From positions 1 through 64,000 of the forward strand of contig CAJOGK010000005.1 in the NCBI GenBank assembly GCA_905234145.1: 64,000 nt of DNA, written 5' to 3'. The notes beneath the pieces were generated by a model. That model saw only the letters and a program-made list of their open reading frames with translations. It made no database searches and was not told the origin of the DNA. The position numbers and the translations under genes were made by a program. How positions within the stretch are numbered: the stretch's first letter is position 1; every line of letters starts with the position of its first letter. Source of the stretch: an uncultured Prevotella sp. (GTDB lineage: Bacteria > Bacteroidota > Bacteroidia > Bacteroidales > Bacteroidaceae). Shown here one piece after another: positions 1-64,000 of this stretch.

Positions 1-48
1 GAAGTTAAAGAAGTTAAGAAGTTAATGAAGTTAAAGAAGTTAAGAAGT
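1..48. repeat. Tandem 8/9-nt repeat (gaagttaa/gaagttaaa/gaagttaat units)
   Basis: Direct reading: gaagttaaa gaagttaa gaagttaat gaagttaaa gaagttaa gaag; truncated by the window start. Confidence 0.9.
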
Positions 49-60
49 GGCTGCGCGGAG

Positions 61-193
61 AGATAGTCTGAATGCGCTATCCGGATAGTCTCGATGAGTT
101 GTTCAGATAGTCTGCATGGGGGGTAAGGGATAATCCCGACATGTCGTTCAGACGGTCTTAATGACTCGTTCAGATAATCTCAATGGATCCAAA
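61..193. repeat. Degenerate 22-nt tandem array, six units, consensus about AGATAGTCTnnATGnnTCGTTC
   Basis: Units begin at 61, 83, 105, 128, 150 and 172 (22/22/23/22/22-nt spacing). Confidence 0.85.
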
Positions 194-359
194 GTGACTT
201 GGTTCCATGTGGCTCGCTTACCGAGTACAAAGGTACAACATTTGGAAAGGGTCTTGTCCCTTTCAGACCGCTTTGAAAGAAAAAAGTTTTTCTTTATTTT
301 ATTTTTTAGGTTAAACCTAAGGAATTTATTCATTTTCTCGCTCGCTCCGAGAAAACGAA

Positions 360-689
360 TCAAAAGAGGGGCGCTACCCCCAAGGCCCCCTTCAAAGGGG
401 GATGCAAACAGAGAGTCGCAGAAACCGACGACTCTCTGTGGGTTTTGGCATCGCGGGACACGCGATGAGTGTTTATATTAAAGTGGCTCATGAGCCACTT
501 AAGGCACGGGGGGATATCGATGCAGTAGTCCTCAGAGATGTAGCGGACGGCTTGAGGGGGTAGTTTACGGGCGAAGGGACTGACACCCATCGCAGTGAGA
601 ATAGCACGGCGTGTGGCGAGGTAACGCCGGAAGGTGCGGCTTGACACACCTGCGAGCTTGGCGAGCTCACTCTTAAACATTGCTTGCAT
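360..689 (-). CDS. Small putative HTH-type DNA-binding protein (SELAKLAGVSSRTFRRYL motif)
   Basis: HTH-like N-terminus; start may be the Met at about 680. C-terminal part after CIDIPPCLKW is low complexity and possibly not genuine. Confidence 0.5.
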   Translation of the reverse strand: MQAMFKSELAKLAGVSSRTFRRYLATRRAILTAMGVSPFARKLPPQAVRYISEDYCIDIPPCLKWLMSHFNINTHRVSRDAKTHRESSVSATLCLHPPLKGALGVAPLF

Positions 690-913
690 AATTACTTTTT
701 TTAGTTGACCACGAATTATACGAATTTCACGAATATCTCAAATGTATATAATACATTTGTGTAATGAGTGTAATGAGAATACAAAACTTTCGTTATAGAA
801 ATACATTTGGGTGGAGGTGAATATATTTGTTATATGGAAACTTTGAAAAACTCGTTACACTCGTTACACTAGCGATGTCTGATGGAAGACGTAAGATGTT
901 AGATGTCAGACAT

Positions 914-1441
914 TTAGAAGGGTAGGTCGTCATTACCATCATCGTCGTCATTATAGCGTGCAAATAAATCGGGTTGTGTAGGCTCGGGGTTCTTTTCTTC
1001 GATTTCGGGCTCTGCGAGCATGTCGGAGATGACGCGCTGGGATTCGTTGGGATCCATTTCGTAGAGCTTGTAGTAGCACCCCTTGGAGTTACGCTCGGAG
1101 TGGAAACCGATGGCCTTCATGACCAACGAGACACGACGCGAGGTAATGGGCTGGCGACCGTAGGAGATCATCTGGGCGATGGTGGCCGAGTTGAGCCGCT
1201 TGAAGGGCTCACCGGGCTTGGGTTTGCGGAAACGACAACGGATGAGCTGCTCCTCGTCGGAGACAATACGGAAATACTCGTTCTGCTGCTTCATGCGCTC
1301 CTCTTCGGGCTTATCGAACCAGTAGGCAAAACCATCGTAATACTCGTCGCGCAGCTGGGCATAGAGCTGCTCGTAGTCAAAATCCCAGGCACGAGGGTTA
1401 TCGATATTGGCCACACGGAAACAGATTAATTTAACGAAGAA
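914..1441 (-). pseudogene. C-terminal remnant of a VirE/DUF3874-type primase-associated protein
   Basis: Reading frame FVKLICFRVANIDNPRAWDFDYEQLYAQLRDEYYDGFAYWFD resembles the region after the VirE ATPase-like domain; in-frame stop just upstream (1445-1447) and no N-terminal domain. Confidence 0.55.
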
Positions 1442-1450
1442 TATTTATAG

Positions 1451-1553
1451 ACAACGGATTTTACGGATGACACGGATGGTTTTTTCGACCACGAATTAGG
1501 CGAATTAAACGAATTTATTACAACCACAGATTAAAACGAATTTTACGAATAAG
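1451..1553. repeat. 9-nt-phased interspersed repeat (ACGGATT/ACGAATT family)
   Basis: acaacggattttacggatgacacggatgg and accacgaattaggcgaattaaacgaattt; related copies at 707-735, 10953-11119 and 56627-56724. Confidence 0.8.
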
Positions 1554-1655
1554 GAGAGCCGGGGATGCGGATGGTCATTCTCGGCTCTCTGCGTATTAGT
1601 TAAGCAGAATGAACAGAAAAAAAGCCAAATTCTTGCAATTCTCAAGAATTCTTCT

Positions 1656-1663
1656 TAAATTTG
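1656..1663 (+). promoter_or_regulatory. Bacteroidota-type -7 box TAAATTTG with TTG at 1633-1635
   Basis: TAnnTTTG consensus and 20-nt spacing to the upstream TTG; no ORF downstream. Confidence 0.5.
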
Positions 1664-1812
1664 CAGCCGAAATAGATATTTAAACTGAGCGAGGCCATGA
1701 CCAACCACTAGGGCACACAACCCTTTGAGCCTTAGCATAGAAATCATGCCCAAAATAGGATAGAGAGGGTATAAAGAAAGGGATGGGTTTGTAGAAGTAA
1801 TACATGTTAGTT

Positions 1813-2062
1813 CCCCTTACTGGGGCGATGTGGATGGTTCCATCCAATCGTAGGGTTATACCCTACGCTAAGTTATTCGACCCCGTTGGGGTCATGTATG
1901 CCTTGTAAGGGCAATATATCGTTGAGGTCATGTATGCCCTGTAAGGGCAATATATCGTTGGGGTCATGTATGCCCTATAAGCCCTGTAAGGGCTATCTAC
2001 CATAGTGTAGGGTGTCAACCCTACGTTGGGGCGCCGACCCAACCGTTGCCCCTGTATGGGGC
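1813..2062. repeat. Dense array of short hairpins with 36-nt direct repeats (gttgRggtcatgtatgccYtgtaagggcaatatatc)
   Basis: Stem-loops at 1813-1825, 1832-1845, 1850-1866, 1879-1893, 1900-1912, 1936-1948, 1980-1994, 2007-2024 and 2048-2062; direct repeats start at 1885, 1921 and 1957. Confidence 0.85.
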
Positions 2063-2086
2063 TCATAATTCTGGGCATTGCCGTAG

Positions 2087-2584
2087 TTATTCTTGAACTT
2101 TCGACTCGTCAGACTTGCATAAAGTCAGTTGTTCGACTGTAGACATATTGAGCAACTGAGAACGAACCTTTATCAGCACATCATCGGCTGACACCTCTTT
2201 CTCAAGGATACTCAATGTATCACCTCTCTTAACGTTTTTGTTCTCATAGCGAGTAAAAATTTTCGTGTGACTATCACGCGGCTCAACTTCCACATTGATT
2301 TTGAGCGGTTCTCCAAAAGCATCAACCTTGATGTCACGAATGTCTGAGACACAGAGTATCGCCCGCTTATAAGTGTCTGTTCCAAACAAATATTTACCAT
2401 GTTTAGCCACAAAGCCTGCAACATCAGAATCGTATGTGCTAATAACAGGACGATTAACGGATATGTAAGTCTCACCTTCCAAAAGGGTAAAGGCAATATT
2501 CATCAACTGTCCATCAACAAACCATTCTGTGCTGAGGATGCGTGCCACTTTCTCAGAGGAATCAACTGTTGTGCTATCTGACAT
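2087..2584 (-). CDS. Hypothetical protein, second gene of a tight two-gene unit
   Basis: 165-aa ORF starting 2 nt after the upstream ORF stop. Confidence 0.75.
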   Translation of the reverse strand: MSDSTTVDSSEKVARILSTEWFVDGQLMNIAFTLLEGETYISVNRPVISTYDSDVAGFVAKHGKYLFGTDTYKRAILCVSDIRDIKVDAFGEPLKINVEVEPRDSHTKIFTRYENKNVKRGDTLSILEKEVSADDVLIKVRSQLLNMSTVEQLTLCKSDESKVQE

Positions 2585-2586
2585 GG

Positions 2587-3054
2587 CTATGAAATTTTGC
2601 GCATCACATCAAGTAACGATTGTGAAGTGAAGGGCACATGGCTTTCGTGTAGTTCTTCCCCATTTCTTGAAACATAATAGGAAAACTCATTAGCCCCCAA
2701 ACTGATGCTTCCGCCTGTTATTTTATTTTGTAAGCCAAGTGTTGCATTAACATCTGGGCCAATCATCCAATCACGCCAGTCAGCATCTTCAGAAATAAAC
2801 AAAACACTACGCAGATTACTGAGGACTTGGGGTGATACTGCATAACTGCCCTTGCCAGCCCAACCGTCTTCTAATGTAGCAAGATGATCAAGACGGTCAA
2901 AAGCCTTCGAGAGATTCACCTCTGTCGCAACCTGCTGTTCATGCAGAAGTCGTGAAAGAACGGTACGCACGTTCCGGCTCTGCCCCTGGATAAGCGTCCA
3001 AAGGGCATCAACTGGTGACATGTCGGTTTGCGGATATGCTGTTATTGTACTCAT
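2587..3054 (-). CDS. Hypothetical protein with LATLEDGWAGKGSYAVSPQVLSNLR motif
   Basis: 155-aa ORF with its own TAnnTTTG promoter upstream. Confidence 0.75.
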   Translation of the reverse strand: MSTITAYPQTDMSPVDALWTLIQGQSRNVRTVLSRLLHEQQVATEVNLSKAFDRLDHLATLEDGWAGKGSYAVSPQVLSNLRSVLFISEDADWRDWMIGPDVNATLGLQNKITGGSISLGANEFSYYVSRNGEELHESHVPFTSQSLLDVMRKIS

Positions 3055-3081
3055 ATTACGAATCGATTATTATTTTGGGGG

Positions 3082-3089
3082 CAAAGGTA
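3082..3089 (-). promoter_or_regulatory. -7 box TACCTTTG for the 3054-2087 unit
   Basis: CAAAGGTA on + strand, CAAG 20 nt further upstream. Confidence 0.55.
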
Positions 3090-3158
3090 CGAAATGTTTT
3101 TGAAAAATACAAGTGTATTCGCTATTTTTTAATATATAAGAAAACCTCTGATTTTTAC

Positions 3159-3192
3159 ATAACAGGGGGACGGTATACCGTCCCCCTGTTAT
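3159..3192. repeat. Perfect 34-bp palindrome ATAACAGGGGGACGGTA|TACCGTCCCCCTGTTAT
   Basis: Both 17-nt arms are exactly complementary with no central spacer. Confidence 0.97.
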
Positions 3193-3199
3193 ATACCTG

Positions 3200-3502
3200 T
3201 TATCGGATGTCGAACAGGCGGTCGAAGCCTGTTAATTTGAGAATCTTCTGCACTTCGCCCTCGACGTGGGTAAGTATCATGCTGCCCCCAAGGGCGTGGC
3301 TCTCCTTCTGAAGTTTTAGCAGACCGCGAAGGCCCAGGCTACAGATGTACTCCAACTTGGTACAATCAAGTTCGATACGCTTATTGGCATTGTCCATCAG
3401 GGGTTTCAGGTCTTCCAGAAACTTTGATGCTTCAGCTGTGTCGATCCAGCCGATAAGGTTTCCAATATAGGAACCATTTTGTTCTTTAATTTCGATGTTC
3501 AT
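3200..3502 (-). CDS. STAS-domain anti-sigma factor antagonist-like protein
   Basis: 100 aa, KRIELDCTKLEYICSLGLRGLLKLQKESHALGGSMIL is a typical STAS motif. Confidence 0.9.
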   Translation of the reverse strand: MNIEIKEQNGSYIGNLIGWIDTAEASKFLEDLKPLMDNANKRIELDCTKLEYICSLGLRGLLKLQKESHALGGSMILTHVEGEVQKILKLTGFDRLFDIR

Positions 3503-3536
3503 CTTGTTTATTTACTATTTAACGATTTGACTATTC

Positions 3537-5165
3537 TCATTCCACATTCTTCATTCCACATCCTACATTTTTCGTCAGCGTGAGTACATTGTAGCCATCG
3601 GCCGTGCGCTCATAGTGCATCGTGTCCATGATGGCTTTCACAAGGTGTATGCCCAGACCGCCTATCTGACGTTCGTCCAACTTGGCATCCACATCCACCT
3701 CTGAATGCTGTGTGGGGTCAAAGGGGGTGCCGTGATCCTTGATGACCAGCGTCAGTACGTCATCGACAACCTTTGCCGTCAGTTCCACATGACCTCTGAT
3801 ACCTTTGGGATAAGCGTAGCCAATCACATTGGCCACCCATTCCTCGATGCCAAGGTTGAGCGTCTTGAACGTTTCTTCGTCGATATCGTGTTCACGGCAT
3901 ACTGAGAGGAAGAAGCCTCGCATACGGCTCACCTCCGTCATTTCATTCTTCATGATGATGCGCCGAGGGGCCGTAGAATTGTTCTTTTGTGATGCACCGT
4001 GACGTAGGAAGAGCAGCGTCAGGTCGTCGCCCTGTACCGTTCCGTCGGCAAACACGTTGACGTGCTGTTTCAGATAGTCTATCACCTCGATGGCCGATGC
4101 CTGACGGTTCTTCTCCAGATCGTGCAGCAGCCGGTCTTCGCCAAAGAGTTTCCTGCTACCGTCGGCTGAGATATACATTGCCTCTGTCAGTCCGTCGGTA
4201 TAGAGCAACAGGGCCGTATTCTCCGGGAACGGCATCTGCTGCTCTTCGTAACGGTAGTGGTCTTGAATGCCGATAGGCAGATTGGTCTCTACATCCAGCA
4301 GCTGGCACTGTCCGTCGGCAGTTATCAGCGCAGGGGCATTGTGGGCGGCATTGCAATAAGTAAGGTGGTGGGTACGTAGGTCGAGCACGCCTACGAAGGC
4401 CGTTACAAACACCAGCGATTCGTTGGCCGACGCAATGGCGTGGTTCATCTGGCGCATGATGTTGGCAGCACTCTGATAGTTGCCTGCCAGATTGCGGAAG
4501 AGCGTTCGTGTGACAGCCATGTAGAGCGATGCTGGCACACCTTTGCCAGCCACATCACCGATGATGAAAAACAGTTCGTTGTCCTCGATGATGAAGTCGT
4601 ACAAGTCGCCGCCTACCTCTTTGGCAGGGGTCATTGAGGCAAACAGATCCAGGTCGTCGCGTTCAGGAAACACGGTGGTCAGCATGCCCATCTGTATGTC
4701 GTGGGCAATAATGAGTTCGCTCTGCAGTCGCTCCTTGCTGGCGGTAGTTGCCTGGAGATCATTGATATGCTGTTTCAGGGAGGTCTGCATATACTCAAAC
4801 GCGTTGCGCAACTGTAGCAGCTCGTCCTCAGAGTGAATCTTCGGCAACGGGGTGTCAAGATTGCCGTCGGCAATGCTCACGGCCGACTCGGTAAACTGGC
4901 GCAGGGGGCTTGACATCTGGTAGATGGCCCAAGTACAGAAGACAAACAGCGATATCAGTCCGACAATGAACACGATGGTACCGTATTTCACGATCTGATG
5001 GGTCAGCGGTAGTGTCATGCTGTCGCCGGTGAAATGGAAAAACAATACTACAGCCACCAAGAATACGGCGGCTGCAATACCCATGATACGAAAACTCAGT
5101 CTTGCAGCAAACGACTTCCTGTAAGCCAAGTCGTAATTGTATTCGAAATTCGGCTCTTCTACCAC
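3537..5165 (-). CDS. Membrane HAMP - SpoIIE-type PP2C phosphatase - HATPase_c (RsbW-like) fusion
   Basis: TM segments, HAMP-like region, AKEVGGDLYDFI...IGDVAGKGVPASLYM, then GIEEWVANVIGYAYP...GGLGIHLVKAIMD. Confidence 0.9.
   Translation of the reverse strand: MVEEPNFEYNYDLAYRKSFAARLSFRIMGIAAAVFLVAVVLFFHFTGDSMTLPLTHQIVKYGTIVFIVGLISLFVFCTWAIYQMSSPLRQFTESAVSIADGNLDTPLPKIHSEDELLQLRNAFEYMQTSLKQHINDLQATTASKERLQSELIIAHDIQMGMLTTVFPERDDLDLFASMTPAKEVGGDLYDFIIEDNELFFIIGDVAGKGVPASLYMAVTRTLFRNLAGNYQSAANIMRQMNHAIASANESLVFVTAFVGVLDLRTHHLTYCNAAHNAPALITADGQCQLLDVETNLPIGIQDHYRYEEQQMPFPENTALLLYTDGLTEAMYISADGSRKLFGEDRLLHDLEKNRQASAIEVIDYLKQHVNVFADGTVQGDDLTLLFLRHGASQKNNSTAPRRIIMKNEMTEVSRMRGFFLSVCREHDIDEETFKTLNLGIEEWVANVIGYAYPKGIRGHVELTAKVVDDVLTLVIKDHGTPFDPTQHSEVDVDAKLDERQIGGLGIHLVKAIMDTMHYERTADGYNVLTLTKNVGCGMKNVE
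3538..3565. repeat. 14-nt tandem repeat CATTCCACATTCTT/CATTCCACATCCTA
   Basis: Two units plus partial; overlaps the stop codon of the SpoIIE gene. Confidence 0.9.
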
Positions 5166-5219
5166 TTTAGATCAGCTTAACTCTGCTTCATTTGTTATTG
5201 ATATATTTTGGAGACCTCT

Positions 5220-6137
5220 TTATTTCTTAAGCCGTACGAAGACGGGGTAGTGATCGGAGGGCAGGCGCTTCTGGAATTTCTTGAAATTGATTTCCTGAGG
5301 GGCGTCGTGGCCCTTGAGTTGCTCGTCTGATTGCGGATTCTCTACCCAGTAGCTATTGGTGAGCACGCCATAGCGCTCTACATGGAAGCAGGGCGATACA
5401 AACACGTGGTCGATGCGACTGGTGGTCTTCAATTCTGGGTCGTAGCTGTTAAACGTGCCATTCTCTGCAAAGCGTAACTGGGCTTTTTCGTAACTATCAT
5501 CCAGCAAACCAGATTGCGTAAAGATGGTGTAAATCTCGTTGTTCTGGTCTACATTGAAATCACCGGTAAGGATAACGGGCTTCCCCTTGGTAATCTCCCG
5601 GATGCGCGCAACGACGAGTTTAGCGCCCTCGCGACGAGCCGTCGTGCCTACATGGTCCATGTGCAGGTTGAAGTAATAAAACTTCAAACTCGTTTTCTTC
5701 AGCTTGAAATAGCCCCACGAGCAGATGCGCACACAAGCGGCATCCCATCCCAAACCCGGGCGATCGGGTGTTTCTGACAGCCAGAAGTCGCCATGGTCGA
5801 GCAACTTGATTTTATTGCGATCGTAGAAGATATTGGCATGTTCGCCCCCATGCTTGCCATCGTCGCGCCCAAGTCCAATACAATCGTAATCGCTCAGATT
5901 CTTCAGCAAGTCCTGACGTTGTGCCTCCAGAACTTCTTGAGCCCCGAAGATATCAGGGTGCTCAAAGAGTATCTGGGCACAGAGCACAGGCATGCGCCGA
6001 GACCAACCGTTGCCTGCCTGCGCATCGCCATTATTCTGGTAACGGATATTATAACTCCCTACATAGAGCGGCTGAGCCTGAAGGGATAAACCCATCAGGC
6101 TAGCCATTATGAAGATCATTAGTAGTTTGATTCTCAT
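5220..6137 (-). CDS. Endonuclease/exonuclease/phosphatase family protein, secreted
   Basis: Signal peptide, VGSYNIRYQNNGD, LTGDFNVDQNNE, SDHYPVFVRLK motifs. Confidence 0.88.
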   Translation of the reverse strand: MRIKLLMIFIMASLMGLSLQAQPLYVGSYNIRYQNNGDAQAGNGWSRRMPVLCAQILFEHPDIFGAQEVLEAQRQDLLKNLSDYDCIGLGRDDGKHGGEHANIFYDRNKIKLLDHGDFWLSETPDRPGLGWDAACVRICSWGYFKLKKTSLKFYYFNLHMDHVGTTARREGAKLVVARIREITKGKPVILTGDFNVDQNNEIYTIFTQSGLLDDSYEKAQLRFAENGTFNSYDPELKTTSRIDHVFVSPCFHVERYGVLTNSYWVENPQSDEQLKGHDAPQEINFKKFQKRLPSDHYPVFVRLKK

Positions 6138-9100
6138 TTCTTTGCCGTGGTGCTGATATTTACCAGGTGTACGATATTCAGATAAGGGATGCCCGTGTTG
6201 GCCTCAAGACCAATCTCACAGGTACGACTGTTCGAATAGCCCACCTCGATCTTGTTCTTTTCTATCTGTGGCTTCAGCTTGCGCAGGCCATAGCGATTCA
6301 ACTCCGGGAAAGTGAAGCCGCGATCGCCAGCGAATCCGCAACAGCCTACACCTTCTGGAATCAACACGTTGTTCGAACAGAGCTTGGCCAGTGCAATCAT
6401 ATCCTTGTCAACGCCCATCTGACGGGTAGAGCAGGTGATATGGATGGCGATAGGCTTGTCTGTGGGATGGAAGTCAAGACGATCCTTCAGATAGGTCATG
6501 ATAAACTCTGCAGGCTCATAGAGCTTCATCTTTTTCATTACCTTCTTCATACGATGCAGACAGGGACTCTGACCACAGAGCACAGGATACTTACCCTGCT
6601 CAGAGGCTTTCCAGAGCGCAGCCTCCAGTTCGGCACTCTTACGGTCGGCAATGTCGAGCATACCTTTCGACTCCCAGATCTGTCCGCAGCACATCCGCTC
6701 CATACCCTCTGGGAAGATCACTTCGTAGCCAGCCTTCGCCATTAGCTGGATCACCTCATCGACAAGGGCGTGCTTGAAAGGAGCTTCTTTTGAAAGACCC
6801 ATCGTCTGGTTGATACAGCTGGGGAAATAGACCACCTTCAGGTCGGAGTGCTGTCCTTCGTGGTGTGGGATACTCTTCTCAATGATAAACTGAGTGAGGT
6901 CTGATTTCTTGGGTTGGCGTTTCTTCTTAGGCATGGCGGTGGTCCATAATGGCATACCCATCTTGTTCATCGTGCGACAAACGGTCGTCATCAGCGTAGG
7001 TCCTAAGGTGACGTGAGCTGCATGAGCCACATCGAGCACCACGCGCAGACCACTCTTGATGCCTGCCATGTGGTCGGCAGCAAACTCGCCAATCTTGCGC
7101 CCCATGGGGTTCTTGTTCATGTCAAGTTGGCGAATGAGGTGGGTCAACTCTCCCGTATTGATCTTCATCGGGCACGAGGTAGAGCAGAGACCATCAGCAG
7201 CACAGGTCTGATCACCATAATACTTATATTGCTTGCGCAGGGTAGCGGCACGCTCCGGATTCTGACCAGTCTTCTCCAGATAAAGAATCTCACGCTGAAC
7301 GGCGATACGCATACGAGACGATAGCGTCAGTCCGCACGACATACAGTTTACCTCGCAGAAGCCACATTCGATACACTTGTTGGCGCGCTTTACCTGTTCG
7401 ATCGTTTCCTTGGCTGTAGAGTGCTCTGGCTCCATGAGATAATGACCGCCATCGGGCACACTCGAAAAGTCGTAGTCGAGCACAGGCAGTGGTTTCAGAT
7501 CCTTGATGAAGCAATCTGGATCGTAGTTGAAAATCACACCTCTGTTCAGCAGATTATCCGGGTCGAAGATCGCCTTCAATTCCTTCATGGCCTCGTAGGC
7601 CTCGTCGCCCCACTCGTATTGTACGAATGGTGCCATGTTGCGACCCGTACCGTGCTCAGCCTTCAATGAGCCATCGTAGCCCTCAACTACCAGTTTCGCT
7701 ACGTCGCGCATCATCTCTGCATAGCGAGCCACCTCGTGCTCGTCGGCAAAGCTCTGGTTCAGGATAAAGTGGTAGTTGCCTTCGAAGGCGTGGCCATAGA
7801 TACAAGCGTCGTTGTAGCCATGATCGGCAATCAGCTTTTGCAGTTTTACAGTAGCCTCTGGCAGCGACTCGATGGGGAAGGCCACATCCTCAATCAAACA
7901 TGAGGTGCCTATGGGGCGCGTACCTCCCACACTGGGGAAGATACCCGAGCGAATCGCCCAGTACTTGCCGTAAACAGCAGGATCCTCCGTAAACTCCGCA
8001 GGGATATAGAGCTTGAACTGACTCAGACAATCCTGAATCTTCGCAATCTTTTCAAGCAGCTGCTCATGCGTGATACCCTTGGTCTCGGTGAGGATAGCTG
8101 TCAGGCCCTTGTAATCACCAGGCTTTACACCAGGAATCTTTCCGGCATCCACATCCTTCTTATACTGCAGATAGACGGGATCATCGACAGAAGCCAGTGA
8201 CATGTAGTCGAGCATCTCAGCCGACTTCACCACGAGATTTTCGGCACTATAGGTCAGATCGTCCTCGCCAGCCTTCATCTTCTTCATCGCTACTACCGCC
8301 TCGCAACTCTCCTTCATGGTGAGGAAGTAAACCATGGCAGAGGCCTTGTACTTGTAGTCGTGGAGGGTCTTCATGGTTACCTCAGAGAGGAAGGCGAGGG
8401 TACCCTCAGAACCTACCATCGAGTGGGCGATGATGTCGAATGGGTCATCGTAGGCGATGAGTGGGCGCAGGTTCAGACCCGTTACGTTCTTAATACTATA
8501 TTTGGTACGTATGCGCGAGGCCAGCTTCTCATTGGCGCGCACCTTATCGCGAAGGGCTTCGATTTTCTCCAGAAACTCCGGATGACTCTGTCTGAATGCC
8601 CTGCGACTCTCTTCGTTGCTCGTATCGAGGATGGTGCCATCAGTGAGGATGATGCGTGCCGATACCATCATGCGATCGCTGTTGGCATGCACACCACAGT
8701 TCATACCCGAGGCATTGTTGATCACGATACCACCCACCATCGCACTGCCTATTGATGCAGGGTCGGGTGGGAACACACGGCCGTAGGGCTTCAGAATCTC
8801 ATTCACTCTTGCTCCCACGATACCAGGCTGAAGCTTAATGGTATCTTGGTTTTTGCCGATTTCATATTTCTCCCAGTGCTTGCCTGCAACGATAAGCACA
8901 CTGTCGGTACAGCTCTGGCCAGAGAGCGATGTGCCTGCAGCGCGGAAAGTAAAGGGCATTTTATGTTTCTGGCATAGCTGGATGATCTTACTGATTTCTT
9001 CCTCGCCATCACTGCGGATGACTACCTTCGGAATCTGGCGATAGAAACTGGCATCCGTTCCCCATCCAAGAGTACGAAGCTCGTCGGTGTAAATTCGGTC

Positions 9101-9145
9101 GTTGGGTAATAGCTGCTTGAGGTCGCTTAAAAATTGATCTAGCAT
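6134..9145 (-). CDS. FAD-binding / Fe-S oxidoreductase, D-lactate dehydrogenase-like (GlcD-GlcF type fusion)
   Basis: FAD_binding_4 motif (FRAAGTSLSGQS), CIECGFCEVNC and CXXC Fe-S motifs, CCGFAGDRGF C-terminal cysteine-rich motif. Confidence 0.88.
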   Translation of the reverse strand: MLDQFLSDLKQLLPNDRIYTDELRTLGWGTDASFYRQIPKVVIRSDGEEEISKIIQLCQKHKMPFTFRAAGTSLSGQSCTDSVLIVAGKHWEKYEIGKNQDTIKLQPGIVGARVNEILKPYGRVFPPDPASIGSAMVGGIVINNASGMNCGVHANSDRMMVSARIILTDGTILDTSNEESRRAFRQSHPEFLEKIEALRDKVRANEKLASRIRTKYSIKNVTGLNLRPLIAYDDPFDIIAHSMVGSEGTLAFLSEVTMKTLHDYKYKASAMVYFLTMKESCEAVVAMKKMKAGEDDLTYSAENLVVKSAEMLDYMSLASVDDPVYLQYKKDVDAGKIPGVKPGDYKGLTAILTETKGITHEQLLEKIAKIQDCLSQFKLYIPAEFTEDPAVYGKYWAIRSGIFPSVGGTRPIGTSCLIEDVAFPIESLPEATVKLQKLIADHGYNDACIYGHAFEGNYHFILNQSFADEHEVARYAEMMRDVAKLVVEGYDGSLKAEHGTGRNMAPFVQYEWGDEAYEAMKELKAIFDPDNLLNRGVIFNYDPDCFIKDLKPLPVLDYDFSSVPDGGHYLMEPEHSTAKETIEQVKRANKCIECGFCEVNCMSCGLTLSSRMRIAVQREILYLEKTGQNPERAATLRKQYKYYGDQTCAADGLCSTSCPMKINTGELTHLIRQLDMNKNPMGRKIGEFAADHMAGIKSGLRVVLDVAHAAHVTLGPTLMTTVCRTMNKMGMPLWTTAMPKKKRQPKKSDLTQFIIEKSIPHHEGQHSDLKVVYFPSCINQTMGLSKEAPFKHALVDEVIQLMAKAGYEVIFPEGMERMCCGQIWESKGMLDIADRKSAELEAALWKASEQGKYPVLCGQSPCLHRMKKVMKKMKLYEPAEFIMTYLKDRLDFHPTDKPIAIHITCSTRQMGVDKDMIALAKLCSNNVLIPEGVGCCGFAGDRGFTFPELNRYGLRKLKPQIEKNKIEVGYSNSRTCEIGLEANTGIPYLNIVHLVNISTTAKK

Positions 9146-9335
9146 AGGGCGTTATTGGGGTTTTAAGTAAAACAATCGAGTATTATTATGCCACAAAGAT
9201 ACAAAAAAAATCGATTGATACTAACTTTTTTTTATTTTTTCACTAAAAAATGTGTAATATCTCGCAAAATCTTCGTATATTTGGCCACAAATAATAATTA
9301 GCGTAGATAATTACAAATTTAATAACTAAATTCCT

Positions 9336-10940
9336 ATGACAGCTCTCATTTCCGTTATCCCCATCCTATTGCTTATTGTGCTGATGATGGGATTCAAAGT
9401 TTCAGGCTACAAGAGTGCCGTAATTACTCTTATCGTAACAGTTATTCTGGCTTTGTTTGCTGTACCTGCGATGGGCATTTTGCCAGAGAAATTTGCTGAT
9501 GTTTCAATCTATGGCATTACCTTGTGGTCTGTCATAGAGGGTTTCCTCAAGGCTTGCTTCCCTATTATTCTGATTATCATCTGCGCTATCTTCAGTTACA
9601 ACATCCTTTGTGAGACGAAGGAGATCGAGACCATTAAGACGCAGTTTATCCAGATGACCTCTGACAAGGGTCTGTTGGTACTGTTGTTGACATGGGGTCT
9701 TGGTGGTGTGCTCGAAGGTATGGCTGGTTTCGGAACCGCTGTGGCCATCCCTGCTGCCATCCTGATAGGCTTGGGCTTTAAGCCGATGTTCTCAGCTGTT
9801 ATCTGTCTGGTGGCCAATACCGTTGCCGTAGGCTTCGGAGCTGTGGGCTTGCCAGCAACCACGTTGGCAAATCAGGTGGCTGTTAGTGGTGTGGCTACTC
9901 CAGAGGAGCTTTGCGAGGTGGCTACCTTTATCATTCTGCAGCTCTCGCTGATGTTCTTCATCACCCCGTTCCTCATCTTGATGATGACCGATCGTACGAA
10001 GATCATGAAGAATCTCACTATCGCCCTCTTCGTAGGTGCTTTCTCAATCACCGTTCAGTTCTGCTGCGCCCACTTCATTGGTCCTGAGACCCCTGCTATC
10101 CTGGGTTCAGTCGCTGCGATTATCGCCATGCTGATTTACAATAAACTCTTTATCAAGAAAGAGAGTGCTGCCGATACCGTACAGGTAGAGCACAAGCAGT
10201 TTGGCCTTGCTAAGACCCTGAAGGCTTGGAGCGTATATGGCCTCATTATTTTCTTCATCCTCATTTCGAGCAAGATTGTTCCTCCTATCAACGAGCTTCT
10301 GAACCAAACGCTGGTTACCAAGTTCGAACTGCCCGTTATTGGCAATACCTTTAAGTTCGGTTGGTTGTCGAATGCTGGTTTGATGATTTTCCTCGGTGCT
10401 GTGATTGGCGGTCTGATTCAGGGTATGAGTTTTGGCAGACTGATGAAGCTGTTGGCTAAGACCACGCTGAATCTTCAGAAGACGGTTGTTACCATCTGTT
10501 GCTTGGTAGCAATGGCGATGCTGATGAACAATACGGGTATGACCAACGATATTGCTAAGGGACTTGTAGCCCTTACAGGTTCTGCCTTCCCATTCTTCGC
10601 ACCGCTGATTGGTTCGATTGGTACCTTCGTAACAGGTTCTGCTACCAATGCGAATATCCTCTTCGGTAAGTTGCAGGCTACCGCTGCGAGCGACCTCGGT
10701 TTGGTAAATCAGGGCACCTTCTTTGGCGTAACAGGTAGCGAGACCAACTGGCTTGCTGCTGCTAACTGTGCAGGTTCTGAGGGTGGTAAGTTGCTTTCAC
10801 CGCAGAGTATCGCGATTGCTACTGCCGCCTGCGACATGGAGGGTCAGGATGGTGACATCATGCGCAAGACAATGCCGTTCGCTATCTTCTGGATCCTCAT
10901 GAACGGCCTCATGGTATTCCTCGGCCTCCACGTGATTTAA
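9336..10940 (+). CDS. lctP: L-lactate permease family transporter
   Basis: 534-aa multi-TM protein; GGVLEGMAGFGTAVAIPAAILIGLGF and TGSATNANILFGKLQ are typical of LctP. Confidence 0.9.
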   Translation: MTALISVIPILLLIVLMMGFKVSGYKSAVITLIVTVILALFAVPAMGILPEKFADVSIYGITLWSVIEGFLKACFPIILIIICAIFSYNILCETKEIETIKTQFIQMTSDKGLLVLLLTWGLGGVLEGMAGFGTAVAIPAAILIGLGFKPMFSAVICLVANTVAVGFGAVGLPATTLANQVAVSGVATPEELCEVATFIILQLSLMFFITPFLILMMTDRTKIMKNLTIALFVGAFSITVQFCCAHFIGPETPAILGSVAAIIAMLIYNKLFIKKESAADTVQVEHKQFGLAKTLKAWSVYGLIIFFILISSKIVPPINELLNQTLVTKFELPVIGNTFKFGWLSNAGLMIFLGAVIGGLIQGMSFGRLMKLLAKTTLNLQKTVVTICCLVAMAMLMNNTGMTNDIAKGLVALTGSAFPFFAPLIGSIGTFVTGSATNANILFGKLQATAASDLGLVNQGTFFGVTGSETNWLAAANCAGSEGGKLLSPQSIAIATAACDMEGQDGDIMRKTMPFAIFWILMNGLMVFLGLHVI

Positions 10941-10952
10941 GATTTTATAAAC

Positions 10953-11119
10953 ACCACGAATTAAGCGAATTTCACGAATTTTTAGCTGCGCACAGATATT
11001 ATTACGAATTTCACGAATAGGCTGGCGCAGCAAAAATTCGTGAAATTCGCTGTATCTTATGCATCATTATCATGCCGTTCTGCATAGAATAATTTGTGTA
11101 ATTCGTTTAATTCGTGGTC
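10953..11119. repeat. Nested inverted repeat of 9-nt units (CACGAATTA AGCGAATTT CACGAATTT)
   Basis: Left arm 10953-10980 pairs with 11091-11118; inner arm 11003-11018 pairs with 11036-11050; between convergent genes. Confidence 0.8.
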
Positions 11120-11146
11120 GTTATAATACATGCAAAGTTGTATCCT

Positions 11147-12331
11147 TTATCTAACAGTAGGGTTTAGGTTCCTTTGCAAGAAGAACTGTTTCGTCGCTAG
11201 GAAGAAGCAGAGTACGCCTGACGAGTTAACCAGTACCACTGACCAGAAAGCTGCACTATAGCCAAGTAGCTCAGCAATTACGCCTCCTAATAAGATTCCC
11301 AGTCCCATGCCGATATCCCATGAAATCAGGATGGTAGAGTTCGCTGTGCCCCGTTGGTTGTTGCCAGCGACGTTAATCGTCATGTTCTGGAAGGCAGGCC
11401 ACATGTGACCATTTCCCAAGCCTATCAATAGTGCCGAGCCATAATAGCCCACATCGTTCGGAACAAGGATAAACAGCGTGTAGCCGATGAGTGAAATCAC
11501 CATGCCAGAGCCAGCATTAAAAGTTACCCTTCCCTCTCTCAGCGCCTTGCTGCCTTGCAGTCGCGACAGCATCAGTCCTACCGAGCAAAGCATGAAATAC
11601 GTGCCCGTACCGCTTGTAATGCCCATCACCTCCTTGCCGTAGATCGCCAGATAATTGCTTAGTACCCCGAAGCTAAAGCCAAAGGCCACCATGTTCAGTC
11701 CCAGCAACCAACCCCTTATCAGGAAGAATCTGTCGAGCGATAACTTCTGCTTGTTGCGCACGATCTCCTTCGCGGGTAGTTTTACGGTAGCATCCGTCAG
11801 CAAGCCTGCAAACGCTACAATCAGCGCCAACCAGAAGATAAACTCAAAGCTGTTGGTAAGTTCGTAAATCATAATGCCGATGGTAGGTCCTAGCGCCATG
11901 GCCAGATTATTGCTCAGGCCATAGTAGCCAATGCCCTCTGTCCTGCGGCTCGATGGCAATACATCGATGGCTACGGTTGCATTCGCTGTGGTCAGTGTGC
12001 CGAAGGGCGCGCCATGCAGCGTTCTTACGATGGTGAATAGTAGCAAGGTCGATGCCGCCAGATAGCCTGCAAAGAAAATGGCAAACGCCCCGAAGCTCGC
12101 CATCAGCACCAGCTTGCGAGGAAACGAATCCACCAGATAGCCACTCAGCGGACGAATCATCAGGGCCGTGATGGTATAGCCCGAGAGCACCAGTCCTATC
12201 ACGTCTTTCGTAGCTCCGAAATGCTCACTCAGGTAGAGCGGCAATAGTGGTGTCAGGATGTAAAAAGCAAAGAATAGCGTAAAGTTCGCTACCATCACCT
12301 TACAATAGTTTTTGTTCCAGAGTTTCTCCAT
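11147..12331 (-). CDS. MFS transporter
   Basis: 394 aa, 12-TM-like MFS with YLVDSFPRKLVLMASFG. Confidence 0.88.
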   Translation of the reverse strand: MEKLWNKNYCKVMVANFTLFFAFYILTPLLPLYLSEHFGATKDVIGLVLSGYTITALMIRPLSGYLVDSFPRKLVLMASFGAFAIFFAGYLAASTLLLFTIVRTLHGAPFGTLTTANATVAIDVLPSSRRTEGIGYYGLSNNLAMALGPTIGIMIYELTNSFEFIFWLALIVAFAGLLTDATVKLPAKEIVRNKQKLSLDRFFLIRGWLLGLNMVAFGFSFGVLSNYLAIYGKEVMGITSGTGTYFMLCSVGLMLSRLQGSKALREGRVTFNAGSGMVISLIGYTLFILVPNDVGYYGSALLIGLGNGHMWPAFQNMTINVAGNNQRGTANSTILISWDIGMGLGILLGGVIAELLGYSAAFWSVVLVNSSGVLCFFLATKQFFLQRNLNPTVR

Positions 12332-12338
12332 TGGACTG

Positions 12339-12346
12339 CAAAGGTA
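12339..12346 (-). promoter_or_regulatory. -7 box TACCTTTG only 7 nt from the MFS start codon
   Basis: CAAAGGTA on + strand. Confidence 0.5.
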
Positions 12347-12472
12347 CTACTTTTTTCAAAGTCGCCACCTTTCCTAACGTTAATGATTTATAAAATTGCC
12401 CCTAGCCGATTTTACTTTCCCCTCCCTCGCGCGTATATATAATAAGGTAACATTATCAACTAAATAGCATTT

Positions 12473-14911
12473 ATGAAACATTTACTTACTGCATGCCTGT
12501 TGGCGTCGGCCATCGCATGCCCAGCACAAGACCTCAAACTTAACGACCTCGATTACTTCGAGCGCCAAGGTGTTAATCTGCTCGTATTCAGCAACAGCTT
12601 CAATGGCGGTTTCAACGACGAGAAGAACTCAGGTATTGAGGTCATCCACCACGGTGTGCGCACCATTCAGGGAGGCGCCGTCCGTTTGAACAATACCCCT
12701 GAGCAGTGGGACCTCGTGCCCCGTATGACCGATCGTAAGGTAGATCGCCAGAAAGGTACCATCGAGGTAGCCCTGCGTTACGATGATTACGATTTCGATA
12801 GCCGTATCGTGGTATCAGCCAAAGGTCAGGGTGTAGAGATTGCCGTATGGCTCGATAAGCCCGTGCCCGAAAAGCTTGCTGGCGAGGCAGGTCTTAATAT
12901 CGAGTTCCTCCCTTCTCAGTATTGGCTCAAGACGTTTACGATGGATGGCCGTTTGAATCGCTTCCCGCGTTACGCCACCTCTCAGACCATCACTCGTCCT
13001 AATAGCGAGAAGCCCCGTCAGTTTAAAGGCTTCAAGACCTACGACGATCGCGGTACCAATCGCTTTGTCGACCCTCTGCCCTTAGAGACGGGTCATACCC
13101 TCCTGGTAGCTCCCGAAACCCCAGAGCGCATGGTACGTATCAGCAGCAGCGATGCCGAGCTGAAACTCTACGATGGCCGTATGCTCGCCCAGAACGGCTG
13201 GTTTGTATTGCGTAGCGTGCTCCCCAAGGGTAAAACGGGTAAGGTAGTTACTTGGACCGTTGAGCCTCATGCCGTTCCTGGTTGGATTCGCGAGCCCAAC
13301 ATCGGTTTCTCTCAGGTAGGCTATATCCCCAGTCAGCCCAAGGTAGCCGTGATCGAGCTCGATAAGAAAGACCAGCCCAAGACCACAGCCTCGCTTTATC
13401 GCATCAAGGAAGACGGCACTATCGAAGAGGCCTTCAAGGGCGCTATCCAGCCTTGGGGACCTTTCTATAAATACAATTATGTAAAGTTCGATTTCTCGAG
13501 CGTTCAGCAGCCTGGTGTTTACTATATCCAGTATGGCGACACCAAGACCAATAATTTCCTCATCGACCAACATGTTTACGATAAGATAACCGATGCCACT
13601 ACCGATGTATGGGTACCTATCCACATGGATCACATGTACGTGACCGAGGGCTATCGCACTTGGCATGGCGAGCCTTTCAAGGAGGGTTATCTCCAAGCCC
13701 CTGAGAGCGACCACTTCGACCTCCACAGTCAGGGCGCCACGACCGATACCAAGTATAAGCCCCTCGAACTCATCCCCGGGCTGAATATCGGTGGCTTCTT
13801 CGATGCAGGCGACTTCGACATCGAGACGGGTTCCAATATCAATGTGGTGCAGAACTTCATCCGTGCCTGGGAGCTCTTCAAGCCCGAGCGCGATGAAACC
13901 TTCGTAAGTCAGGAGCAGCGATATGTCGACCTCCATCGCCCCGATGGTGTGCCCGATATCCTGCAGTTTATCGAGCACGGTGTGCTTAATCTCGTGGCTC
14001 AGGCCGAGCAGATAGGCCACATGGCGCAAACGCTCTCTAATTCCGTCCTCGATAACTACCATCACCTGGGCGATGCTGCCTCTATTACCGATGGCCTGCA
14101 TTACGACCCCTCTTTAAAGCCTTACGAGGTGTCAGCCGATGGCAAGCGCAGTGGCACGCCCGACGATATGTGGGCTTTTACCACCCGTAATCCGCGCCTC
14201 GATCTTCAGGCAGCAGGTGTCTTGAATTCTGCGGCTCGCGTGCTTCGAGGCTATAATGACGATTTGGCTGAGCGCGCACAGCGACAGGCTGACCGTCTGC
14301 GTTCCGAGGCAGAGCAACTGCTGAAGGCGAAGAAAGCGCGTCGCGACCCACAGGCTGAGGCCGATTTCGCTTGGTTGACGGGTAGCAACATCACCATGAA
14401 AGTTCAGATTGCCCTCGACAGCATCCCCATGAAGGATGAGGCCTATAAGCAGAGCCTTCGTCCGCTTATCAAGGAGTTTGCCGACTATGTGCAGAGCTTC
14501 GACAAGCAGAATCCCTATGGTGTGCCCATCGGACTGGGCAACTGGGCAGGCGTCAACATGGTGCTTAATTTTGGTATCGCAGTCAATTACGCCCACCTTT
14601 ACTTCCCCGACATCGTAAAGAAAGATGAGATTTATCGCGTGTCGAATTGGCTCTATGGTTGCCATCCTTACCACAACTATTCGTTTGTGGCCGTGGTGGG
14701 AGCAGCTCGCCCCAAGCAAGTGTTCTATGGTAACAACCGTGCCGATTTCTCTGCTATTCCTGGCAATGTAGCGCCAGGCCTGCTGTTCCGTCAGCCCGAC
14801 CATTTCGAGAACTTTGATGACTGGCCTTTCCTCTGGGGTCAGAACGAAGGCACCATCGCTGGCAATACCCAGTATATTATCTTCGGTTCAGCCTTCAAGA
14901 ACCTGCAATAA
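12473..14911 (+). CDS. Secreted GH9-like endoglucanase with extra N-terminal domain and Ig-like CelD_N region
   Basis: Signal peptide; GFSQVGYIPSQPKVAVIE Ig-like start; GGFFDAGDFDIETG; RPDGVPDILQFIEHGVLNL; C-terminal GH9-like NYSFVAVVGAARPKQ. Confidence 0.85.
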   Translation: MKHLLTACLLASAIACPAQDLKLNDLDYFERQGVNLLVFSNSFNGGFNDEKNSGIEVIHHGVRTIQGGAVRLNNTPEQWDLVPRMTDRKVDRQKGTIEVALRYDDYDFDSRIVVSAKGQGVEIAVWLDKPVPEKLAGEAGLNIEFLPSQYWLKTFTMDGRLNRFPRYATSQTITRPNSEKPRQFKGFKTYDDRGTNRFVDPLPLETGHTLLVAPETPERMVRISSSDAELKLYDGRMLAQNGWFVLRSVLPKGKTGKVVTWTVEPHAVPGWIREPNIGFSQVGYIPSQPKVAVIELDKKDQPKTTASLYRIKEDGTIEEAFKGAIQPWGPFYKYNYVKFDFSSVQQPGVYYIQYGDTKTNNFLIDQHVYDKITDATTDVWVPIHMDHMYVTEGYRTWHGEPFKEGYLQAPESDHFDLHSQGATTDTKYKPLELIPGLNIGGFFDAGDFDIETGSNINVVQNFIRAWELFKPERDETFVSQEQRYVDLHRPDGVPDILQFIEHGVLNLVAQAEQIGHMAQTLSNSVLDNYHHLGDAASITDGLHYDPSLKPYEVSADGKRSGTPDDMWAFTTRNPRLDLQAAGVLNSAARVLRGYNDDLAERAQRQADRLRSEAEQLLKAKKARRDPQAEADFAWLTGSNITMKVQIALDSIPMKDEAYKQSLRPLIKEFADYVQSFDKQNPYGVPIGLGNWAGVNMVLNFGIAVNYAHLYFPDIVKKDEIYRVSNWLYGCHPYHNYSFVAVVGAARPKQVFYGNNRADFSAIPGNVAPGLLFRQPDHFENFDDWPFLWGQNEGTIAGNTQYIIFGSAFKNLQ

Positions 14912-14940
14912 AAAGTAATGTTAAAATAATCTTAAAATTT

Positions 14941-14973
14941 CCGCATGCTCTTTTGGGGCGTGCGGATTTTTTT
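14941..14973 (+). terminator. Rho-independent terminator after GH9
   Basis: CCGCATGC-tcttttggg-GCGTGCGG followed by ATTTTTTT. Confidence 0.85.
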
Positions 14974-14974
14974 A

Positions 14975-14982
14975 TACTTTTG
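14975..14982 (+). promoter_or_regulatory. -7 box TACTTTTG for the FimB/Mfa2-like gene
   Basis: TAnnTTTG; TTTTG at 14951-14955 in the terminator loop gives 19-nt spacing. Confidence 0.6.
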
Positions 14983-15023
14983 CATTCGATAAATTTAATT
15001 GTTCAACTTTAAAGCTTCTGAAT

Positions 15024-15866
15024 ATGAAGAACAAGTTATTTTCCCATTTGTGGGTCTTCGTGTGTGGTATGATGTTGTGTTTTACAGCGTCGTGTGAGAA
15101 AATGAATCTGGGCGAGAACAAGGAATCGTCGACGGATGATAAGGATGCCAACGTGGTGGTGGGAACCCGTGGCGAGGTGTTTGATTTGTGTAAGCGCCTG
15201 AACTTTATCGTTTACAACTCGGCTGGCGAACGTGTAAATCAGAAAGACCAGACGATAGACGATGAGCAGTTCGGACAGGCGAAGTTTGCCTTGCCTGTAG
15301 GTGAGTATCAACTGGTGATTCTGGCTCACAGTGCGAACGGAAATCCCTCGGTAAACAAGGATTTTAAGATTAACTTTACCAATGCCAAGGGCTATACCGA
15401 CACCTTCTTTGCCTCGAAGAAGCTAAAGGTAGGAGAGGACACGATCCATCTGAATATGGATATGAAGCGCATCGTGGCGAAGATCAGGTTCGTGCCAGAA
15501 GATAAGATTCCTGAAAAGGCCGACAGCATCAGATTCTATTATGAAGGTGGTTCGGGTACGCTCAGTGCCATTAGTGGCTGGGGTGTGGTGAAGTCGAAAC
15601 AGATTGCCTGGCTCGACCGTTCTGACTTTGACAAGCCTATCGAAATCTACACCATCCCCCGTGAGGATAACGACGTGCTGGAGGTAACCGTCAGCTCGTA
15701 TCAGGGGAGCGATATCTTGTCGTCGAAGGTGATCGAAAACATTCCCATTCGCAGAAATTGCGTAACGACCTGTAGGGGCTATATGTTTGACGGCAAGGTA
15801 ACGAAGGTGGAGTTTGACATTACCATCGATGATAATTGGGATGACCCTATAAACTATAGTTTCTGA
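15024..15866 (+). CDS. FimB/Mfa2-like lipoprotein
   Basis: Lipobox LCFTASC, LPVGEYQLVILAHSANG and MDMKRIVAKIRF pattern of Mfa2/FimB-type anchors. Confidence 0.6.
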   Translation: MKNKLFSHLWVFVCGMMLCFTASCEKMNLGENKESSTDDKDANVVVGTRGEVFDLCKRLNFIVYNSAGERVNQKDQTIDDEQFGQAKFALPVGEYQLVILAHSANGNPSVNKDFKINFTNAKGYTDTFFASKKLKVGEDTIHLNMDMKRIVAKIRFVPEDKIPEKADSIRFYYEGGSGTLSAISGWGVVKSKQIAWLDRSDFDKPIEIYTIPREDNDVLEVTVSSYQGSDILSSKVIENIPIRRNCVTTCRGYMFDGKVTKVEFDITIDDNWDDPINYSF

Positions 15867-15907
15867 AACTTTTAGGGTTAAAATTTGGTCGTGTCGCACA
15901 TTTTATC

Positions 15908-15915
15908 TACTTTTG
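15908..15915 (+). promoter_or_regulatory. -7 box TACTTTTG with TTTG at 15884-15887 for cysE
   Basis: Consensus TTTG-(20)-TAnnTTTG. Confidence 0.7.
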
Positions 15916-15934
15916 CAGCCAAAACAAGACTAAG

Positions 15935-16855
15935 ATGGATAAGAACAGTATAAACGACACGCTACGCAGGAACGTGGCTCTGCTGTCGAAGCAGACAGAA
16001 AAGGAAGTAGGCATGATGCCTGTTACCGAGGCTCCATTGCCATCGGTAGAGCAGGTAAAGCGCATGGTAACGCTGGTAAAAAGCATTATCTTTCCCGACT
16101 ACTTTAACAAACGCCAACCCGACGAGGCCATACGCTCGTATTATATAGGCGTTTACATGGAAGAGCTGGTGAAGCTGCTGACAAAGCAGATAGCCCACGG
16201 ACTGCAATTCTGCGAGAACTGCGACGAGATAAGCACTAAGGATCAGGTGTATGGAGAGGCAGAAAGGCTGGCACTGGAGTTTATTGATGCCCTGCCAGAG
16301 ATAAAGCGACTGCTCTATACCGACGTGCAGGCAATGTTTGACAACGACCCTGCGGCACCGAACTACGGAGAGGTAATCTTCAGCTACCCCTGTCTGAACG
16401 CGATGACCCACTATCGCATGGCCCACAAGCTGCACGAGCTGAAAGTGCCCGTCATCCCACGTATCATTACGGAGCTGGCGCACTCAAAGACGGGTATTGA
16501 CATACACCCGGGCGCACAGATAGGTGAATACTTCTCGATAGACCATGGCACAGGCGTGGTCATCGGAGAAACAACCATCATAGGCAACCACGTAAGCCTG
16601 TATCAGGGTGTAACACTGGGTGCCAAGAGCTTTAAGTACGACGAAAACGGCAATATGCTGAACATACCCAGACACCCGATTATTGAGGATAACGTAACGG
16701 TATATTCAAACGCCTCGATACTGGGGCGCATCACTATCGGACACGACTCGGTAATAGGCGGTAACATCTGGCTGACACACGGGGTGCCACCCTATTCGCG
16801 CATCCTGCAATCGAAAGCTCAGGAAACGGGCTTTGAAGGCGGCTTAGGTATCTAA
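15935..16855 (+). CDS. cysE: Serine O-acetyltransferase
   Basis: Hexapeptide repeats, DIHPGAQIGEYFSIDHGTGVVIGETTIIGNHVSLYQGVTLG. Confidence 0.92.
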   Translation: MDKNSINDTLRRNVALLSKQTEKEVGMMPVTEAPLPSVEQVKRMVTLVKSIIFPDYFNKRQPDEAIRSYYIGVYMEELVKLLTKQIAHGLQFCENCDEISTKDQVYGEAERLALEFIDALPEIKRLLYTDVQAMFDNDPAAPNYGEVIFSYPCLNAMTHYRMAHKLHELKVPVIPRIITELAHSKTGIDIHPGAQIGEYFSIDHGTGVVIGETTIIGNHVSLYQGVTLGAKSFKYDENGNMLNIPRHPIIEDNVTVYSNASILGRITIGHDSVIGGNIWLTHGVPPYSRILQSKAQETGFEGGLGI

Positions 16856-18123
16856 GCCGCTTTCTTTTTACCGAACTCTGGATCGATATCGAGTATGGCC
16901 GACACAGCGTAGGTCAGCGAGCAGGAAGCAATGACAATCCAGAAGAAGGCCTGATAGCCCACACCCTCTTGCAGCGCACCGGCAAAGAGACCAGGAATCA
17001 TCATCGACAGCGCCATGAAGGCTGTGCAGAGAGCGTAATGGGCGGTCTTGTGCTCACCCTGACTATAATATATAAGGTATAGCATATAAGCAGAGAAGCC
17101 AAAGCCGTAACCGAACTGCTCAACGAAGATGCAGGAGCTGATAACGAAGAGATTAGAGGGCTGGAGGATAGACAATACGACATAGACGATATCGGGCAGG
17201 GTGATGGCAACCACCATGGGCCACAGCCAGCGTTTGAGACCATCGCGACTGGCAACGATGCCGCCAAGAATACCTCCAAGGGTAAGACCAATCACACCTA
17301 CCGTGCCTTGTACCAAACCGTATTCACCATCAGAAAGCCCAAGTCCGCCATTGGCCACCTTGTCGACCAGGAACAAAGCAGAGACCTTTGCCAACAAGCC
17401 CTCGGGCATGCGATAGAAAAGCATGAAGCAGATGCCTACCCACACTTGGGGCTTCTGGAAGAAGGTAATCACGGTAGCCTTGAACTCCAACAAGATATCA
17501 CGCACACTCTTCTGGCGGCGCTCATTGTCTTCATCAGGACGGGGGAGCGCCCAGTGGTGATAGAGCCAGAAGGCGATAAAGAGGCCTGCCATGAGATAGA
17601 ACACCAGTGACCAAGAGTAACGGATGCTACGTGTAAGCACCTGCAAAGCACCAGCAAGACCCACCAAAAGACCAGAAGAGAAGATGGTGGCGATACGGTA
17701 GAACGTAGAGCGGATGCCTACGAAATAAGCTTGCTCGTGTTGCTCAAGGCCAAGCATATAGAAACCATCGGCAGCGATATCGTGGGTGGCACTGGAGAAG
17801 GCCATCAGCCAGAAGAAGGCCAACGAGCCTTGAAGCCATACAGGCCCGGGAATGGTAAAGGCGACACCAGCAAGGGCTGCACCAATCAATAGCTGCATGG
17901 TGATAATCCACCAACGCTTGGTTTTGAGCATGTCGATAAACGGGCTCCAAAGGGGTTTAATTACCCAAGGCAGATAGAGCCACGAGGTATAAAGCGTAAT
18001 ATCGGTATTACTGAGACCAAGGCGCTTATACATAATCAGCGAGATGGTCATAACGGCGACGTAAGGTACGCCTTCTGCGAAGTACAAAGTGGGCACCCAA
18101 GCCCAAGGATTCTTATTTTTCAT
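16852..18123 (-). CDS. ampG: AmpG-like MFS muropeptide transporter
   Basis: NPWAWVPTLYFAEGVPYVAVMTISLIMYKRLGLSNTDITLYTSWLYLPWVIKPLWSP is typical of AmpG. Confidence 0.85.
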   Translation of the reverse strand: MKNKNPWAWVPTLYFAEGVPYVAVMTISLIMYKRLGLSNTDITLYTSWLYLPWVIKPLWSPFIDMLKTKRWWIITMQLLIGAALAGVAFTIPGPVWLQGSLAFFWLMAFSSATHDIAADGFYMLGLEQHEQAYFVGIRSTFYRIATIFSSGLLVGLAGALQVLTRSIRYSWSLVFYLMAGLFIAFWLYHHWALPRPDEDNERRQKSVRDILLEFKATVITFFQKPQVWVGICFMLFYRMPEGLLAKVSALFLVDKVANGGLGLSDGEYGLVQGTVGVIGLTLGGILGGIVASRDGLKRWLWPMVVAITLPDIVYVVLSILQPSNLFVISSCIFVEQFGYGFGFSAYMLYLIYYSQGEHKTAHYALCTAFMALSMMIPGLFAGALQEGVGYQAFFWIVIASCSLTYAVSAILDIDPEFGKKKAA

Positions 18124-18127
18124 TTTT

Positions 18128-18160
18128 CATTGAACATTGACCATTGAACATTGATCATTA
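18128..18160. repeat. 14-nt tandem repeat CATTGAACATTGAC/CATTGAACATTGAT plus partial
   Basis: Fills the ampG 5' gap and overlaps the stop codon of the upstream fusion gene. Confidence 0.9.
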
Positions 18161-21100
18161 ATCGTAGAGGCGCTGGATTTCGGCACCGCGATAGTAGAAT
18201 AGGAGGATTTCATCGTAGGTCTTGCCTTGCTCACCCATGACGGCAGCACCTATCTGACAAAGACCTACACCGTGACCCCAACCACGACCGTGGAGAATAA
18301 ACTGATCGCCCTGCTTCTCAACCTCGAAGGCTGAGCTATACAGATGGCTCTCGCTGAGGGCGCGACGGATTTCGAGTTCCTTGCCGATGGTGAAGGTCTT
18401 CTTCGTACCTACAATCTTGAGTTTCCAGATACGACCGCTCTTGCCACGCTCCAAAGGAATGAGGTCGACGATTTCGCCAAAATCATCCTTCAACTTGCGA
18501 TTGATGAGCTCGGAGAGTTGCTCGCGGGTGTAGGTGACTTCCCAACGGTAGAAATCGATGGTTTCCTGATCGTAATCGTTGAGCACCTGCGAGAGAATCT
18601 GCTTGTCGGCAGTGCAGCAGTAAGGATCGTGGAAACTAACCAGATAAGGTTTGGGCGTATCTTCCCAACAATACTGGAACTCTTCGGTTTCGCCGCCACA
18701 GCACTTCGAGAAGCGGGCATCGCAAATCTCGCCATCGTAAGTAAGAATCTGTCCGCGCGTCTCGCTGATGGCATCTGCCACATGCTGGTTGTTGGCCTTG
18801 GTGATACCCTGGTAGCGCTGGCAATGGTCGTCGGCACACACATCGAAGATGGTATGGTCTTCGCGATCGTACCAGCGGATGAGTTCATCGTCTTTCTTGA
18901 TGAAAGAGAAGAAACTGTCGTTGCCATTCTCGTGTTGGCGGCGCTTTTCCATCTGGGCAAGCAACCACGAGCGCGAGATAACCGCATGGGCCTTGAGGAA
19001 CTCGGGCGATGCAGTGGCTGACATCTCGCTGGAAATCACGCTGGTAAGATAGCGCTCTACGGGCAATTCGTTGATAGCCACAATCTTATCAGCCTCGACC
19101 ACGATACGCAGGGTTCCCTCGAAGGTCTGCGTCTCTTGGCGCTCCCAATGGTAATCAATGCCGATGGTGACATCTTCGAGTGAGAAGGAAGCATCGTCGG
19201 CCTGTGGGGTAAAGGTGAGGTTACGATACTGCGTGCCTCGCCACAAGATACCACCCTCGGAGAACTCTACCACCTGTGGCCCCTGAATCACCTCGCCTTT
19301 AGCCACGTAAGGGGCATTGAGCGTGAAATTGATCTTCGAAGCCGTAATGATGCCAACGGTGACATTGGGCTCTTTTTGAGTGGGGATTAGAACGTTAAGC
19401 GTTGAGCGTTTGCTAACGCTGCTGGCTTTCAGCTTATCGATGACTTGTTTGAAGCCGGCCTTTGAAAGTGCCACCTCGTTGAGGATATCGATGGCCTTTT
19501 CGGGGGGTAAGCGATTGAAGTCTTCTTCGCGAGGGGTGATAATAAGGCCAGACATATCAAGGGCACCTGGCGAGATGATGTATTGAGCCTCACCCTCGGC
19601 ATAATAGCAATCAGGACGATGCTTGCCACGCGGAAAGACCACTGAGAAGTAATCGTCATCCTTTCGCCAGCTGACGATGTTCATCATCGGTTCCGTTTCG
19701 TCTTCTCGCTGAGGCAGAACCTCGTAAAGGCGGCGGAACAGTTGCTCGTCACCATACGACGAACGGCTATGAATAAGGAGCGCCGGACAAGGGTATTCTT
19801 CGATGACGGAGATGCTTTCCTCGTCGTTGAGACTGATAATCGTCGTGAGGTTATGACTGAGGCGCTTCCAGGCTTTCTGGAGAGGCAGCACGCCACTGGT
19901 TCCTGCCTGGAAATGGGCATGGTCGGGCGCAGAGGCACCGCACTTAGGACCATTGTAGAATACCATCATCTCTGGGTACTCATCGAGCAGCTTATGTATC
20001 TCGCCATAGGCCTCGCGTATCTGTTGAGGCTCGTGCTTCACAGAGGGGATGGTAAAGTGGATAGGCAGGATGGGGAAGGGGTTTACCAGCAGGTCGTACT
20101 GGTTATCAATCGTTTTCTTAAACTGCTCTTTAGGGCGATTCTGCTCGCAGAGGAAACAAGGGCGCTCTGCCACCGTCTTCTTATCGATACTGGCTCCTGT
20201 AGACACCATCCGGGCAGGGTTCCACTGTACTTGCATGCTCGAAGTACCCACTACCAACTCGCGGGTCTTTACATCGCGCAAGTCGTGGTAGCGCTGTCGG
20301 GCATCGTCCCACTTCTCCAACTGACGATTGAAGAAGCGCAAAAGGGGCGTATCCTTGAGGAATTCAAACTTGCCTTTCAGCATCTGCTGACGGGCCAGGA
20401 TTTCGAGCGTGCGCAAGCGATCCTTATAGAGATTATTGGCATTAATCTTATCGATACTCAGGGCTGCATCGCTATTGCCTCCCCAACGGCGACAGAGATA
20501 GAGCTCAGTGAAGATGCGCCCGATACGATAGCGGCGCGAGAACTTCAGTCCGAGTGCATAATCCTCGCCATAAGAGGTGTTGGGGAAACCAATCTGACGG
20601 AGCAGGGGCGTAAAGAAAGCTCTTGGCGCACCCAGACCGTTGATACGAAGGGCATTGTTAGGGCCATTCTCATCCGTCCACTCATGGTGGTCAATCAAGC
20701 CCGGTGGCAAGGTATTGAGCTCGAAGTCGCACATACGATACGAACCAATCACCATCGCTGCATTCTGCTTGTAGAAGGCATCAACAATTTGCTGGAGCGT
20801 CTTGGGCGATGAATAGAGGTCGTCGGAATCGAGTTGTACGGCAAAGCGTCCGCAACGGTCATCGTTGATGGCCATGTTCCAACAACCGCCAATGCCCAGG
20901 TCAGTACGCTCAGGAATGATGTGCACGAGGCGCTCATCGTGGAAGCCACGCAGCAGTTCGGTAGTTTTGTCAGTAGAGTGGTTATCGACCACAATCACGT
21001 TATACTTGAAGTTGGCCTTCTGGTTGAGGGCGCTGCTGACAGCATCGCAGATGGTCTTTTCGCGATTATATACAGGGATGATGACTGAGGCCTCCATCTC

Positions 21101-21844
21101 GAAGTCCTGTTCGTTGAAGTCGGGTTGCCTATAGAAAGAGGGCTCTATCTTGGCACCTATCTCAGTGAGATGGGCCGTAGCCGCCTGTTCCATCTCTATC
21201 TGTACCTCGCGATTGGCAGGGTTCACGTAATCGAACTGTTTCACACCCGAGGCTCTCGTATCGGTTTCTTCTTCAGAATAGAGGCGCTCGTTGATGTGGA
21301 AAATCTGTCCGTTGCGACTCAGGAACAAGCGGAGGGCATAAAGGCCAGCATGCTGATAAGGGTGCTCGCTGGCTTGCTGGGCAAAGGCCTGAAGCAGCGA
21401 GGTTTTGATAAGCCACAGACTACCGAAATCGAAATCGTCGCGAATACTGCCCGTGAAATAATCGATAACGGGGTGGGGCTTGCGAGTACCTTCTACGATG
21501 TCGTCGTGGTCGGCATATACCATTGCTGCATCGGAATCGATGCCCACGTGTAACATGCGATCGAGGGCACCAAGGCCCATCTGCAACTGACGGGGCTTCG
21601 TCTGTAAGAGCACGTAGTCGGCTTTAGCCTGCTCAGCGAGCTGAATCATCGTGTTGCTGCTGGTGAGGTTGTCTACACAAATCTGTCGGCAATCGGAAAG
21701 AGGCTTCGAGTCTTTGGTATCGAGCGGTTCGTTTACCAACAGGAAGATATGATGTATGGTCTTACTGCCTCTGAGTTGGTCAATCAGTTGTTCAGCGGCC
21801 ATGAGGTCACTACAAGGCAGAAAACAATCAATTTTTTCTCTCAT
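18158..21844 (-). CDS. Tandem GT2-like glycosyltransferase - DUF4922/HIT-like - SpoIID/LytB fusion protein
   Basis: YADHDD and [12 protein letters not shown] motifs; [12 protein letters not shown] plus [14 protein letters not shown] (HIT/GalT-like); [39 protein letters not shown]...[23 protein letters not shown] (SpoIID). Confidence 0.88.
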
Positions 21845-21922
21845 TGAAGTGTATTAGTTGTTTTATAAGGTGCAAAATTCGCAATATTTTTTGAGAATAC
21901 CAAATAATTCATATTTTTTTTC

Positions 21923-21930
21923 TAACTTTG
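21923..21930 (+). promoter_or_regulatory. -7 box TAACTTTG for rlmN
   Basis: TAnnTTTG about 16 nt upstream of the ATG. Confidence 0.5.
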
Positions 21931-21946
21931 CACCCAAAAAGCAGTG

Positions 21947-22987
21947 ATGGCCGACGAGAAGAAGGTGTTAATGGGTATGTCGCTTAGCGAATTGAAGTCT
22001 GTCGTAAAGGATTTGGGAATGCCCCAATTCACGGCAGGCCAGATTGCCAAGTGGCTCTATCAGCAGCACGTAGGGAGCATCGACGAAATGACGAATATCT
22101 CGAAAGCTAATCGCGAGAAACTGGCTGAGCAATATACTATCGGCGCAATGGCTCCTATCGATTGCCAGCGTTCGAAAGACGGTACGATTAAGTATCTCTT
22201 CCCTACGCAAGACGGCAAATTCGTGGAAACGGTTTATATTCCTGATGGCGATCGTGCCACGCTTTGTGTATCGTGCCAGGTAGGCTGCAAAATGAACTGT
22301 CTGTTCTGTCAGACGGGTAAGCAGGGCTTTGAGGGCTCGCTTTCTGCTGGTGATATCCTGAACCAGATTTATGCCCTGCCCGAGCGCGAAACGTTGACAA
22401 ATATCGTGTTTATGGGACAGGGCGAGCCGATGGATAACCTCGACAATGTGCTCAGGGCCACGGAGATACTAACGGCCGACTATGGTTACGGGTGGAGTCC
22501 GAAACGCATTACGGTGAGTAGCGTAGGCGTGAAAAACAAGCTAAAACGCTTCTTGGATGAGAGTGAGTGCCATGTGGCCATCTCGATGCACTCGCCCCTG
22601 CCTGAACAGCGCCAACAACTGATGCCTGCTGAGCGACAGATGTCGATCGTAGAGGTGGTAGACTTGCTAAAGCAATACGATTTTACCCATCAGCGTCGCT
22701 GCTCGTTTGAGTATATCTGCTTTGCAGGACTTAACGATACCACGATGCATGCCCGGGAAATCGTAAAGCTGTTGCAGGGCTTGGAGTGCAGGGTAAACCT
22801 GATTCGGTTCCACGAGATTCCTGATGTGGATTTGCCAGGGGCTGACGAGAAAAGGATGGAGGCACTGCGTGATTACCTGACCAACCACGGGGTATTTACC
22901 ACCATCCGTGCGAGCAGAGGGCAGGATATCTTTGCCGCCTGCGGCCTGCTATCCACGGCTGTTAAAGGTAAAAAGGTAAAAAAGTAA
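21947..22987 (+). CDS. rlmN: 23S rRNA (adenine2503-C2)-methyltransferase
   Basis: Radical SAM CQVGCKMNCLFCQTG; FMGQGEPMDNLDNV; C-terminal catalytic Cys region. Confidence 0.95.
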   Translation: MADEKKVLMGMSLSELKSVVKDLGMPQFTAGQIAKWLYQQHVGSIDEMTNISKANREKLAEQYTIGAMAPIDCQRSKDGTIKYLFPTQDGKFVETVYIPDGDRATLCVSCQVGCKMNCLFCQTGKQGFEGSLSAGDILNQIYALPERETLTNIVFMGQGEPMDNLDNVLRATEILTADYGYGWSPKRITVSSVGVKNKLKRFLDESECHVAISMHSPLPEQRQQLMPAERQMSIVEVVDLLKQYDFTHQRRCSFEYICFAGLNDTTMHAREIVKLLQGLECRVNLIRFHEIPDVDLPGADEKRMEALRDYLTNHGVFTTIRASRGQDIFAACGLLSTAVKGKKVKK

Positions 22988-23000
22988 AAAGGTAAAAAAG
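22964..23000. repeat. 8/9-nt tandem repeat aaggtaaaa
   Basis: aaaggtaaaaaggtaaaaaagtaaaaaggtaaaaaag; encodes the last residues and stop of RlmN. Confidence 0.9.
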
Positions 23001-23002
23001 AT

Positions 23003-24031
23003 ATGGACAAAAGAAAGATTCGCGTGGCTATCACGCATGGAGATACAAACGGCATCGGCTATGAGCTGATTCTCAAGGCTTTCGAGAATCCCGCCATGCT
23101 TGAGTTGTGTACACCTATTATATATGGTGCGCCTAAGTTGGCTGCTTACCATCGCAAGGCATTGGAACTAGATACGCCCTTTGTCTCGATTAATAATGCC
23201 GAGGATGCCCAGGATGGCAAGCTGAACATGCTGACCACTTTCGAGGACGAGGTGAAAGTAGAGCTTGGCCAGTCTACCGAGGAATCAGCAGAGGCAGCTC
23301 GTAAAGCTGTGCAGCGTGCGAAGGAAGACCTGCAGAAGCATCTGTACGACGTGCTGGTAATGTCGCCTGTAAAGCCCAATCCGAATCCAGCGCGCGAAGA
23401 CAGAGCCTTGTTGGTGATGATCAGTGATGTGGTACGTATCGGACTGGTGACTAACCACTTGCCGCTGAAAGACGTTCCCAAGGCCATTACCTCTGAGAAG
23501 ATTGTGGATAAGTGTCGTATCTTTAATACCTCATTGAAGCGCGACTTCCGTATCAACAATCCGCGTATAGCTGTGCTGGCTCTGAATCCGCAAGTTGGCA
23601 CAGAAGAAAACGAGGTGATTTTGCCTGCTATCGAAACCCTCGAAAATGAAGGTGTTCAGGCCTTCGGCCCCTATGTGGCCGATAGTTTCTTTGGCGAGAA
23701 TATGTATGAGCAGTTCGATGGTGTGCTGGCGATGTATGATGATCAGGGTTCTGTACCTTTCAAGACCCTCTCTACTGAGTATGGTGTAAAGATGAAGGCT
23801 GGTATTACGGCTATCTGTACCACGCCCGACCTCGAACCATCGTTTGATATCGCAGGTAAGGGTATCGCTAATGAGCAATCGCTCAGACAAGCCGTTTATC
23901 TGGCCATCGACATCTTCCGCCATCGCGAAGAATACGATAAACCCCTAGCTAATCCGTTGCCAAAGCTCTATCACGAAAAGCGTGAGGAGGGTGAGAAGGT
24001 GCGCTTTTTCCCAAAGACTAAAGATGAATAA
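23003..24031 (+). CDS. pdxA: 4-hydroxythreonine-4-phosphate dehydrogenase
   Basis: RVAITHGDTNGIGYELILKAF; SVPFKTLSTEYGVKMKAGI variant PdxA. Confidence 0.9.
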   Translation: MDKRKIRVAITHGDTNGIGYELILKAFENPAMLELCTPIIYGAPKLAAYHRKALELDTPFVSINNAEDAQDGKLNMLTTFEDEVKVELGQSTEESAEAARKAVQRAKEDLQKHLYDVLVMSPVKPNPNPAREDRALLVMISDVVRIGLVTNHLPLKDVPKAITSEKIVDKCRIFNTSLKRDFRINNPRIAVLALNPQVGTEENEVILPAIETLENEGVQAFGPYVADSFFGENMYEQFDGVLAMYDDQGSVPFKTLSTEYGVKMKAGITAICTTPDLEPSFDIAGKGIANEQSLRQAVYLAIDIFRHREEYDKPLANPLPKLYHEKREEGEKVRFFPKTKDE

Positions 24032-25033
24032 AAAATACCAGAACGGCTTCTTTATCTTCGGTCTCCTGGTACTGATTATCATGGTGACCCAGCTCGACTT
24101 CCAAGAAGTGTGGGCTGGTGTCTGTCATGCTGGTTACTGGTTTGCCAATGTGCTGGTATTGTGGGCCATTCTGTATGTGTTTAATACGGCTACCTGGTAT
24201 ATCATCATCAACAGCATCGGCAATGAAGAAGGTGTTTGCCGCAAGTGTAAGGTAGGCTTCTGGTGGCTTTATAAGATTACGATTTCGGCTTTTGCCCTGA
24301 ATTACGCTACGCCTGGCGGACTGATGGGTGGCGAGCCGTATCGCATTATGGCGCTCTCGCCAAAAGTAGGCACTGAGAGAGCTTCTGCTTCGGTGATTCT
24401 CTTTGTGATGACGCATATCTACAGCCACTTCTGGCTATGGCTGTTGGCTGTGCCGCTCTATGTGCTTACCGAGAAAGTTACCGCCCTGTCGTGGTTTATC
24501 CTGCCCACGATGACGGTTATCTGTATCACCGTCATCTGGTTCTTTATCAGAGGTTATAAGAGAGGCATTGCCGTAACGGGTATGAACATTCTGAGCCACT
24601 GCGATGGGCACAACCGTTTGTAGAGCGCAATAAGGATAAGTTGGCTGAAATCGATAGTCAGATAGCAGCCCTGCATAATCAGAATCCTCGTACCTTTTTG
24701 GCGGCTGTGCTCTTAGAACTCTCTTGCAGATTGCTATCTACGCTTGAGATTTATTTCATTCTTCTGGTGATTATGCCTGGCCAGGTAAGCGTATCGCAAT
24801 GCGTATTGATTTACGCCTTTACCACGCTTTTTGCCAATATGCTGTTCTTTATGCCGTTGCAATTGGGAGGTCGCGAGGGTGGTTTCCTTATGTCTACAGA
24901 GGGACTGAGTATGACGGCTCAGGCTGGTATCTTCGTGGCGCTGATTGTGAGGGTGCGCGAGTTGGTGTGGACGGCTATCGGATTGCTGTTGATTAAGTTC
25001 GATAAGCACGAAAAAACTGAGATAAGCCAATAA
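24024..25033 (+). pseudogene. Lysylphosphatidylglycerol synthase TM-domain/flippase-like protein, frameshifted
   Basis: Two ORFs (24024-24623 and 24641-25033) together give one family-length membrane protein; the reading frame changes near 24597-24605 (LSH / [30 protein letters not shown]). Confidence 0.75.
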
Positions 25034-25095
25034 AAACTTAATTTTCTTTTAATTTTCTGCCAAAATTGCAGCTATATAAAAAATAATGTGTAATT

Positions 25096-26376
25096 TTGTC
25101 AACTCAAATGAAGATTTCAGAACTTCAAAGTATCAAACAGCGGTACAATATCGTAGGTAACTGCGATGCATTGAACCATGCGCTCGATGTCGCCCTTCAG
25201 GTGGCACCGACTGATCTCTCCGTGCTGATTGTGGGAGAAAGCGGTGTGGGTAAGGAAATCATTCCTCGTATGATTCACGACAATTCGCCACGTAGACGCG
25301 AGAAGTATTTTGCCATTAACTGCGGTTCTATCCCAGAGGGCACTATCGACTCTGAGCTCTTCGGCCATATTAAGGGTTCGTTTACGGGTGCTATCAACGA
25401 TTCGCCCGGTTATTTCGGTGTGGCTAATAAGGGTACGCTTTTTCTCGATGAGGTGGGAGAGTTGCCACTGGCTACGCAAGCACGATTGCTGCGTGTGCTC
25501 GAAACAGGCGAATATATCCCAGTGGGTGCTACTGAGGTGCGCAAGACTGATGTTCGCATCGTAGCCGCTACCAACGTGAATATCCAGAAGGCCATCAGCG
25601 AGGGGCGTTTCCGTGAGGATTTGTATTACCGCCTGAACTCCATCCCCATCCAGATGCCACCTTTGCGCGAACGTGGTGAGGACATCGTGCTGCTGTTCCG
25701 CTTGTTTGCCATGCAGATGGCTGAGAAATACAAGATGGATCGTGTGGTGCTCGATGAGAATGCCAAGCAGTTGCTCGTGCATTATAAGTGGCCTGGCAAC
25801 GTGCGCCAACTGAAAAATATCACCGAGCAGATTTCCATCCTCTCGCCAGAGCGACTGATTACGGCTGATGTGCTCAGCAAGTTTATCCCCCAAGATACGG
25901 AAACCACGCAATTGGCTACCATCCATCGCGAGGGTGACCACTCGTTTGAGAACGAACGCGAGATTCTTTACAAGATTCTCTTCGAACTGCGAGGCAACGT
26001 AAAGGATATGCGACAGGAAATCAGCATGCTGAAAAAACGGATCGAGGAAGTGCAGACGGCCAAGCCCGTGGGGGGGCATCCCTCTGACAGCTTGCCTACC
26101 ACACAGCTGTCACCTATCAATACCGTGCAGCCTATCTCTTCCGTGTCTTCGGTTTCTCCCATGCATGTTACAGCTGAGGATGCCATCGCGGAGGAATATG
26201 TAGAGCCCGAAAAGGAGCCCGAGAATCTGAATTTGAACGATATCAGCAAGCAAATGCTCGAAAAAGCCCTTGAGCGCAATCACGGCAATCGCCGCAAGGC
26301 TGCTCAGGAGCTGGGCATCAGTGACAGAACCCTCTATCGCCGACTGAAACAATATGGACTCGATGGTGAAAGGTAA
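25096..26376 (+). CDS. Sigma-54 interacting transcriptional regulator (AAA+ and Fis HTH, no receiver domain)
   Basis: GESGVGKEIIPRMIH, GSFTGA, FLDEVGELP, Fis-type HTH RRKAAQELGISDRTLYRRLKQYGL. Confidence 0.93.
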   Translation: MSTQMKISELQSIKQRYNIVGNCDALNHALDVALQVAPTDLSVLIVGESGVGKEIIPRMIHDNSPRRREKYFAINCGSIPEGTIDSELFGHIKGSFTGAINDSPGYFGVANKGTLFLDEVGELPLATQARLLRVLETGEYIPVGATEVRKTDVRIVAATNVNIQKAISEGRFREDLYYRLNSIPIQMPPLRERGEDIVLLFRLFAMQMAEKYKMDRVVLDENAKQLLVHYKWPGNVRQLKNITEQISILSPERLITADVLSKFIPQDTETTQLATIHREGDHSFENEREILYKILFELRGNVKDMRQEISMLKKRIEEVQTAKPVGGHPSDSLPTTQLSPINTVQPISSVSSVSPMHVTAEDAIAEEYVEPEKEPENLNLNDISKQMLEKALERNHGNRRKAAQELGISDRTLYRRLKQYGLDGER

Positions 26377-26490
26377 AAAAGTAAAAAGGTAAAAAATGAA
26401 AGATATATTTTTCTCAATAATTAGGCAATTTGGTGTTGGCAAAAAGCTTTGCCATGTTTTACCTTTTTACCTTTTTACCTTTTTACTTTT
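26368..26490. repeat. Inverted pair of ggtaaaaa-type repeats flanking the lptE start
   Basis: gaaaggtaaaaaagtaaaaaggtaaaaaatg (26368-26398) is complementary to ttttacctttttacctttttacctttttactttt (26457-26490). Confidence 0.85.
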
Positions 26491-26950
26491 ATCTTGCTCC
26501 GTAAGCTATAAGTTTAACGGTGCAAGTATCGATTATTCGAAAACCAAGACCATTCAGATTGCTGATTTCCCCATCCGAAGCAGCTTTGTTTGGGGACCCA
26601 TGGGCCCGATGTTCAACAATCGACTGAAAGACCAATATGCGAACCATACCCAGCTGGAGCAGGTGAAGCGTAATGGGGACATGAAGATTGAGGGAGAAAT
26701 CGTGGCTTACGAGCAGCGAAACAAGGGTGTAAGTTCTGAGGGTTATTCATCGATGACAGAACTCTCGATGACCGTCAACGTGCGCTTTACAAACAATAAG
26801 AATCATAATGAAGACTTCGAGCAGCAATTTACGGCTCAAGAAAGTTACGAAAATACGCAGTCGCTCAATGCCGTGCAAGAGTCGCTCGTAGACGTTATGT
26901 GTAAGAACATCTGCGAACAGATATTTAATGCAACCGTAGCCAACTGGTAA
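26396..26950 (+). CDS. lptE: LptE family LPS-assembly lipoprotein
   Basis: Lipobox LLLSCSVSYKFNGASIDYSKTKTIQIADFPIR; operon context. Confidence 0.85.
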   Translation: MKDIFFSIIRQFGVGKKLCHVLPFYLFTFLLLSCSVSYKFNGASIDYSKTKTIQIADFPIRSSFVWGPMGPMFNNRLKDQYANHTQLEQVKRNGDMKIEGEIVAYEQRNKGVSSEGYSSMTELSMTVNVRFTNNKNHNEDFEQQFTAQESYENTQSLNAVQESLVDVMCKNICEQIFNATVANW

Positions 26951-26953
26951 ACG

Positions 26954-27700
26954 ATGGAAAGGATAACAGAGTTGATTAATCACCCCGAAAGGCTTGACCG
27001 CGACACGCTTTATGAGTTGCGCTCGATGATTGCACTCTATCCTTACTATCAGCCAGCGCGCCTGCTGATGCTGCAAAATCTGTTTTTGCTACACGACCCT
27101 ACCTTCGATGAGGAATTGCGCCGTGCTGCTATCTATATCACCGATCGTCGCGTGCTCTTCAATATGATTGAGGGTGCTCATTATCAGCTGAAAAAGCATA
27201 CGGCAGCAAAGACCGAGGCCGTAGCAGATAAAGGAGGTTCGCGCACGATGACGCTGATTGACAACTTCCTCGACAGCATTCCCAAAGACGCAGAGGAGGA
27301 AACGAAAACCAAGCGTAAGCCCACACCAGCCGATGCTGCTGTCGACTACGTGGCTTATCTCCTTGAAACGGAAGAGGAAACCAATACTGCGGATGAAAGC
27401 ATCCCGGAGATGAAAGGGCAGGATTTGATAGACTCTTTCATAAATGCTGACAAAGGCCGCTTTGAGCTCAAGGTAGAGCCAGAGTTGAAGCCAACCATCG
27501 AAAAATTGCCAGAAAATGATGATGATGGGGGAGATCAGGAGTATTTTACTGAAACTTTAGCCCGAATTTACATCAAACAAGGCAGATATTCGAAGGCACT
27601 TGAAATTATTCAGCGATTAAGTTTGCAATTTCCGAAAAAAAATGCTTACTTTGCAGACCAAATTTTAGAGAAGCTGATTATAAATAACAATAAAAAATAA
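26954..27700 (+). CDS. Tetratricopeptide-repeat-like protein
   Basis: TPR-like C-terminus ETLARIYIKQGRYSKALEIIQRLSLQFPKKNAYFADQI. Confidence 0.75.
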   Translation: MERITELINHPERLDRDTLYELRSMIALYPYYQPARLLMLQNLFLLHDPTFDEELRRAAIYITDRRVLFNMIEGAHYQLKKHTAAKTEAVADKGGSRTMTLIDNFLDSIPKDAEEETKTKRKPTPADAAVDYVAYLLETEEETNTADESIPEMKGQDLIDSFINADKGRFELKVEPELKPTIEKLPENDDDGGDQEYFTETLARIYIKQGRYSKALEIIQRLSLQFPKKNAYFADQILEKLIINNNKK

Positions 27701-27711
27701 GTAATAAAAAA

Positions 27712-28110
27712 ATGTACACACTATTCGTAATTCTAATCGTGATTGCAGCTTTGCTGATGATCGGCATTGTGCTCATTCAGGAGTCAAAGGGAGGCGGTTT
27801 GGCTTCTCAGTTCTCTGGATACAACCAGATTGGTGGTGTCCGCAAAACCACAGATTTTATTGAGAAGGCTACTTGGTTCTTGGCAGCTTTCATGGTAGTT
27901 GTTAGCGTAGCTTGTGCTTACGTTGCGCCTCAGGCCATAACGGGTACATCAGTTATGGAGAACTATCAGGCTCCTGCTACCAATCCTAATAATCTGCCTG
28001 GATTCGGTGCTAGTCAGCAGAAAGATGCTGCAGCTCCTGCCGCTGAGGCTCCCGCTACAGAGGCACCTGCTGCTGAGGCTCCTGCTGCTCCTGCACAGCC
28101 TGCAAATTAA
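27712..28110 (+). CDS. secG: Preprotein translocase subunit SecG
   Basis: Two TM helices, ESKGGGLASQFSG motif; Ala/Pro/Glu-rich tail. Confidence 0.92.
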   Translation: MYTLFVILIVIAALLMIGIVLIQESKGGGLASQFSGYNQIGGVRKTTDFIEKATWFLAAFMVVVSVACAYVAPQAITGTSVMENYQAPATNPNNLPGFGASQQKDAAAPAAEAPATEAPAAEAPAAPAQPAN

Positions 28111-28190
28111 TCGCAGCCGAGGCTCCAGCACAGCCTGCATGTTATCGCAGCTAAGTGCATAAGCCTTTCATCCAAGGGCTTTCAAACTAT

Positions 28191-28233
28191 AATATCCCTG
28201 CCTGCCAATTGTGCCGGCAGGGATATATTTTTG
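28191..28233 (+). terminator. Terminator after secG
   Basis: ATATCCCTGCC / GGCAGGGATAT stem followed by ATTTTT. Confidence 0.8.
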
Positions 28234-28285
28234 AGTAAAATGCAAAAAATCGCTTGAAATATTTGGTGGTTTCGAGAATTATGCT

Positions 28286-28293
28286 TACCTTTG
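28286..28293 (+). promoter_or_regulatory. -7 box TACCTTTG with TTTG at 28262-28265 for tRNA-His
   Basis: Consensus spacing of 20 nt. Confidence 0.7.
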
Positions 28294-28335
28294 CACCCGC
28301 AAAACCGAAAAGGTAAAGCAATTGATCTTCAAAAT

Positions 28336-28410
28336 GGTGCCCGTAGTTCAGTTGGTTAGAGCGTCAGATTGTGGTTCTGAATGTCGACGGTTCGAGTCCG
28401 TCCGGGCACC
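28336..28410 (+). tRNA. tRNA-His (anticodon GTG)
   Basis: Cloverleaf with GTGCCCG/CGGGCAC acceptor, genomic G-1:C73, anticodon loop TTGTGGT, TTCGAGTCC T-arm, followed by CCA. Confidence 0.97.
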
Positions 28411-28418
28411 CCAAAGAT

Positions 28419-28456
28419 AAAACTCCTGTAGTCCAAAAGATTGCAGGAGTTTTTTT
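28419..28456 (+). terminator. Terminator after tRNA-His
   Basis: AAAACTCCTG ... CAGGAGTTTTTTT. Confidence 0.85.
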
Positions 28457-28516
28457 CAAAATAAAGGCTAACTTTGCAGCAGTTTGTGAATATGTATTTT
28501 ACAGGAATTATCAGAA

Positions 28517-29671
28517 TTGATTATGACAGATATGAACAAATGGGTGGCTTGCTGGGGCAACGCTACCTCGATTACTAACCGTCGCGAGGCCATTTACGCT
28601 AAAGACCTCACATTGCGCTATCCTATCAGGATGCCGTTCAGTGGCAGTATGCTGCGCTTCCGTTTCTCAAATCTTACAGGAACCGAACCCGTTGAGCTTA
28701 CCAAAGTTTTCGTGGGGCAAACCCCCATTACTTTTAATGGCGAGAAGCGTGTTACCCTGATGCCAGGCAAAGAGACGGAGAGCGATGCCATCAGCTATGC
28801 AGTAAACCGTGGTGACACGATAGAAGTAAGTTTCTATCTGGAAGGGTTTACACAGATGAACAGCGGTACGCTCGTAACGGGTCCGCTTTCAAAAGGATCT
28901 TATGCCTATGGCGACTTTGCCGAAGCTGACGAGTTGCCCCTCAATCTGACGCGCAATACCAATTGGTTCTATTTCCTGAACACCATCGATGTGCACACAT
29001 CGGCAGAGAATCGCGCCGTAGTGTGCTATGGTGATTCCATTACTGCCCAGTCGTGGCCCGACTATATGGCTCAGCAGGCTTTTGGCTCTAATGTTGCCAT
29101 CATCCGTCGTGCTGTCAGTGGCACGCGCATCCTCCGTCAGTATGATTGCATCACGTATCAGGCTTATGGTTTAAAGGGTGCAACCCGCTTTCCTATCGAA
29201 ATGAATGTGGCTGGTGCTTCGGATGTGATTATCCAGCACGGTATCAACGATATCATCCACCCTGTAGGCACAGATGTAAATCCCTTCCGCCCGTGGAGCG
29301 ACCTGCCTACGGTAGAGGAAATGGAGCGTGGGGTAGAGGATATCTATGTAAAACCCGCCAAGGCGATGGGACTGAAAGTATGGAGCGGCACCCTGCTGCC
29401 TATCTATGGCTGGCGCACCTATAATGAAGAGCGCGAGACGATGCGACAGGCTTTCAATAAATGGTTGCGCACATCGCCTATCTTTGATGGCTGTATCGAT
29501 TTCGATGCAGCTGTGCGTAGCGTTACCAATCCAAAGGCTTTTGCTGACGGGTTTGACAGCGGTGATCACTTGCATCCCAGTGAGCGCGCCTACGAAGCGA
29601 TGGCACATGCGGCTACACACAAGCTTATCCGTCACATGCCAAGATACGACCACGAAGAATATCTAGGGTAA
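28517..29671 (+). CDS. SGNH/GDSL-type hydrolase
   Basis: VVCYGDSITAQSW block I; HGINDI; GDHLHPSERAYEAMA block V. Confidence 0.88.
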   Translation: MIMTDMNKWVACWGNATSITNRREAIYAKDLTLRYPIRMPFSGSMLRFRFSNLTGTEPVELTKVFVGQTPITFNGEKRVTLMPGKETESDAISYAVNRGDTIEVSFYLEGFTQMNSGTLVTGPLSKGSYAYGDFAEADELPLNLTRNTNWFYFLNTIDVHTSAENRAVVCYGDSITAQSWPDYMAQQAFGSNVAIIRRAVSGTRILRQYDCITYQAYGLKGATRFPIEMNVAGASDVIIQHGINDIIHPVGTDVNPFRPWSDLPTVEEMERGVEDIYVKPAKAMGLKVWSGTLLPIYGWRTYNEERETMRQAFNKWLRTSPIFDGCIDFDAAVRSVTNPKAFADGFDSGDHLHPSERAYEAMAHAATHKLIRHMPRYDHEEYLG

Positions 29672-29672
29672 T

Positions 29673-30395
29673 TTATTTCCCTAGATAATTCGTGTTGAGA
29701 TAGTTTTGGAAGGCTTCACGATACATGTCGCCAATGGGCAGATAGGTATCGGCATCCATGATGACGCGGTTCTTGTTTACCTCCTGAATATCGTTGAGGT
29801 TGATGATATAAGAGCGGTGTATGCGCATGAAGTTCTGTGGGAGCCTTTCTTCCATCTTCTTCATCGAGAGAAGGGTTATGATAGGCTTGGCCTCGTTGCG
29901 CAGATATACCTTCAGATACTCGCTCATGGCCTCGACATAGCGGATATCAGCTATCGAAACTTTCACGATGCGATAGTCTGTCTTCAGGAAAAGCGTATCG
30001 TCTTGAGGTGCAGCGGGTGCGGCTTGAGGTGCCTGATTTCCCTCAAGACGTTCTTTTATTCGCTGTGCAGCCCGCTGGAAATCCTGCAAACCGAAGGGCT
30101 TCAGCAGATAATCGACAGCATTTACCTTAAAGCCCTCAACGGCATATTCCGCATAGGCAGTGGTAAACACGATGAGTGGCGGCACTGTAAGCGACTTCAC
30201 GAAATCCATGCCGTTAAGGTCGGGCATATTGATGTCGCAGAAGATGGCATCCACCGTGTCTTGTTCCAAAAACTGGCGTGCCTCGATAGCGTTCTGACAC
30301 TGGGCTGCCAATTCAAGAAAAGGCACCTTTGAGATATAAGCTGTTATCTGCTGAAGAGCCAAGGGCTCATCGTCTATGGCCATGCATCTGATCAT
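29673..30395 (-). CDS. LytTR-family response regulator
   Basis: Receiver (IDDEPLAL, DINMPDLNG, TAYAEYAVEGFKVNAVDYLLKP) plus LytTR DNA-binding domain. Confidence 0.95.
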   Translation of the reverse strand: MIRCMAIDDEPLALQQITAYISKVPFLELAAQCQNAIEARQFLEQDTVDAIFCDINMPDLNGMDFVKSLTVPPLIVFTTAYAEYAVEGFKVNAVDYLLKPFGLQDFQRAAQRIKERLEGNQAPQAAPAAPQDDTLFLKTDYRIVKVSIADIRYVEAMSEYLKVYLRNEAKPIITLLSMKKMEERLPQNFMRIHRSYIINLNDIQEVNKNRVIMDADTYLPIGDMYREAFQNYLNTNYLGK

Positions 30396-31543
30396 AATAG
30401 CGGAATAATTAGTTCTACTTGATATGCTTCAGGACGATCCTGAATGTTGAGCGTATAGTTATCGTCGAATAATAACTGGAGTCGTTGTTTTACATTCTGT
30501 AATCCTACGCCGCCTTTTTCCTGATTAGGCTTCTCGGCTTTCGAGTTGCGGCACAGGAATTTGAGATGCTCTTTATCTACAGCCACTTGAATATCGATAA
30601 ACGACGGGTGCTGATAGCTGATGCCGTGCTTAAAGGCATTTTCTACAAAACTGATAAGCATCAGGGGCGGTATGGTTCGTTCCGGCACCTCGGCAGGCAG
30701 GTTTACATTAATGGTAACCTTATCTGAATAGCGCAGGCGCATCAGGGAAATATAGGTCTTTATAAACTCCATTTCGCGCGAGAGTGATACCCCGTTCTTG
30801 TCGCCTTCATAAAGAATGAACCGCATCATCTTCGAGAGTTCGAGGATGGTTTCCTGTGCCTTTGCAGGGTCGATGTCTACCAGGGCGTGGATATTATTGA
30901 GCGTGTTCATAAAGAAGTGGGGGTTTATCTGATATTTCAGATACTCCAGTTGCTGCTCAAGGTTTTCTTTCTCCAGCTTGGCTATTTTTCTTTGGTCAGT
31001 ACGGTTCTTGAAGTAACCTTTTACACCAAGATTCATACCAAACATCAGGATAAGAATCACCAGCGCGATGATATCATGATCGGCCCTGAAAGCAGGTGGC
31101 CCGTCGTGGTGTCTCATTCTTGGCTCGCCTGGATGACCATCGGGACCATCAGGCCCGTCATGGTGCATTCTTTGTTCCATCCTTTGCTCCATCCTTTCTT
31201 CCATAGGAGGACGATGGCGGTCAGGGAACGATGGGCGCGTATTGTTTTGGTAGATGATAAAACCTGCTACGATGGCTACTATCAGAGAGCAGTACAGCAG
31301 TCGTTTGTGCTCGTTTACCAAAAGCGGAGCCAGTACAAAGTTATGAATCAGGAAAAGCCCGAGGAAAATGGCAAATCTCTGCCATGCAAAACAGATGATA
31401 TGCCAATCGAAACTGTCGCGCTCGCCAGACACAATACTGACGTACATACTTAGGATGGGAGCCATAAAGAGCATGGCCCACATCGCTAAGTAAAGGATAT
31501 TCTCTTGTCGCGACTGTTGCTTCATTCTTTCTATATAACGCAT
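30392..31543 (-). CDS. LytS-type sensor histidine kinase
   Basis: His_kinase motif YLKYQINPHFFMNTLNNIHALVDID, HATPase GVGLQNVKQRLQLLF; overlaps RR by 4 nt. Confidence 0.95.
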   Translation of the reverse strand: MRYIERMKQQSRQENILYLAMWAMLFMAPILSMYVSIVSGERDSFDWHIICFAWQRFAIFLGLFLIHNFVLAPLLVNEHKRLLYCSLIVAIVAGFIIYQNNTRPSFPDRHRPPMEERMEQRMEQRMHHDGPDGPDGHPGEPRMRHHDGPPAFRADHDIIALVILILMFGMNLGVKGYFKNRTDQRKIAKLEKENLEQQLEYLKYQINPHFFMNTLNNIHALVDIDPAKAQETILELSKMMRFILYEGDKNGVSLSREMEFIKTYISLMRLRYSDKVTINVNLPAEVPERTIPPLMLISFVENAFKHGISYQHPSFIDIQVAVDKEHLKFLCRNSKAEKPNQEKGGVGLQNVKQRLQLLFDDNYTLNIQDRPEAYQVELIIPLL

Positions 31544-31561
31544 TTTCAGTCGATTTATTAT

Positions 31562-33355
31562 TTACCAACCAGGAAAACCGCCTCCCATTCCACCACCGCC
31601 AAAGCTGCTGATGCTGCTTGTGGCTGTAACATCCTTCGAGGTAGAACCAAGTTTCAACGTGTAGCTGTTGCCGCTGGTTAAGCCAGGATCGGTAATAAGA
31701 ATGGTGCCGTTTGTGTTAGAATAGGGTGGCATGGTAAATGTGGCCACTGTGGAAGAACCGTTACTCAGGGTAACAGCGCTGTTGGCTTGAACAGAACCAG
31801 AGATTTGGATAAGGCCTTGAGAAGTAGAGCCCAGTCTGGTATCAATGCGACCTCCGATAGCAAAGAGACTGCCGCCAGAGATATAGAGCGCGTGGCTCTC
31901 ATCAGAATCGATACCTGCCTCTGCACCACTGGCACCAAAGGCGATGATGTTTCCACCTTTTATATATAGGTTGCCGTTGGCATCGATACCATCATTATTC
32001 GTGCCCACAGCGATGACCGTTCCTCCGCTAATGGTTAAGTCGCTGCTAGAGTTGATAGCATCATCATAAGCCGCTACCATCACGCTGCCGCCACTGATTT
32101 CGAGTGTACCCTTACTCTCTATACCCTCGCCGTTATAACCAGAGGTGCGAACCATGACGTCGCCACCAGTGATGTTCAGCAGGCCGTGCACATTCTTCGT
32201 ACCTACCTTGATGCCTTTGGGCGAAGAAGTGTAAGCATCGTCCAGATTGTCGGTATTGCCCCTATAGTTATGATTCTCCGTCTTTCCATCGCAGTAATAG
32301 AGGCCACCCTCGGTGATAGCGCGAACCTTACCACCATTAATATAAGCTTCGTAATCGGCCTTCAAACCTTTACCACCGCTACCAGTAGCTTTTGAGTAAA
32401 CCTCACCGCCGTTAATGGTCATCGTCAGTTCACAAGCCAGTCCTGCTGAGGCTTTTGTCTCTTGATCCTCATCGTCCCATTCGCCATTACCTGTACAGAT
32501 GGTAGTGGTACGTCCGCCATTAATAATAATGTTTTCGTCGCCATTAATGCCCTTGGCACCAGCGCCTGCTGTCGATACATTAATGATACCGCCATTAATA
32601 ATGATGTCACCCGAAGCCTTTATACCGTGGTTGGCAGCTTCGATGTAGAGATTGACTCCTTTGTCGAACACCAGATAGCTCTTAGAGTGGATACCATTGT
32701 TATAAACGCCGTAGATATCGAGTATGCCGTCACCGCTAAATAGCATCTTGCCTTTGCTGTAAAGAGCACTCTTATGACTATCATTATCGCCTGCACCATC
32801 TGTCAGTTTATTGTGGCCAGACAAAACGATGTAGGCACCCATCTTGCTGTCGAGATTAATGGCTACTGATGCAGGATTGGTAATCTCTGTGCCATTCAGC
32901 ATCAGTTCATAGTCGGTATTGCCCTTAATGGTAAGCGAACCATTGGCTGTCGAGCCTGTTACCATATAGCATACGCCCTCTACATCAGCATGATTGGCTG
33001 TTACGTGGCCGTCTTTGTTTGTAATGGTAACGCCCATTTCAGTAGCATCGGCAGGGTTACTCATGTCGATACTGATGATAGTGCCAAATGTGCGTTTGCT
33101 GATGTTGTCGGTAGCTTCAGGATAGGTAGCGGCTATTGTGGTTTCCGGCTCCTTTGTAGTGCGGTCGATGCTGATATCGAATGTACTCAATTCGCCCGAA
33201 GCAGCTGTAATCGTACCATTACCGCCGCCACCGTTAAAGTCTGAAGGCATTTCGCCCATGGGATTGTTGAACATGTCTGCCGTGTCTTCTACTGAACAGG
33301 CTGCAAATCCTACGATGGATAGCAGTGAAATCAAGAAAAGTTTTGTTTGTCTCAT
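31562..33355 (-). CDS. Carbohydrate-binding lipoprotein of Cthe_2159 type (parallel beta-helix)
   Basis: Lipobox GFAAC; repeated NGG/SGG beta-helix turns (DGILDIYGVYNNGIHSK, GTLEISGGSVMVAAYDDAINSSSDLTISGGTV). Confidence 0.85.
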   Translation of the reverse strand: MRQTKLFLISLLSIVGFAACSVEDTADMFNNPMGEMPSDFNGGGGNGTITAASGELSTFDISIDRTTKEPETTIAATYPEATDNISKRTFGTIISIDMSNPADATEMGVTITNKDGHVTANHADVEGVCYMVTGSTANGSLTIKGNTDYELMLNGTEITNPASVAINLDSKMGAYIVLSGHNKLTDGAGDNDSHKSALYSKGKMLFSGDGILDIYGVYNNGIHSKSYLVFDKGVNLYIEAANHGIKASGDIIINGGIINVSTAGAGAKGINGDENIIINGGRTTTICTGNGEWDDEDQETKASAGLACELTMTINGGEVYSKATGSGGKGLKADYEAYINGGKVRAITEGGLYYCDGKTENHNYRGNTDNLDDAYTSSPKGIKVGTKNVHGLLNITGGDVMVRTSGYNGEGIESKGTLEISGGSVMVAAYDDAINSSSDLTISGGTVIAVGTNNDGIDANGNLYIKGGNIIAFGASGAEAGIDSDESHALYISGGSLFAIGGRIDTRLGSTSQGLIQISGSVQANSAVTLSNGSSTVATFTMPPYSNTNGTILITDPGLTSGNSYTLKLGSTSKDVTATSSISSFGGGGMGGGFPGW

Positions 33356-33386
33356 AATCATTTCTGTTGTTTGTAAATTTTGGGTG

Positions 33387-33394
33387 CAAAGATA
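33387..33394 (-). promoter_or_regulatory. -7 box TATCTTTG, TTTG at 33415-33418
   Basis: CAAAGATA on + strand; 20-nt spacing. Confidence 0.65.
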
Positions 33395-33458
33395 CGAACA
33401 AACGTTCTTCTTCCCAAAATCAATCAACAAACACCCCCTTTTTTTCAACGAATAGCAA

Positions 33459-34505
33459 TTAAAGATTGATGCCCAGTCGGAACATGCCAGCCCAGTTTAT
33501 CTCGCCATCGGTGTTAACGAGGTGTAATACTGGCTGTATCGAAAGATGGTCTGTAAGGGTGATATTGCAGGTTAATTCTGTAGCCCATTCATCTACATCC
33601 AATATGCGTGTATAATCAGAGAATATGCCCATCTCCACTTTCTTGTAAGTGTATTTGCTGCCGATGCCACAGAAGTTGTTGCAAAGCTCATCATCGCTGA
33701 AAGCATGCGAATAGGCAGCTATGAGCGTCAGATTTTTGGCTAGTGCCTGCTCAGCGTAAGTCCAGATAGCGGGTCGTATTTTCCGATCGCCTATTTTCAA
33801 TAAGCCCATATCGTGCATGCTTGCCCCTAAGTAATAATGGCTGTCCTTATGGCGGTATTCTATCTGTCCCAGCGCAAATACACCATCTTCTTGCGGACAA
33901 ACGCGAAATACATTATATTCGCCTGTCAGTTCATAAGCGCCCTCACCATTATAGACTGATGCCTGTATGCCCCAATTCTCGCTGTTATAGGCATAGTGGA
34001 TACCCATTGCTGCCAAGGGATATGTAGGAATGAGGGAATTGTATGCTACAGGGGGAAAACCGCCACACGAGCAGTTGGTAAACAGGGCAAGCCCATCGCT
34101 GCAGAAGTAATCTTCATCGATGCGACGAATACCTGCAAAGAGCGAGTGATGGTCGTTGATTTGCCACGTAAAACCAGCTACGGTAAGTGCGAAATTGATA
34201 TTCCATCCATCCATGTTCGAGATGCCTTGCAGGTCGAGTATCAGTGGCTCTATGCCCGTTGTGAAGAGACTTAGCGATGCAACGTTGAATGTGATTTTCT
34301 TAGAAAGAGGTATATCTGCACTAAGTTCAAAAAGGTTATTCCATCTAGCTTCTTTGAAGTTGGTTTGCAGTTCGCTGGTGTATTCCACTCCGAATGTCGG
34401 GCGCAACGAAGTACTGTCAGCGTTTTCTGCCATCAGGTGATTGTTTAGTCCGATTAAAGCCATCACGACGATGGCTGTTTTTTGTATCAACTCTTTATAA
34501 TTCAC
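33459..34505 (-). CDS. Outer-membrane porin-like protein (OprB/carbohydrate-porin-like)
   Basis: Signal peptide, beta-strand alternation, ends SIQPVLHLVNTDGEINWAGMFRLGINL. Confidence 0.65.
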   Translation of the reverse strand: MNYKELIQKTAIVVMALIGLNNHLMAENADSTSLRPTFGVEYTSELQTNFKEARWNNLFELSADIPLSKKITFNVASLSLFTTGIEPLILDLQGISNMDGWNINFALTVAGFTWQINDHHSLFAGIRRIDEDYFCSDGLALFTNCSCGGFPPVAYNSLIPTYPLAAMGIHYAYNSENWGIQASVYNGEGAYELTGEYNVFRVCPQEDGVFALGQIEYRHKDSHYYLGASMHDMGLLKIGDRKIRPAIWTYAEQALAKNLTLIAAYSHAFSDDELCNNFCGIGSKYTYKKVEMGIFSDYTRILDVDEWATELTCNITLTDHLSIQPVLHLVNTDGEINWAGMFRLGINL

Positions 34506-34582
34506 AAAACTTAGTTAAAATCGTTTGCAAAAATAATCATTTTTATTCGATTTTCTGTATTTTTGCGTCAAAAATTTAAAAA

Positions 34583-35293
34583 GTGATGCGATATAAAGAC
34601 CTTTTTGTCGATTTTGACGATACATTGTATGATACTTATGGCAATGCCGTCATTTCGCTTCGTGAAACCTTCGATGCTTATCGGTTAGATCGTTTCTTTA
34701 CTGACCCTCAGGTGTTCTACGATGCCTATTGGTCTGCGAACATCGACCTCTGGACGCGCTATTCTCATGGTGAGATTACGCGCGATTACTTGATTGTAGA
34801 GCGCTTCCGTCGTCCGCTTTCTGTTGGACAGGGTTTAGAGGTAACTGAGCCCTTGTGCTTGGAGATGAGCGACAAGTTTCTCGATTTCTGTTCTTCCAAA
34901 CCCGGGGTGATAGAAGGTGCCCGTGAGTTGATGGACTATCTGAAGCAGAAAGGCTATCGCATGCACATGTGCAGTAACGGCTTCCACGAGGTGCAATACA
35001 AGAAGTTGGCAGCCTGTGGTTTTCGCGATTATTTCGATACAATTATTCTAAGCGAAGATGCTGGTGTAAATAAGCCCTCACCGCTCTATTTCGATTATGC
35101 TTTCAAAGTATCTGGTGCTGATCGTGAAACCACATTGATGATTGGCGATAATCTGCAAACTGATATCCAAGGCGCACTTTCAGCGGGTATCGATGCCTTG
35201 TTGTTCAACAGATGGCAAGTGAGTGTTGGTGAAAGTGCTGTTAAGCCTACGTTTGTGGTTGATAAACTGCTCGATATAAAAAAGCTATTGTGA
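34583..35293 (+). CDS. HAD-family hydrolase (YjjG-like)
   Basis: DLFVDFDDTLYDTYGNA; MCSNGFHEVQ; KPSPLYFDYA; MIGDNLQTDIQGALSAGI. Confidence 0.9.
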   Translation: MMRYKDLFVDFDDTLYDTYGNAVISLRETFDAYRLDRFFTDPQVFYDAYWSANIDLWTRYSHGEITRDYLIVERFRRPLSVGQGLEVTEPLCLEMSDKFLDFCSSKPGVIEGARELMDYLKQKGYRMHMCSNGFHEVQYKKLAACGFRDYFDTIILSEDAGVNKPSPLYFDYAFKVSGADRETTLMIGDNLQTDIQGALSAGIDALLFNRWQVSVGESAVKPTFVVDKLLDIKKLL

Positions 35294-36078
35294 ATACTAT
35301 GCAAACAAGCATTGATCAAACTAAATGGTACGACCGTATCTGGGCATCGTTTATCTTCTTTACGCGATTGCCTTTCTGGCGATTCCATCAGCCGCCAAAG
35401 GAGTGCTATCAATCTGTTGTAGAGCATTGGCCTTTGACTGGTTGGCTTACTGGTGGACTGATGGCAGCAACCCTTTGGTTGGGCAGTTTGTATCTGCCTT
35501 ATATCATCGCTGTCTTGTTGGCTGTTGTTGTCAGACTGCTGGTAACAGGTGCACTTCATGAAGACGGCTTGGCTGATTTCCTTGACGGCTTTGGTGGTGG
35601 AGGTTCTGATAGGGCGCGAATTCTCGCTATTATGAAAGATTCCCATATCGGCACCTATGGCGTAATCGGTCTTATTTTTTACGAGTTCCTGCTTGTGGCT
35701 GCGCTTTATTCGTTGCCTCCCCTGATGGCTGTCTGGGCTATTCTTGCCGTTAATCCTTTCTCAAAGATGGTAACGGCTCAGCTGATTATGATGATGCCTT
35801 ATGCGCGACGGGAAGAAGAGGCAAAGGCGCGTGTCGTTTATCGCAAGATGAGTTGGCAGGCAGGTGTCAGTCTGGCTGTTCAGGGTTTGTTACCGATGGT
35901 TTGGTTTATTTATATCACGAAAGTGTCGTGGGAGGTAGTTATCTTTATCCCCTGTATTGTGATGTATTTTCTGTACATGTTAATATGGCATAAGATACAT
36001 GGCTATACGGGCGATTGCTGCGGTGCAGTAAGTCTGCTGGTAGAGTTAACGGCTCTCCTTGTCATATGTGCGCTATGA
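35290..36078 (+). CDS. cobS: Adenosylcobinamide-GDP ribazoletransferase
   Basis: FFTRLPFWRF, ALHEDGLADFLDGFGGGGSDRARILAIMKDSHIGTYG, GYTGDCCGA. Confidence 0.95.
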   Translation: MNTMQTSIDQTKWYDRIWASFIFFTRLPFWRFHQPPKECYQSVVEHWPLTGWLTGGLMAATLWLGSLYLPYIIAVLLAVVVRLLVTGALHEDGLADFLDGFGGGGSDRARILAIMKDSHIGTYGVIGLIFYEFLLVAALYSLPPLMAVWAILAVNPFSKMVTAQLIMMMPYARREEEAKARVVYRKMSWQAGVSLAVQGLLPMVWFIYITKVSWEVVIFIPCIVMYFLYMLIWHKIHGYTGDCCGAVSLLVELTALLVICAL

Positions 36079-36584
36079 AGAGAATAATCTTGATTACTGG
36101 TGGTCAGCGTTCAGGTAAGAGCAGCAAGGCTGAGAGTCTGGCATTAAGTCTGTCCGATCATCCTGTTTATATGGCTACGGCTCATATCTGGGACGATGAG
36201 TTCCGTGAGCGTGTTCGCAAGCATCAGATGCGCAGAGGGCCTCAGTGGACGAATATCGAAGAAGAGACGCAGCTGAGTCGCCATAACCTGACGGGGCGTG
36301 TTGCCGTCATCGATTGTGTCACGCTCTGGCTTACGAATTTCTTCTTTGCTAGCGATTCGGATACCGACCTTTCGCTCGAACGGGCAAAGGCCGAGTTCGA
36401 TCAGTTTACAGCGCCTGACGCTACCTATATCTTTGTAACCAACGAGATTGGCAGCGGTGGCGTTAGCGGGAATGCCGTCCAGCGTAAGTTTACCGACCTT
36501 CAGGGCTGGATGAATCAGTATATCGCCTCCAAGGCCGATGAAGTTATACTTATGGTTAGTGGAATAGCAGTAAAAATCAAATGA
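36075..36584 (+). CDS. cobU: Adenosylcobinamide kinase/adenosylcobinamide-phosphate guanylyltransferase
   Basis: LITGGQRSGKSSKAESLAL P-loop, VTNEIGSGGVSGNAVQRKFTDLQGWMNQ. Confidence 0.92.
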   Translation: MKRIILITGGQRSGKSSKAESLALSLSDHPVYMATAHIWDDEFRERVRKHQMRRGPQWTNIEEETQLSRHNLTGRVAVIDCVTLWLTNFFFASDSDTDLSLERAKAEFDQFTAPDATYIFVTNEIGSGGVSGNAVQRKFTDLQGWMNQYIASKADEVILMVSGIAVKIK

Positions 36585-37627
36585 AAACATTCGATATCCA
36601 TCCCGTCGACAGGTCGCTGCAGGAAGCGGTCCAGCAAAAGATCGACAATCTTAACAAGCCCAAGGGGTCGTTAGGCCGCCTTGAGGAGTTAGCCATGCAG
36701 GTATGTCTTGTCCAGCATACCTTAGAGCCCTCGCTGGCTCATCCTTGTCATTTGCTGTTGGGCGGTGACCATGGCATTGAGCGCGAGGGGGTCAGCGTGT
36801 CGCCTCGTGAGGTTACCTGGCAGCAGATGATCAACTTTACCCGTGGTGGAGGTGGCGTGAATATGTTCTGCCGTCAGCATGGGTTTAAGCTCCGCATTGT
36901 CGATGTCGGTGTCGACTACGATTTGTCATCCGTCGATGGCATTATCAATCGCAAGATAGCCCGTGGCACCGGGAATTTCCTTTATGGTCCGGCAATGAGC
37001 TGGGCTGAATATGACCGTGCCATACAGATAGGCAGCGACCTTGCGGATGCCTGTGCGCAGGAGGGCTGTCGTGTGCTGAGTATCGGAGAGATGGGCATTG
37101 GCAATACGTCGCCATCGAGTATCTGGATGCATCTCCTTGGCAATATCCCTTTGAAGGATTGCATTGGAGCCGGTTCGGGTCTTAATGCCCCTGGCATTCA
37201 GCATAAATACGATGTACTCTCCCGTGCGGTAGCACACTCTCAACTTTCCACTCTCAACTCTCCTCTACATGAAGTCATCCGCTACTTTGGTGGTTTCGAG
37301 ATGGTTACTGCGATTGGGGCGATGCTCCGTGCTGCCGAGCTGCACGTTATGATATTAATAGATGGTTTTATCATGACGGCCTGTGCCGTTGCGGCCATCA
37401 AACTATATCCTGCTATTCAGGATTACATGATTTTTACGCATTGTGGTGACGAGAGTGGTCATAAGCGGATGCTCGATATTGTCAATGCCAAGCCACTCTT
37501 GAAGCTTGGCTTGCGACTGGGAGAGGGTACTGGCGCCCTCTGCGCTTTCCCTATTATTGACAGTGCTGTCAGAATGATGAACGAGATGAATAATTTCTCC
37601 AGTGCGAAAATTACGAAATACTTCTGA
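36581..37627 (+). CDS. cobT: Nicotinate-nucleotide--dimethylbenzimidazole phosphoribosyltransferase
   Basis: LNKPKGSLGRLEELA, GEMGIGNTSPSS, GGFEMVTAIGAML, EGTGALCAFPIIDSAVRMMNEM. Confidence 0.95.
   Translation: MKTFDIHPVDRSLQEAVQQKIDNLNKPKGSLGRLEELAMQVCLVQHTLEPSLAHPCHLLLGGDHGIEREGVSVSPREVTWQQMINFTRGGGGVNMFCRQHGFKLRIVDVGVDYDLSSVDGIINRKIARGTGNFLYGPAMSWAEYDRAIQIGSDLADACAQEGCRVLSIGEMGIGNTSPSSIWMHLLGNIPLKDCIGAGSGLNAPGIQHKYDVLSRAVAHSQLSTLNSPLHEVIRYFGGFEMVTAIGAMLRAAELHVMILIDGFIMTACAVAAIKLYPAIQDYMIFTHCGDESGHKRMLDIVNAKPLLKLGLRLGEGTGALCAFPIIDSAVRMMNEMNNFSSAKITKYF
37235..37266. repeat. 14-nt (7-nt phased) tandem repeat inside cobT
   Basis: CACTCTCAACTTTC CACTCTCAACTCTC, encodes HSQLSTLNS. Confidence 0.85.
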
Positions 37628-37643
37628 TATTAGCCTTCTGTTC

Positions 37644-38981
37644 TCATAAAGCCGCTTTCTCCTTGCCGTGAACACTCTTTACCTTCATGCCCAGTTTGCC
37701 AGGTAAGATGGCATTTAGTAATACGCCTATCAAGGCAGCGAGTGCGAGACCCGAGAAATGAATCGGGCCAATGCTCACGTTATCTTCAGAACCATATTTC
37801 ACACCGATGGCAATTACCAGAATCGAAGCTGCTACAAACACGTTGCGAGAAGAATTCAGGTCTACGCTATCCTCAACCAGGTTGCGCACACCTACGGCTG
37901 AAATCATACCGTAAAGTATCAGACTCACACCACCGATGGTAGCTGCTGGCATCAGACCAATTAGACAGGCAAACTTCGGACAGAACGACAGCAGGATGGC
38001 AAAGCACGCAGCCAGTCGGATAACAGCGGGGTCAAAGACCTTCGTCAGGTTCAGCACGCCTGTATTCTCGCCATAGGTGGTGTTGGCAGGGGCACCGAAA
38101 ACCGATGCCAAGGCCGTTGCCAAACCATCGCCCATCAGTGTACGGTGTAATCCTGGTTCTTTCAAAAAGTCCTTGCCAACAGTCGATGAAATGGCACACA
38201 TATCACCGATATGCTCCATGATGGTTGCAATGGCGATGGGTACGATAGCGATGATAGTGGAGATGAGGAAGGTCGAATCCAGATTGTCAAATACTGCTAG
38301 CATCGTCTGCTCGCGACTGAACGGCATACCAATCCATGCCGCCTCGTTCAGTGCAGAGAAGTCTACCTCGCCCATGACGGCGGCAACCGTATAGCTCACC
38401 AATACACCCAATAGGATAGGGATGATCTTAAAAATTCCTTTACCCCAAACGCTTGCTGCAATCACCGTTATCACAGCCACCAGCGCCAAAGGCCAATTAG
38501 TTGTGCAGTTCTGGATGGCACTGCCCGAGAGCACTAATCCGATAGCTATAATCATCGGTCCTGTTACTAGGGGAGGGAAGAATCTCAGCATCTTCTCTAA
38601 GCCGAATGTCTTAATCAGACCGGCCATCACGAAATAGCATAATCCAGCGCAGAACACGCCTACACAAGCATAATCTAACGCCAACGTCTCAGTCATGCCC
38701 TGTTCTACACCCAACGCCTTCACAGACATGTAGCCGCCTAGGAATGCAAACGACGAGCCGAGGAATGCCGGCACCTGCAATTTACTAACAAAATGGAATA
38801 CCAATGTGCCGATACCTGCAAACAATAGGGTTGCCGACACGGACAAACCTGTAAGAACAGGCACCAGCACCGTGGCGCCAAACATGGCAAATAAATGCTG
38901 CACGCCCAGAATTACATACTTCGGCATGCCCAGTTTCCTGGCATCAGTGATGCCTTCTTTAGCTTTAATATCCATATCCAT
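37644..38981 (-). CDS. uraA: Uracil/xanthine permease (NCS2)
   Basis: LGVQHLFAMFGATVLVPVLTGLS, EHIGDMCAISSTVGKDFLKEPGLHRTLMGDGLATALAS; upstream Met codons of the ORF overlap the tRNA. Confidence 0.93.
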   Translation of the reverse strand: MDMDIKAKEGITDARKLGMPKYVILGVQHLFAMFGATVLVPVLTGLSVSATLLFAGIGTLVFHFVSKLQVPAFLGSSFAFLGGYMSVKALGVEQGMTETLALDYACVGVFCAGLCYFVMAGLIKTFGLEKMLRFFPPLVTGPMIIAIGLVLSGSAIQNCTTNWPLALVAVITVIAASVWGKGIFKIIPILLGVLVSYTVAAVMGEVDFSALNEAAWIGMPFSREQTMLAVFDNLDSTFLISTIIAIVPIAIATIMEHIGDMCAISSTVGKDFLKEPGLHRTLMGDGLATALASVFGAPANTTYGENTGVLNLTKVFDPAVIRLAACFAILLSFCPKFACLIGLMPAATIGGVSLILYGMISAVGVRNLVEDSVDLNSSRNVFVAASILVIAIGVKYGSEDNVSIGPIHFSGLALAALIGVLLNAILPGKLGMKVKSVHGKEKAAL

Positions 38982-38994
38982 TTCGCTGTATAGG

Positions 38995-39066
38995 TACACC
39001 CGTTGGGAATCGAACCCAAACCAACGGAACCGGAATCCGTTATTCTATCCTTTAAACTACGGGTGC
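38995..39066 (-). tRNA. tRNA-Arg (anticodon CCG)
   Basis: GCACCCG/CGGGTGT acceptor, ACGGA-TTCCGGT-TCCGT anticodon arm, GGGTTCGATTCCC T-arm. Confidence 0.93.
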
Positions 39067-39078
39067 TTTTAGCGGATG

Positions 39079-39086
39079 CAAAGATA
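39079..39086 (-). promoter_or_regulatory. -7 box TATCTTTG for tRNA-Arg
   Basis: CAAAGATA on + strand just upstream of the tRNA. Confidence 0.55.
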
Positions 39087-39246
39087 CAACAAAATAGTGA
39101 AAAGCTAATAGCGGAAAGCAGAAAAGTTAGAGAATTATGATTTGTTAACGAGGCGCCATTAAGTACAAAATGTTACTGAAAATCAAGATTCTGTGTCATT
39201 TTGCGAAAATAATTCCACTTTTTCTTGCATTTTAATAATAAATGTG

Positions 39247-39254
39247 TACCTTTG
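39247..39254 (+). promoter_or_regulatory. -7 box TACCTTTG for asnA
   Basis: TAnnTTTG with TTG at 39225-39227. Confidence 0.65.
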
Positions 39255-39281
39255 CACGCAAATTAAGCATAAACTATAAAA

Positions 39282-40319
39282 ATGGGACAGATAATTAAAC
39301 CTGTGATGTATGAACCGCTGCTCGATATGAAGCAGACGGAACAAGGCATCAAACTGATTAAAGATTTCTTCCAGCAGAACCTCTCTACAGAGCTTCGCTT
39401 GCGTCGTGTTACAGCACCTCTTTTTGTACTGAAGGGCTTGGGTATCAACGATGATTTGAACGGTGTGGAGCGTGCCGTTACATTCCCCATCAAGGATTTG
39501 GGCGATGCGCAGGCAGAGGTGGTTCATTCGCTGGCAAAGTGGAAGCGCCTTTCACTGGCTGAGTATAAAATTGAGCCCGGATATGGTATTTATACCGATA
39601 TGAATGCCATCCGTGCCGACGAAGAGTTGGATAACCTCCACTCGCTGTATGTAGATCAGTGGGACTGGGAGGCTGTGATTAATCGCGAAGACCGTACGCT
39701 GTCTTTCTTAAAGAATATCGTAGAGCGAATCTATGCAGCCATCCGTCGTACGGAGTATCTTACCTGCGAGACGTATCCCCAGATTAAGCCTTTCTTGTCA
39801 GAGAAGATTCACTTCATTCACGCCGAGGAGTTGTTGAAGATGTATCCAGACAAGACACCCAAGGAGCGCGAGGATGCTATCTGCGAGGCTTATGGAGCTG
39901 TATTTATAATAGGTATAGGTGGAGAACTCTCGAATGGCGAGAAGCACGATGGACGTGCGCCTGACTATGACGACTGGTCGACGATAGCCGAAAATGGCAA
40001 GATGGGTCTTAATGGCGATATCCTTATTTGGTATCCAGTGCTGGGTCGCTCGTTTGAGCTTTCGTCAATGGGTATCCGTGTGGATAAGGAGTCGCTCTTA
40101 CGCCAGCTGAAGCTTGAGCATCAGGAGGAGCGCGAGCAACTTTACTTCCACCAGCAGTTGCTTAACGACCGATTGCCACTCTCTATTGGTGGTGGTATTG
40201 GTCAGAGCCGCCTCTGTATGGTATTGCTCCATAAGGGCCATATCGGTGAGATACAGGCCTCTATATGGCCTGATGAGATGCGACATCAATGTAAACAGTT
40301 AGGAATGAACCTGATTTGA
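39282..40319 (+). CDS. asnA: Aspartate--ammonia ligase
   Basis: FFQQNLSTELRLRRVTAPLFV...DDLNGVERAVTF...RAPDYDDW...GGGIGQSRLCMVLLHKGHIGEIQASIWP. Confidence 0.96.
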   Translation: MGQIIKPVMYEPLLDMKQTEQGIKLIKDFFQQNLSTELRLRRVTAPLFVLKGLGINDDLNGVERAVTFPIKDLGDAQAEVVHSLAKWKRLSLAEYKIEPGYGIYTDMNAIRADEELDNLHSLYVDQWDWEAVINREDRTLSFLKNIVERIYAAIRRTEYLTCETYPQIKPFLSEKIHFIHAEELLKMYPDKTPKEREDAICEAYGAVFIIGIGGELSNGEKHDGRAPDYDDWSTIAENGKMGLNGDILIWYPVLGRSFELSSMGIRVDKESLLRQLKLEHQEEREQLYFHQQLLNDRLPLSIGGGIGQSRLCMVLLHKGHIGEIQASIWPDEMRHQCKQLGMNLI

Positions 40320-40332
40320 TTATCGGGCGACT

Positions 40333-42495
40333 TCATTCCCTTACGAATACAGGAATATACGCTTTGCTTACGGGGGTGACAATGGTTTGTCCACCCTCGT
40401 AATGTTTTCCTGAGTGATAGTCTGTCCAGCCGTTTTTGTTTATGGGCAGATAGGTGCGCCATTCTGTAACTCCTGGTTCTGTAATCGGACTAATCAGGTA
40501 CTTGGGGCCAAACATATATTCGTATGGTTGCTCTAGGGCCTTTGGATCATCGGCAAAGTCGAATACCAATGGGCGCATCAGGGTATACCCCTCTTTGGCG
40601 ATACGTTGTGCACATTCCTCCAGATAGGGGCGCAAGCGTTCGCGCTCTTTCAGGCATGCTTTAATGATCGCTTTGGCCTCGTCGCCATAGTTCCAAGGCT
40701 CTGTATCGCTCATATAACCATGTACTCGCATCAGAGGAAGATAGACCGATGTCTCAATCCAGCGCAACATACGCTCGATATACGCCTCGTTGGTGTATTG
40801 ATCAGCAGGACGGAAAAATCCTCCAGCATCATACGTCCACCAAGGAATGCCTGCTGCCTGCATACCGAGGCCTGCAGTTAGCTGGCGGCGGAAGGTTTCC
40901 CAGTCGTTACCTACATCGCCACTCCAAAGAGCAGAACCATAACGCTGAATACCTGCGAAACCACATCGTGTGAGTATCATGGGCTCTTTTCCAGCAGCTT
41001 TCAGCCCCTCATATACCGTTTTATTTACCAATAGCGGATATACATTGCGCACTTGCTCACCAGTCCATTGTCCTTTGTTTACGCGTCGCCCAGCCAAATC
41101 GTCGTTCTCTGGTTCTGTGGCATCTTGCCACCAGGCATCAATGCCCAGCGGTACCAGTCGCTCGCTAAAATGCTTCCAATAAGCTGCTGCTGCTTTTGGA
41201 TTAAAGAAATCTATCCAGTCGGTACCTGGGATGTAATAGTCAGCAGCCAACATCTGCTTTCCTACCTGTGAGGTCTTATCAATCTTCGACCATACGCTTA
41301 CCATCAGTCTGATATCCATCTTGTGCAGACTGTCTGTTAGCACCTTTGGATCTGGATAAAATTCCTCGTCGAACTGCATGGCATTCCAACCATACTTACC
41401 CCAGTATTGCCAGTCTTGCACAATCATGCTGATGGGCATACCCTCTTGCTTAAAGCGGTTAGCCGTTTGCAGTATTTCTTCCTGAGAGTGGAAACGCTCC
41501 CTACAGTGGATATAGCCCAGTGCCCACGAAGGCATCAGTGGGCATTCGCCTGTGAGTTCGCGATAGGTAGCGATGACCTCATCAGCAGATCCAACAAACA
41601 CGGTGTAATCTACAGCTTCTGCCATAGGCGAGCGCAGCGTAGTTTCATCTTTTACCTTATTATAGAAAAGGGTAGGGGCGTCATCTTTTGTCAGCTCTGC
41701 CGATAGCTGGTGGCGCCCAGCTTCCAGATGTACAATTTTAGAGGCTGTAGGTGGCAACCACAGATTCTTCATGTCGATGACTGTTTGTCCGTCGATAGCC
41801 AGATGATGTCTGCGAGCCATCTTCTGTCCTACATCGAGCAGCAGGGCGTAATCACCAGCTTCGGCGATATCAATAGTGGCTTTAAACACGTGGTGTTCGC
41901 GCACCTCGCGCTTGCCACCTTCCGTTGAAGTTACGTTTACCTCTTCGCGCTCGCCATCACCAGCCTGCTTTACAAGGGCGATGCTTTGGCTGGCAGGATT
42001 ATAATCTGTCAGTCCGTAGTTATTCCAGAGTATACCATAGCCCTTGCTTGATAGTAGCATAGGGATGCTGATTTGCGTGTTTACTTGTGTTAGTCTGCGT
42101 GATAGCCCTCTTACGTTGGTGTAGCCGTCTTGAAACTGTCCCAGTCCAAACAAATATTCATCCTTGGGCGATGCAAACGTAAGTGTGGCTTCTTGGCCTT
42201 GCAGCTGATGGCTAGTGGCTGTAAATACTACTTTTCCTTGCTTATCTTTGATGGTAATCAATTGTTGCTTGGTGTCGACATCCACCTTTACTTTGCAGTT
42301 TGTTACTGTTTCGTGCTTTACGTAGAGCCAGTCTGGCAAGTCGCTCTTTACCTCCTGTTCGGCATATTGTATACGTACGGCGTTTTGGGCCACGTTGGTT
42401 ACCGTAAGTTGTCCCTTTCCAAAACGAAAAGAGCCAGCCTGAGTGCCCATAGTGGTCATACACAGGATGGCTATCAGTGAAATCATTTTCTTCAT
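40333..42495 (-). CDS. GH31 family glycoside hydrolase with PA14-like insert
   Basis: Signal peptide; YLFGLGQFQDGYTN; GIDAWWQDATEPEND nucleophile motif; RCGFAGIQRYGSALWSGDVGNDWETFRRQL. Confidence 0.93.
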   Translation of the reverse strand: MKKMISLIAILCMTTMGTQAGSFRFGKGQLTVTNVAQNAVRIQYAEQEVKSDLPDWLYVKHETVTNCKVKVDVDTKQQLITIKDKQGKVVFTATSHQLQGQEATLTFASPKDEYLFGLGQFQDGYTNVRGLSRRLTQVNTQISIPMLLSSKGYGILWNNYGLTDYNPASQSIALVKQAGDGEREEVNVTSTEGGKREVREHHVFKATIDIAEAGDYALLLDVGQKMARRHHLAIDGQTVIDMKNLWLPPTASKIVHLEAGRHQLSAELTKDDAPTLFYNKVKDETTLRSPMAEAVDYTVFVGSADEVIATYRELTGECPLMPSWALGYIHCRERFHSQEEILQTANRFKQEGMPISMIVQDWQYWGKYGWNAMQFDEEFYPDPKVLTDSLHKMDIRLMVSVWSKIDKTSQVGKQMLAADYYIPGTDWIDFFNPKAAAAYWKHFSERLVPLGIDAWWQDATEPENDDLAGRRVNKGQWTGEQVRNVYPLLVNKTVYEGLKAAGKEPMILTRCGFAGIQRYGSALWSGDVGNDWETFRRQLTAGLGMQAAGIPWWTYDAGGFFRPADQYTNEAYIERMLRWIETSVYLPLMRVHGYMSDTEPWNYGDEAKAIIKACLKERERLRPYLEECAQRIAKEGYTLMRPLVFDFADDPKALEQPYEYMFGPKYLISPITEPGVTEWRTYLPINKNGWTDYHSGKHYEGGQTIVTPVSKAYIPVFVRE

Positions 42496-43421
42496 TCCGA
42501 CATGTTTTTGATATAGGGTAAATCGATCAGATTTTCAAATCTGTAGAATTTCTGGGCATTCTCGCCCAAGAAGAGTTGTTTTTCTCGTTCGCTGAGCTCG
42601 GTGGATTTCACCACAAAGTCGTACGACATGCGATAGGTGATGGCTGTGATGGTTCTAGGGTAGTCGCTGCCCCACATCAGTTTCTCCATACCCACCAGCT
42701 CTGCTGCCTCGCGAATCGCTCTGATGGCTGAAGGGTAGGGGTAGAACTCTGAATTATACAGCCATGTGATGCCGCCTGATTCTATCATCACGTTTTCATG
42801 ACGTGCCAGTTTGATTTGGTCTTGCCAGCTACGGTTCTCCCAGCAGGGCGATTGTGGTGGATTGGCCATACCCAGATGTCCGATGGCGATTCTCAGTTTG
42901 GGGCACTCACTAATAACCTCGCGCAATTCTGCTACCTGCTCGTCGCCATCTGCCAGCGTGATAGAAAGCAAGATGTCCTTCGCCTCCATCATGTGGAACA
43001 GCTGCATCATATCGTCATCTGTCAGGCGTTTTCCCAATAGTCTGTGTCCTGGAATCGCCAGTCCCTTAAAGCCTTGTGCCATCAGGGCTTCGGCTTGCGC
43101 CAGGAATCCGGGCTCCAAATAGTTGGCCATACCGCAGGCCAGTAGTCTGTCGGGATACTGGCTGTTTACTTTGGCCAGATAGTCGTTTTGCAGTCCGTCG
43201 ATAAACTCCTGCACTACTACTGCTGCCTGCACTTGTGCATAATTCATGTTTGAGAGGAATACCTCTGCCGAGTTTACCCCGTCGATCATGAATGGTGGCA
43301 ACATCTGTACTTCTTCGCCCAAGAAAATGGAGCGCCCGTTGGTGGTGGTCCTGATCTCTTTTCCGTTCCACGCTGTGTCTTGTTTCAGCCACAAATGGCT
43401 ATGTGCATCAATAATAATCAT
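42492..43421 (-). CDS. Amidohydrolase family metal-dependent hydrolase
   Basis: IIIDAHSHLW, IGHLGMANP, LMWGSDYPR; 4-nt overlap with GH31. Confidence 0.88.
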   Translation of the reverse strand: MIIIDAHSHLWLKQDTAWNGKEIRTTTNGRSIFLGEEVQMLPPFMIDGVNSAEVFLSNMNYAQVQAAVVVQEFIDGLQNDYLAKVNSQYPDRLLACGMANYLEPGFLAQAEALMAQGFKGLAIPGHRLLGKRLTDDDMMQLFHMMEAKDILLSITLADGDEQVAELREVISECPKLRIAIGHLGMANPPQSPCWENRSWQDQIKLARHENVMIESGGITWLYNSEFYPYPSAIRAIREAAELVGMEKLMWGSDYPRTITAITYRMSYDFVVKSTELSEREKQLFLGENAQKFYRFENLIDLPYIKNMSE

Positions 43422-43451
43422 ATTAATTTTTAACTTTTATCTATCCACTCT

Positions 43452-45398
43452 TTACTTTATTCTTATCGCTAGCATCGTTAGGTCGTCAGCCTGATCAGCT
43501 TCACCTACAAACTCGTCAATCGACCTCATCATACCTTTTACCAGCGTCTCTGTGTTGCTCCCTTTCAGTTGGTCTAGGACTTTTATCATCCGCTCTTTGC
43601 CAAATCGCTGATTGTCGATATTGGTAGCATCCGTCAGTCCGTCGGTATACAGGAATATAATTGTGTCTTTGCCTATCTCGATGTGCTGTGTATCGTAAAT
43701 ATGTTCTTTATTAATACCCAGTGGCAGATTGCGGGTTATCTCCAGAAATTCTACCTTATCGCTTACCAGCATTGTTGGTTCATGGCCTGCGTTGGTATAT
43801 TTCAGATTACCAGTCTTCAGATCGAGCACACCCAAGAAGAAGGTGCAAAACATCATCTCTTCGTTCTCCTCAGCAAAGGGTTGGTTCATAATACTAACCA
43901 TTTTGTTGGGCTCTGTCTCATGTGTGGCCACCGTACGGAACAGGGCGTGTACCACCGTCATCACCAGCGCTGCTGGTACGCTCTTGCCCGATACGTCGCC
44001 TATACAGAAGAAAAGTTTCTCGTCGCGGATAAAGTAGTCGAATAAGTCGCCACCAATGCTCTTGGCCGATTTCAGCGAACCGTAAATGTCAATATCATTG
44101 CGCTCAGGGAATGGCGGTATTTTTTTTGGTATCATGGCCATCTGTATGTTGTGTGCAATATTTAACTCGCGGTCGATAGCAGCTTTTTTGGCAGTAGTGG
44201 TCTCCAGTTCGTTCATATACTTTACCAGTGATTGCTGCATGGTGGCAAACGAGTCACGTAATTCGCGTATCTCGTCGTTATACTTTATTTTTGGCAATGC
44301 ATTTATAAAGTTTCCTTTGGCCACCTCGTTAGCAGAATCGGCAAGTGCTTTCAGTGGTAGCGTATTATGATGTATGGTCTTGCGGCAGAAGTAGTAAGTA
44401 GCTTGCATACCTATCAGAAACAATATCAACGTTATAAAACCGAGTAGCAGTCCTGGGCCATAAATAGCTATCTCAGGTATGACTATTCCCATCGACCACT
44501 GACTGTTTTCAATCGGCTTGTAGATGACGTGGGAGCGTTTTCCGTCCAAATTCATGGCTATTACGCCTTCTTTCAGGTTTAGCATTTCTCTCACCAGATG
44601 ATCGTCGAGTGTGTCGGGCGTCGACTTGGCATAGTCAATAATGTTTTCTTTCAATATACGTTGACGGTTATGATGAGCTATAAATGTGCCATTTTTGCTG
44701 ATTATAAAGATGTGATAGCTAAATATGCCGTCTCTATTATTTATATTCAGCAGTCCTCGCTTGTAGCTATGTATCTCGATGCTCTCCAGTTGGGTCATCA
44801 GCCAGTCGAGTGACACGTCCGATCCTACTACTCCAATCTTCTTGCCATTATTATGTATAGGTCTTACATACGAGCATAGAACCTGTCCATCGTTTAATTG
44901 GTCGAAATAAGGATCGCTCCAAATGCCGTCTTTTGATTGCAGTGCTTCTTTATACCAAGGCCGCCTAAAATAATTATGGGTGTTTGTGCCCGCATTGAGG
45001 GTGTCCATCTGGTGTTTCCCATTCCAAAAGGCGTAAGGCTCAAAGAACTCACCCTTACTGGGGAAGAAGTTGGGTTCGAAAGCGGCAAAGTAGCCTTGTG
45101 TATTAGGGTTCAGTTGCAGTTCACTGGCTAACATTTTCATCACGATTTCGGGCGTTTCCAGGTTTTGCTCTACTGTGTTGGCTACGTTTATCACTACGTC
45201 TTCGTTTTCCTGTAGTATCTTTTCCAACTTTTCGTTGGCTACATGCAGTATACCAACGTATCGGCCTTTGGTCTCTTCGGTCATCGACAAAATCGATGCC
45301 ACAAACAGTAGTCCGCACACGATCATCATCATTGCCATAACTCCCAGCAATATGCGCCGTGTTAGCCTGTTTGAGAAAGATTGGAAGGCCTTTTTCAT
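43452..45398 (-). CDS. dCache-like sensor - HAMP - SpoIIE-type PP2C phosphatase
   Basis: Extracytoplasmic Cache-like region (PWYKEALQSKDGIWSDPYFDQLNDGQVLCSYVRPI), HAMP, SIGGDLFDYF...IGDVSGKSVPAALVM, YTDGLTDATN. Confidence 0.92.
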   Translation of the reverse strand: MKKAFQSFSNRLTRRILLGVMAMMMIVCGLLFVASILSMTEETKGRYVGILHVANEKLEKILQENEDVVINVANTVEQNLETPEIVMKMLASELQLNPNTQGYFAAFEPNFFPSKGEFFEPYAFWNGKHQMDTLNAGTNTHNYFRRPWYKEALQSKDGIWSDPYFDQLNDGQVLCSYVRPIHNNGKKIGVVGSDVSLDWLMTQLESIEIHSYKRGLLNINNRDGIFSYHIFIISKNGTFIAHHNRQRILKENIIDYAKSTPDTLDDHLVREMLNLKEGVIAMNLDGKRSHVIYKPIENSQWSMGIVIPEIAIYGPGLLLGFITLILFLIGMQATYYFCRKTIHHNTLPLKALADSANEVAKGNFINALPKIKYNDEIRELRDSFATMQQSLVKYMNELETTTAKKAAIDRELNIAHNIQMAMIPKKIPPFPERNDIDIYGSLKSAKSIGGDLFDYFIRDEKLFFCIGDVSGKSVPAALVMTVVHALFRTVATHETEPNKMVSIMNQPFAEENEEMMFCTFFLGVLDLKTGNLKYTNAGHEPTMLVSDKVEFLEITRNLPLGINKEHIYDTQHIEIGKDTIIFLYTDGLTDATNIDNQRFGKERMIKVLDQLKGSNTETLVKGMMRSIDEFVGEADQADDLTMLAIRIK

Positions 45399-45401
45399 TT
45401 T

Positions 45402-46379
45402 TTAACTTAATAATTCCGTAATAAAGGGGTCAGCCTTGATACAGCGGAGGTTCTTCTCTAGCTGGGCTGTGCTACTGGCACCAACAAGTACGCTGGTAAC
45501 GCCACGCTGTTGTAAAATCCAAGCCAGTGCCATTTCGGCCAGCGACTCACCACGACTTTGGGCGATATCGTTATAGTAGTGCAGTTTTACAAGCAACTCG
45601 GGCGTGAGCATCTCACGCTTTAAGAACTTTTCTTTTGCCATGCGGCTGTCGTCTGGGATGCCCTGTAGATAGCGATCTGTAAGCAGACCTTGTGCCAGGG
45701 GTGAGAAAGCAATGAAACCCACACCTTTTTCGGCACAGAAGTCGAGAATACCTTCTTCCTGAGGTTTGCGGTTGAGCATGTTCAGGCGTCCCTGATAAAT
45801 AAGCAGAGGCACATCGTGGGCCTTCAGATATTCGTAGCCAAACTTAAGCGGCTCAAGGGGCCAGTTTGAGATACCCACATAAAGCGCTTTACCAGCACGC
45901 ACGATGTCAACGAGCGCCTGAAGAGTTTCTTCGAGTGGGGTTTCTGGGTCATAGCGATGACTATAGAAAAGGTCTACGTAATCTATCTTCATGCGCTTGA
46001 GACTCTGATCGAGCGAGGCCATCAGGTATTTCCTGCTGCCCCAATTCCCATAAGGTCCAGGCCACATATCGTAACCTGCCTTGCTGGAGATAAATAGTTC
46101 GTCGCGATAAGGGCGGAAATCATCGTCCATTAAGCGACCCATTGTTTCTTCTGCGGAACCATAAACGGGGCCGTAGTTGTTGGCCAGGTCGAAGTGGGTG
46201 ATACCGTGATCAAAGGCATAATGAGTGATTTGACGACTGCGTTCGTATGGATCGACACTACCAAAGTTGTGCCAGAATCCGAGGCTTACTTTTGGTAATA
46301 ATACACCAGAGCGTCCGCAGCGCTCAAATTGCATCCCATTGTCGTAGCGGTTTTCTGCCGCAAAATATAGTTCTTTCAT
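45402..46379 (-). CDS. Aldo/keto reductase (YghZ-like)
   Basis: THFDLANNYGPVYGSAEETMGRLM, YVDLFYSHRYDPETPLEETLQAL. Confidence 0.93.
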   Translation of the reverse strand: MKELYFAAENRYDNGMQFERCGRSGVLLPKVSLGFWHNFGSVDPYERSRQITHYAFDHGITHFDLANNYGPVYGSAEETMGRLMDDDFRPYRDELFISSKAGYDMWPGPYGNWGSRKYLMASLDQSLKRMKIDYVDLFYSHRYDPETPLEETLQALVDIVRAGKALYVGISNWPLEPLKFGYEYLKAHDVPLLIYQGRLNMLNRKPQEEGILDFCAEKGVGFIAFSPLAQGLLTDRYLQGIPDDSRMAKEKFLKREMLTPELLVKLHYYNDIAQSRGESLAEMALAWILQQRGVTSVLVGASSTAQLEKNLRCIKADPFITELLS

Positions 46380-46514
46380 CTACCTATTAGTTTTTATATG
46401 ATTTGTTTGCAAAGGTAGTGAAAAAAAGTGATATGGAATTGACCTATTTTGTTTTTAACACGGCTTAACCTGATTTTTCTTAGTGAAAATGAGGGTTAAT
46501 CCGTTTTCTTTTTG

Positions 46515-46522
46515 TAACTTTG
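46515..46522 (+). promoter_or_regulatory. -7 box TAACTTTG upstream of the IMP cyclohydrolase/mre cluster
   Basis: TAnnTTTG. Confidence 0.5.
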
Positions 46523-46552
46523 CAGCCGCAAATGAAAATTATAACGTTATAA

Positions 46553-47155
46553 TTGGTAGAAATGGCTGATAATAAGAAGATTAAGACCGCTTTGGTGTCG
46601 GTTTTCCACAAAGATGGCCTCGATGAACTGCTGAAGAAGTTGAACGAGGAGGGCGTGAAATTTCTCTCAACTGGCGGTACACAGATATTTATAGAGTCGC
46701 TGGGCTATGAGTGTCAGAAGGTAGAGGATGTAACAACCTATCCTTCTATTCTGGGTGGTCGCGTAAAGACCCTGCATCCGAAGGTGTTTGGTGGTATTCT
46801 GGGTCGTCGTGAGAACGAGGGCGACATAGAGCAGATGAAGCAGTATGAGATTCCTGAGATTGACTTGGTAATCGTAGACCTTTACCCCTTTGAGCAGACA
46901 GTGGCTAGCGGTGCCTCTGAGGAAGATATCATTGAGAAGATAGATATCGGTGGTATTTCGCTGATTCGTGCTGGTGCTAAGAATTTCAATGATGTGGTAA
47001 TCGTGCCTAGCAAGGCAGAATACAGTGTATTGCTGGATATCCTGAATAAGCAGGGTGCAGAAACCACTAAGGCTCAACGCCGTATGTTTGCTACGCGCGC
47101 CTTTGGCGTAAGTAGCCACTATGACACCGCTATCAACGCATGGTTTGAAAAGTAG
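46553..47155 (+). CDS. IMP cyclohydrolase domain protein (N-terminal half of PurH only)
   Basis: KTALVSVFHKDGLDELLKKL...STGGTQIFIESLG...TYPSILGGRVKTLHPKVFGGIL; ends after SSHYDTAINAWFEK; no AICAR transformylase domain. Confidence 0.92.
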   Translation: MVEMADNKKIKTALVSVFHKDGLDELLKKLNEEGVKFLSTGGTQIFIESLGYECQKVEDVTTYPSILGGRVKTLHPKVFGGILGRRENEGDIEQMKQYEIPEIDLVIVDLYPFEQTVASGASEEDIIEKIDIGGISLIRAGAKNFNDVVIVPSKAEYSVLLDILNKQGAETTKAQRRMFATRAFGVSSHYDTAINAWFEK

Positions 47156-47188
47156 ATGTAAATCGTAATATCGTAAATTTTAAATAAG

Positions 47189-48211
47189 ATGGGATTTTTT
47201 AGTTTTGTCCAGGAGATTGCGATGGACTTGGGTACAGCCAATACGATTATTGTCAGTGATGATAAGATCGTAGTTGACGAGCCATCGGTTGTAGCACTGG
47301 ATCGCCGTACCGACAAGATGATTGCTGTTGGTAGTGAGGCCAAGATGATGTATGAGAAGACTCATGAAAACATTCGCACAATCCGTCCTTTGCGCGATGG
47401 TGTGATTGCCGACTTCTCGGCTTGTGAGCAAATGATGCGCGGACTGATTAAGATGGTACACACGGGAAACCGCCTGTTCTCACCATCACTGCGCATGGTA
47501 ATTGGTGTGCCTTCAGGTTCTACTGAGGTGGAGTTGCGTGCCGTACGCGATTCAGCCGAGCACGCTGATGGTCGCGATGTGTATCTGATTTTTGAGCCTA
47601 TGGCTGCTGCAATTGGTATTGGTATTGATGTAGAAGCACCAGAGGGTAATATGATTGTTGATATCGGTGGTGGTAGCACAGAGATTGCTGTGATTTCGCT
47701 GGGCGGTATCGTCAGCAATAACTCCATCCGTACAGCTGGTGACGACCTGACTGCTGATATTCAGGAGTATATGTATCGTCAGCACAACGTAAAGGTAAGT
47801 GAGCGTATGGCTGAGCGTATCAAGATTGCTGTAGGTTCGGCTCTTACTGATTTGGGTGAGGATGCACCTGAGGATTATGTTGTACATGGACCAAACCGTA
47901 TTACAGCACTGCCTATGGAGGTGCCTGTATGCTATCAGGAGGTTGCTCACTGTTTGGATAAGACTGTGGCAAAGATTGAGAACGCTGTGCTTTCTGCCCT
48001 TGAGAATACACCCCCAGAGCTGTATGCTGATATCGTGAAGAATGGTATCTATCTTTCAGGTGGTGGCGCTTTGCTGCGTGGTCTTGATAAGCGACTGGAG
48101 AATAAGATGCACATTGAGTTCCACGTGCCTGAGGATCCCTTGCATAGTGTAGCTCTTGGTGCTGGTATTGCACTTAAGAATCTAGACCGATTCTCATTCT
48201 TGATGAGATAA
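47189..48211 (+). CDS. mreB: Rod shape-determining protein MreB
   Basis: MDLGTANTIIV, IVDIGGGSTEIAVISLGG, YLSGGGALLRGLDKRL. Confidence 0.96.
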   Translation: MGFFSFVQEIAMDLGTANTIIVSDDKIVVDEPSVVALDRRTDKMIAVGSEAKMMYEKTHENIRTIRPLRDGVIADFSACEQMMRGLIKMVHTGNRLFSPSLRMVIGVPSGSTEVELRAVRDSAEHADGRDVYLIFEPMAAAIGIGIDVEAPEGNMIVDIGGGSTEIAVISLGGIVSNNSIRTAGDDLTADIQEYMYRQHNVKVSERMAERIKIAVGSALTDLGEDAPEDYVVHGPNRITALPMEVPVCYQEVAHCLDKTVAKIENAVLSALENTPPELYADIVKNGIYLSGGGALLRGLDKRLENKMHIEFHVPEDPLHSVALGAGIALKNLDRFSFLMR

Positions 48212-48220
48212 TCGAAGGGA

Positions 48221-49090
48221 ATGCGCAACCTGCTGGATTTCCTGGCTAAATATCATCACTGGTTCATTTTCATTCTGTTGGAGGTGGCCAGTGGTGTTCT
48301 GTTGTTAAAGTACAACAGCTATCAGAACAGTGTCTGGTTTTCTTCGGCCAACGCTGCGGTGGGTAAGGTGTATCAGTGGGAGAGTAAGGTCATCGCCTTC
48401 TTCTATCAATCGCGTTTGAACGAGGAGTTGACCCAGCGTAATTTCTATCTGGAGCGTCAGGTAGACCAGCTGAGACGATTGTATGCCGATTTGACGAAAG
48501 ATACCACGCAGATGGAGCGCAACGGGTTGCAATTCCTGAGTCAGTATCAGTTGATTCCTGCCAAGGTGGTCGACAATTCGGTGAATAAGCTTGAGAACCT
48601 GATGACCATCGATAAAGGTCGTGCCGATGGTGTAGAAGTGGATATGGGTGTTGCCTGTGGCAATGGTGTCGTGGGCATTGTTTACCTCGTGTCGGATCAT
48701 TATGCAGTCGTTATTCCTGCCCTGAATGCCACTATGTCGCGTATCAGCTGTGCCATTCGTGGCCGAGGCTATTTTGGTTATCTGCATTGGTACGGAGGCG
48801 ACCCCTCTGTGGCCTATGTAGAGGACGTACCCCGACATGCCAAGTTTAAACTGGGTGACTGGATTGAGACTAGCGGATTCTCGTCGATATTCCCTTCTGG
48901 GGTGCTGGTGGGAAAGATTGAGCAGGCTTACAACTCAAGAGACGGCCTGTCGTATAAGCTGAAAGTAAGACTGAGCACAGACTTCAGTTGTCTGCGCGAT
49001 GTGTGTGTGATCAGCGATAAGGGTATTGCAGAGCGCGCCGCACTAATGCAGGCTGCACGCGACTCGATAGAGATGAAAATAAACAGATAA
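48221..49090 (+). CDS. mreC: Rod shape-determining protein MreC
   Basis: mre operon position; YQLIPAKVVDNSVNKLENLMTIDKGRADGVEVDMGV. Confidence 0.93.
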   Translation: MRNLLDFLAKYHHWFIFILLEVASGVLLLKYNSYQNSVWFSSANAAVGKVYQWESKVIAFFYQSRLNEELTQRNFYLERQVDQLRRLYADLTKDTTQMERNGLQFLSQYQLIPAKVVDNSVNKLENLMTIDKGRADGVEVDMGVACGNGVVGIVYLVSDHYAVVIPALNATMSRISCAIRGRGYFGYLHWYGGDPSVAYVEDVPRHAKFKLGDWIETSGFSSIFPSGVLVGKIEQAYNSRDGLSYKLKVRLSTDFSCLRDVCVISDKGIAERAALMQAARDSIEMKINR

Positions 49091-49104
49091 GGCAAGAAAG
49101 GCGT

Positions 49105-49602
49105 ATGATTGAGTTTTCCAGAAGGCTTACCTTCTTTTTAATATTACTCTTCGTTCAGGTGCTTATTCTGAACCACATCCATCTGTTTGATGTGGCTACA
49201 CCTTTGCTTTATGTTTACTTTGCTATGACCTTTCATCGCAACTACCCAAAATGGCAGGTACTTTTGTGGTGCTTCTTTATGGGAATGGCGGTGGATATCT
49301 TTTCGAGTACCCCCGGATTGGCTGCCAGTTGTCTGACACTGACGGGATTTGCCCAGACTTATTTGCTGGAGAGACTGGTACCGCGTGACTCTGCTGAAAA
49401 TTTGGATGCATCGATAGCTGCACTTGGTTTCAGTAAATTTGCTATGCTCTGCGGTTTGCTGGTAGTTCCTTATTGCCTGTTGTTCTTTGCACTAGAGGAT
49501 TTCAGCTTCTTTTATGTCATCGACTGGGGATTAAAGGCTATCAGCAGTGCTGCACTGACGCTGGTGATGATGTTGGCTGTTGAAAGTATACACAGAAAGT
49601 GA
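49105..49602 (+). CDS. mreD: Rod shape-determining protein MreD
   Basis: 165-aa membrane protein in operon position. Confidence 0.88.
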   Translation: MIEFSRRLTFFLILLFVQVLILNHIHLFDVATPLLYVYFAMTFHRNYPKWQVLLWCFFMGMAVDIFSSTPGLAASCLTLTGFAQTYLLERLVPRDSAENLDASIAALGFSKFAMLCGLLVVPYCLLFFALEDFSFFYVIDWGLKAISSAALTLVMMLAVESIHRK

Positions 49603-51452
49603 AGAATTACAATCTAGAGTATCGAAAGTATGTGATTGGTGGGGTGGCTACGCTGATTGTAGTCATCTATATCATCCGTTTGTTTATGCTCCAGATTACG
49701 AGTGATGACTATAAGAAAAGTGCCGACTCGAATGCCTTCCTGAAGAAAGTGGAATACCCCTCGCGTGGTGCGATTCTTGACCGCAACGGCAAGCTGCTGG
49801 TGTATAACCAACCATCGTACGACATCATGGTGGTGATGAACGAGGCCAAAGATCGTCTTGATACTTTGGATTTCTGTCAGTCGCTGGGTATTACCAGAGA
49901 GGAGTTCGACCGCAGGATGGCAACGATGAAAGACCGCAATAAGAATCCAGGTTACTCGCGCTTTACAGAGCAGCTCTTTATGAGTCAGTTGTCAGATAAA
50001 GACTTTAGCGTGTTTCAGGAAAAGATGTTCCGCTTTCCTGGTTTTTATGTACAGAAACGTAGTGTGCGCCAATATACCTATAATATGGCGGCCCACGTGT
50101 TGGGCGATGTGGCAGAGGTATCGCCTGCTGATATCGAGGAAGATGACTACTACCAGCCTGGTGATTATATTGGCAAGTTGGGTGTAGAGCGCTATTACGA
50201 GAAACAATTGCGTGGCGTAAAGGGTATTCAGATTCTTTTGCGCGATGCTCATGGTCGTATACAGGGTCGCTATCTAAATGGTGCACTTGACCGCCGGGCG
50301 CAACCTGGCAAGAATCTGACATTGGGCATTGATGCAGAGTTGCAGGCTCTTGGTGAGCGACTGATGGAAGGCAAGATAGGCAGTATTGTGGCCATCGAAC
50401 CCTCTACGGGCGAAGTGCTATGCATGGTGTCATCGCCATCGTATGATCCGCGTATGATGGTGGGGCGTCAGCGTAGTAAGAATCACCGTATATTGAGTCA
50501 GGACGTATGGAAGCCATTGCTGAATCGTAGTATTATGGGACAGTATCCCCCTGGTTCTACCTTTAAGACGACACAGGGCCTAACCTTTATGTCAGAGGGT
50601 GTGATAGACAAAAATACGATGTATCCTTGTGGTCATGGCTTTAACTTCAAGGGTCTGCACGTAGGCTGTCACGGTCATGCTGCGCCATTGCCACTAGTTC
50701 CCGCTCTGAGTACTTCTTGTAACGGTTACTTCTGTTGGGGTTTGTATCACATGCTTAATACAAACATCTCGAAATACGGCAGCGTGCAGAATGCGATGAA
50801 TGTGTGGCGCGATTACATGGTATCGATGGGCTTTGGCTATAGGCTAGGTATTGACTTACCTGGTGAAAAGCGTGGCTTGATACCGAATGCCCAGTTCTAC
50901 GATAAGGCCTATAAGGATTCTTGGAATGGACTCACCATTATCTCTATCGCCATTGGTCAGGGTGAGGTAAATGCCACACCGCTCCAGATTGCCAATCTGG
51001 GTGCAACCATCGCTAATCGTGGTTATTACTATGTGCCCCACGTGGTGCGTAAGGTACAGGGCGAACCGCTCGACACCGCGTTTACGCGTAAGCACTATAC
51101 GAAGGCAGCTCGCGAGGCTTACGACTATATTGTGCAGGGTATGCGCTCATCCGTGCTGGGTGGTACGTGTAAAGCCCTTGGCAAGTATGAGTTTATGGCT
51201 TGTGGTAAGACGGGTACGGCTCAGAACCGTGGACACGACCATTCGGTGTTTATGGGTTTTGCACCAATGGACAATCCGAAGATTGCTGTAGCCGTGTATG
51301 TGGAAAATGGCGGATGGGGTGCTACGTATGGTGTGCCCATTGGTGGCCTGATTATGGAGAAGTATATCAACGGAAAACTCTCGGAGGCTTCAGAAAAGAA
51401 AGCGCAGGAGTTCCAAGACAGAAGAATTGCGTATGGTTCAGACGATAGATAA
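49599..51452 (+). CDS. mrdA: Penicillin-binding protein 2
   Basis: YPPGSTFKTTQG (SxxK), STSCNGYF, CGKTGTAQN. Confidence 0.95.
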   Translation: MKNYNLEYRKYVIGGVATLIVVIYIIRLFMLQITSDDYKKSADSNAFLKKVEYPSRGAILDRNGKLLVYNQPSYDIMVVMNEAKDRLDTLDFCQSLGITREEFDRRMATMKDRNKNPGYSRFTEQLFMSQLSDKDFSVFQEKMFRFPGFYVQKRSVRQYTYNMAAHVLGDVAEVSPADIEEDDYYQPGDYIGKLGVERYYEKQLRGVKGIQILLRDAHGRIQGRYLNGALDRRAQPGKNLTLGIDAELQALGERLMEGKIGSIVAIEPSTGEVLCMVSSPSYDPRMMVGRQRSKNHRILSQDVWKPLLNRSIMGQYPPGSTFKTTQGLTFMSEGVIDKNTMYPCGHGFNFKGLHVGCHGHAAPLPLVPALSTSCNGYFCWGLYHMLNTNISKYGSVQNAMNVWRDYMVSMGFGYRLGIDLPGEKRGLIPNAQFYDKAYKDSWNGLTIISIAIGQGEVNATPLQIANLGATIANRGYYYVPHVVRKVQGEPLDTAFTRKHYTKAAREAYDYIVQGMRSSVLGGTCKALGKYEFMACGKTGTAQNRGHDHSVFMGFAPMDNPKIAVAVYVENGGWGATYGVPIGGLIMEKYINGKLSEASEKKAQEFQDRRIAYGSDDR

Positions 51453-52902
51453 GGGAAAAGGCGTCATCCGTTCACTCGACTATTGGACGATTCTTATATA
51501 CATCGCCCTGCTCACCTTTGGATGGGTGAGCGTGTGTGGTGCCAGCTATGACTATGGCGAGACCGATCTTTTCAGTCTGAACACACGCTCTGGCATGCAG
51601 ATTATCTGGATAGTAACCTCTATCATGATTGGTTTCGTGATACTTTTGCTCGACGATCGCTATCTCGACATGTTTGCCTATATTATTTTTGGCCTGATGC
51701 TGATATTGTTGTTTGGCACCATTTTCAATCCGCATAGTATCAAGGGTTCGCGATCGTGGTTGGTATTAGGCCCTTTACGATTGCAACCAGCCGAATTTGC
51801 CAAGTTTGCTACGGCCTTGGCCTTGGCCAAATTCATGAGTATCTACGAGTATAACATCAGTAATATCAAGCACTTTGCTGCTTCTTTGGCTATTGTGCTG
51901 ACACCGATGGTGTTTATCGTGCTTCAGCGTGAAACAGGTTCGGCTTTAGTCTATTTGTCGTTCTTCCTTGTTTTTTATCGCGAAGGCATGCCTGGTAGTA
52001 TTCTGTTTACGGGTGTGGCGATGGTTATCTATTTTGTGGTGGGCATACGCTATGCCGATACCATGTTGTTTTACACGCCTACGTCGGTTGGTAAACTCGT
52101 CGTACTCTTACTAATACAGTGGTTTACGCTGGGTTTGCTTTATGTGTACTCCAAAGACAAAGTTGAAACCCTCCGCCTGTTGCTGATCAGTTTAGGTGTT
52201 TCGATGCTGGCTTTGCTCTTTTCATTTGCTGTGATTCCCTTTGATGTCGGTTTTGTAGAATTAGCATTGTGCGTACTGCTGATAGGCTATCTGCTTTGGA
52301 GATTCTTGTCTACTCGTTTTAGCAATTATCTTTTGATAGCGGCATTCGCATTAGGTTCTATTCTCTTCTATAATGTCGCCGACTATGCACTTAACAATGT
52401 GCTTGAGAAGCACCAGCGTGTGCGTATTAATGTGCTTCTGGGATTGGAAGAGGATTTGAGAGGTGCAGGTTACAATGTGCACCAGAGTGAAATTGCCATT
52501 GGTTCTGGTGGCTTGGAAGGAAAAGGATTCCTGAATGGTACCCAGACCAAACTGAAATATGTGCCAGAACAGGATACCGACTTTATCTTCTGTACAGTAG
52601 GCGAAGAAGAGGGATTTGTGGGATCGGCTTCTGTATTGTTGCTTTTCCTGGCACTGATTCTGCGCTTAATCCATCTGGCAGAGCGCCAGCCGTATCGCTT
52701 TGGGCGTGTGTATGGCTATTGTGTACTGAGTATCTTTTTATTCCACGTGTTTATCAATGTGGGAATGGTGCTGGGTTTGACGCCTGTCATTGGTATTCCT
52801 TTGCCATTCTTCAGTTATGGTGGCTCTTCGCTTTGGGGATTCACTTTCCTGCTTTTTATCTTCTTACGCATTGATGCAGGCCGCAATCTAGTGCGCACGT
52901 GA
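51427..52902 (+). CDS. rodA: Rod shape-determining protein RodA
   Basis: FtsW/RodA/SpoVE family motifs KGSRSWLVLGPLRLQPAEFAKFA, LTPVIGIPLPFFSYGGSSLW. Confidence 0.93.
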   Translation: MRMVQTIDKGKGVIRSLDYWTILIYIALLTFGWVSVCGASYDYGETDLFSLNTRSGMQIIWIVTSIMIGFVILLLDDRYLDMFAYIIFGLMLILLFGTIFNPHSIKGSRSWLVLGPLRLQPAEFAKFATALALAKFMSIYEYNISNIKHFAASLAIVLTPMVFIVLQRETGSALVYLSFFLVFYREGMPGSILFTGVAMVIYFVVGIRYADTMLFYTPTSVGKLVVLLLIQWFTLGLLYVYSKDKVETLRLLLISLGVSMLALLFSFAVIPFDVGFVELALCVLLIGYLLWRFLSTRFSNYLLIAAFALGSILFYNVADYALNNVLEKHQRVRINVLLGLEEDLRGAGYNVHQSEIAIGSGGLEGKGFLNGTQTKLKYVPEQDTDFIFCTVGEEEGFVGSASVLLLFLALILRLIHLAERQPYRFGRVYGYCVLSIFLFHVFINVGMVLGLTPVIGIPLPFFSYGGSSLWGFTFLLFIFLRIDAGRNLVRT

Positions 52903-53349
52903 CAGGCAGATGCCGATATCGCTGATACCAGGCATAATCTCGCGCTTCATACTGTGGAATACGCTGATGCATAGTGTGTCGCCTTGTTGCAGGTCGATGT
53001 CATCCAAAGGAAATTGACTTTGGAAGAAGCTGATGCCACTGCCCTTGTGAGAGCCGTCTTGATTAATCAGCTCACAGTCTTTGTGTTGGCTCAGGATAAT
53101 GCCACGCGGCTTGATGGTTTGTTCTACAGTAATATTCATGCCTAAAAAGGGAAACTGCTCATTGATACGAAGCTCTACGGCTTCGTGATAGGTGCCAGTC
53201 TCTATCACGGGCCCTATTTCAAACTTCAGAGTGTCGATTTTCTCCCATTCGTTATCGGGCACGTGTTCGAAGTGGTGATATACAGTCTGACGATCGCACG
53301 AGGCCATACCCAGTGCGATCATCATAACTAACAGGATATTATTCCGCAT
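52888..53349 (-). CDS. gldH: Gliding motility lipoprotein GldH
   Basis: MRNNILLVMMIALGMASCDRQTVYHHFEHVPDNEWEK; lipobox; adjacent to ricT. Confidence 0.85.
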   Translation of the reverse strand: MRNNILLVMMIALGMASCDRQTVYHHFEHVPDNEWEKIDTLKFEIGPVIETGTYHEAVELRINEQFPFLGMNITVEQTIKPRGIILSQHKDCELINQDGSHKGSGISFFQSQFPLDDIDLQQGDTLCISVFHSMKREIMPGISDIGICLSRAH

Positions 53350-54481
53350 GCTGATTGTCGCCTTCATCGTTCTTGGCAGACTTCTTTTTCTTCTTTTTCT
53401 TCTTTTTTGCTTTATCAAAGCGGCTGATGTCACCTCCTGCCAAGTCGATATGATGCTTTGGCTCTTCTTTCTTCTGACCGTCATCCAGTAGCGATTCCGG
53501 CCGCTCACCGTTCTTGTTCATCTCGATAATCTCCTTGGCTCTCTCGGCCGTAATAGTTTCGAGATTGGAGGCAATGTTCTTATCGGTAGAGTAGGTGACG
53601 ATACCTGTCAGAATATCGCTCTTAAACAGATAGTAATCAGCATCCTGTGTCTGTAGCACAATATCTTTGCTTGGCAGAAGCTTGCCGGCTTCTACATAGT
53701 CGTCAACCTCGTAGTTCAAACAGCATTTCAATTTGGCGCACATACCAGCCAACTTTTGAGGGTTGAGTGAAATGTCTTGGTAACGGGCAGCGTTGGTACT
53801 TACGCTGGAGAAGTTTTTGATAAAGGTGGCGCAGCAGAGCTCGCGACCACAAGGACCAGTACCGCCAATACGCCCTGCTTCCTGACGGGCACCAATCTGT
53901 TTCATCTCAATGCGTACGTGGAAAGCTGCGGCCAGATCCTTGATAAGCTGACGGAAATCTACGCGCTCATCGGCAATATAGTAGAAAATGGCCTTGTTGC
54001 CATCGCCCTGATATTCTACGTCGCCAATCTTCATATCGAGCCCCAGACCCTTGGCTATCTTACGACTCTCAATCATGGTGTCATGCTCGCGGGCCTTAGC
54101 CTCACGGAACTTATCAAGATCTACAGGACGCGCAATGCGATAGATACGCTTGATATCGTCGGCCGATTTCAGATTAGCCTTCTTAATTTGTAGCTTGACC
54201 AGACGGCCTGTGAGAGTAACAACACCAATGTCATGACCAGGACTGGCTTCTACGGCTACGATATCGCCCTTTTTCAGTTCCAGATGGTTTACGTTGTGGT
54301 AATAGCCTTTTCGTGTATGCTTGAATTGCACCTCTACGAGGTCGGTCGTATCTTGGTTGCCTGGTACGTCAGCCAGCCAGTCGTAGGTGTTTAGTTGACG
54401 GTCCTGTCGGCCAACTGCCTGATGGCAGAGGCCTCTGTCGCAGCCTACTTTTACAATATGTTCTTTAGTATTCTCAGCCAT
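53339..54481 (-). CDS. ricT: PSP1/RicT-like protein with poly-lysine C-terminus
   Basis: CDRGLCHQ, GIVTLTG-type core, GPCGRELCCATFIKNFSSVS, MCAKLKCCLNYE; K-rich tail KAKKKKKKKKKSAKND. Confidence 0.88.
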   Translation of the reverse strand: MAENTKEHIVKVGCDRGLCHQAVGRQDRQLNTYDWLADVPGNQDTTDLVEVQFKHTRKGYYHNVNHLELKKGDIVAVEASPGHDIGVVTLTGRLVKLQIKKANLKSADDIKRIYRIARPVDLDKFREAKAREHDTMIESRKIAKGLGLDMKIGDVEYQGDGNKAIFYYIADERVDFRQLIKDLAAAFHVRIEMKQIGARQEAGRIGGTGPCGRELCCATFIKNFSSVSTNAARYQDISLNPQKLAGMCAKLKCCLNYEVDDYVEAGKLLPSKDIVLQTQDADYYLFKSDILTGIVTYSTDKNIASNLETITAERAKEIIEMNKNGERPESLLDDGQKKEEPKHHIDLAGGDISRFDKAKKKKKKKKKSAKNDEGDNQHAE

Positions 54482-54506
54482 ATATCTTCATTTTTTCATT
54501 TTCTTT

Positions 54507-55619
54507 TCATTTCTGTAGTAGCAATACGATCATTTGCAGGGCGAAGTCGAAGAATACAATCTTCGCGTTGGCATTCTGTCCGATATCGCGAATGGCCAGA
54601 TTAGCCATATCACTGATGGGCAGGATATTTCCCTCGTTCACGAATCGTGCAAAGTTGCGTGCGAAATCTTCTTCCTTCTGAGTCATGTAGCAAAGCTCAG
54701 CCTCATGGAAATTATACATAAAGTTCTCACGCGTCATGCGCAAAAAATAATTCAACCAACGTTTCTGCTTCTCGCGCCCTAAGGCTGCCATCTGTTCGCT
54801 CCATTTGCGCAGGTCTTTTATCTTACGCTGATAAGCCAGTCGCATCAGCATGATATACATGTCGAGGAAGAACTCGTTTTCAGAGCCTACCTGCAATTCT
54901 TCCAAGGCTTTCAGCCAATTGCCGTTAGCTAGTCGGCCAATGCGCTGTGCAGCCTCTTCGCTAATGCCGCGTCGCTCTATAAGCGCTTGGCAGATATCTT
55001 CGTAGCTTGTCTTCTTGATGTCGATGCGCTGAACACGACTGCGGATGGTTTCCAACAGTTTGTCGGGCTCTTCACTAATCATGATAAAGACCGTTTGCTG
55101 TGGCGGTTCTTCAATCAGCTTGAGCAGTTTATTGGCACATTCTATATTCATGCGCTCAGGCAGCCAGATGATACTTACCTTATAGCCGCCTTGACTCGAT
55201 TTCAGCGAGAGCTTGCGCACCAGGTCATCGCTCTCACCAGCCGTGATGATGGCCTGTTGGTTCTCACCGCCCATCATCTGCATCCATTCGTCCATCGAAA
55301 AATAGAGCGTGTCGGTAATCAGTTCGTGCCACTCTTTGGCAAAGTCATCGCTTACAGGCTTGTGTTCTGTGCTCATTGAGGGCAACTTAATTGTGGGGTA
55401 GGTGAAGTGCAGGTCGGGGTGCTCCAGCTTCTGCAGCATAGCTTTCGACGATGGCGAGCCGTTGTCGAGCAGTTTGCAGGCAAAAGCTACTGCCAGTGCC
55501 TTTTTGCCAGCACCTGCAGGCCCGCAAAGCATGATGGCATGCGGCAAACGGTCTTCTTCTACCATCTGCATCAGCCGCGCTTTGGCCTCTTGCTGTCCTA
55601 TCACCTCATCGAATGTCAT
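54507..55619 (-). CDS. holB: DNA polymerase III delta' subunit
   Basis: FDEVIGQQEAKARLMQMVEEDRLPHAIMLCGPAGAGKKALAVAFACKLL; NKLLKLIEEPPQQTVFIMISEEPDKLLETIRSR. Confidence 0.92.
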   Translation of the reverse strand: MTFDEVIGQQEAKARLMQMVEEDRLPHAIMLCGPAGAGKKALAVAFACKLLDNGSPSSKAMLQKLEHPDLHFTYPTIKLPSMSTEHKPVSDDFAKEWHELITDTLYFSMDEWMQMMGGENQQAIITAGESDDLVRKLSLKSSQGGYKVSIIWLPERMNIECANKLLKLIEEPPQQTVFIMISEEPDKLLETIRSRVQRIDIKKTSYEDICQALIERRGISEEAAQRIGRLANGNWLKALEELQVGSENEFFLDMYIMLMRLAYQRKIKDLRKWSEQMAALGREKQKRWLNYFLRMTRENFMYNFHEAELCYMTQKEEDFARNFARFVNEGNILPISDMANLAIRDIGQNANAKIVFFDFALQMIVLLLQK

Positions 55620-55620
55620 C

Positions 55621-55656
55621 TCCTTAACTTCTTAACTCCTTAACTTCTTAACTTTT
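55621..55656. repeat. 8-nt-phased tandem repeat (CTTAACTT/CTTAACTC)
   Basis: tccttaacttcttaactccttaacttcttaactttttt; overlaps the metF stop and the 5' flank of holB. Confidence 0.9.
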
Positions 55657-56599
55657 TTACCACTTCCACCACCGAATCTACAGCCGATACCGTGTAGAAA
55701 TGGATGTTATGAATACCGTGGGCATAGAGTTCGCGACACTGTTCTGTCGTCCATTCGATGCCTAGTTGGCGCGCGTCCTCATCAGTCTTACACTTTACCA
55801 CCTCGCGAGCCAGCGGTTCTGGTATGTCGCAGTGGAAGGTCTTAGGCACTACCGTCAGTTGTGAGAGCTTCGCCATTGGCTTAATGCCTGGAATAATGGG
55901 AATGGTGATACCCATCTTGCGCGCTTTTTCCACGAAGTCGAAATATTTTTGATTGTCAAAGAAAAGCTGCGTTACGGCATATTGCGCCCCGAGGTCTTGC
56001 TTCTCTTTCAGATATTGCATGTCCATTTCAAGGTTGGGCGCTTCTTCGTGCTTCTCGGGGTAGCATGCCACACCGTAATCAAAAGGCTTGCCTGGCTTCT
56101 TGATGGGCGAACCATCAGCAAAAAAACCCTCGTTAAAGCGTTTTACCTGTTTCATCAGCTCTGTGGTATGGGCATGTCCGCCAGGTGTGGGAATAAAGCG
56201 ACTGTCTTCCTTGGCTTTGTCGCCTCTTAACAATAGCAAGTCGCTGATGCCAAGAAATTGCAGGTCGAGCAGTTCGTATTCGATTTCTTCGATGGTGGCA
56301 CCGCTACAAATCACGTGTGGTTGCACGGGTATATTATAGCGTTGCTGGATAGCGGCTGCAATCGCTACCGTACCAGGGCGCCTGCGAATCCTTTGGCGCT
56401 CAAATTGTCCATTGGGCAATTCCTTATACACAAACTCAGAGTGATGGGTGGTAATATTGATATAGGCAGGGTCAAACTCTCGTAGCTTATCTATGTCGGC
56501 AAAGAGTTTTTCCGTGCCTGTACCTTTTAAGGGAGGCAGTACCTCGAAAGAGAACCGCCTGCTGTCTATATCTTGATGAATAAATTGCGTTACGCTCAT
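55640..56599 (-). CDS. metF: Methylenetetrahydrofolate reductase
   Basis: RRFSFEVLPPLKGTGTEKLFADIDKLREFDPAYINITTHHSE; start assigned to MSVTQF because the longer ORF start includes the promoter and repeat. Confidence 0.93.
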   Translation of the reverse strand: MSVTQFIHQDIDSRRFSFEVLPPLKGTGTEKLFADIDKLREFDPAYINITTHHSEFVYKELPNGQFERQRIRRRPGTVAIAAAIQQRYNIPVQPHVICSGATIEEIEYELLDLQFLGISDLLLLRGDKAKEDSRFIPTPGGHAHTTELMKQVKRFNEGFFADGSPIKKPGKPFDYGVACYPEKHEEAPNLEMDMQYLKEKQDLGAQYAVTQLFFDNQKYFDFVEKARKMGITIPIIPGIKPMAKLSQLTVVPKTFHCDIPEPLAREVVKCKTDEDARQLGIEWTTEQCRELYAHGIHNIHFYTVSAVDSVVEVVKKLRS

Positions 56600-56608
56600 A
56601 ATTGGCGA

Positions 56609-56616
56609 CAAAGGTA
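56609..56616 (-). promoter_or_regulatory. -7 box TACCTTTG 9 nt from the metF start
   Basis: CAAAGGTA on + strand. Confidence 0.5.
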
Positions 56617-56626
56617 CGAAAAAAAA

Positions 56627-56724
56627 ACAACGGATTGCACGGATTAAACGGTTTTTTTCTGCAAAATAGTTAAAATCCGCCTTTTTTTTCAAATTATCCG
56701 TAAAATCCGTATCATCCGTTGTTG
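56627..56724. repeat. Inverted repeat of 9-nt units (ACAACGGATT...)
   Basis: acaacggattgcacggattaaacgg (56627-56651) versus tccgtaaaatccgtatcatccgttgttg (56697-56724). Confidence 0.85.
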
Positions 56725-56744
56725 TTTTTTATTATTTTTGCAGC

Positions 56745-57695
56745 ATGATTAAGCAATTTCTAAAGAACTGGACGCTTCCCTGTGCCATCGCCATAGGTAC
56801 GATTGTCTATCTTATTTTCTATTGGGTTCCACAGCTCGATGCTGCAGGTGATGCCTTGGGCGAGGTCGTCGATACCATCTTCCCTATGATGGTGTTCTGT
56901 ACGCTGTTTTCCACCTTTTGTCGCATCGATTTCCACCAGATGAAACCCCATCGCTGGCATGTGGGTGTGCTCGCAGCCCAAGTGCTGCTGGTAGCTCTTA
57001 ACGTGTGGATTATTTTCTGTGTTGAGGCTGATCCTGGTAAGAAAATTCTTTGGGAGAGTGTGCTTACCTGCATCATCGGACCAGCGGCTACAGCGGCGCC
57101 TGTCGTCACCGCCAAGATTGGTGGAAATATCAATACAATGACGGCTTTCGTCGTGTTGTCGTCGTTTGCTTCTGCCCTGATGATCCCTGCTGTGTTCCCC
57201 TTGTTGGAGCGTGGCAGTCATCTTACGTTTTTTTCGGCCTTTATCATTATCCTCGAAAAACTTGCCATCGTGCTGATTCTGCCGTTGGCTTTAGGTTGGT
57301 TCATGCAGCATTATGCCAAGAAGGCGTGCGCTTGGATTGTCAGTATTCCTGACCTCTCATTTTATCTCTGGGCAGCACAGCTCAGTGTTACCTCGGGCGT
57401 TACTGTCCGTAACATTGTCCATAGCGATGCCGGTCTTGCTGTGCTCCTCATGATAGCCACCATGAGTCTGATTCTTTGTTTTGCCCTCTTCCTTTTGGGT
57501 CGTAGCATCGGTCGTCATTTGGGCGATGAGCTATGCAGTGGTCAGGCTTCATTCCAGAAGAATACGGCGCTCTCTATCTGGGTGGCCTATACCTATCTTA
57601 ACCCTATGGCCTCTGTTGGTGCAGGTTGTTACGTGCTCTGGCAGAATATCGTCAATAGCATTGAGTTGTGGGAATATCGACGAAAAACGAAATAG
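56745..57695 (+). CDS. Bile acid:sodium symporter-like membrane transporter
   Basis: 316 aa multi-TM with IIGPAATAAPVVTAKIGGNINTMTAFVVLSSFASALMIPAVFPL. Confidence 0.65.
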   Translation: MIKQFLKNWTLPCAIAIGTIVYLIFYWVPQLDAAGDALGEVVDTIFPMMVFCTLFSTFCRIDFHQMKPHRWHVGVLAAQVLLVALNVWIIFCVEADPGKKILWESVLTCIIGPAATAAPVVTAKIGGNINTMTAFVVLSSFASALMIPAVFPLLERGSHLTFFSAFIIILEKLAIVLILPLALGWFMQHYAKKACAWIVSIPDLSFYLWAAQLSVTSGVTVRNIVHSDAGLAVLLMIATMSLILCFALFLLGRSIGRHLGDELCSGQASFQKNTALSIWVAYTYLNPMASVGAGCYVLWQNIVNSIELWEYRRKTK

Positions 57696-57758
57696 AGAAA
57701 CAATTACTATCCCCATGTGACATCAATAATTTATAAGTTTGCAGGCAAATTGGACAAT

Positions 57759-58646
57759 ATGAAACAAATAGAAGTAATTACTGAAGGCTACATGCCTTTT
57801 ATGGGCTATCAGACCTACTATCGCATCGTGGGTGAGAAATCGGAAAAAGCGCCCCTGTTGCTGCTTCATGGTGGCCCGGGAAGCACACACAACTATTTCG
57901 AGGTGCTCGACTGTATCGCCGACACGGGGCGTCAGGTGATTTCCTACGACCAGATAGGTTGCGGCAATTCCTATCTCGACGGTCATCCTGAGCTATGGAT
58001 GCAGAAGACATGGATAGACGAGCTGATTGCCATCCGAGAGTATCTGCACCTTGACAAGGTTCACATCCTCGGACAGTCATGGGGTGCCATGCAGACCATC
58101 GCGTACGTCATCGACGAGCAGCCTAAGGGCATAAAATCGCTCATCCTTTCGTCGGGCCATGCTTCCAGCAGCCTGTGGGCCAGCGAGCAGCACCGGCTCA
58201 TCAAACAGCTCTCGGAGGAAGACCAGGAGGCCATCAGACAGGCGGAAGCCGCTGGCCAATGGGATTCGCCTGACTATCTGCGTGCCAACGACCATTACTA
58301 TGAGCAGTTTGTCATCAGCGTGGATGAGCATTCGCCTGAGTGTCTGCGCCGCAAGAAACGCGCTGGAACAGAGGCCTATCTCTACGGCTGGGGCTCCAAC
58401 GAATACCAGCCGCTGGGTAGCCTGAAAGATTTTGAATACACCGACCGCCTGCATCTCATCACCCAGCCGACACTCATCTGTAGCGGCACGCGTGACATCT
58501 GTACCCCCGTCGTTGCCGCCTCGCTCTATGAGCATATCCCCGGCAGCCGTTGGCACCTGTTCCGCAAGACACGTCATACTTGTTTTGTAGATGCCCACGA
58601 GGAATACTGCCAAGTGCTCATTGACTGGCTCGAAGAAAACGAATAG
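57759..58646 (+). CDS. Proline iminopeptidase-type alpha/beta hydrolase
   Basis: LLLHGGPGSTHNYFEVLDCIADTGRQVISYDQIGCGNS, GQSWGAMQTIAY. Confidence 0.9.
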   Translation: MKQIEVITEGYMPFMGYQTYYRIVGEKSEKAPLLLLHGGPGSTHNYFEVLDCIADTGRQVISYDQIGCGNSYLDGHPELWMQKTWIDELIAIREYLHLDKVHILGQSWGAMQTIAYVIDEQPKGIKSLILSSGHASSSLWASEQHRLIKQLSEEDQEAIRQAEAAGQWDSPDYLRANDHYYEQFVISVDEHSPECLRRKKRAGTEAYLYGWGSNEYQPLGSLKDFEYTDRLHLITQPTLICSGTRDICTPVVAASLYEHIPGSRWHLFRKTRHTCFVDAHEEYCQVLIDWLEENE

Positions 58647-58742
58647 AATCTATCCAGCTAAAATTTTAGGCAGAATATTTGGCCAATTACTTTTTTATTG
58701 CTACTTTTGTGGCAGATTCGTAACTTAAAACAAAATAAGTGT

Positions 58743-59207
58743 ATGGAAACAACATTAGTATTACTGAAGCCCAGCTGCGTACAGCGCCAGCTGATCGGAG
58801 AAGTGGTTAACCGTTTTGAGCGCCGTGGTCTGCGCATCTCTGGTATGAAGATGATGCAGCTGAGCGACGAGATTCTGCGTGAGCACTATGCCCACCTCGT
58901 AGATAAACCTTTCTTCCCCGGACTGTGTGCCTCTATGCAGGCTTCACCTATCGTAGCTATGGCTATCTCGGGCGTTGAGGCTGTACAGGTGGTTCGTACG
59001 ATGGCTGGTGTAACCAATGGTAGACAGGCTGCCCCTGGCACCATCCGTGGCGATTACTCTGTTAGCAATCAGCAAAACATCGTTCACGCCTCTGATTCTG
59101 TAGAGAACGCCGCCATTGAGGTAGCCCGCTTCTTCAAGCCCGAAGAGGTATTCGATTACCAGAGCGGTGCCTTTGCCTACATTTATGGCGACGGCGAGTG
59201 CAAATAG
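58743..59207 (+). CDS. ndk: Nucleoside diphosphate kinase
   Basis: METTLVLLKPSCVQRQLIGEVVNRFERRGLRISGMKMMQL; RGDYSVSNQQNIVHASDSVENAAIEVARFF. Confidence 0.96.
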   Translation: METTLVLLKPSCVQRQLIGEVVNRFERRGLRISGMKMMQLSDEILREHYAHLVDKPFFPGLCASMQASPIVAMAISGVEAVQVVRTMAGVTNGRQAAPGTIRGDYSVSNQQNIVHASDSVENAAIEVARFFKPEEVFDYQSGAFAYIYGDGECK

Positions 59208-59243
59208 GAAAAATAGCGGAAGGTCATTTGGCTTTCCGCATGA

Positions 59244-62200
59244 TTATTGCATGCGTTGTAGGCCTTCCCAGCGTACATTCCAAGTGCCATCTTTGGGGAA
59301 TCCAGGATTGACGGGTTCTTTGCAACCTTCCCATCCAGCACACATCATGGCGATGGCTGTAAGCAGGGCACCATTGCCTGGCAGATAGATACGCAGACGA
59401 TCGGGTGTCTGGAAATTATGGCCACTGGGCAGATAGGTGTTCTTTTGGGTGTCGATGAGCAAAGCCTTGAGGGCTTTTTCCGGTTCACCAAGGCGAGCAG
59501 CTGTCATGGCTATCATACCGTAATCCCAACCCCAGGTGGTCTGCCAATTCCAATGCTGCATCACCCAGTCGAGTGTCTTTTTCATTTCCACCTTATTATA
59601 GATAGGGTAGTATGGCAGTAGGCCACAGACACCTAAAACGGCGGGGTGGTCGTTGCGGCATTTATCAGCAAAGGTCTCTACCTTTTTGGTAGATGCATCG
59701 AAAGGATCGAAGGCCTCGGAGGGTTCTGTCGTTGTGGAGATACCAGCAGTGTAGATACCGCTTGTCTCGGGTAAGGACGACATTTTTTGAACGATATCGT
59801 CCCATAAGGCAATACGCTCTTTACCCATACGCTCGCGCCATTGATTGGCCACGGAAAGACCGTAGCACCAATAAGCGAGTTCGAAGGGTTGATTGTAAGA
59901 GATATCTTTGGTCATGCATTCCTGCATGGCAGTGGCTCCCTTTAAGATATAGCGTTTTGTCTTGGCATCGAATGTGGCGAAATCGGCCATGAATTCTGCG
60001 GTGGCTTCCACTTGTTCGCTATAAGTCTTCAGTGTTTCGAGTGTTGGCTTGGCACGATACATCTCTTCGGCAAGATAAATGTAGTGTGGCTGTTGCCAGA
60101 TGAGGAAAGAACCCGTATTCGAGGGGGCCTCACCAGCCCAGGGATCCGTCATCTTCATCCAGCGCACACCTTTGAACCCCTGGCGTTCTGCTATCTGGCG
60201 CGCTACAGGGTAGGCTGTATCGTTGTACCACTTGAGGATTTGTTCCACAACCTCTGGTCGATTCCAAAGCGCAAAATCAACGACGTGCCACCAAGTCATC
60301 TCCAAATGCGGGCGACCAAACCAGGTGTTGTAAGTAAGGCCAGACTCTTGTGGAGGCATGTTGTTGGCACAGTTTATCTGGGTGAGGTATTGTGACAGGA
60401 TGACGCGACGCTCCAGCTCTTTGGCACGAGGGTCGGTACATTGCGAGAAATCTACGAATGCCCCTTGTTGCCACCAGCGATTCCAGTGGCGAAGCGTGCG
60501 CTTATGATGCTGGTCGAACTCATACGAGGCTAATTCTTGCCGGGCGAAATCCCGAGGCATATCTGCCAGATATTCAGCTGAGAAAGTGAGCACATCGTTG
60601 CCAGTAGACAACTCAAAATGATGGCGATTGTACGTGTCGAATTGTGCATCGCCCTCCCATCTTACAGCGACATAATACTTGGTATCGTCGAGCTTTCGTT
60701 CGATGAGGGCTCTATGATTATCAGAAAATAGAAGCTTGCTTTCATGGCACTCAGGCTTACTCCAGTCGTTGGCGTCATCAGCATGCTTGCCAGTGGGGTA
60801 AGAAAACTTGAAAGATACCGTAGCCCGTTGGTCTTTCAGGAGATTGCTATGGATGCGTGCGTAGATTACATCTTTATCAGGACGTACACCTGTGGCTACT
60901 TCCACTACTTCGCCATCAGCTTTAAAGCGGGATTCGATCTCACCATTCCAGAGCTTCTGTTCCTGACGGATAGCGGTGAGCACCTTTAAGGGAATGGGTG
61001 TGCCTTGGGCATCTTTGAGCGAAAGACCAATTGTACCAAGATTCAGACGATGGGGATTCTCACGGAAATATGCAGTGGCTTCTTTATGGCGACCATCTTC
61101 TGCCTTTTTGTATTCTACAGCATAGATTTCCTGGTGGCCATGTCCGAAGTCGAAAGTTTTCTCGCTCTCGGATGGTGCCAGATGCTTGGTGTTTTCGAAC
61201 TTGTGCCAGCCCCAGTCGGACATGGCGTTCAGAGGCACACCTGCCTCATAATCAAAAGGGTAGCTTTGCAGACCTGTAATATCAACGGTGGTGGCAAAAT
61301 GACCATTGCCAACAGACAGAGAGGCCAAATCGTTGGCCTCTGTAATGACTGGGTTATGGCGATTAACAATAACGTGACGGTCTATAGAGGCCGTCACGTT
61401 GTTTACATTATATCCGAGTTTTTCTATCTCTAGCGAGGCCCAGATGAATGGCCCTACGCCCTTGGCATCGTTGTCTCGAATGGGTTCAGACAGGTAATAG
61501 TCGTATCCTCCATCGCGAGACCTGTTTTCCTTTACTTTGCCCTTGGGATTGATTTTCTTCATGGCCTCGATGACCTGTGGCGTGGCAGCGGGACCAAGTC
61601 CCGCTACTGAGCAGCAGTTGGTAAGGGAGATGGTCTTATCGGCATTCACGCGAATCATATTCTTGATAATGCCCTGATAGGCCTTGATGCCTGCATCGCG
61701 ATACTTGTCGCCAAGATAGCCTTTGTTGAATGCTTTCAGCAGCACGTAGGCAAACATCGAAGTGGCTGTAGATTCCAGATAGTTGCCTTTGCGTCCTGGC
61801 GAGTCCATTACCTGATACCAAGTGCCAGTGGCCTTGTCTTGCCACTTGATGACTGCATCAAGGTCTTTCTGCAAGAGTTCGATCACCTCGCCCCTGCGGC
61901 TGTAATCCTCGGGCAGGGCATCAAGCACCTCGATGAGCGCCATTGAGTACCAGCCTTGGGCGCGTGCCCAACAGTGCTGGGAAAGTCCTGTTTCCTTGTC
62001 GCTCCAGAAGGCATCGCGCGTCTCGTCGTAAGCATGGCGATTCAGACCTGTCTTGGGGTCGAGTGTACGCTCATAGGTAATCTTCAACTGATTAACGGCA
62101 TCGTCGTAAATCTTATTAGCCTCTTTGGGCTTGAGCTGTGAAGCGGCGGTAAGGCAACGAAAAGGCAGACCCATGAAAATACCATCGAGCCATACCTGGT

Positions 62201-64000
62201 AAGCATAGACGGCTTTGTGCCAGAATACCTTATCGGCAATGGTACGAGGCTGATTCTGCAACTGTTTCATCAGAGTCTGGATAGCCAGCAGATTCTTCTT
62301 CTCGGGGTAGAGATTGTACATGCGGGTAACGAAATGGCCCGTGCGGATATTATCAAGGTTATACTCCTGGATATCGTAACCACGGATATCACCCTTTTCG
62401 TTGATCATTGTATCGGTATACTCCTTACAGTACTTGAGAATATCCTCTCCGCCATAGGCCAGATAGGTGTCGAGCATACCTTCGAGTTCAATACCCATCA
62501 CATAGCTCCATTTGGGACTGGTAGAGAAATCGAGCAGATAGCTCTTGGGCACACGCTTCATTTCTGAATAGGTGAGCCACTCGGAATAGTGCTTATAGGG
62601 TTTCTCCTGCAGTACCAGCTGACCATTGATCATCAGGTTCTCGTACTTGATATCCTCGGCTTTGCCAATCTGGTAGACGGGTTGACCATGAACACCCTCG
62701 AACTTACAGTTGCGAACGGTGATGTGGTTGACGGTGTATGAGAGCGAATCAGCCTCGTAACCCACGATCATCACACCGTACTGAGACTTCTGACAGGTGA
62801 CATTCTCCATCAGCACGTTGCGAACGGTGGGGTAGTAACCGCGACAGCAGATCTCCTTCGGCTCGTAGTCGGTATTGATTTTCAGTACGGCTTCCTTGCA
62901 CACGCCAACGGTGATATTGCGTACATTGATGTTCTCGATGATACCACCACGACAGCTATTGGTCTTGATACGCAGTACGCGCTCCAGCTCGGGCGAGTCC
63001 ATCACGCAATCGTGGGCATACAGATTCTGGAAACCACCGGAAATCTCGGAGCCTACTACCACGCCACCATGACCATTCTTCATTTCGCAGTTACGAATAA
63101 TCATGTTTTTTGATGGCATATTGCGCTCACGGCCATCGCGGTTACGGCCGCTCTTGATGGCGATACAGTCGTCGCCCGTATCAAAGAAGCAGTTCTCGAT
63201 CAGTACGCGGTCACAGCACTCGGGGTCGCATCCGTCGCCATTAGGGCCGTCGTTGATCATCTTTACCCTGCGTACGGTAATATCGGTAGAGTGGAGGGGA
63301 TGGATTACCCAGAACGGTGAGCGCAAAAGGGTGATATCCTCGAGCAGAATACCTTCGCACTTGTTGAAGCTTACCAGCTGGGGGCGCAGACGGTCTTTCT
63401 CGGTAAAGATGCGCTCTGGAGAACGCTCACCCTTCTCGTTGTACATGGGAATGCCGTCTTCGCCCACCTGTAACAAGCGTGGACGACCCATATCGCGTTG
63501 CGACGTCATACCTTTTTTCCAACCGAAACGGGGATTGCCGTTCCAAGGCCACCAGGTATCATTCGAACCACCGCCATCGATGGTGCCTTTACCTGTAATG
63601 GCGATATCCTTAGCTTTGAAGGCATAAACACATGGCGAGAGGTTGAAGCACTCCAAGCCTTCCCACGACGTTTCAACGATAGGGTAGAGCTCGGGCTCAA
63701 AGGCAAACTCCAAAACGGCACCTTCTTCTACATGCAGATTAACACCATCCTTCAGCGTGATGGCACCAGTAAAGAACTTCTCGCCAGCAGGCACAATCAC
63801 CTTACCGCCACCTTTCTTAGAACAGGTGTCGATGGCTTTCTGGATGGCCTTCTGGTTCTTTGCTGCCGTGGCATCGGGCTTGGCACCAAACTTGGTGATG
63901 ACATACGCCTTGTCGGCAAACTGTGGTTCACGGATACTCTGCTCAATCTCTTTGTACTGGGCTTCGTTCCAGACTTGGGCCATTGTTATCACTGGGAATA
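59244..64000 (-). CDS. GH28 polygalacturonase-like - GH105-like - (alpha/alpha)6-type C-terminal domain fusion, 5' truncated by the window edge
   Basis: GH28: NDGPNGDGCDPE, DTGDDCIAIKSG, GHGGVVVGSE, RIKTN; GH105: VWLDGIFMGLPF, CWARAQGWYSMALIEVLD; third domain NDLASLSVGNGHFATTVDITG...TWFGRPHLEMTWWHVVDFALWNR; frame open to window end with a signal-peptide-like FPVITMAQ. Confidence 0.88.
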   Translation of the reverse strand, partial: FPVITMAQVWNEAQYKEIEQSIREPQFADKAYVITKFGAKPDATAAKNQKAIQKAIDTCSKKGGGKVIVPAGEKFFTGAITLKDGVNLHVEEGAVLEFAFEPELYPIVETSWEGLECFNLSPCVYAFKAKDIAITGKGTIDGGGSNDTWWPWNGNPRFGWKKGMTSQRDMGRPRLLQVGEDGIPMYNEKGERSPERIFTEKDRLRPQLVSFNKCEGILLEDITLLRSPFWVIHPLHSTDITVRRVKMINDGPNGDGCDPECCDRVLIENCFFDTGDDCIAIKSGRNRDGRERNMPSKNMIIRNCEMKNGHGGVVVGSEISGGFQNLYAHDCVMDSPELERVLRIKTNSCRGGIIENINVRNITVGVCKEAVLKINTDYEPKEICCRGYYPTVRNVLMENVTCQKSQYGVMIVGYEADSLSYTVNHITVRNCKFEGVHGQPVYQIGKAEDIKYENLMINGQLVLQEKPYKHYSEWLTYSEMKRVPKSYLLDFSTSPKWSYVMGIELEGMLDTYLAYGGEDILKYCKEYTDTMINEKGDIRGYDIQEYNLDNIRTGHFVTRMYNLYPEKKNLLAIQTLMKQLQNQPRTIADKVFWHKAVYAYQVWLDGIFMGLPFRCLTAASQLKPKEANKIYDDAVNQLKITYERTLDPKTGLNRHAYDETRDAFWSDKETGLSQHCWARAQGWYSMALIEVLDALPEDYSRRGEVIELLQKDLDAVIKWQDKATGTWYQVMDSPGRKGNYLESTATSMFAYVLLKAFNKGYLGDKYRDAGIKAYQGIIKNMIRVNADKTISLTNCCSVAGLGPAATPQVIEAMKKINPKGKVKENRSRDGGYDYYLSEPIRDNDAKGVGPFIWASLEIEKLGYNVNNVTASIDRHVIVNRHNPVITEANDLASLSVGNGHFATTVDITGLQSYPFDYEAGVPLNAMSDWGWHKFENTKHLAPSESEKTFDFGHGHQEIYAVEYKKAEDGRHKEATAYFRENPHRLNLGTIGLSLKDAQGTPIPLKVLTAIRQEQKLWNGEIESRFKADGEVVEVATGVRPDKDVIYARIHSNLLKDQRATVSFKFSYPTGKHADDANDWSKPECHESKLLFSDNHRALIERKLDDTKYYVAVRWEGDAQFDTYNRHHFELSTGNDVLTFSAEYLADMPRDFARQELASYEFDQHHKRTLRHWNRWWQQGAFVDFSQCTDPRAKELERRVILSQYLTQINCANNMPPQESGLTYNTWFGRPHLEMTWWHVVDFALWNRPEVVEQILKWYNDTAYPVARQIAERQGFKGVRWMKMTDPWAGEAPSNTGSFLIWQQPHYIYLAEEMYRAKPTLETLKTYSEQVEATAEFMADFATFDAKTKRYILKGATAMQECMTKDISYNQPFELAYWCYGLSVANQWRERMGKERIALWDDIVQKMSSLPETSGIYTAGISTTTEPSEAFDPFDASTKKVETFADKCRNDHPAVLGVCGLLPYYPIYNKVEMKKTLDWVMQHWNWQTTWGWDYGMIAMTAARLGEPEKALKALLIDTQKNTYLPSGHNFQTPDRLRIYLPGNGALLTAIAMMCAGWEGCKEPVNPGFPKDGTWNVRWEGLQRMQ

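Follow-up and report, generated by a model that had tools for sequence, protein, structure and literature searches.

Background

The published rule for translation initiation in Bacteroidota is that start regions combine low structure with A-richness (PMC3155529; PMC6847099). In P. bryantii a structure of -5.2 kcal/mol in the start region lowered protein about five-fold, and a hairpin 20 nt upstream of the start was harmless (PMC3155529). The arrays described here resemble these Shine-Dalgarno-less initiation regions in that an A-rich array, without a Shine-Dalgarno role, stands directly 5' of the start, and in that leaders without a T-rich partner are predicted to be mostly open. They differ in being tandem arrays of one genome-wide octamer, the complement of which lies in the same transcript at genes of the lptE type. 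The words "repeat" and "tandem" are absent from the main text of PMC3155529.

Three other kinds of systems invite comparison. Rickettsia palindromic elements and MITEs found in frame within genes (reviewed in PMC10969869) are also dispersed repeats recruited into many unrelated proteins, and the unit at lptE, like them, is bounded by terminal inverted repeats. Unlike them, the copies described here have no internal sequence in common (the lptE loop occurs at lptE only), and the octamer repeat supplies one defined part of the protein, the core of the signal peptide. No target-site duplication is evident by eye at the lptE junctions in comparison with array-free orthologs, and the older signal peptide has been replaced rather than interrupted. 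Simple-sequence-repeat contingency loci share the short tandem unit, indivisible by three, within a coding region, but the octamer arrays are few-copy and dispersed to many loci. Quasipalindrome template switching, a process that makes hairpins (PMC8794818; PMC8604942), might in theory have placed the reverse complement of an A-rich leader in the signal region, which would thereby be T-rich; however, leader units are a mixture of GGT and AGT types, signal arrays are mostly of the GGT type, and no recent copying is visible. Since the unit types differ, also at a synonymous Thr codon, template switching from leader to signal core was rejected as a recent process.

Here we analyze the inverted repeat at the lptE start within the window, i.e. 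the whole stretch of 64,000 nucleotides under study. We regard it as probable, at roughly two chances in three, that this repeat is one instance of a dispersed (GGTAAAAA)n family of Prevotella-group gut and rumen bacteria with two strand-specific roles. In the first role, an A-strand array at a gene junction would end the upstream gene, because it carries TAA in every frame, and its A-rich tract would act as a Shine-Dalgarno-free initiation region for the next gene. In the second, a T-strand array would code for the hydrophobic core of export signals. The lptE gene has both kinds of array, and its unit of leader, start, n-region and core would have replaced an older signal peptide. The sequences themselves show how the locus is built, in which two places the arrays lie, that they recur and that leader and signal array are associated.

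The inverted repeat around the lptE start

The LptE protein scores 66.8 bits against Pfam PF04390 (cut-off 23) and possesses a lipoprotein signal peptide with a lipobox Cys, LLLSC being residues 30-34. Its start is not in doubt, because an in-frame TAA lies two codons 5' of the ATG and there is no other in-frame ATG, GTG or TTG before the right arm. As the initial annotation had proposed, the left arm comprises the stop of the sigma-54 regulator gene and the lptE ATG, and the right arm codes for LPFYLFTFLLL just before the lipobox Cys (Table 1).

Table 1. Features of the lptE locus and other arrays of the octamer family (window positions, or locus of the window's own genome, G000)
Feature	Position	Strand	Remarks
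sigma-54 activator gene	25096-26376	+	PF00158/PF02954; directly upstream of lptE
left arm, A-strand array GGTAAAAA/AGTAAAAA, about 3 units, letters AAAGGTAAAAAAGTAAAAAGGTAAAAA	26369-26395	+	stop/start junction; read as lptE 5' leader
TAA stop of sigma-54 activator gene	26374-26376	+	within left arm
lptE CDS (LptE, PF04390)	26396-26950	+	ATG 26396-26398, the only possible start, at left-arm end
between-arm loop	26399-26456	+	codes for signal-peptide n-region MKDIFFSIIRQFGVGKKLCHV
small perfect hairpin GGCAAAAAGCTTTGCC inside loop	26438-26453	+	from RNA fold; orthologs keep only part
right arm, T-strand array TTTTTACC, 4.2 units, letters TTTTACCTTTTTACCTTTTTACCTTTTTACTTTT	26457-26490	+	in-frame hydrophobic core LPFYLFTFLLL
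LPFYLFTFLLL codons	26459-26491	+	
lipobox Cys codon	26495-26497	+	conserved in orthologs read
A-strand array, the second of the octamer family within the window	22964-22998	+	spans end of rlmN-like ORF 21944-22987, precedes ATG 23003 of PdxA-like ORF; without T-array partner
T-array signal core	C26 and C81 (G000)		TolC-like outer-membrane efflux proteins
T-array signal core	C13 (G000)		GH106-like protein
T-array signal core	C94 (G000)		GldK/PorK
T-array signal core	C99 (G000)		metallophosphatase
T-array signal core, eroded, seventh	C10 (G000)		

The arms had been described as complementary over about 28 nt around a loop of about 60 nt. The repeats themselves are confirmed: positions 26369-26398 match 26453-26482 over 30 AT-rich nt (93% complementary, spacing 54 nt). 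The single pairing register does not hold, because both arms are tandem arrays and spacings of 54, 68, 70 or 76 nt are all possible; in further octamer registers, 26369-26395 pairs with 26464-26490 (27 nt, 93%, spacing 68 nt) and 26377-26395 with 26472-26490 (19 nt, 100%). The two-octamer motif has 8 matches in the window against 0.01 expected, and the inverted repeat around the lptE start is confirmed as real and not due to chance.

A dispersed octamer family read differently on its two strands

Both lptE arms consist of tandem copies of the octamer GGTAAAAA/TTTTTACC and belong to a family dispersed in the same genome and in many Prevotella relatives. This larger point, a dispersed family with two strand-specific uses, had been missed by the initial annotation, although its observation of the arms was real. 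Genome-wide statements on G000 (3.1 Mb, 144 contigs) derive from pattern searches and fetched stretches. The 18-base form has 36 matches there with at most one mismatch (reversed-pattern control: 0), and by our count the genome has about 37 distinct arrays. Arrays of at least three exact units from G000, G104 and G241, classified against open frames, almost all (75 of 77) lie at gene junctions or gene ends or in signal peptides: there are 46 leaders (three of which also allow a second reading), 12 gene-end arrays (some of which precede starts missed by the 80-codon cut), 17 signal-peptide arrays and two others.

A plain-array scan of the genome collection found matches almost only in Prevotella, Segatella and Prevotellaceae records, many of them from ruminants. 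An A-strand array followed by a T-strand array at a gap of 48-78 nt is present in 46 of 249 genomes of the genus, though some of these matches (e.g. in G187 and L180) represent a different kind of palindromic element; the opposite order, T-gap-A, occurs in one genome of 249, at a sole locus (L104 in G156). The elements in G187 (L088, L316-L319) and L180 are intergenic and built with the same octamers, with REP-like palindromes (e.g. AAAAAACCATGCGG..CCGCATGG) between A and T arrays.

The code table suffices to account for the difference between the strands. Since 8 is not a multiple of 3, repeats of TTTTTACC always read as the cycle F-L-P-F-Y-L-F-T and are open in all three frames, whereas repeats of GGTAAAAA contain one TAA per 24 nt in each frame. 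Whatever the frame, the T strand can therefore serve as a hydrophobic core, and an A-strand array fits only outside genes or at a gene end. Most of the A-gap-T orientation bias follows from the stops that an A-strand array within a gene would carry. In the literature searched, with partial coverage, we found no description of the repeat or of its peptide string, and searches for signal peptides encoded by repeats turned up nothing relevant; because of the partial coverage, the novelty is provisional.

Some further repeats were seen in the window. Positions 1-48 form a tandem array (GAAGTTAAA)n, possibly of the same A-rich kind. The 9-mer CACGAATTA/TAATTCGTG and its variants form short arrays at 710, 1491, 10955, 11090, 56629 and 56696. 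Apart from repeats, a tRNA gene was identified 3' of secG, at 28337-28410 (Rfam RF00005, 64.1 bits).

A-strand arrays as leaders at gene junctions

At gene junctions, the stop of the upstream gene usually lies in or adjoins the A-strand array and the next ATG follows just after it. Among the leaders of G000, G104 and G241, the stop of a co-directional upstream frame lies in or adjoins the array in 42 of 46 cases. For arrays without a T partner, a set that still includes signal arrays viewed from the opposite strand, an ATG opening at least 60 codons lies at -3..+15 in 35 of 59; the other strand gives 0 of 59, and random positions 10%. At lptE, too, an A-rich tract stands directly 5' of the start codon. 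We infer from these sequences that A leaders aid initiation of the next gene. On the minus strand of the window, a repeat leader of AAGTTAAG/GAGTTAAG units with one GGTAAAAA (55620-55661) abuts the ATG of the gene at 54507-55619, the product of which we take to be a DNA polymerase III delta'-like protein, judging by its sequence.

T-strand arrays as cores of signal peptides

T-strand arrays form the hydrophobic cores of signal peptides (LPFYLFTFLPL). Six genes of G000, including lptE, have a clear array of this kind (Table 1). Over all fetched loci, a T array combined with a lipobox or cleavage motif occurs in 118 distinct N-termini, 38 of which are lipoprotein-like; these N-termini are not a random sample, because part of the loci were chosen for having both arms. 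They belong to unrelated families: LptE, OEP (TolC-like), GldK, TamL, GH106, metallophosphatase and DUF3108. Scores of signal arrays, nearly equal to their length in nt, cluster at 30-36, and those of leaders spread from 13 to 86. GGT units make up 84% of signal arrays, where the synonymous Thr codon is ACC in 94 cases and ACT in 16.

A different repeat was observed in G008, where the hexamer CGTTNN (127 matches versus 2 in the control) codes for the signal core of lptE and of other genes. These signal peptides (L349-L368, L018) have no complementary leader and represent a second repeat dialect.

Octamer units in surface and envelope genes, not being a multiple of three, could suggest phase-variable contingency loci, in which a T array that gains or loses an octamer would shift the frame and switch the exported protein off. 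We consider this very improbable, given that the arrays have only about 4 units and that in all seven array-bearing lptE orthologs the frame is kept and the array has almost the same length. In addition, lptE is essential in well-studied Gram-negative bacteria.

Leader and signal array in one gene

In G000 an A leader stands before five of the six signal-array genes; if about 30 of 2650 genes are taken to have one, P is about 8e-10. Signal-array genes at loci picked only by their T array have a leader in 20 of 36 cases, other ORFs there in 13 of 331 (P 5e-15, odds ratio 31); a strict definition of the leader gives 11 of 36 and 11 of 331 (P 6e-7). Conversely, no leader precedes roughly half of the array-coded signal peptides at loci picked regardless of leader. 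The association of leader with signal array is thus plain in the sequences, and the two roles taken separately do not explain it.

Because both strands of the repeat sit in one gene, a hairpin may form. The RNA of the lptE region is predicted to fold at -48.2 kcal/mol for 181 nt (z = -5.3; 0 of 200 shuffles equally stable), with stable pairing over the start and an arm duplex of -29.9 kcal/mol. Predicted openness of the -15..+5 segment falls from 0.90 to 0.17 after the right arm is transcribed. In the stepwise fold the start is open up to about 26464 transcribed and closed past about 26472; since it closes late, early ribosome loading or ribosomes finishing the upstream gene could hold it open. 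The earlier suggestion that the initiation region can pair with its own signal-peptide codons is therefore energetically plausible in the model. With the right arm transcribed (predicted P(unpaired) 0.17), lptE would depart from the low structure of Bacteroidota initiation regions. Over the wider set, the predicted unpaired fraction at the start is 0.42 in paired genes versus 0.70 in leaders without a T partner, and the predicted closure of starts in paired genes conflicts with a simple benefit of an open leader. An Rfam search found no known RNA family at the lptE inverted repeat.

These predictions raise the alternative of a selected translational hairpin, in which base pairing between the A leader and the signal-peptide codons shuts the start, coupling translation of the exported protein to the upstream gene; the opener would be the ribosome ending that gene, whose stop lies in the left arm, or early ribosomes. 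The non-random co-occurrence is strong, the orientation of the arms is fixed, and the start is predicted to close upon synthesis of the right arm. By analogy, the published experiment in P. bryantii, with its five-fold loss of translation, makes an effect of lptE-type start structure on translation credible. In 82 of 88 paired genes an upstream ORF has its stop at -90..+12 from the start; however, this is nearly as common among signal-array genes without a leader (25 of 30), and such genes are many. The fixed orientation has a simpler cause in the stop codons of an intragenic A-strand array, and the CGTTNN signal peptides of G008 lack a complementary leader. Nor do the arms appear co-adapted: among 88 genes, same-gene arms pair at -27.1 kcal/mol and swapped arms at -28.1 kcal/mol, so that matched arms are slightly less complementary. 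Leaders paired with a signal array are not shifted to the better-pairing G-rich units, GGT units making up 49% with a signal-array partner versus 48% without. Since any two arrays pair well, the arm swap leaves room for selection for the mere presence of a hairpin, for which the co-occurrence of leader and signal array remains the best argument. Altogether we judge a selected hairpin unlikely, and the case that it was selected to tune lptE, as the initial annotation had envisaged, is weak.

Proposed gain and loss of the unit at lptE

The search for lptE orthologs used the mature protein, which makes the sample independent of the array. All seven species with a T array at lptE (7/7) also have the A leader, and all other readable orthologs have neither, but an ordinary signal peptide and a start ATG that often overlaps the last codons of the activator gene. 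In some species mature LptE is more than 90% identical and yet the signal peptide is wholly different. On the mature-LptE tree the unit is patchy. A single origin was rejected, as the tree needs 5 changes, although only 2 are forced by well-supported branches. Because leader, start, n-region and core are present jointly or absent jointly in these orthologs, they behave as one unit, and we infer from the sequences that leader and signal array were gained at lptE as such. Clear gain of a unit is limited to lptE, other genes showing signal arrays without leaders. In the orthologs of G159, G127, G138, G090, G174, G230, G030 and G031 (e.g. L326, L333, L012) the activator frame runs open into LptE, giving a long frame of about 560-660 aa (e.g. 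..RRLKQFGLATILLLCLLIPTSCSVSYKF), which could be a fusion or contain an internal start.

Among 13 genomes, the lptE loop was found only at lptE of G000 and G022, which share 90% of its DNA and are not neighbours in the mature-LptE tree. For lptE pairs with 70-80% identity of the mature protein, codon identity at equal residues of the signal region is 0.78 if both have the cassette and 0.29 if neither does. In the ortholog pairs G221/G007, L049/L290, L084/L304 and L287/L296 the DNA of leader end, n-region and T array is the same or almost the same despite strong divergence of the flanking codons. This near-identity could come either from recombination that exchanges the unit or from constraint on the nucleotides of the start region. 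Identity of synonymous codons within arrays (95% vs 50%) was set aside as inflated evidence for conservation, because arrays are detected by their own sequence and measures of their conservation are biased; for this reason we relied on n-regions and on the lptE orthologs fetched by mature protein. Unrelated genes share only short ends by the T array, mostly of 14-29 nt (the best, L101/L141, 28 nt at 96%), and no whole loops, and copying of cassettes between different genes was rejected.

A bolder proposal would be a "signal-peptide kit", that is cassettes built from repeats and consisting of an A-array leader, an ATG, an n-region and a T-array core, which would be gained, lost and exchanged as units between species at genes for exported proteins, with a hairpin coupling translation to the upstream gene and with species-specific dialects (octamer GGTAAAAA, hexamer CGTTNN). 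We hold it to be doubtful; exchange as units is only suggested, because the loop identities of homologs do not fall into two clean peaks.

On a neutral explanation, the arrays would be selfish or neutral short repeats, spread by slippage and recombination and lost wherever they do harm. They would persist between genes in the stop-bearing orientation, and in signal peptides, where almost any hydrophobic sequence will do. Signal peptides and junctions between genes are indeed the most tolerant sites, leader units and copy numbers vary freely (scores 13-86), the pair pattern is missing from most genomes of the genus, and many lptE orthologs have ordinary signal peptides. On the other hand, other tolerant sites are nearly free of arrays (2 of 77 classed as other), signal arrays keep a narrow length, and array and n-region DNA is nearly identical between species with diverged flanking codons. 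We regard neutrality as unlikely and prefer a repeat family with two strand-specific roles.

Implications

The usual view of signal peptides is that they change quickly and are unrelated from one protein to the next; here many of their cores come from a single microsatellite-like repeat. As one strand of the repeat gives signal cores and the other would give start regions, a simple repeat may serve as raw material for two basic gene-expression signals. The array genes would thus offer a natural test of the origin of export signals, and also a natural set that breaks the Bacteroidota rule of no structure at the start and could be used in the existing Prevotella reporter system.
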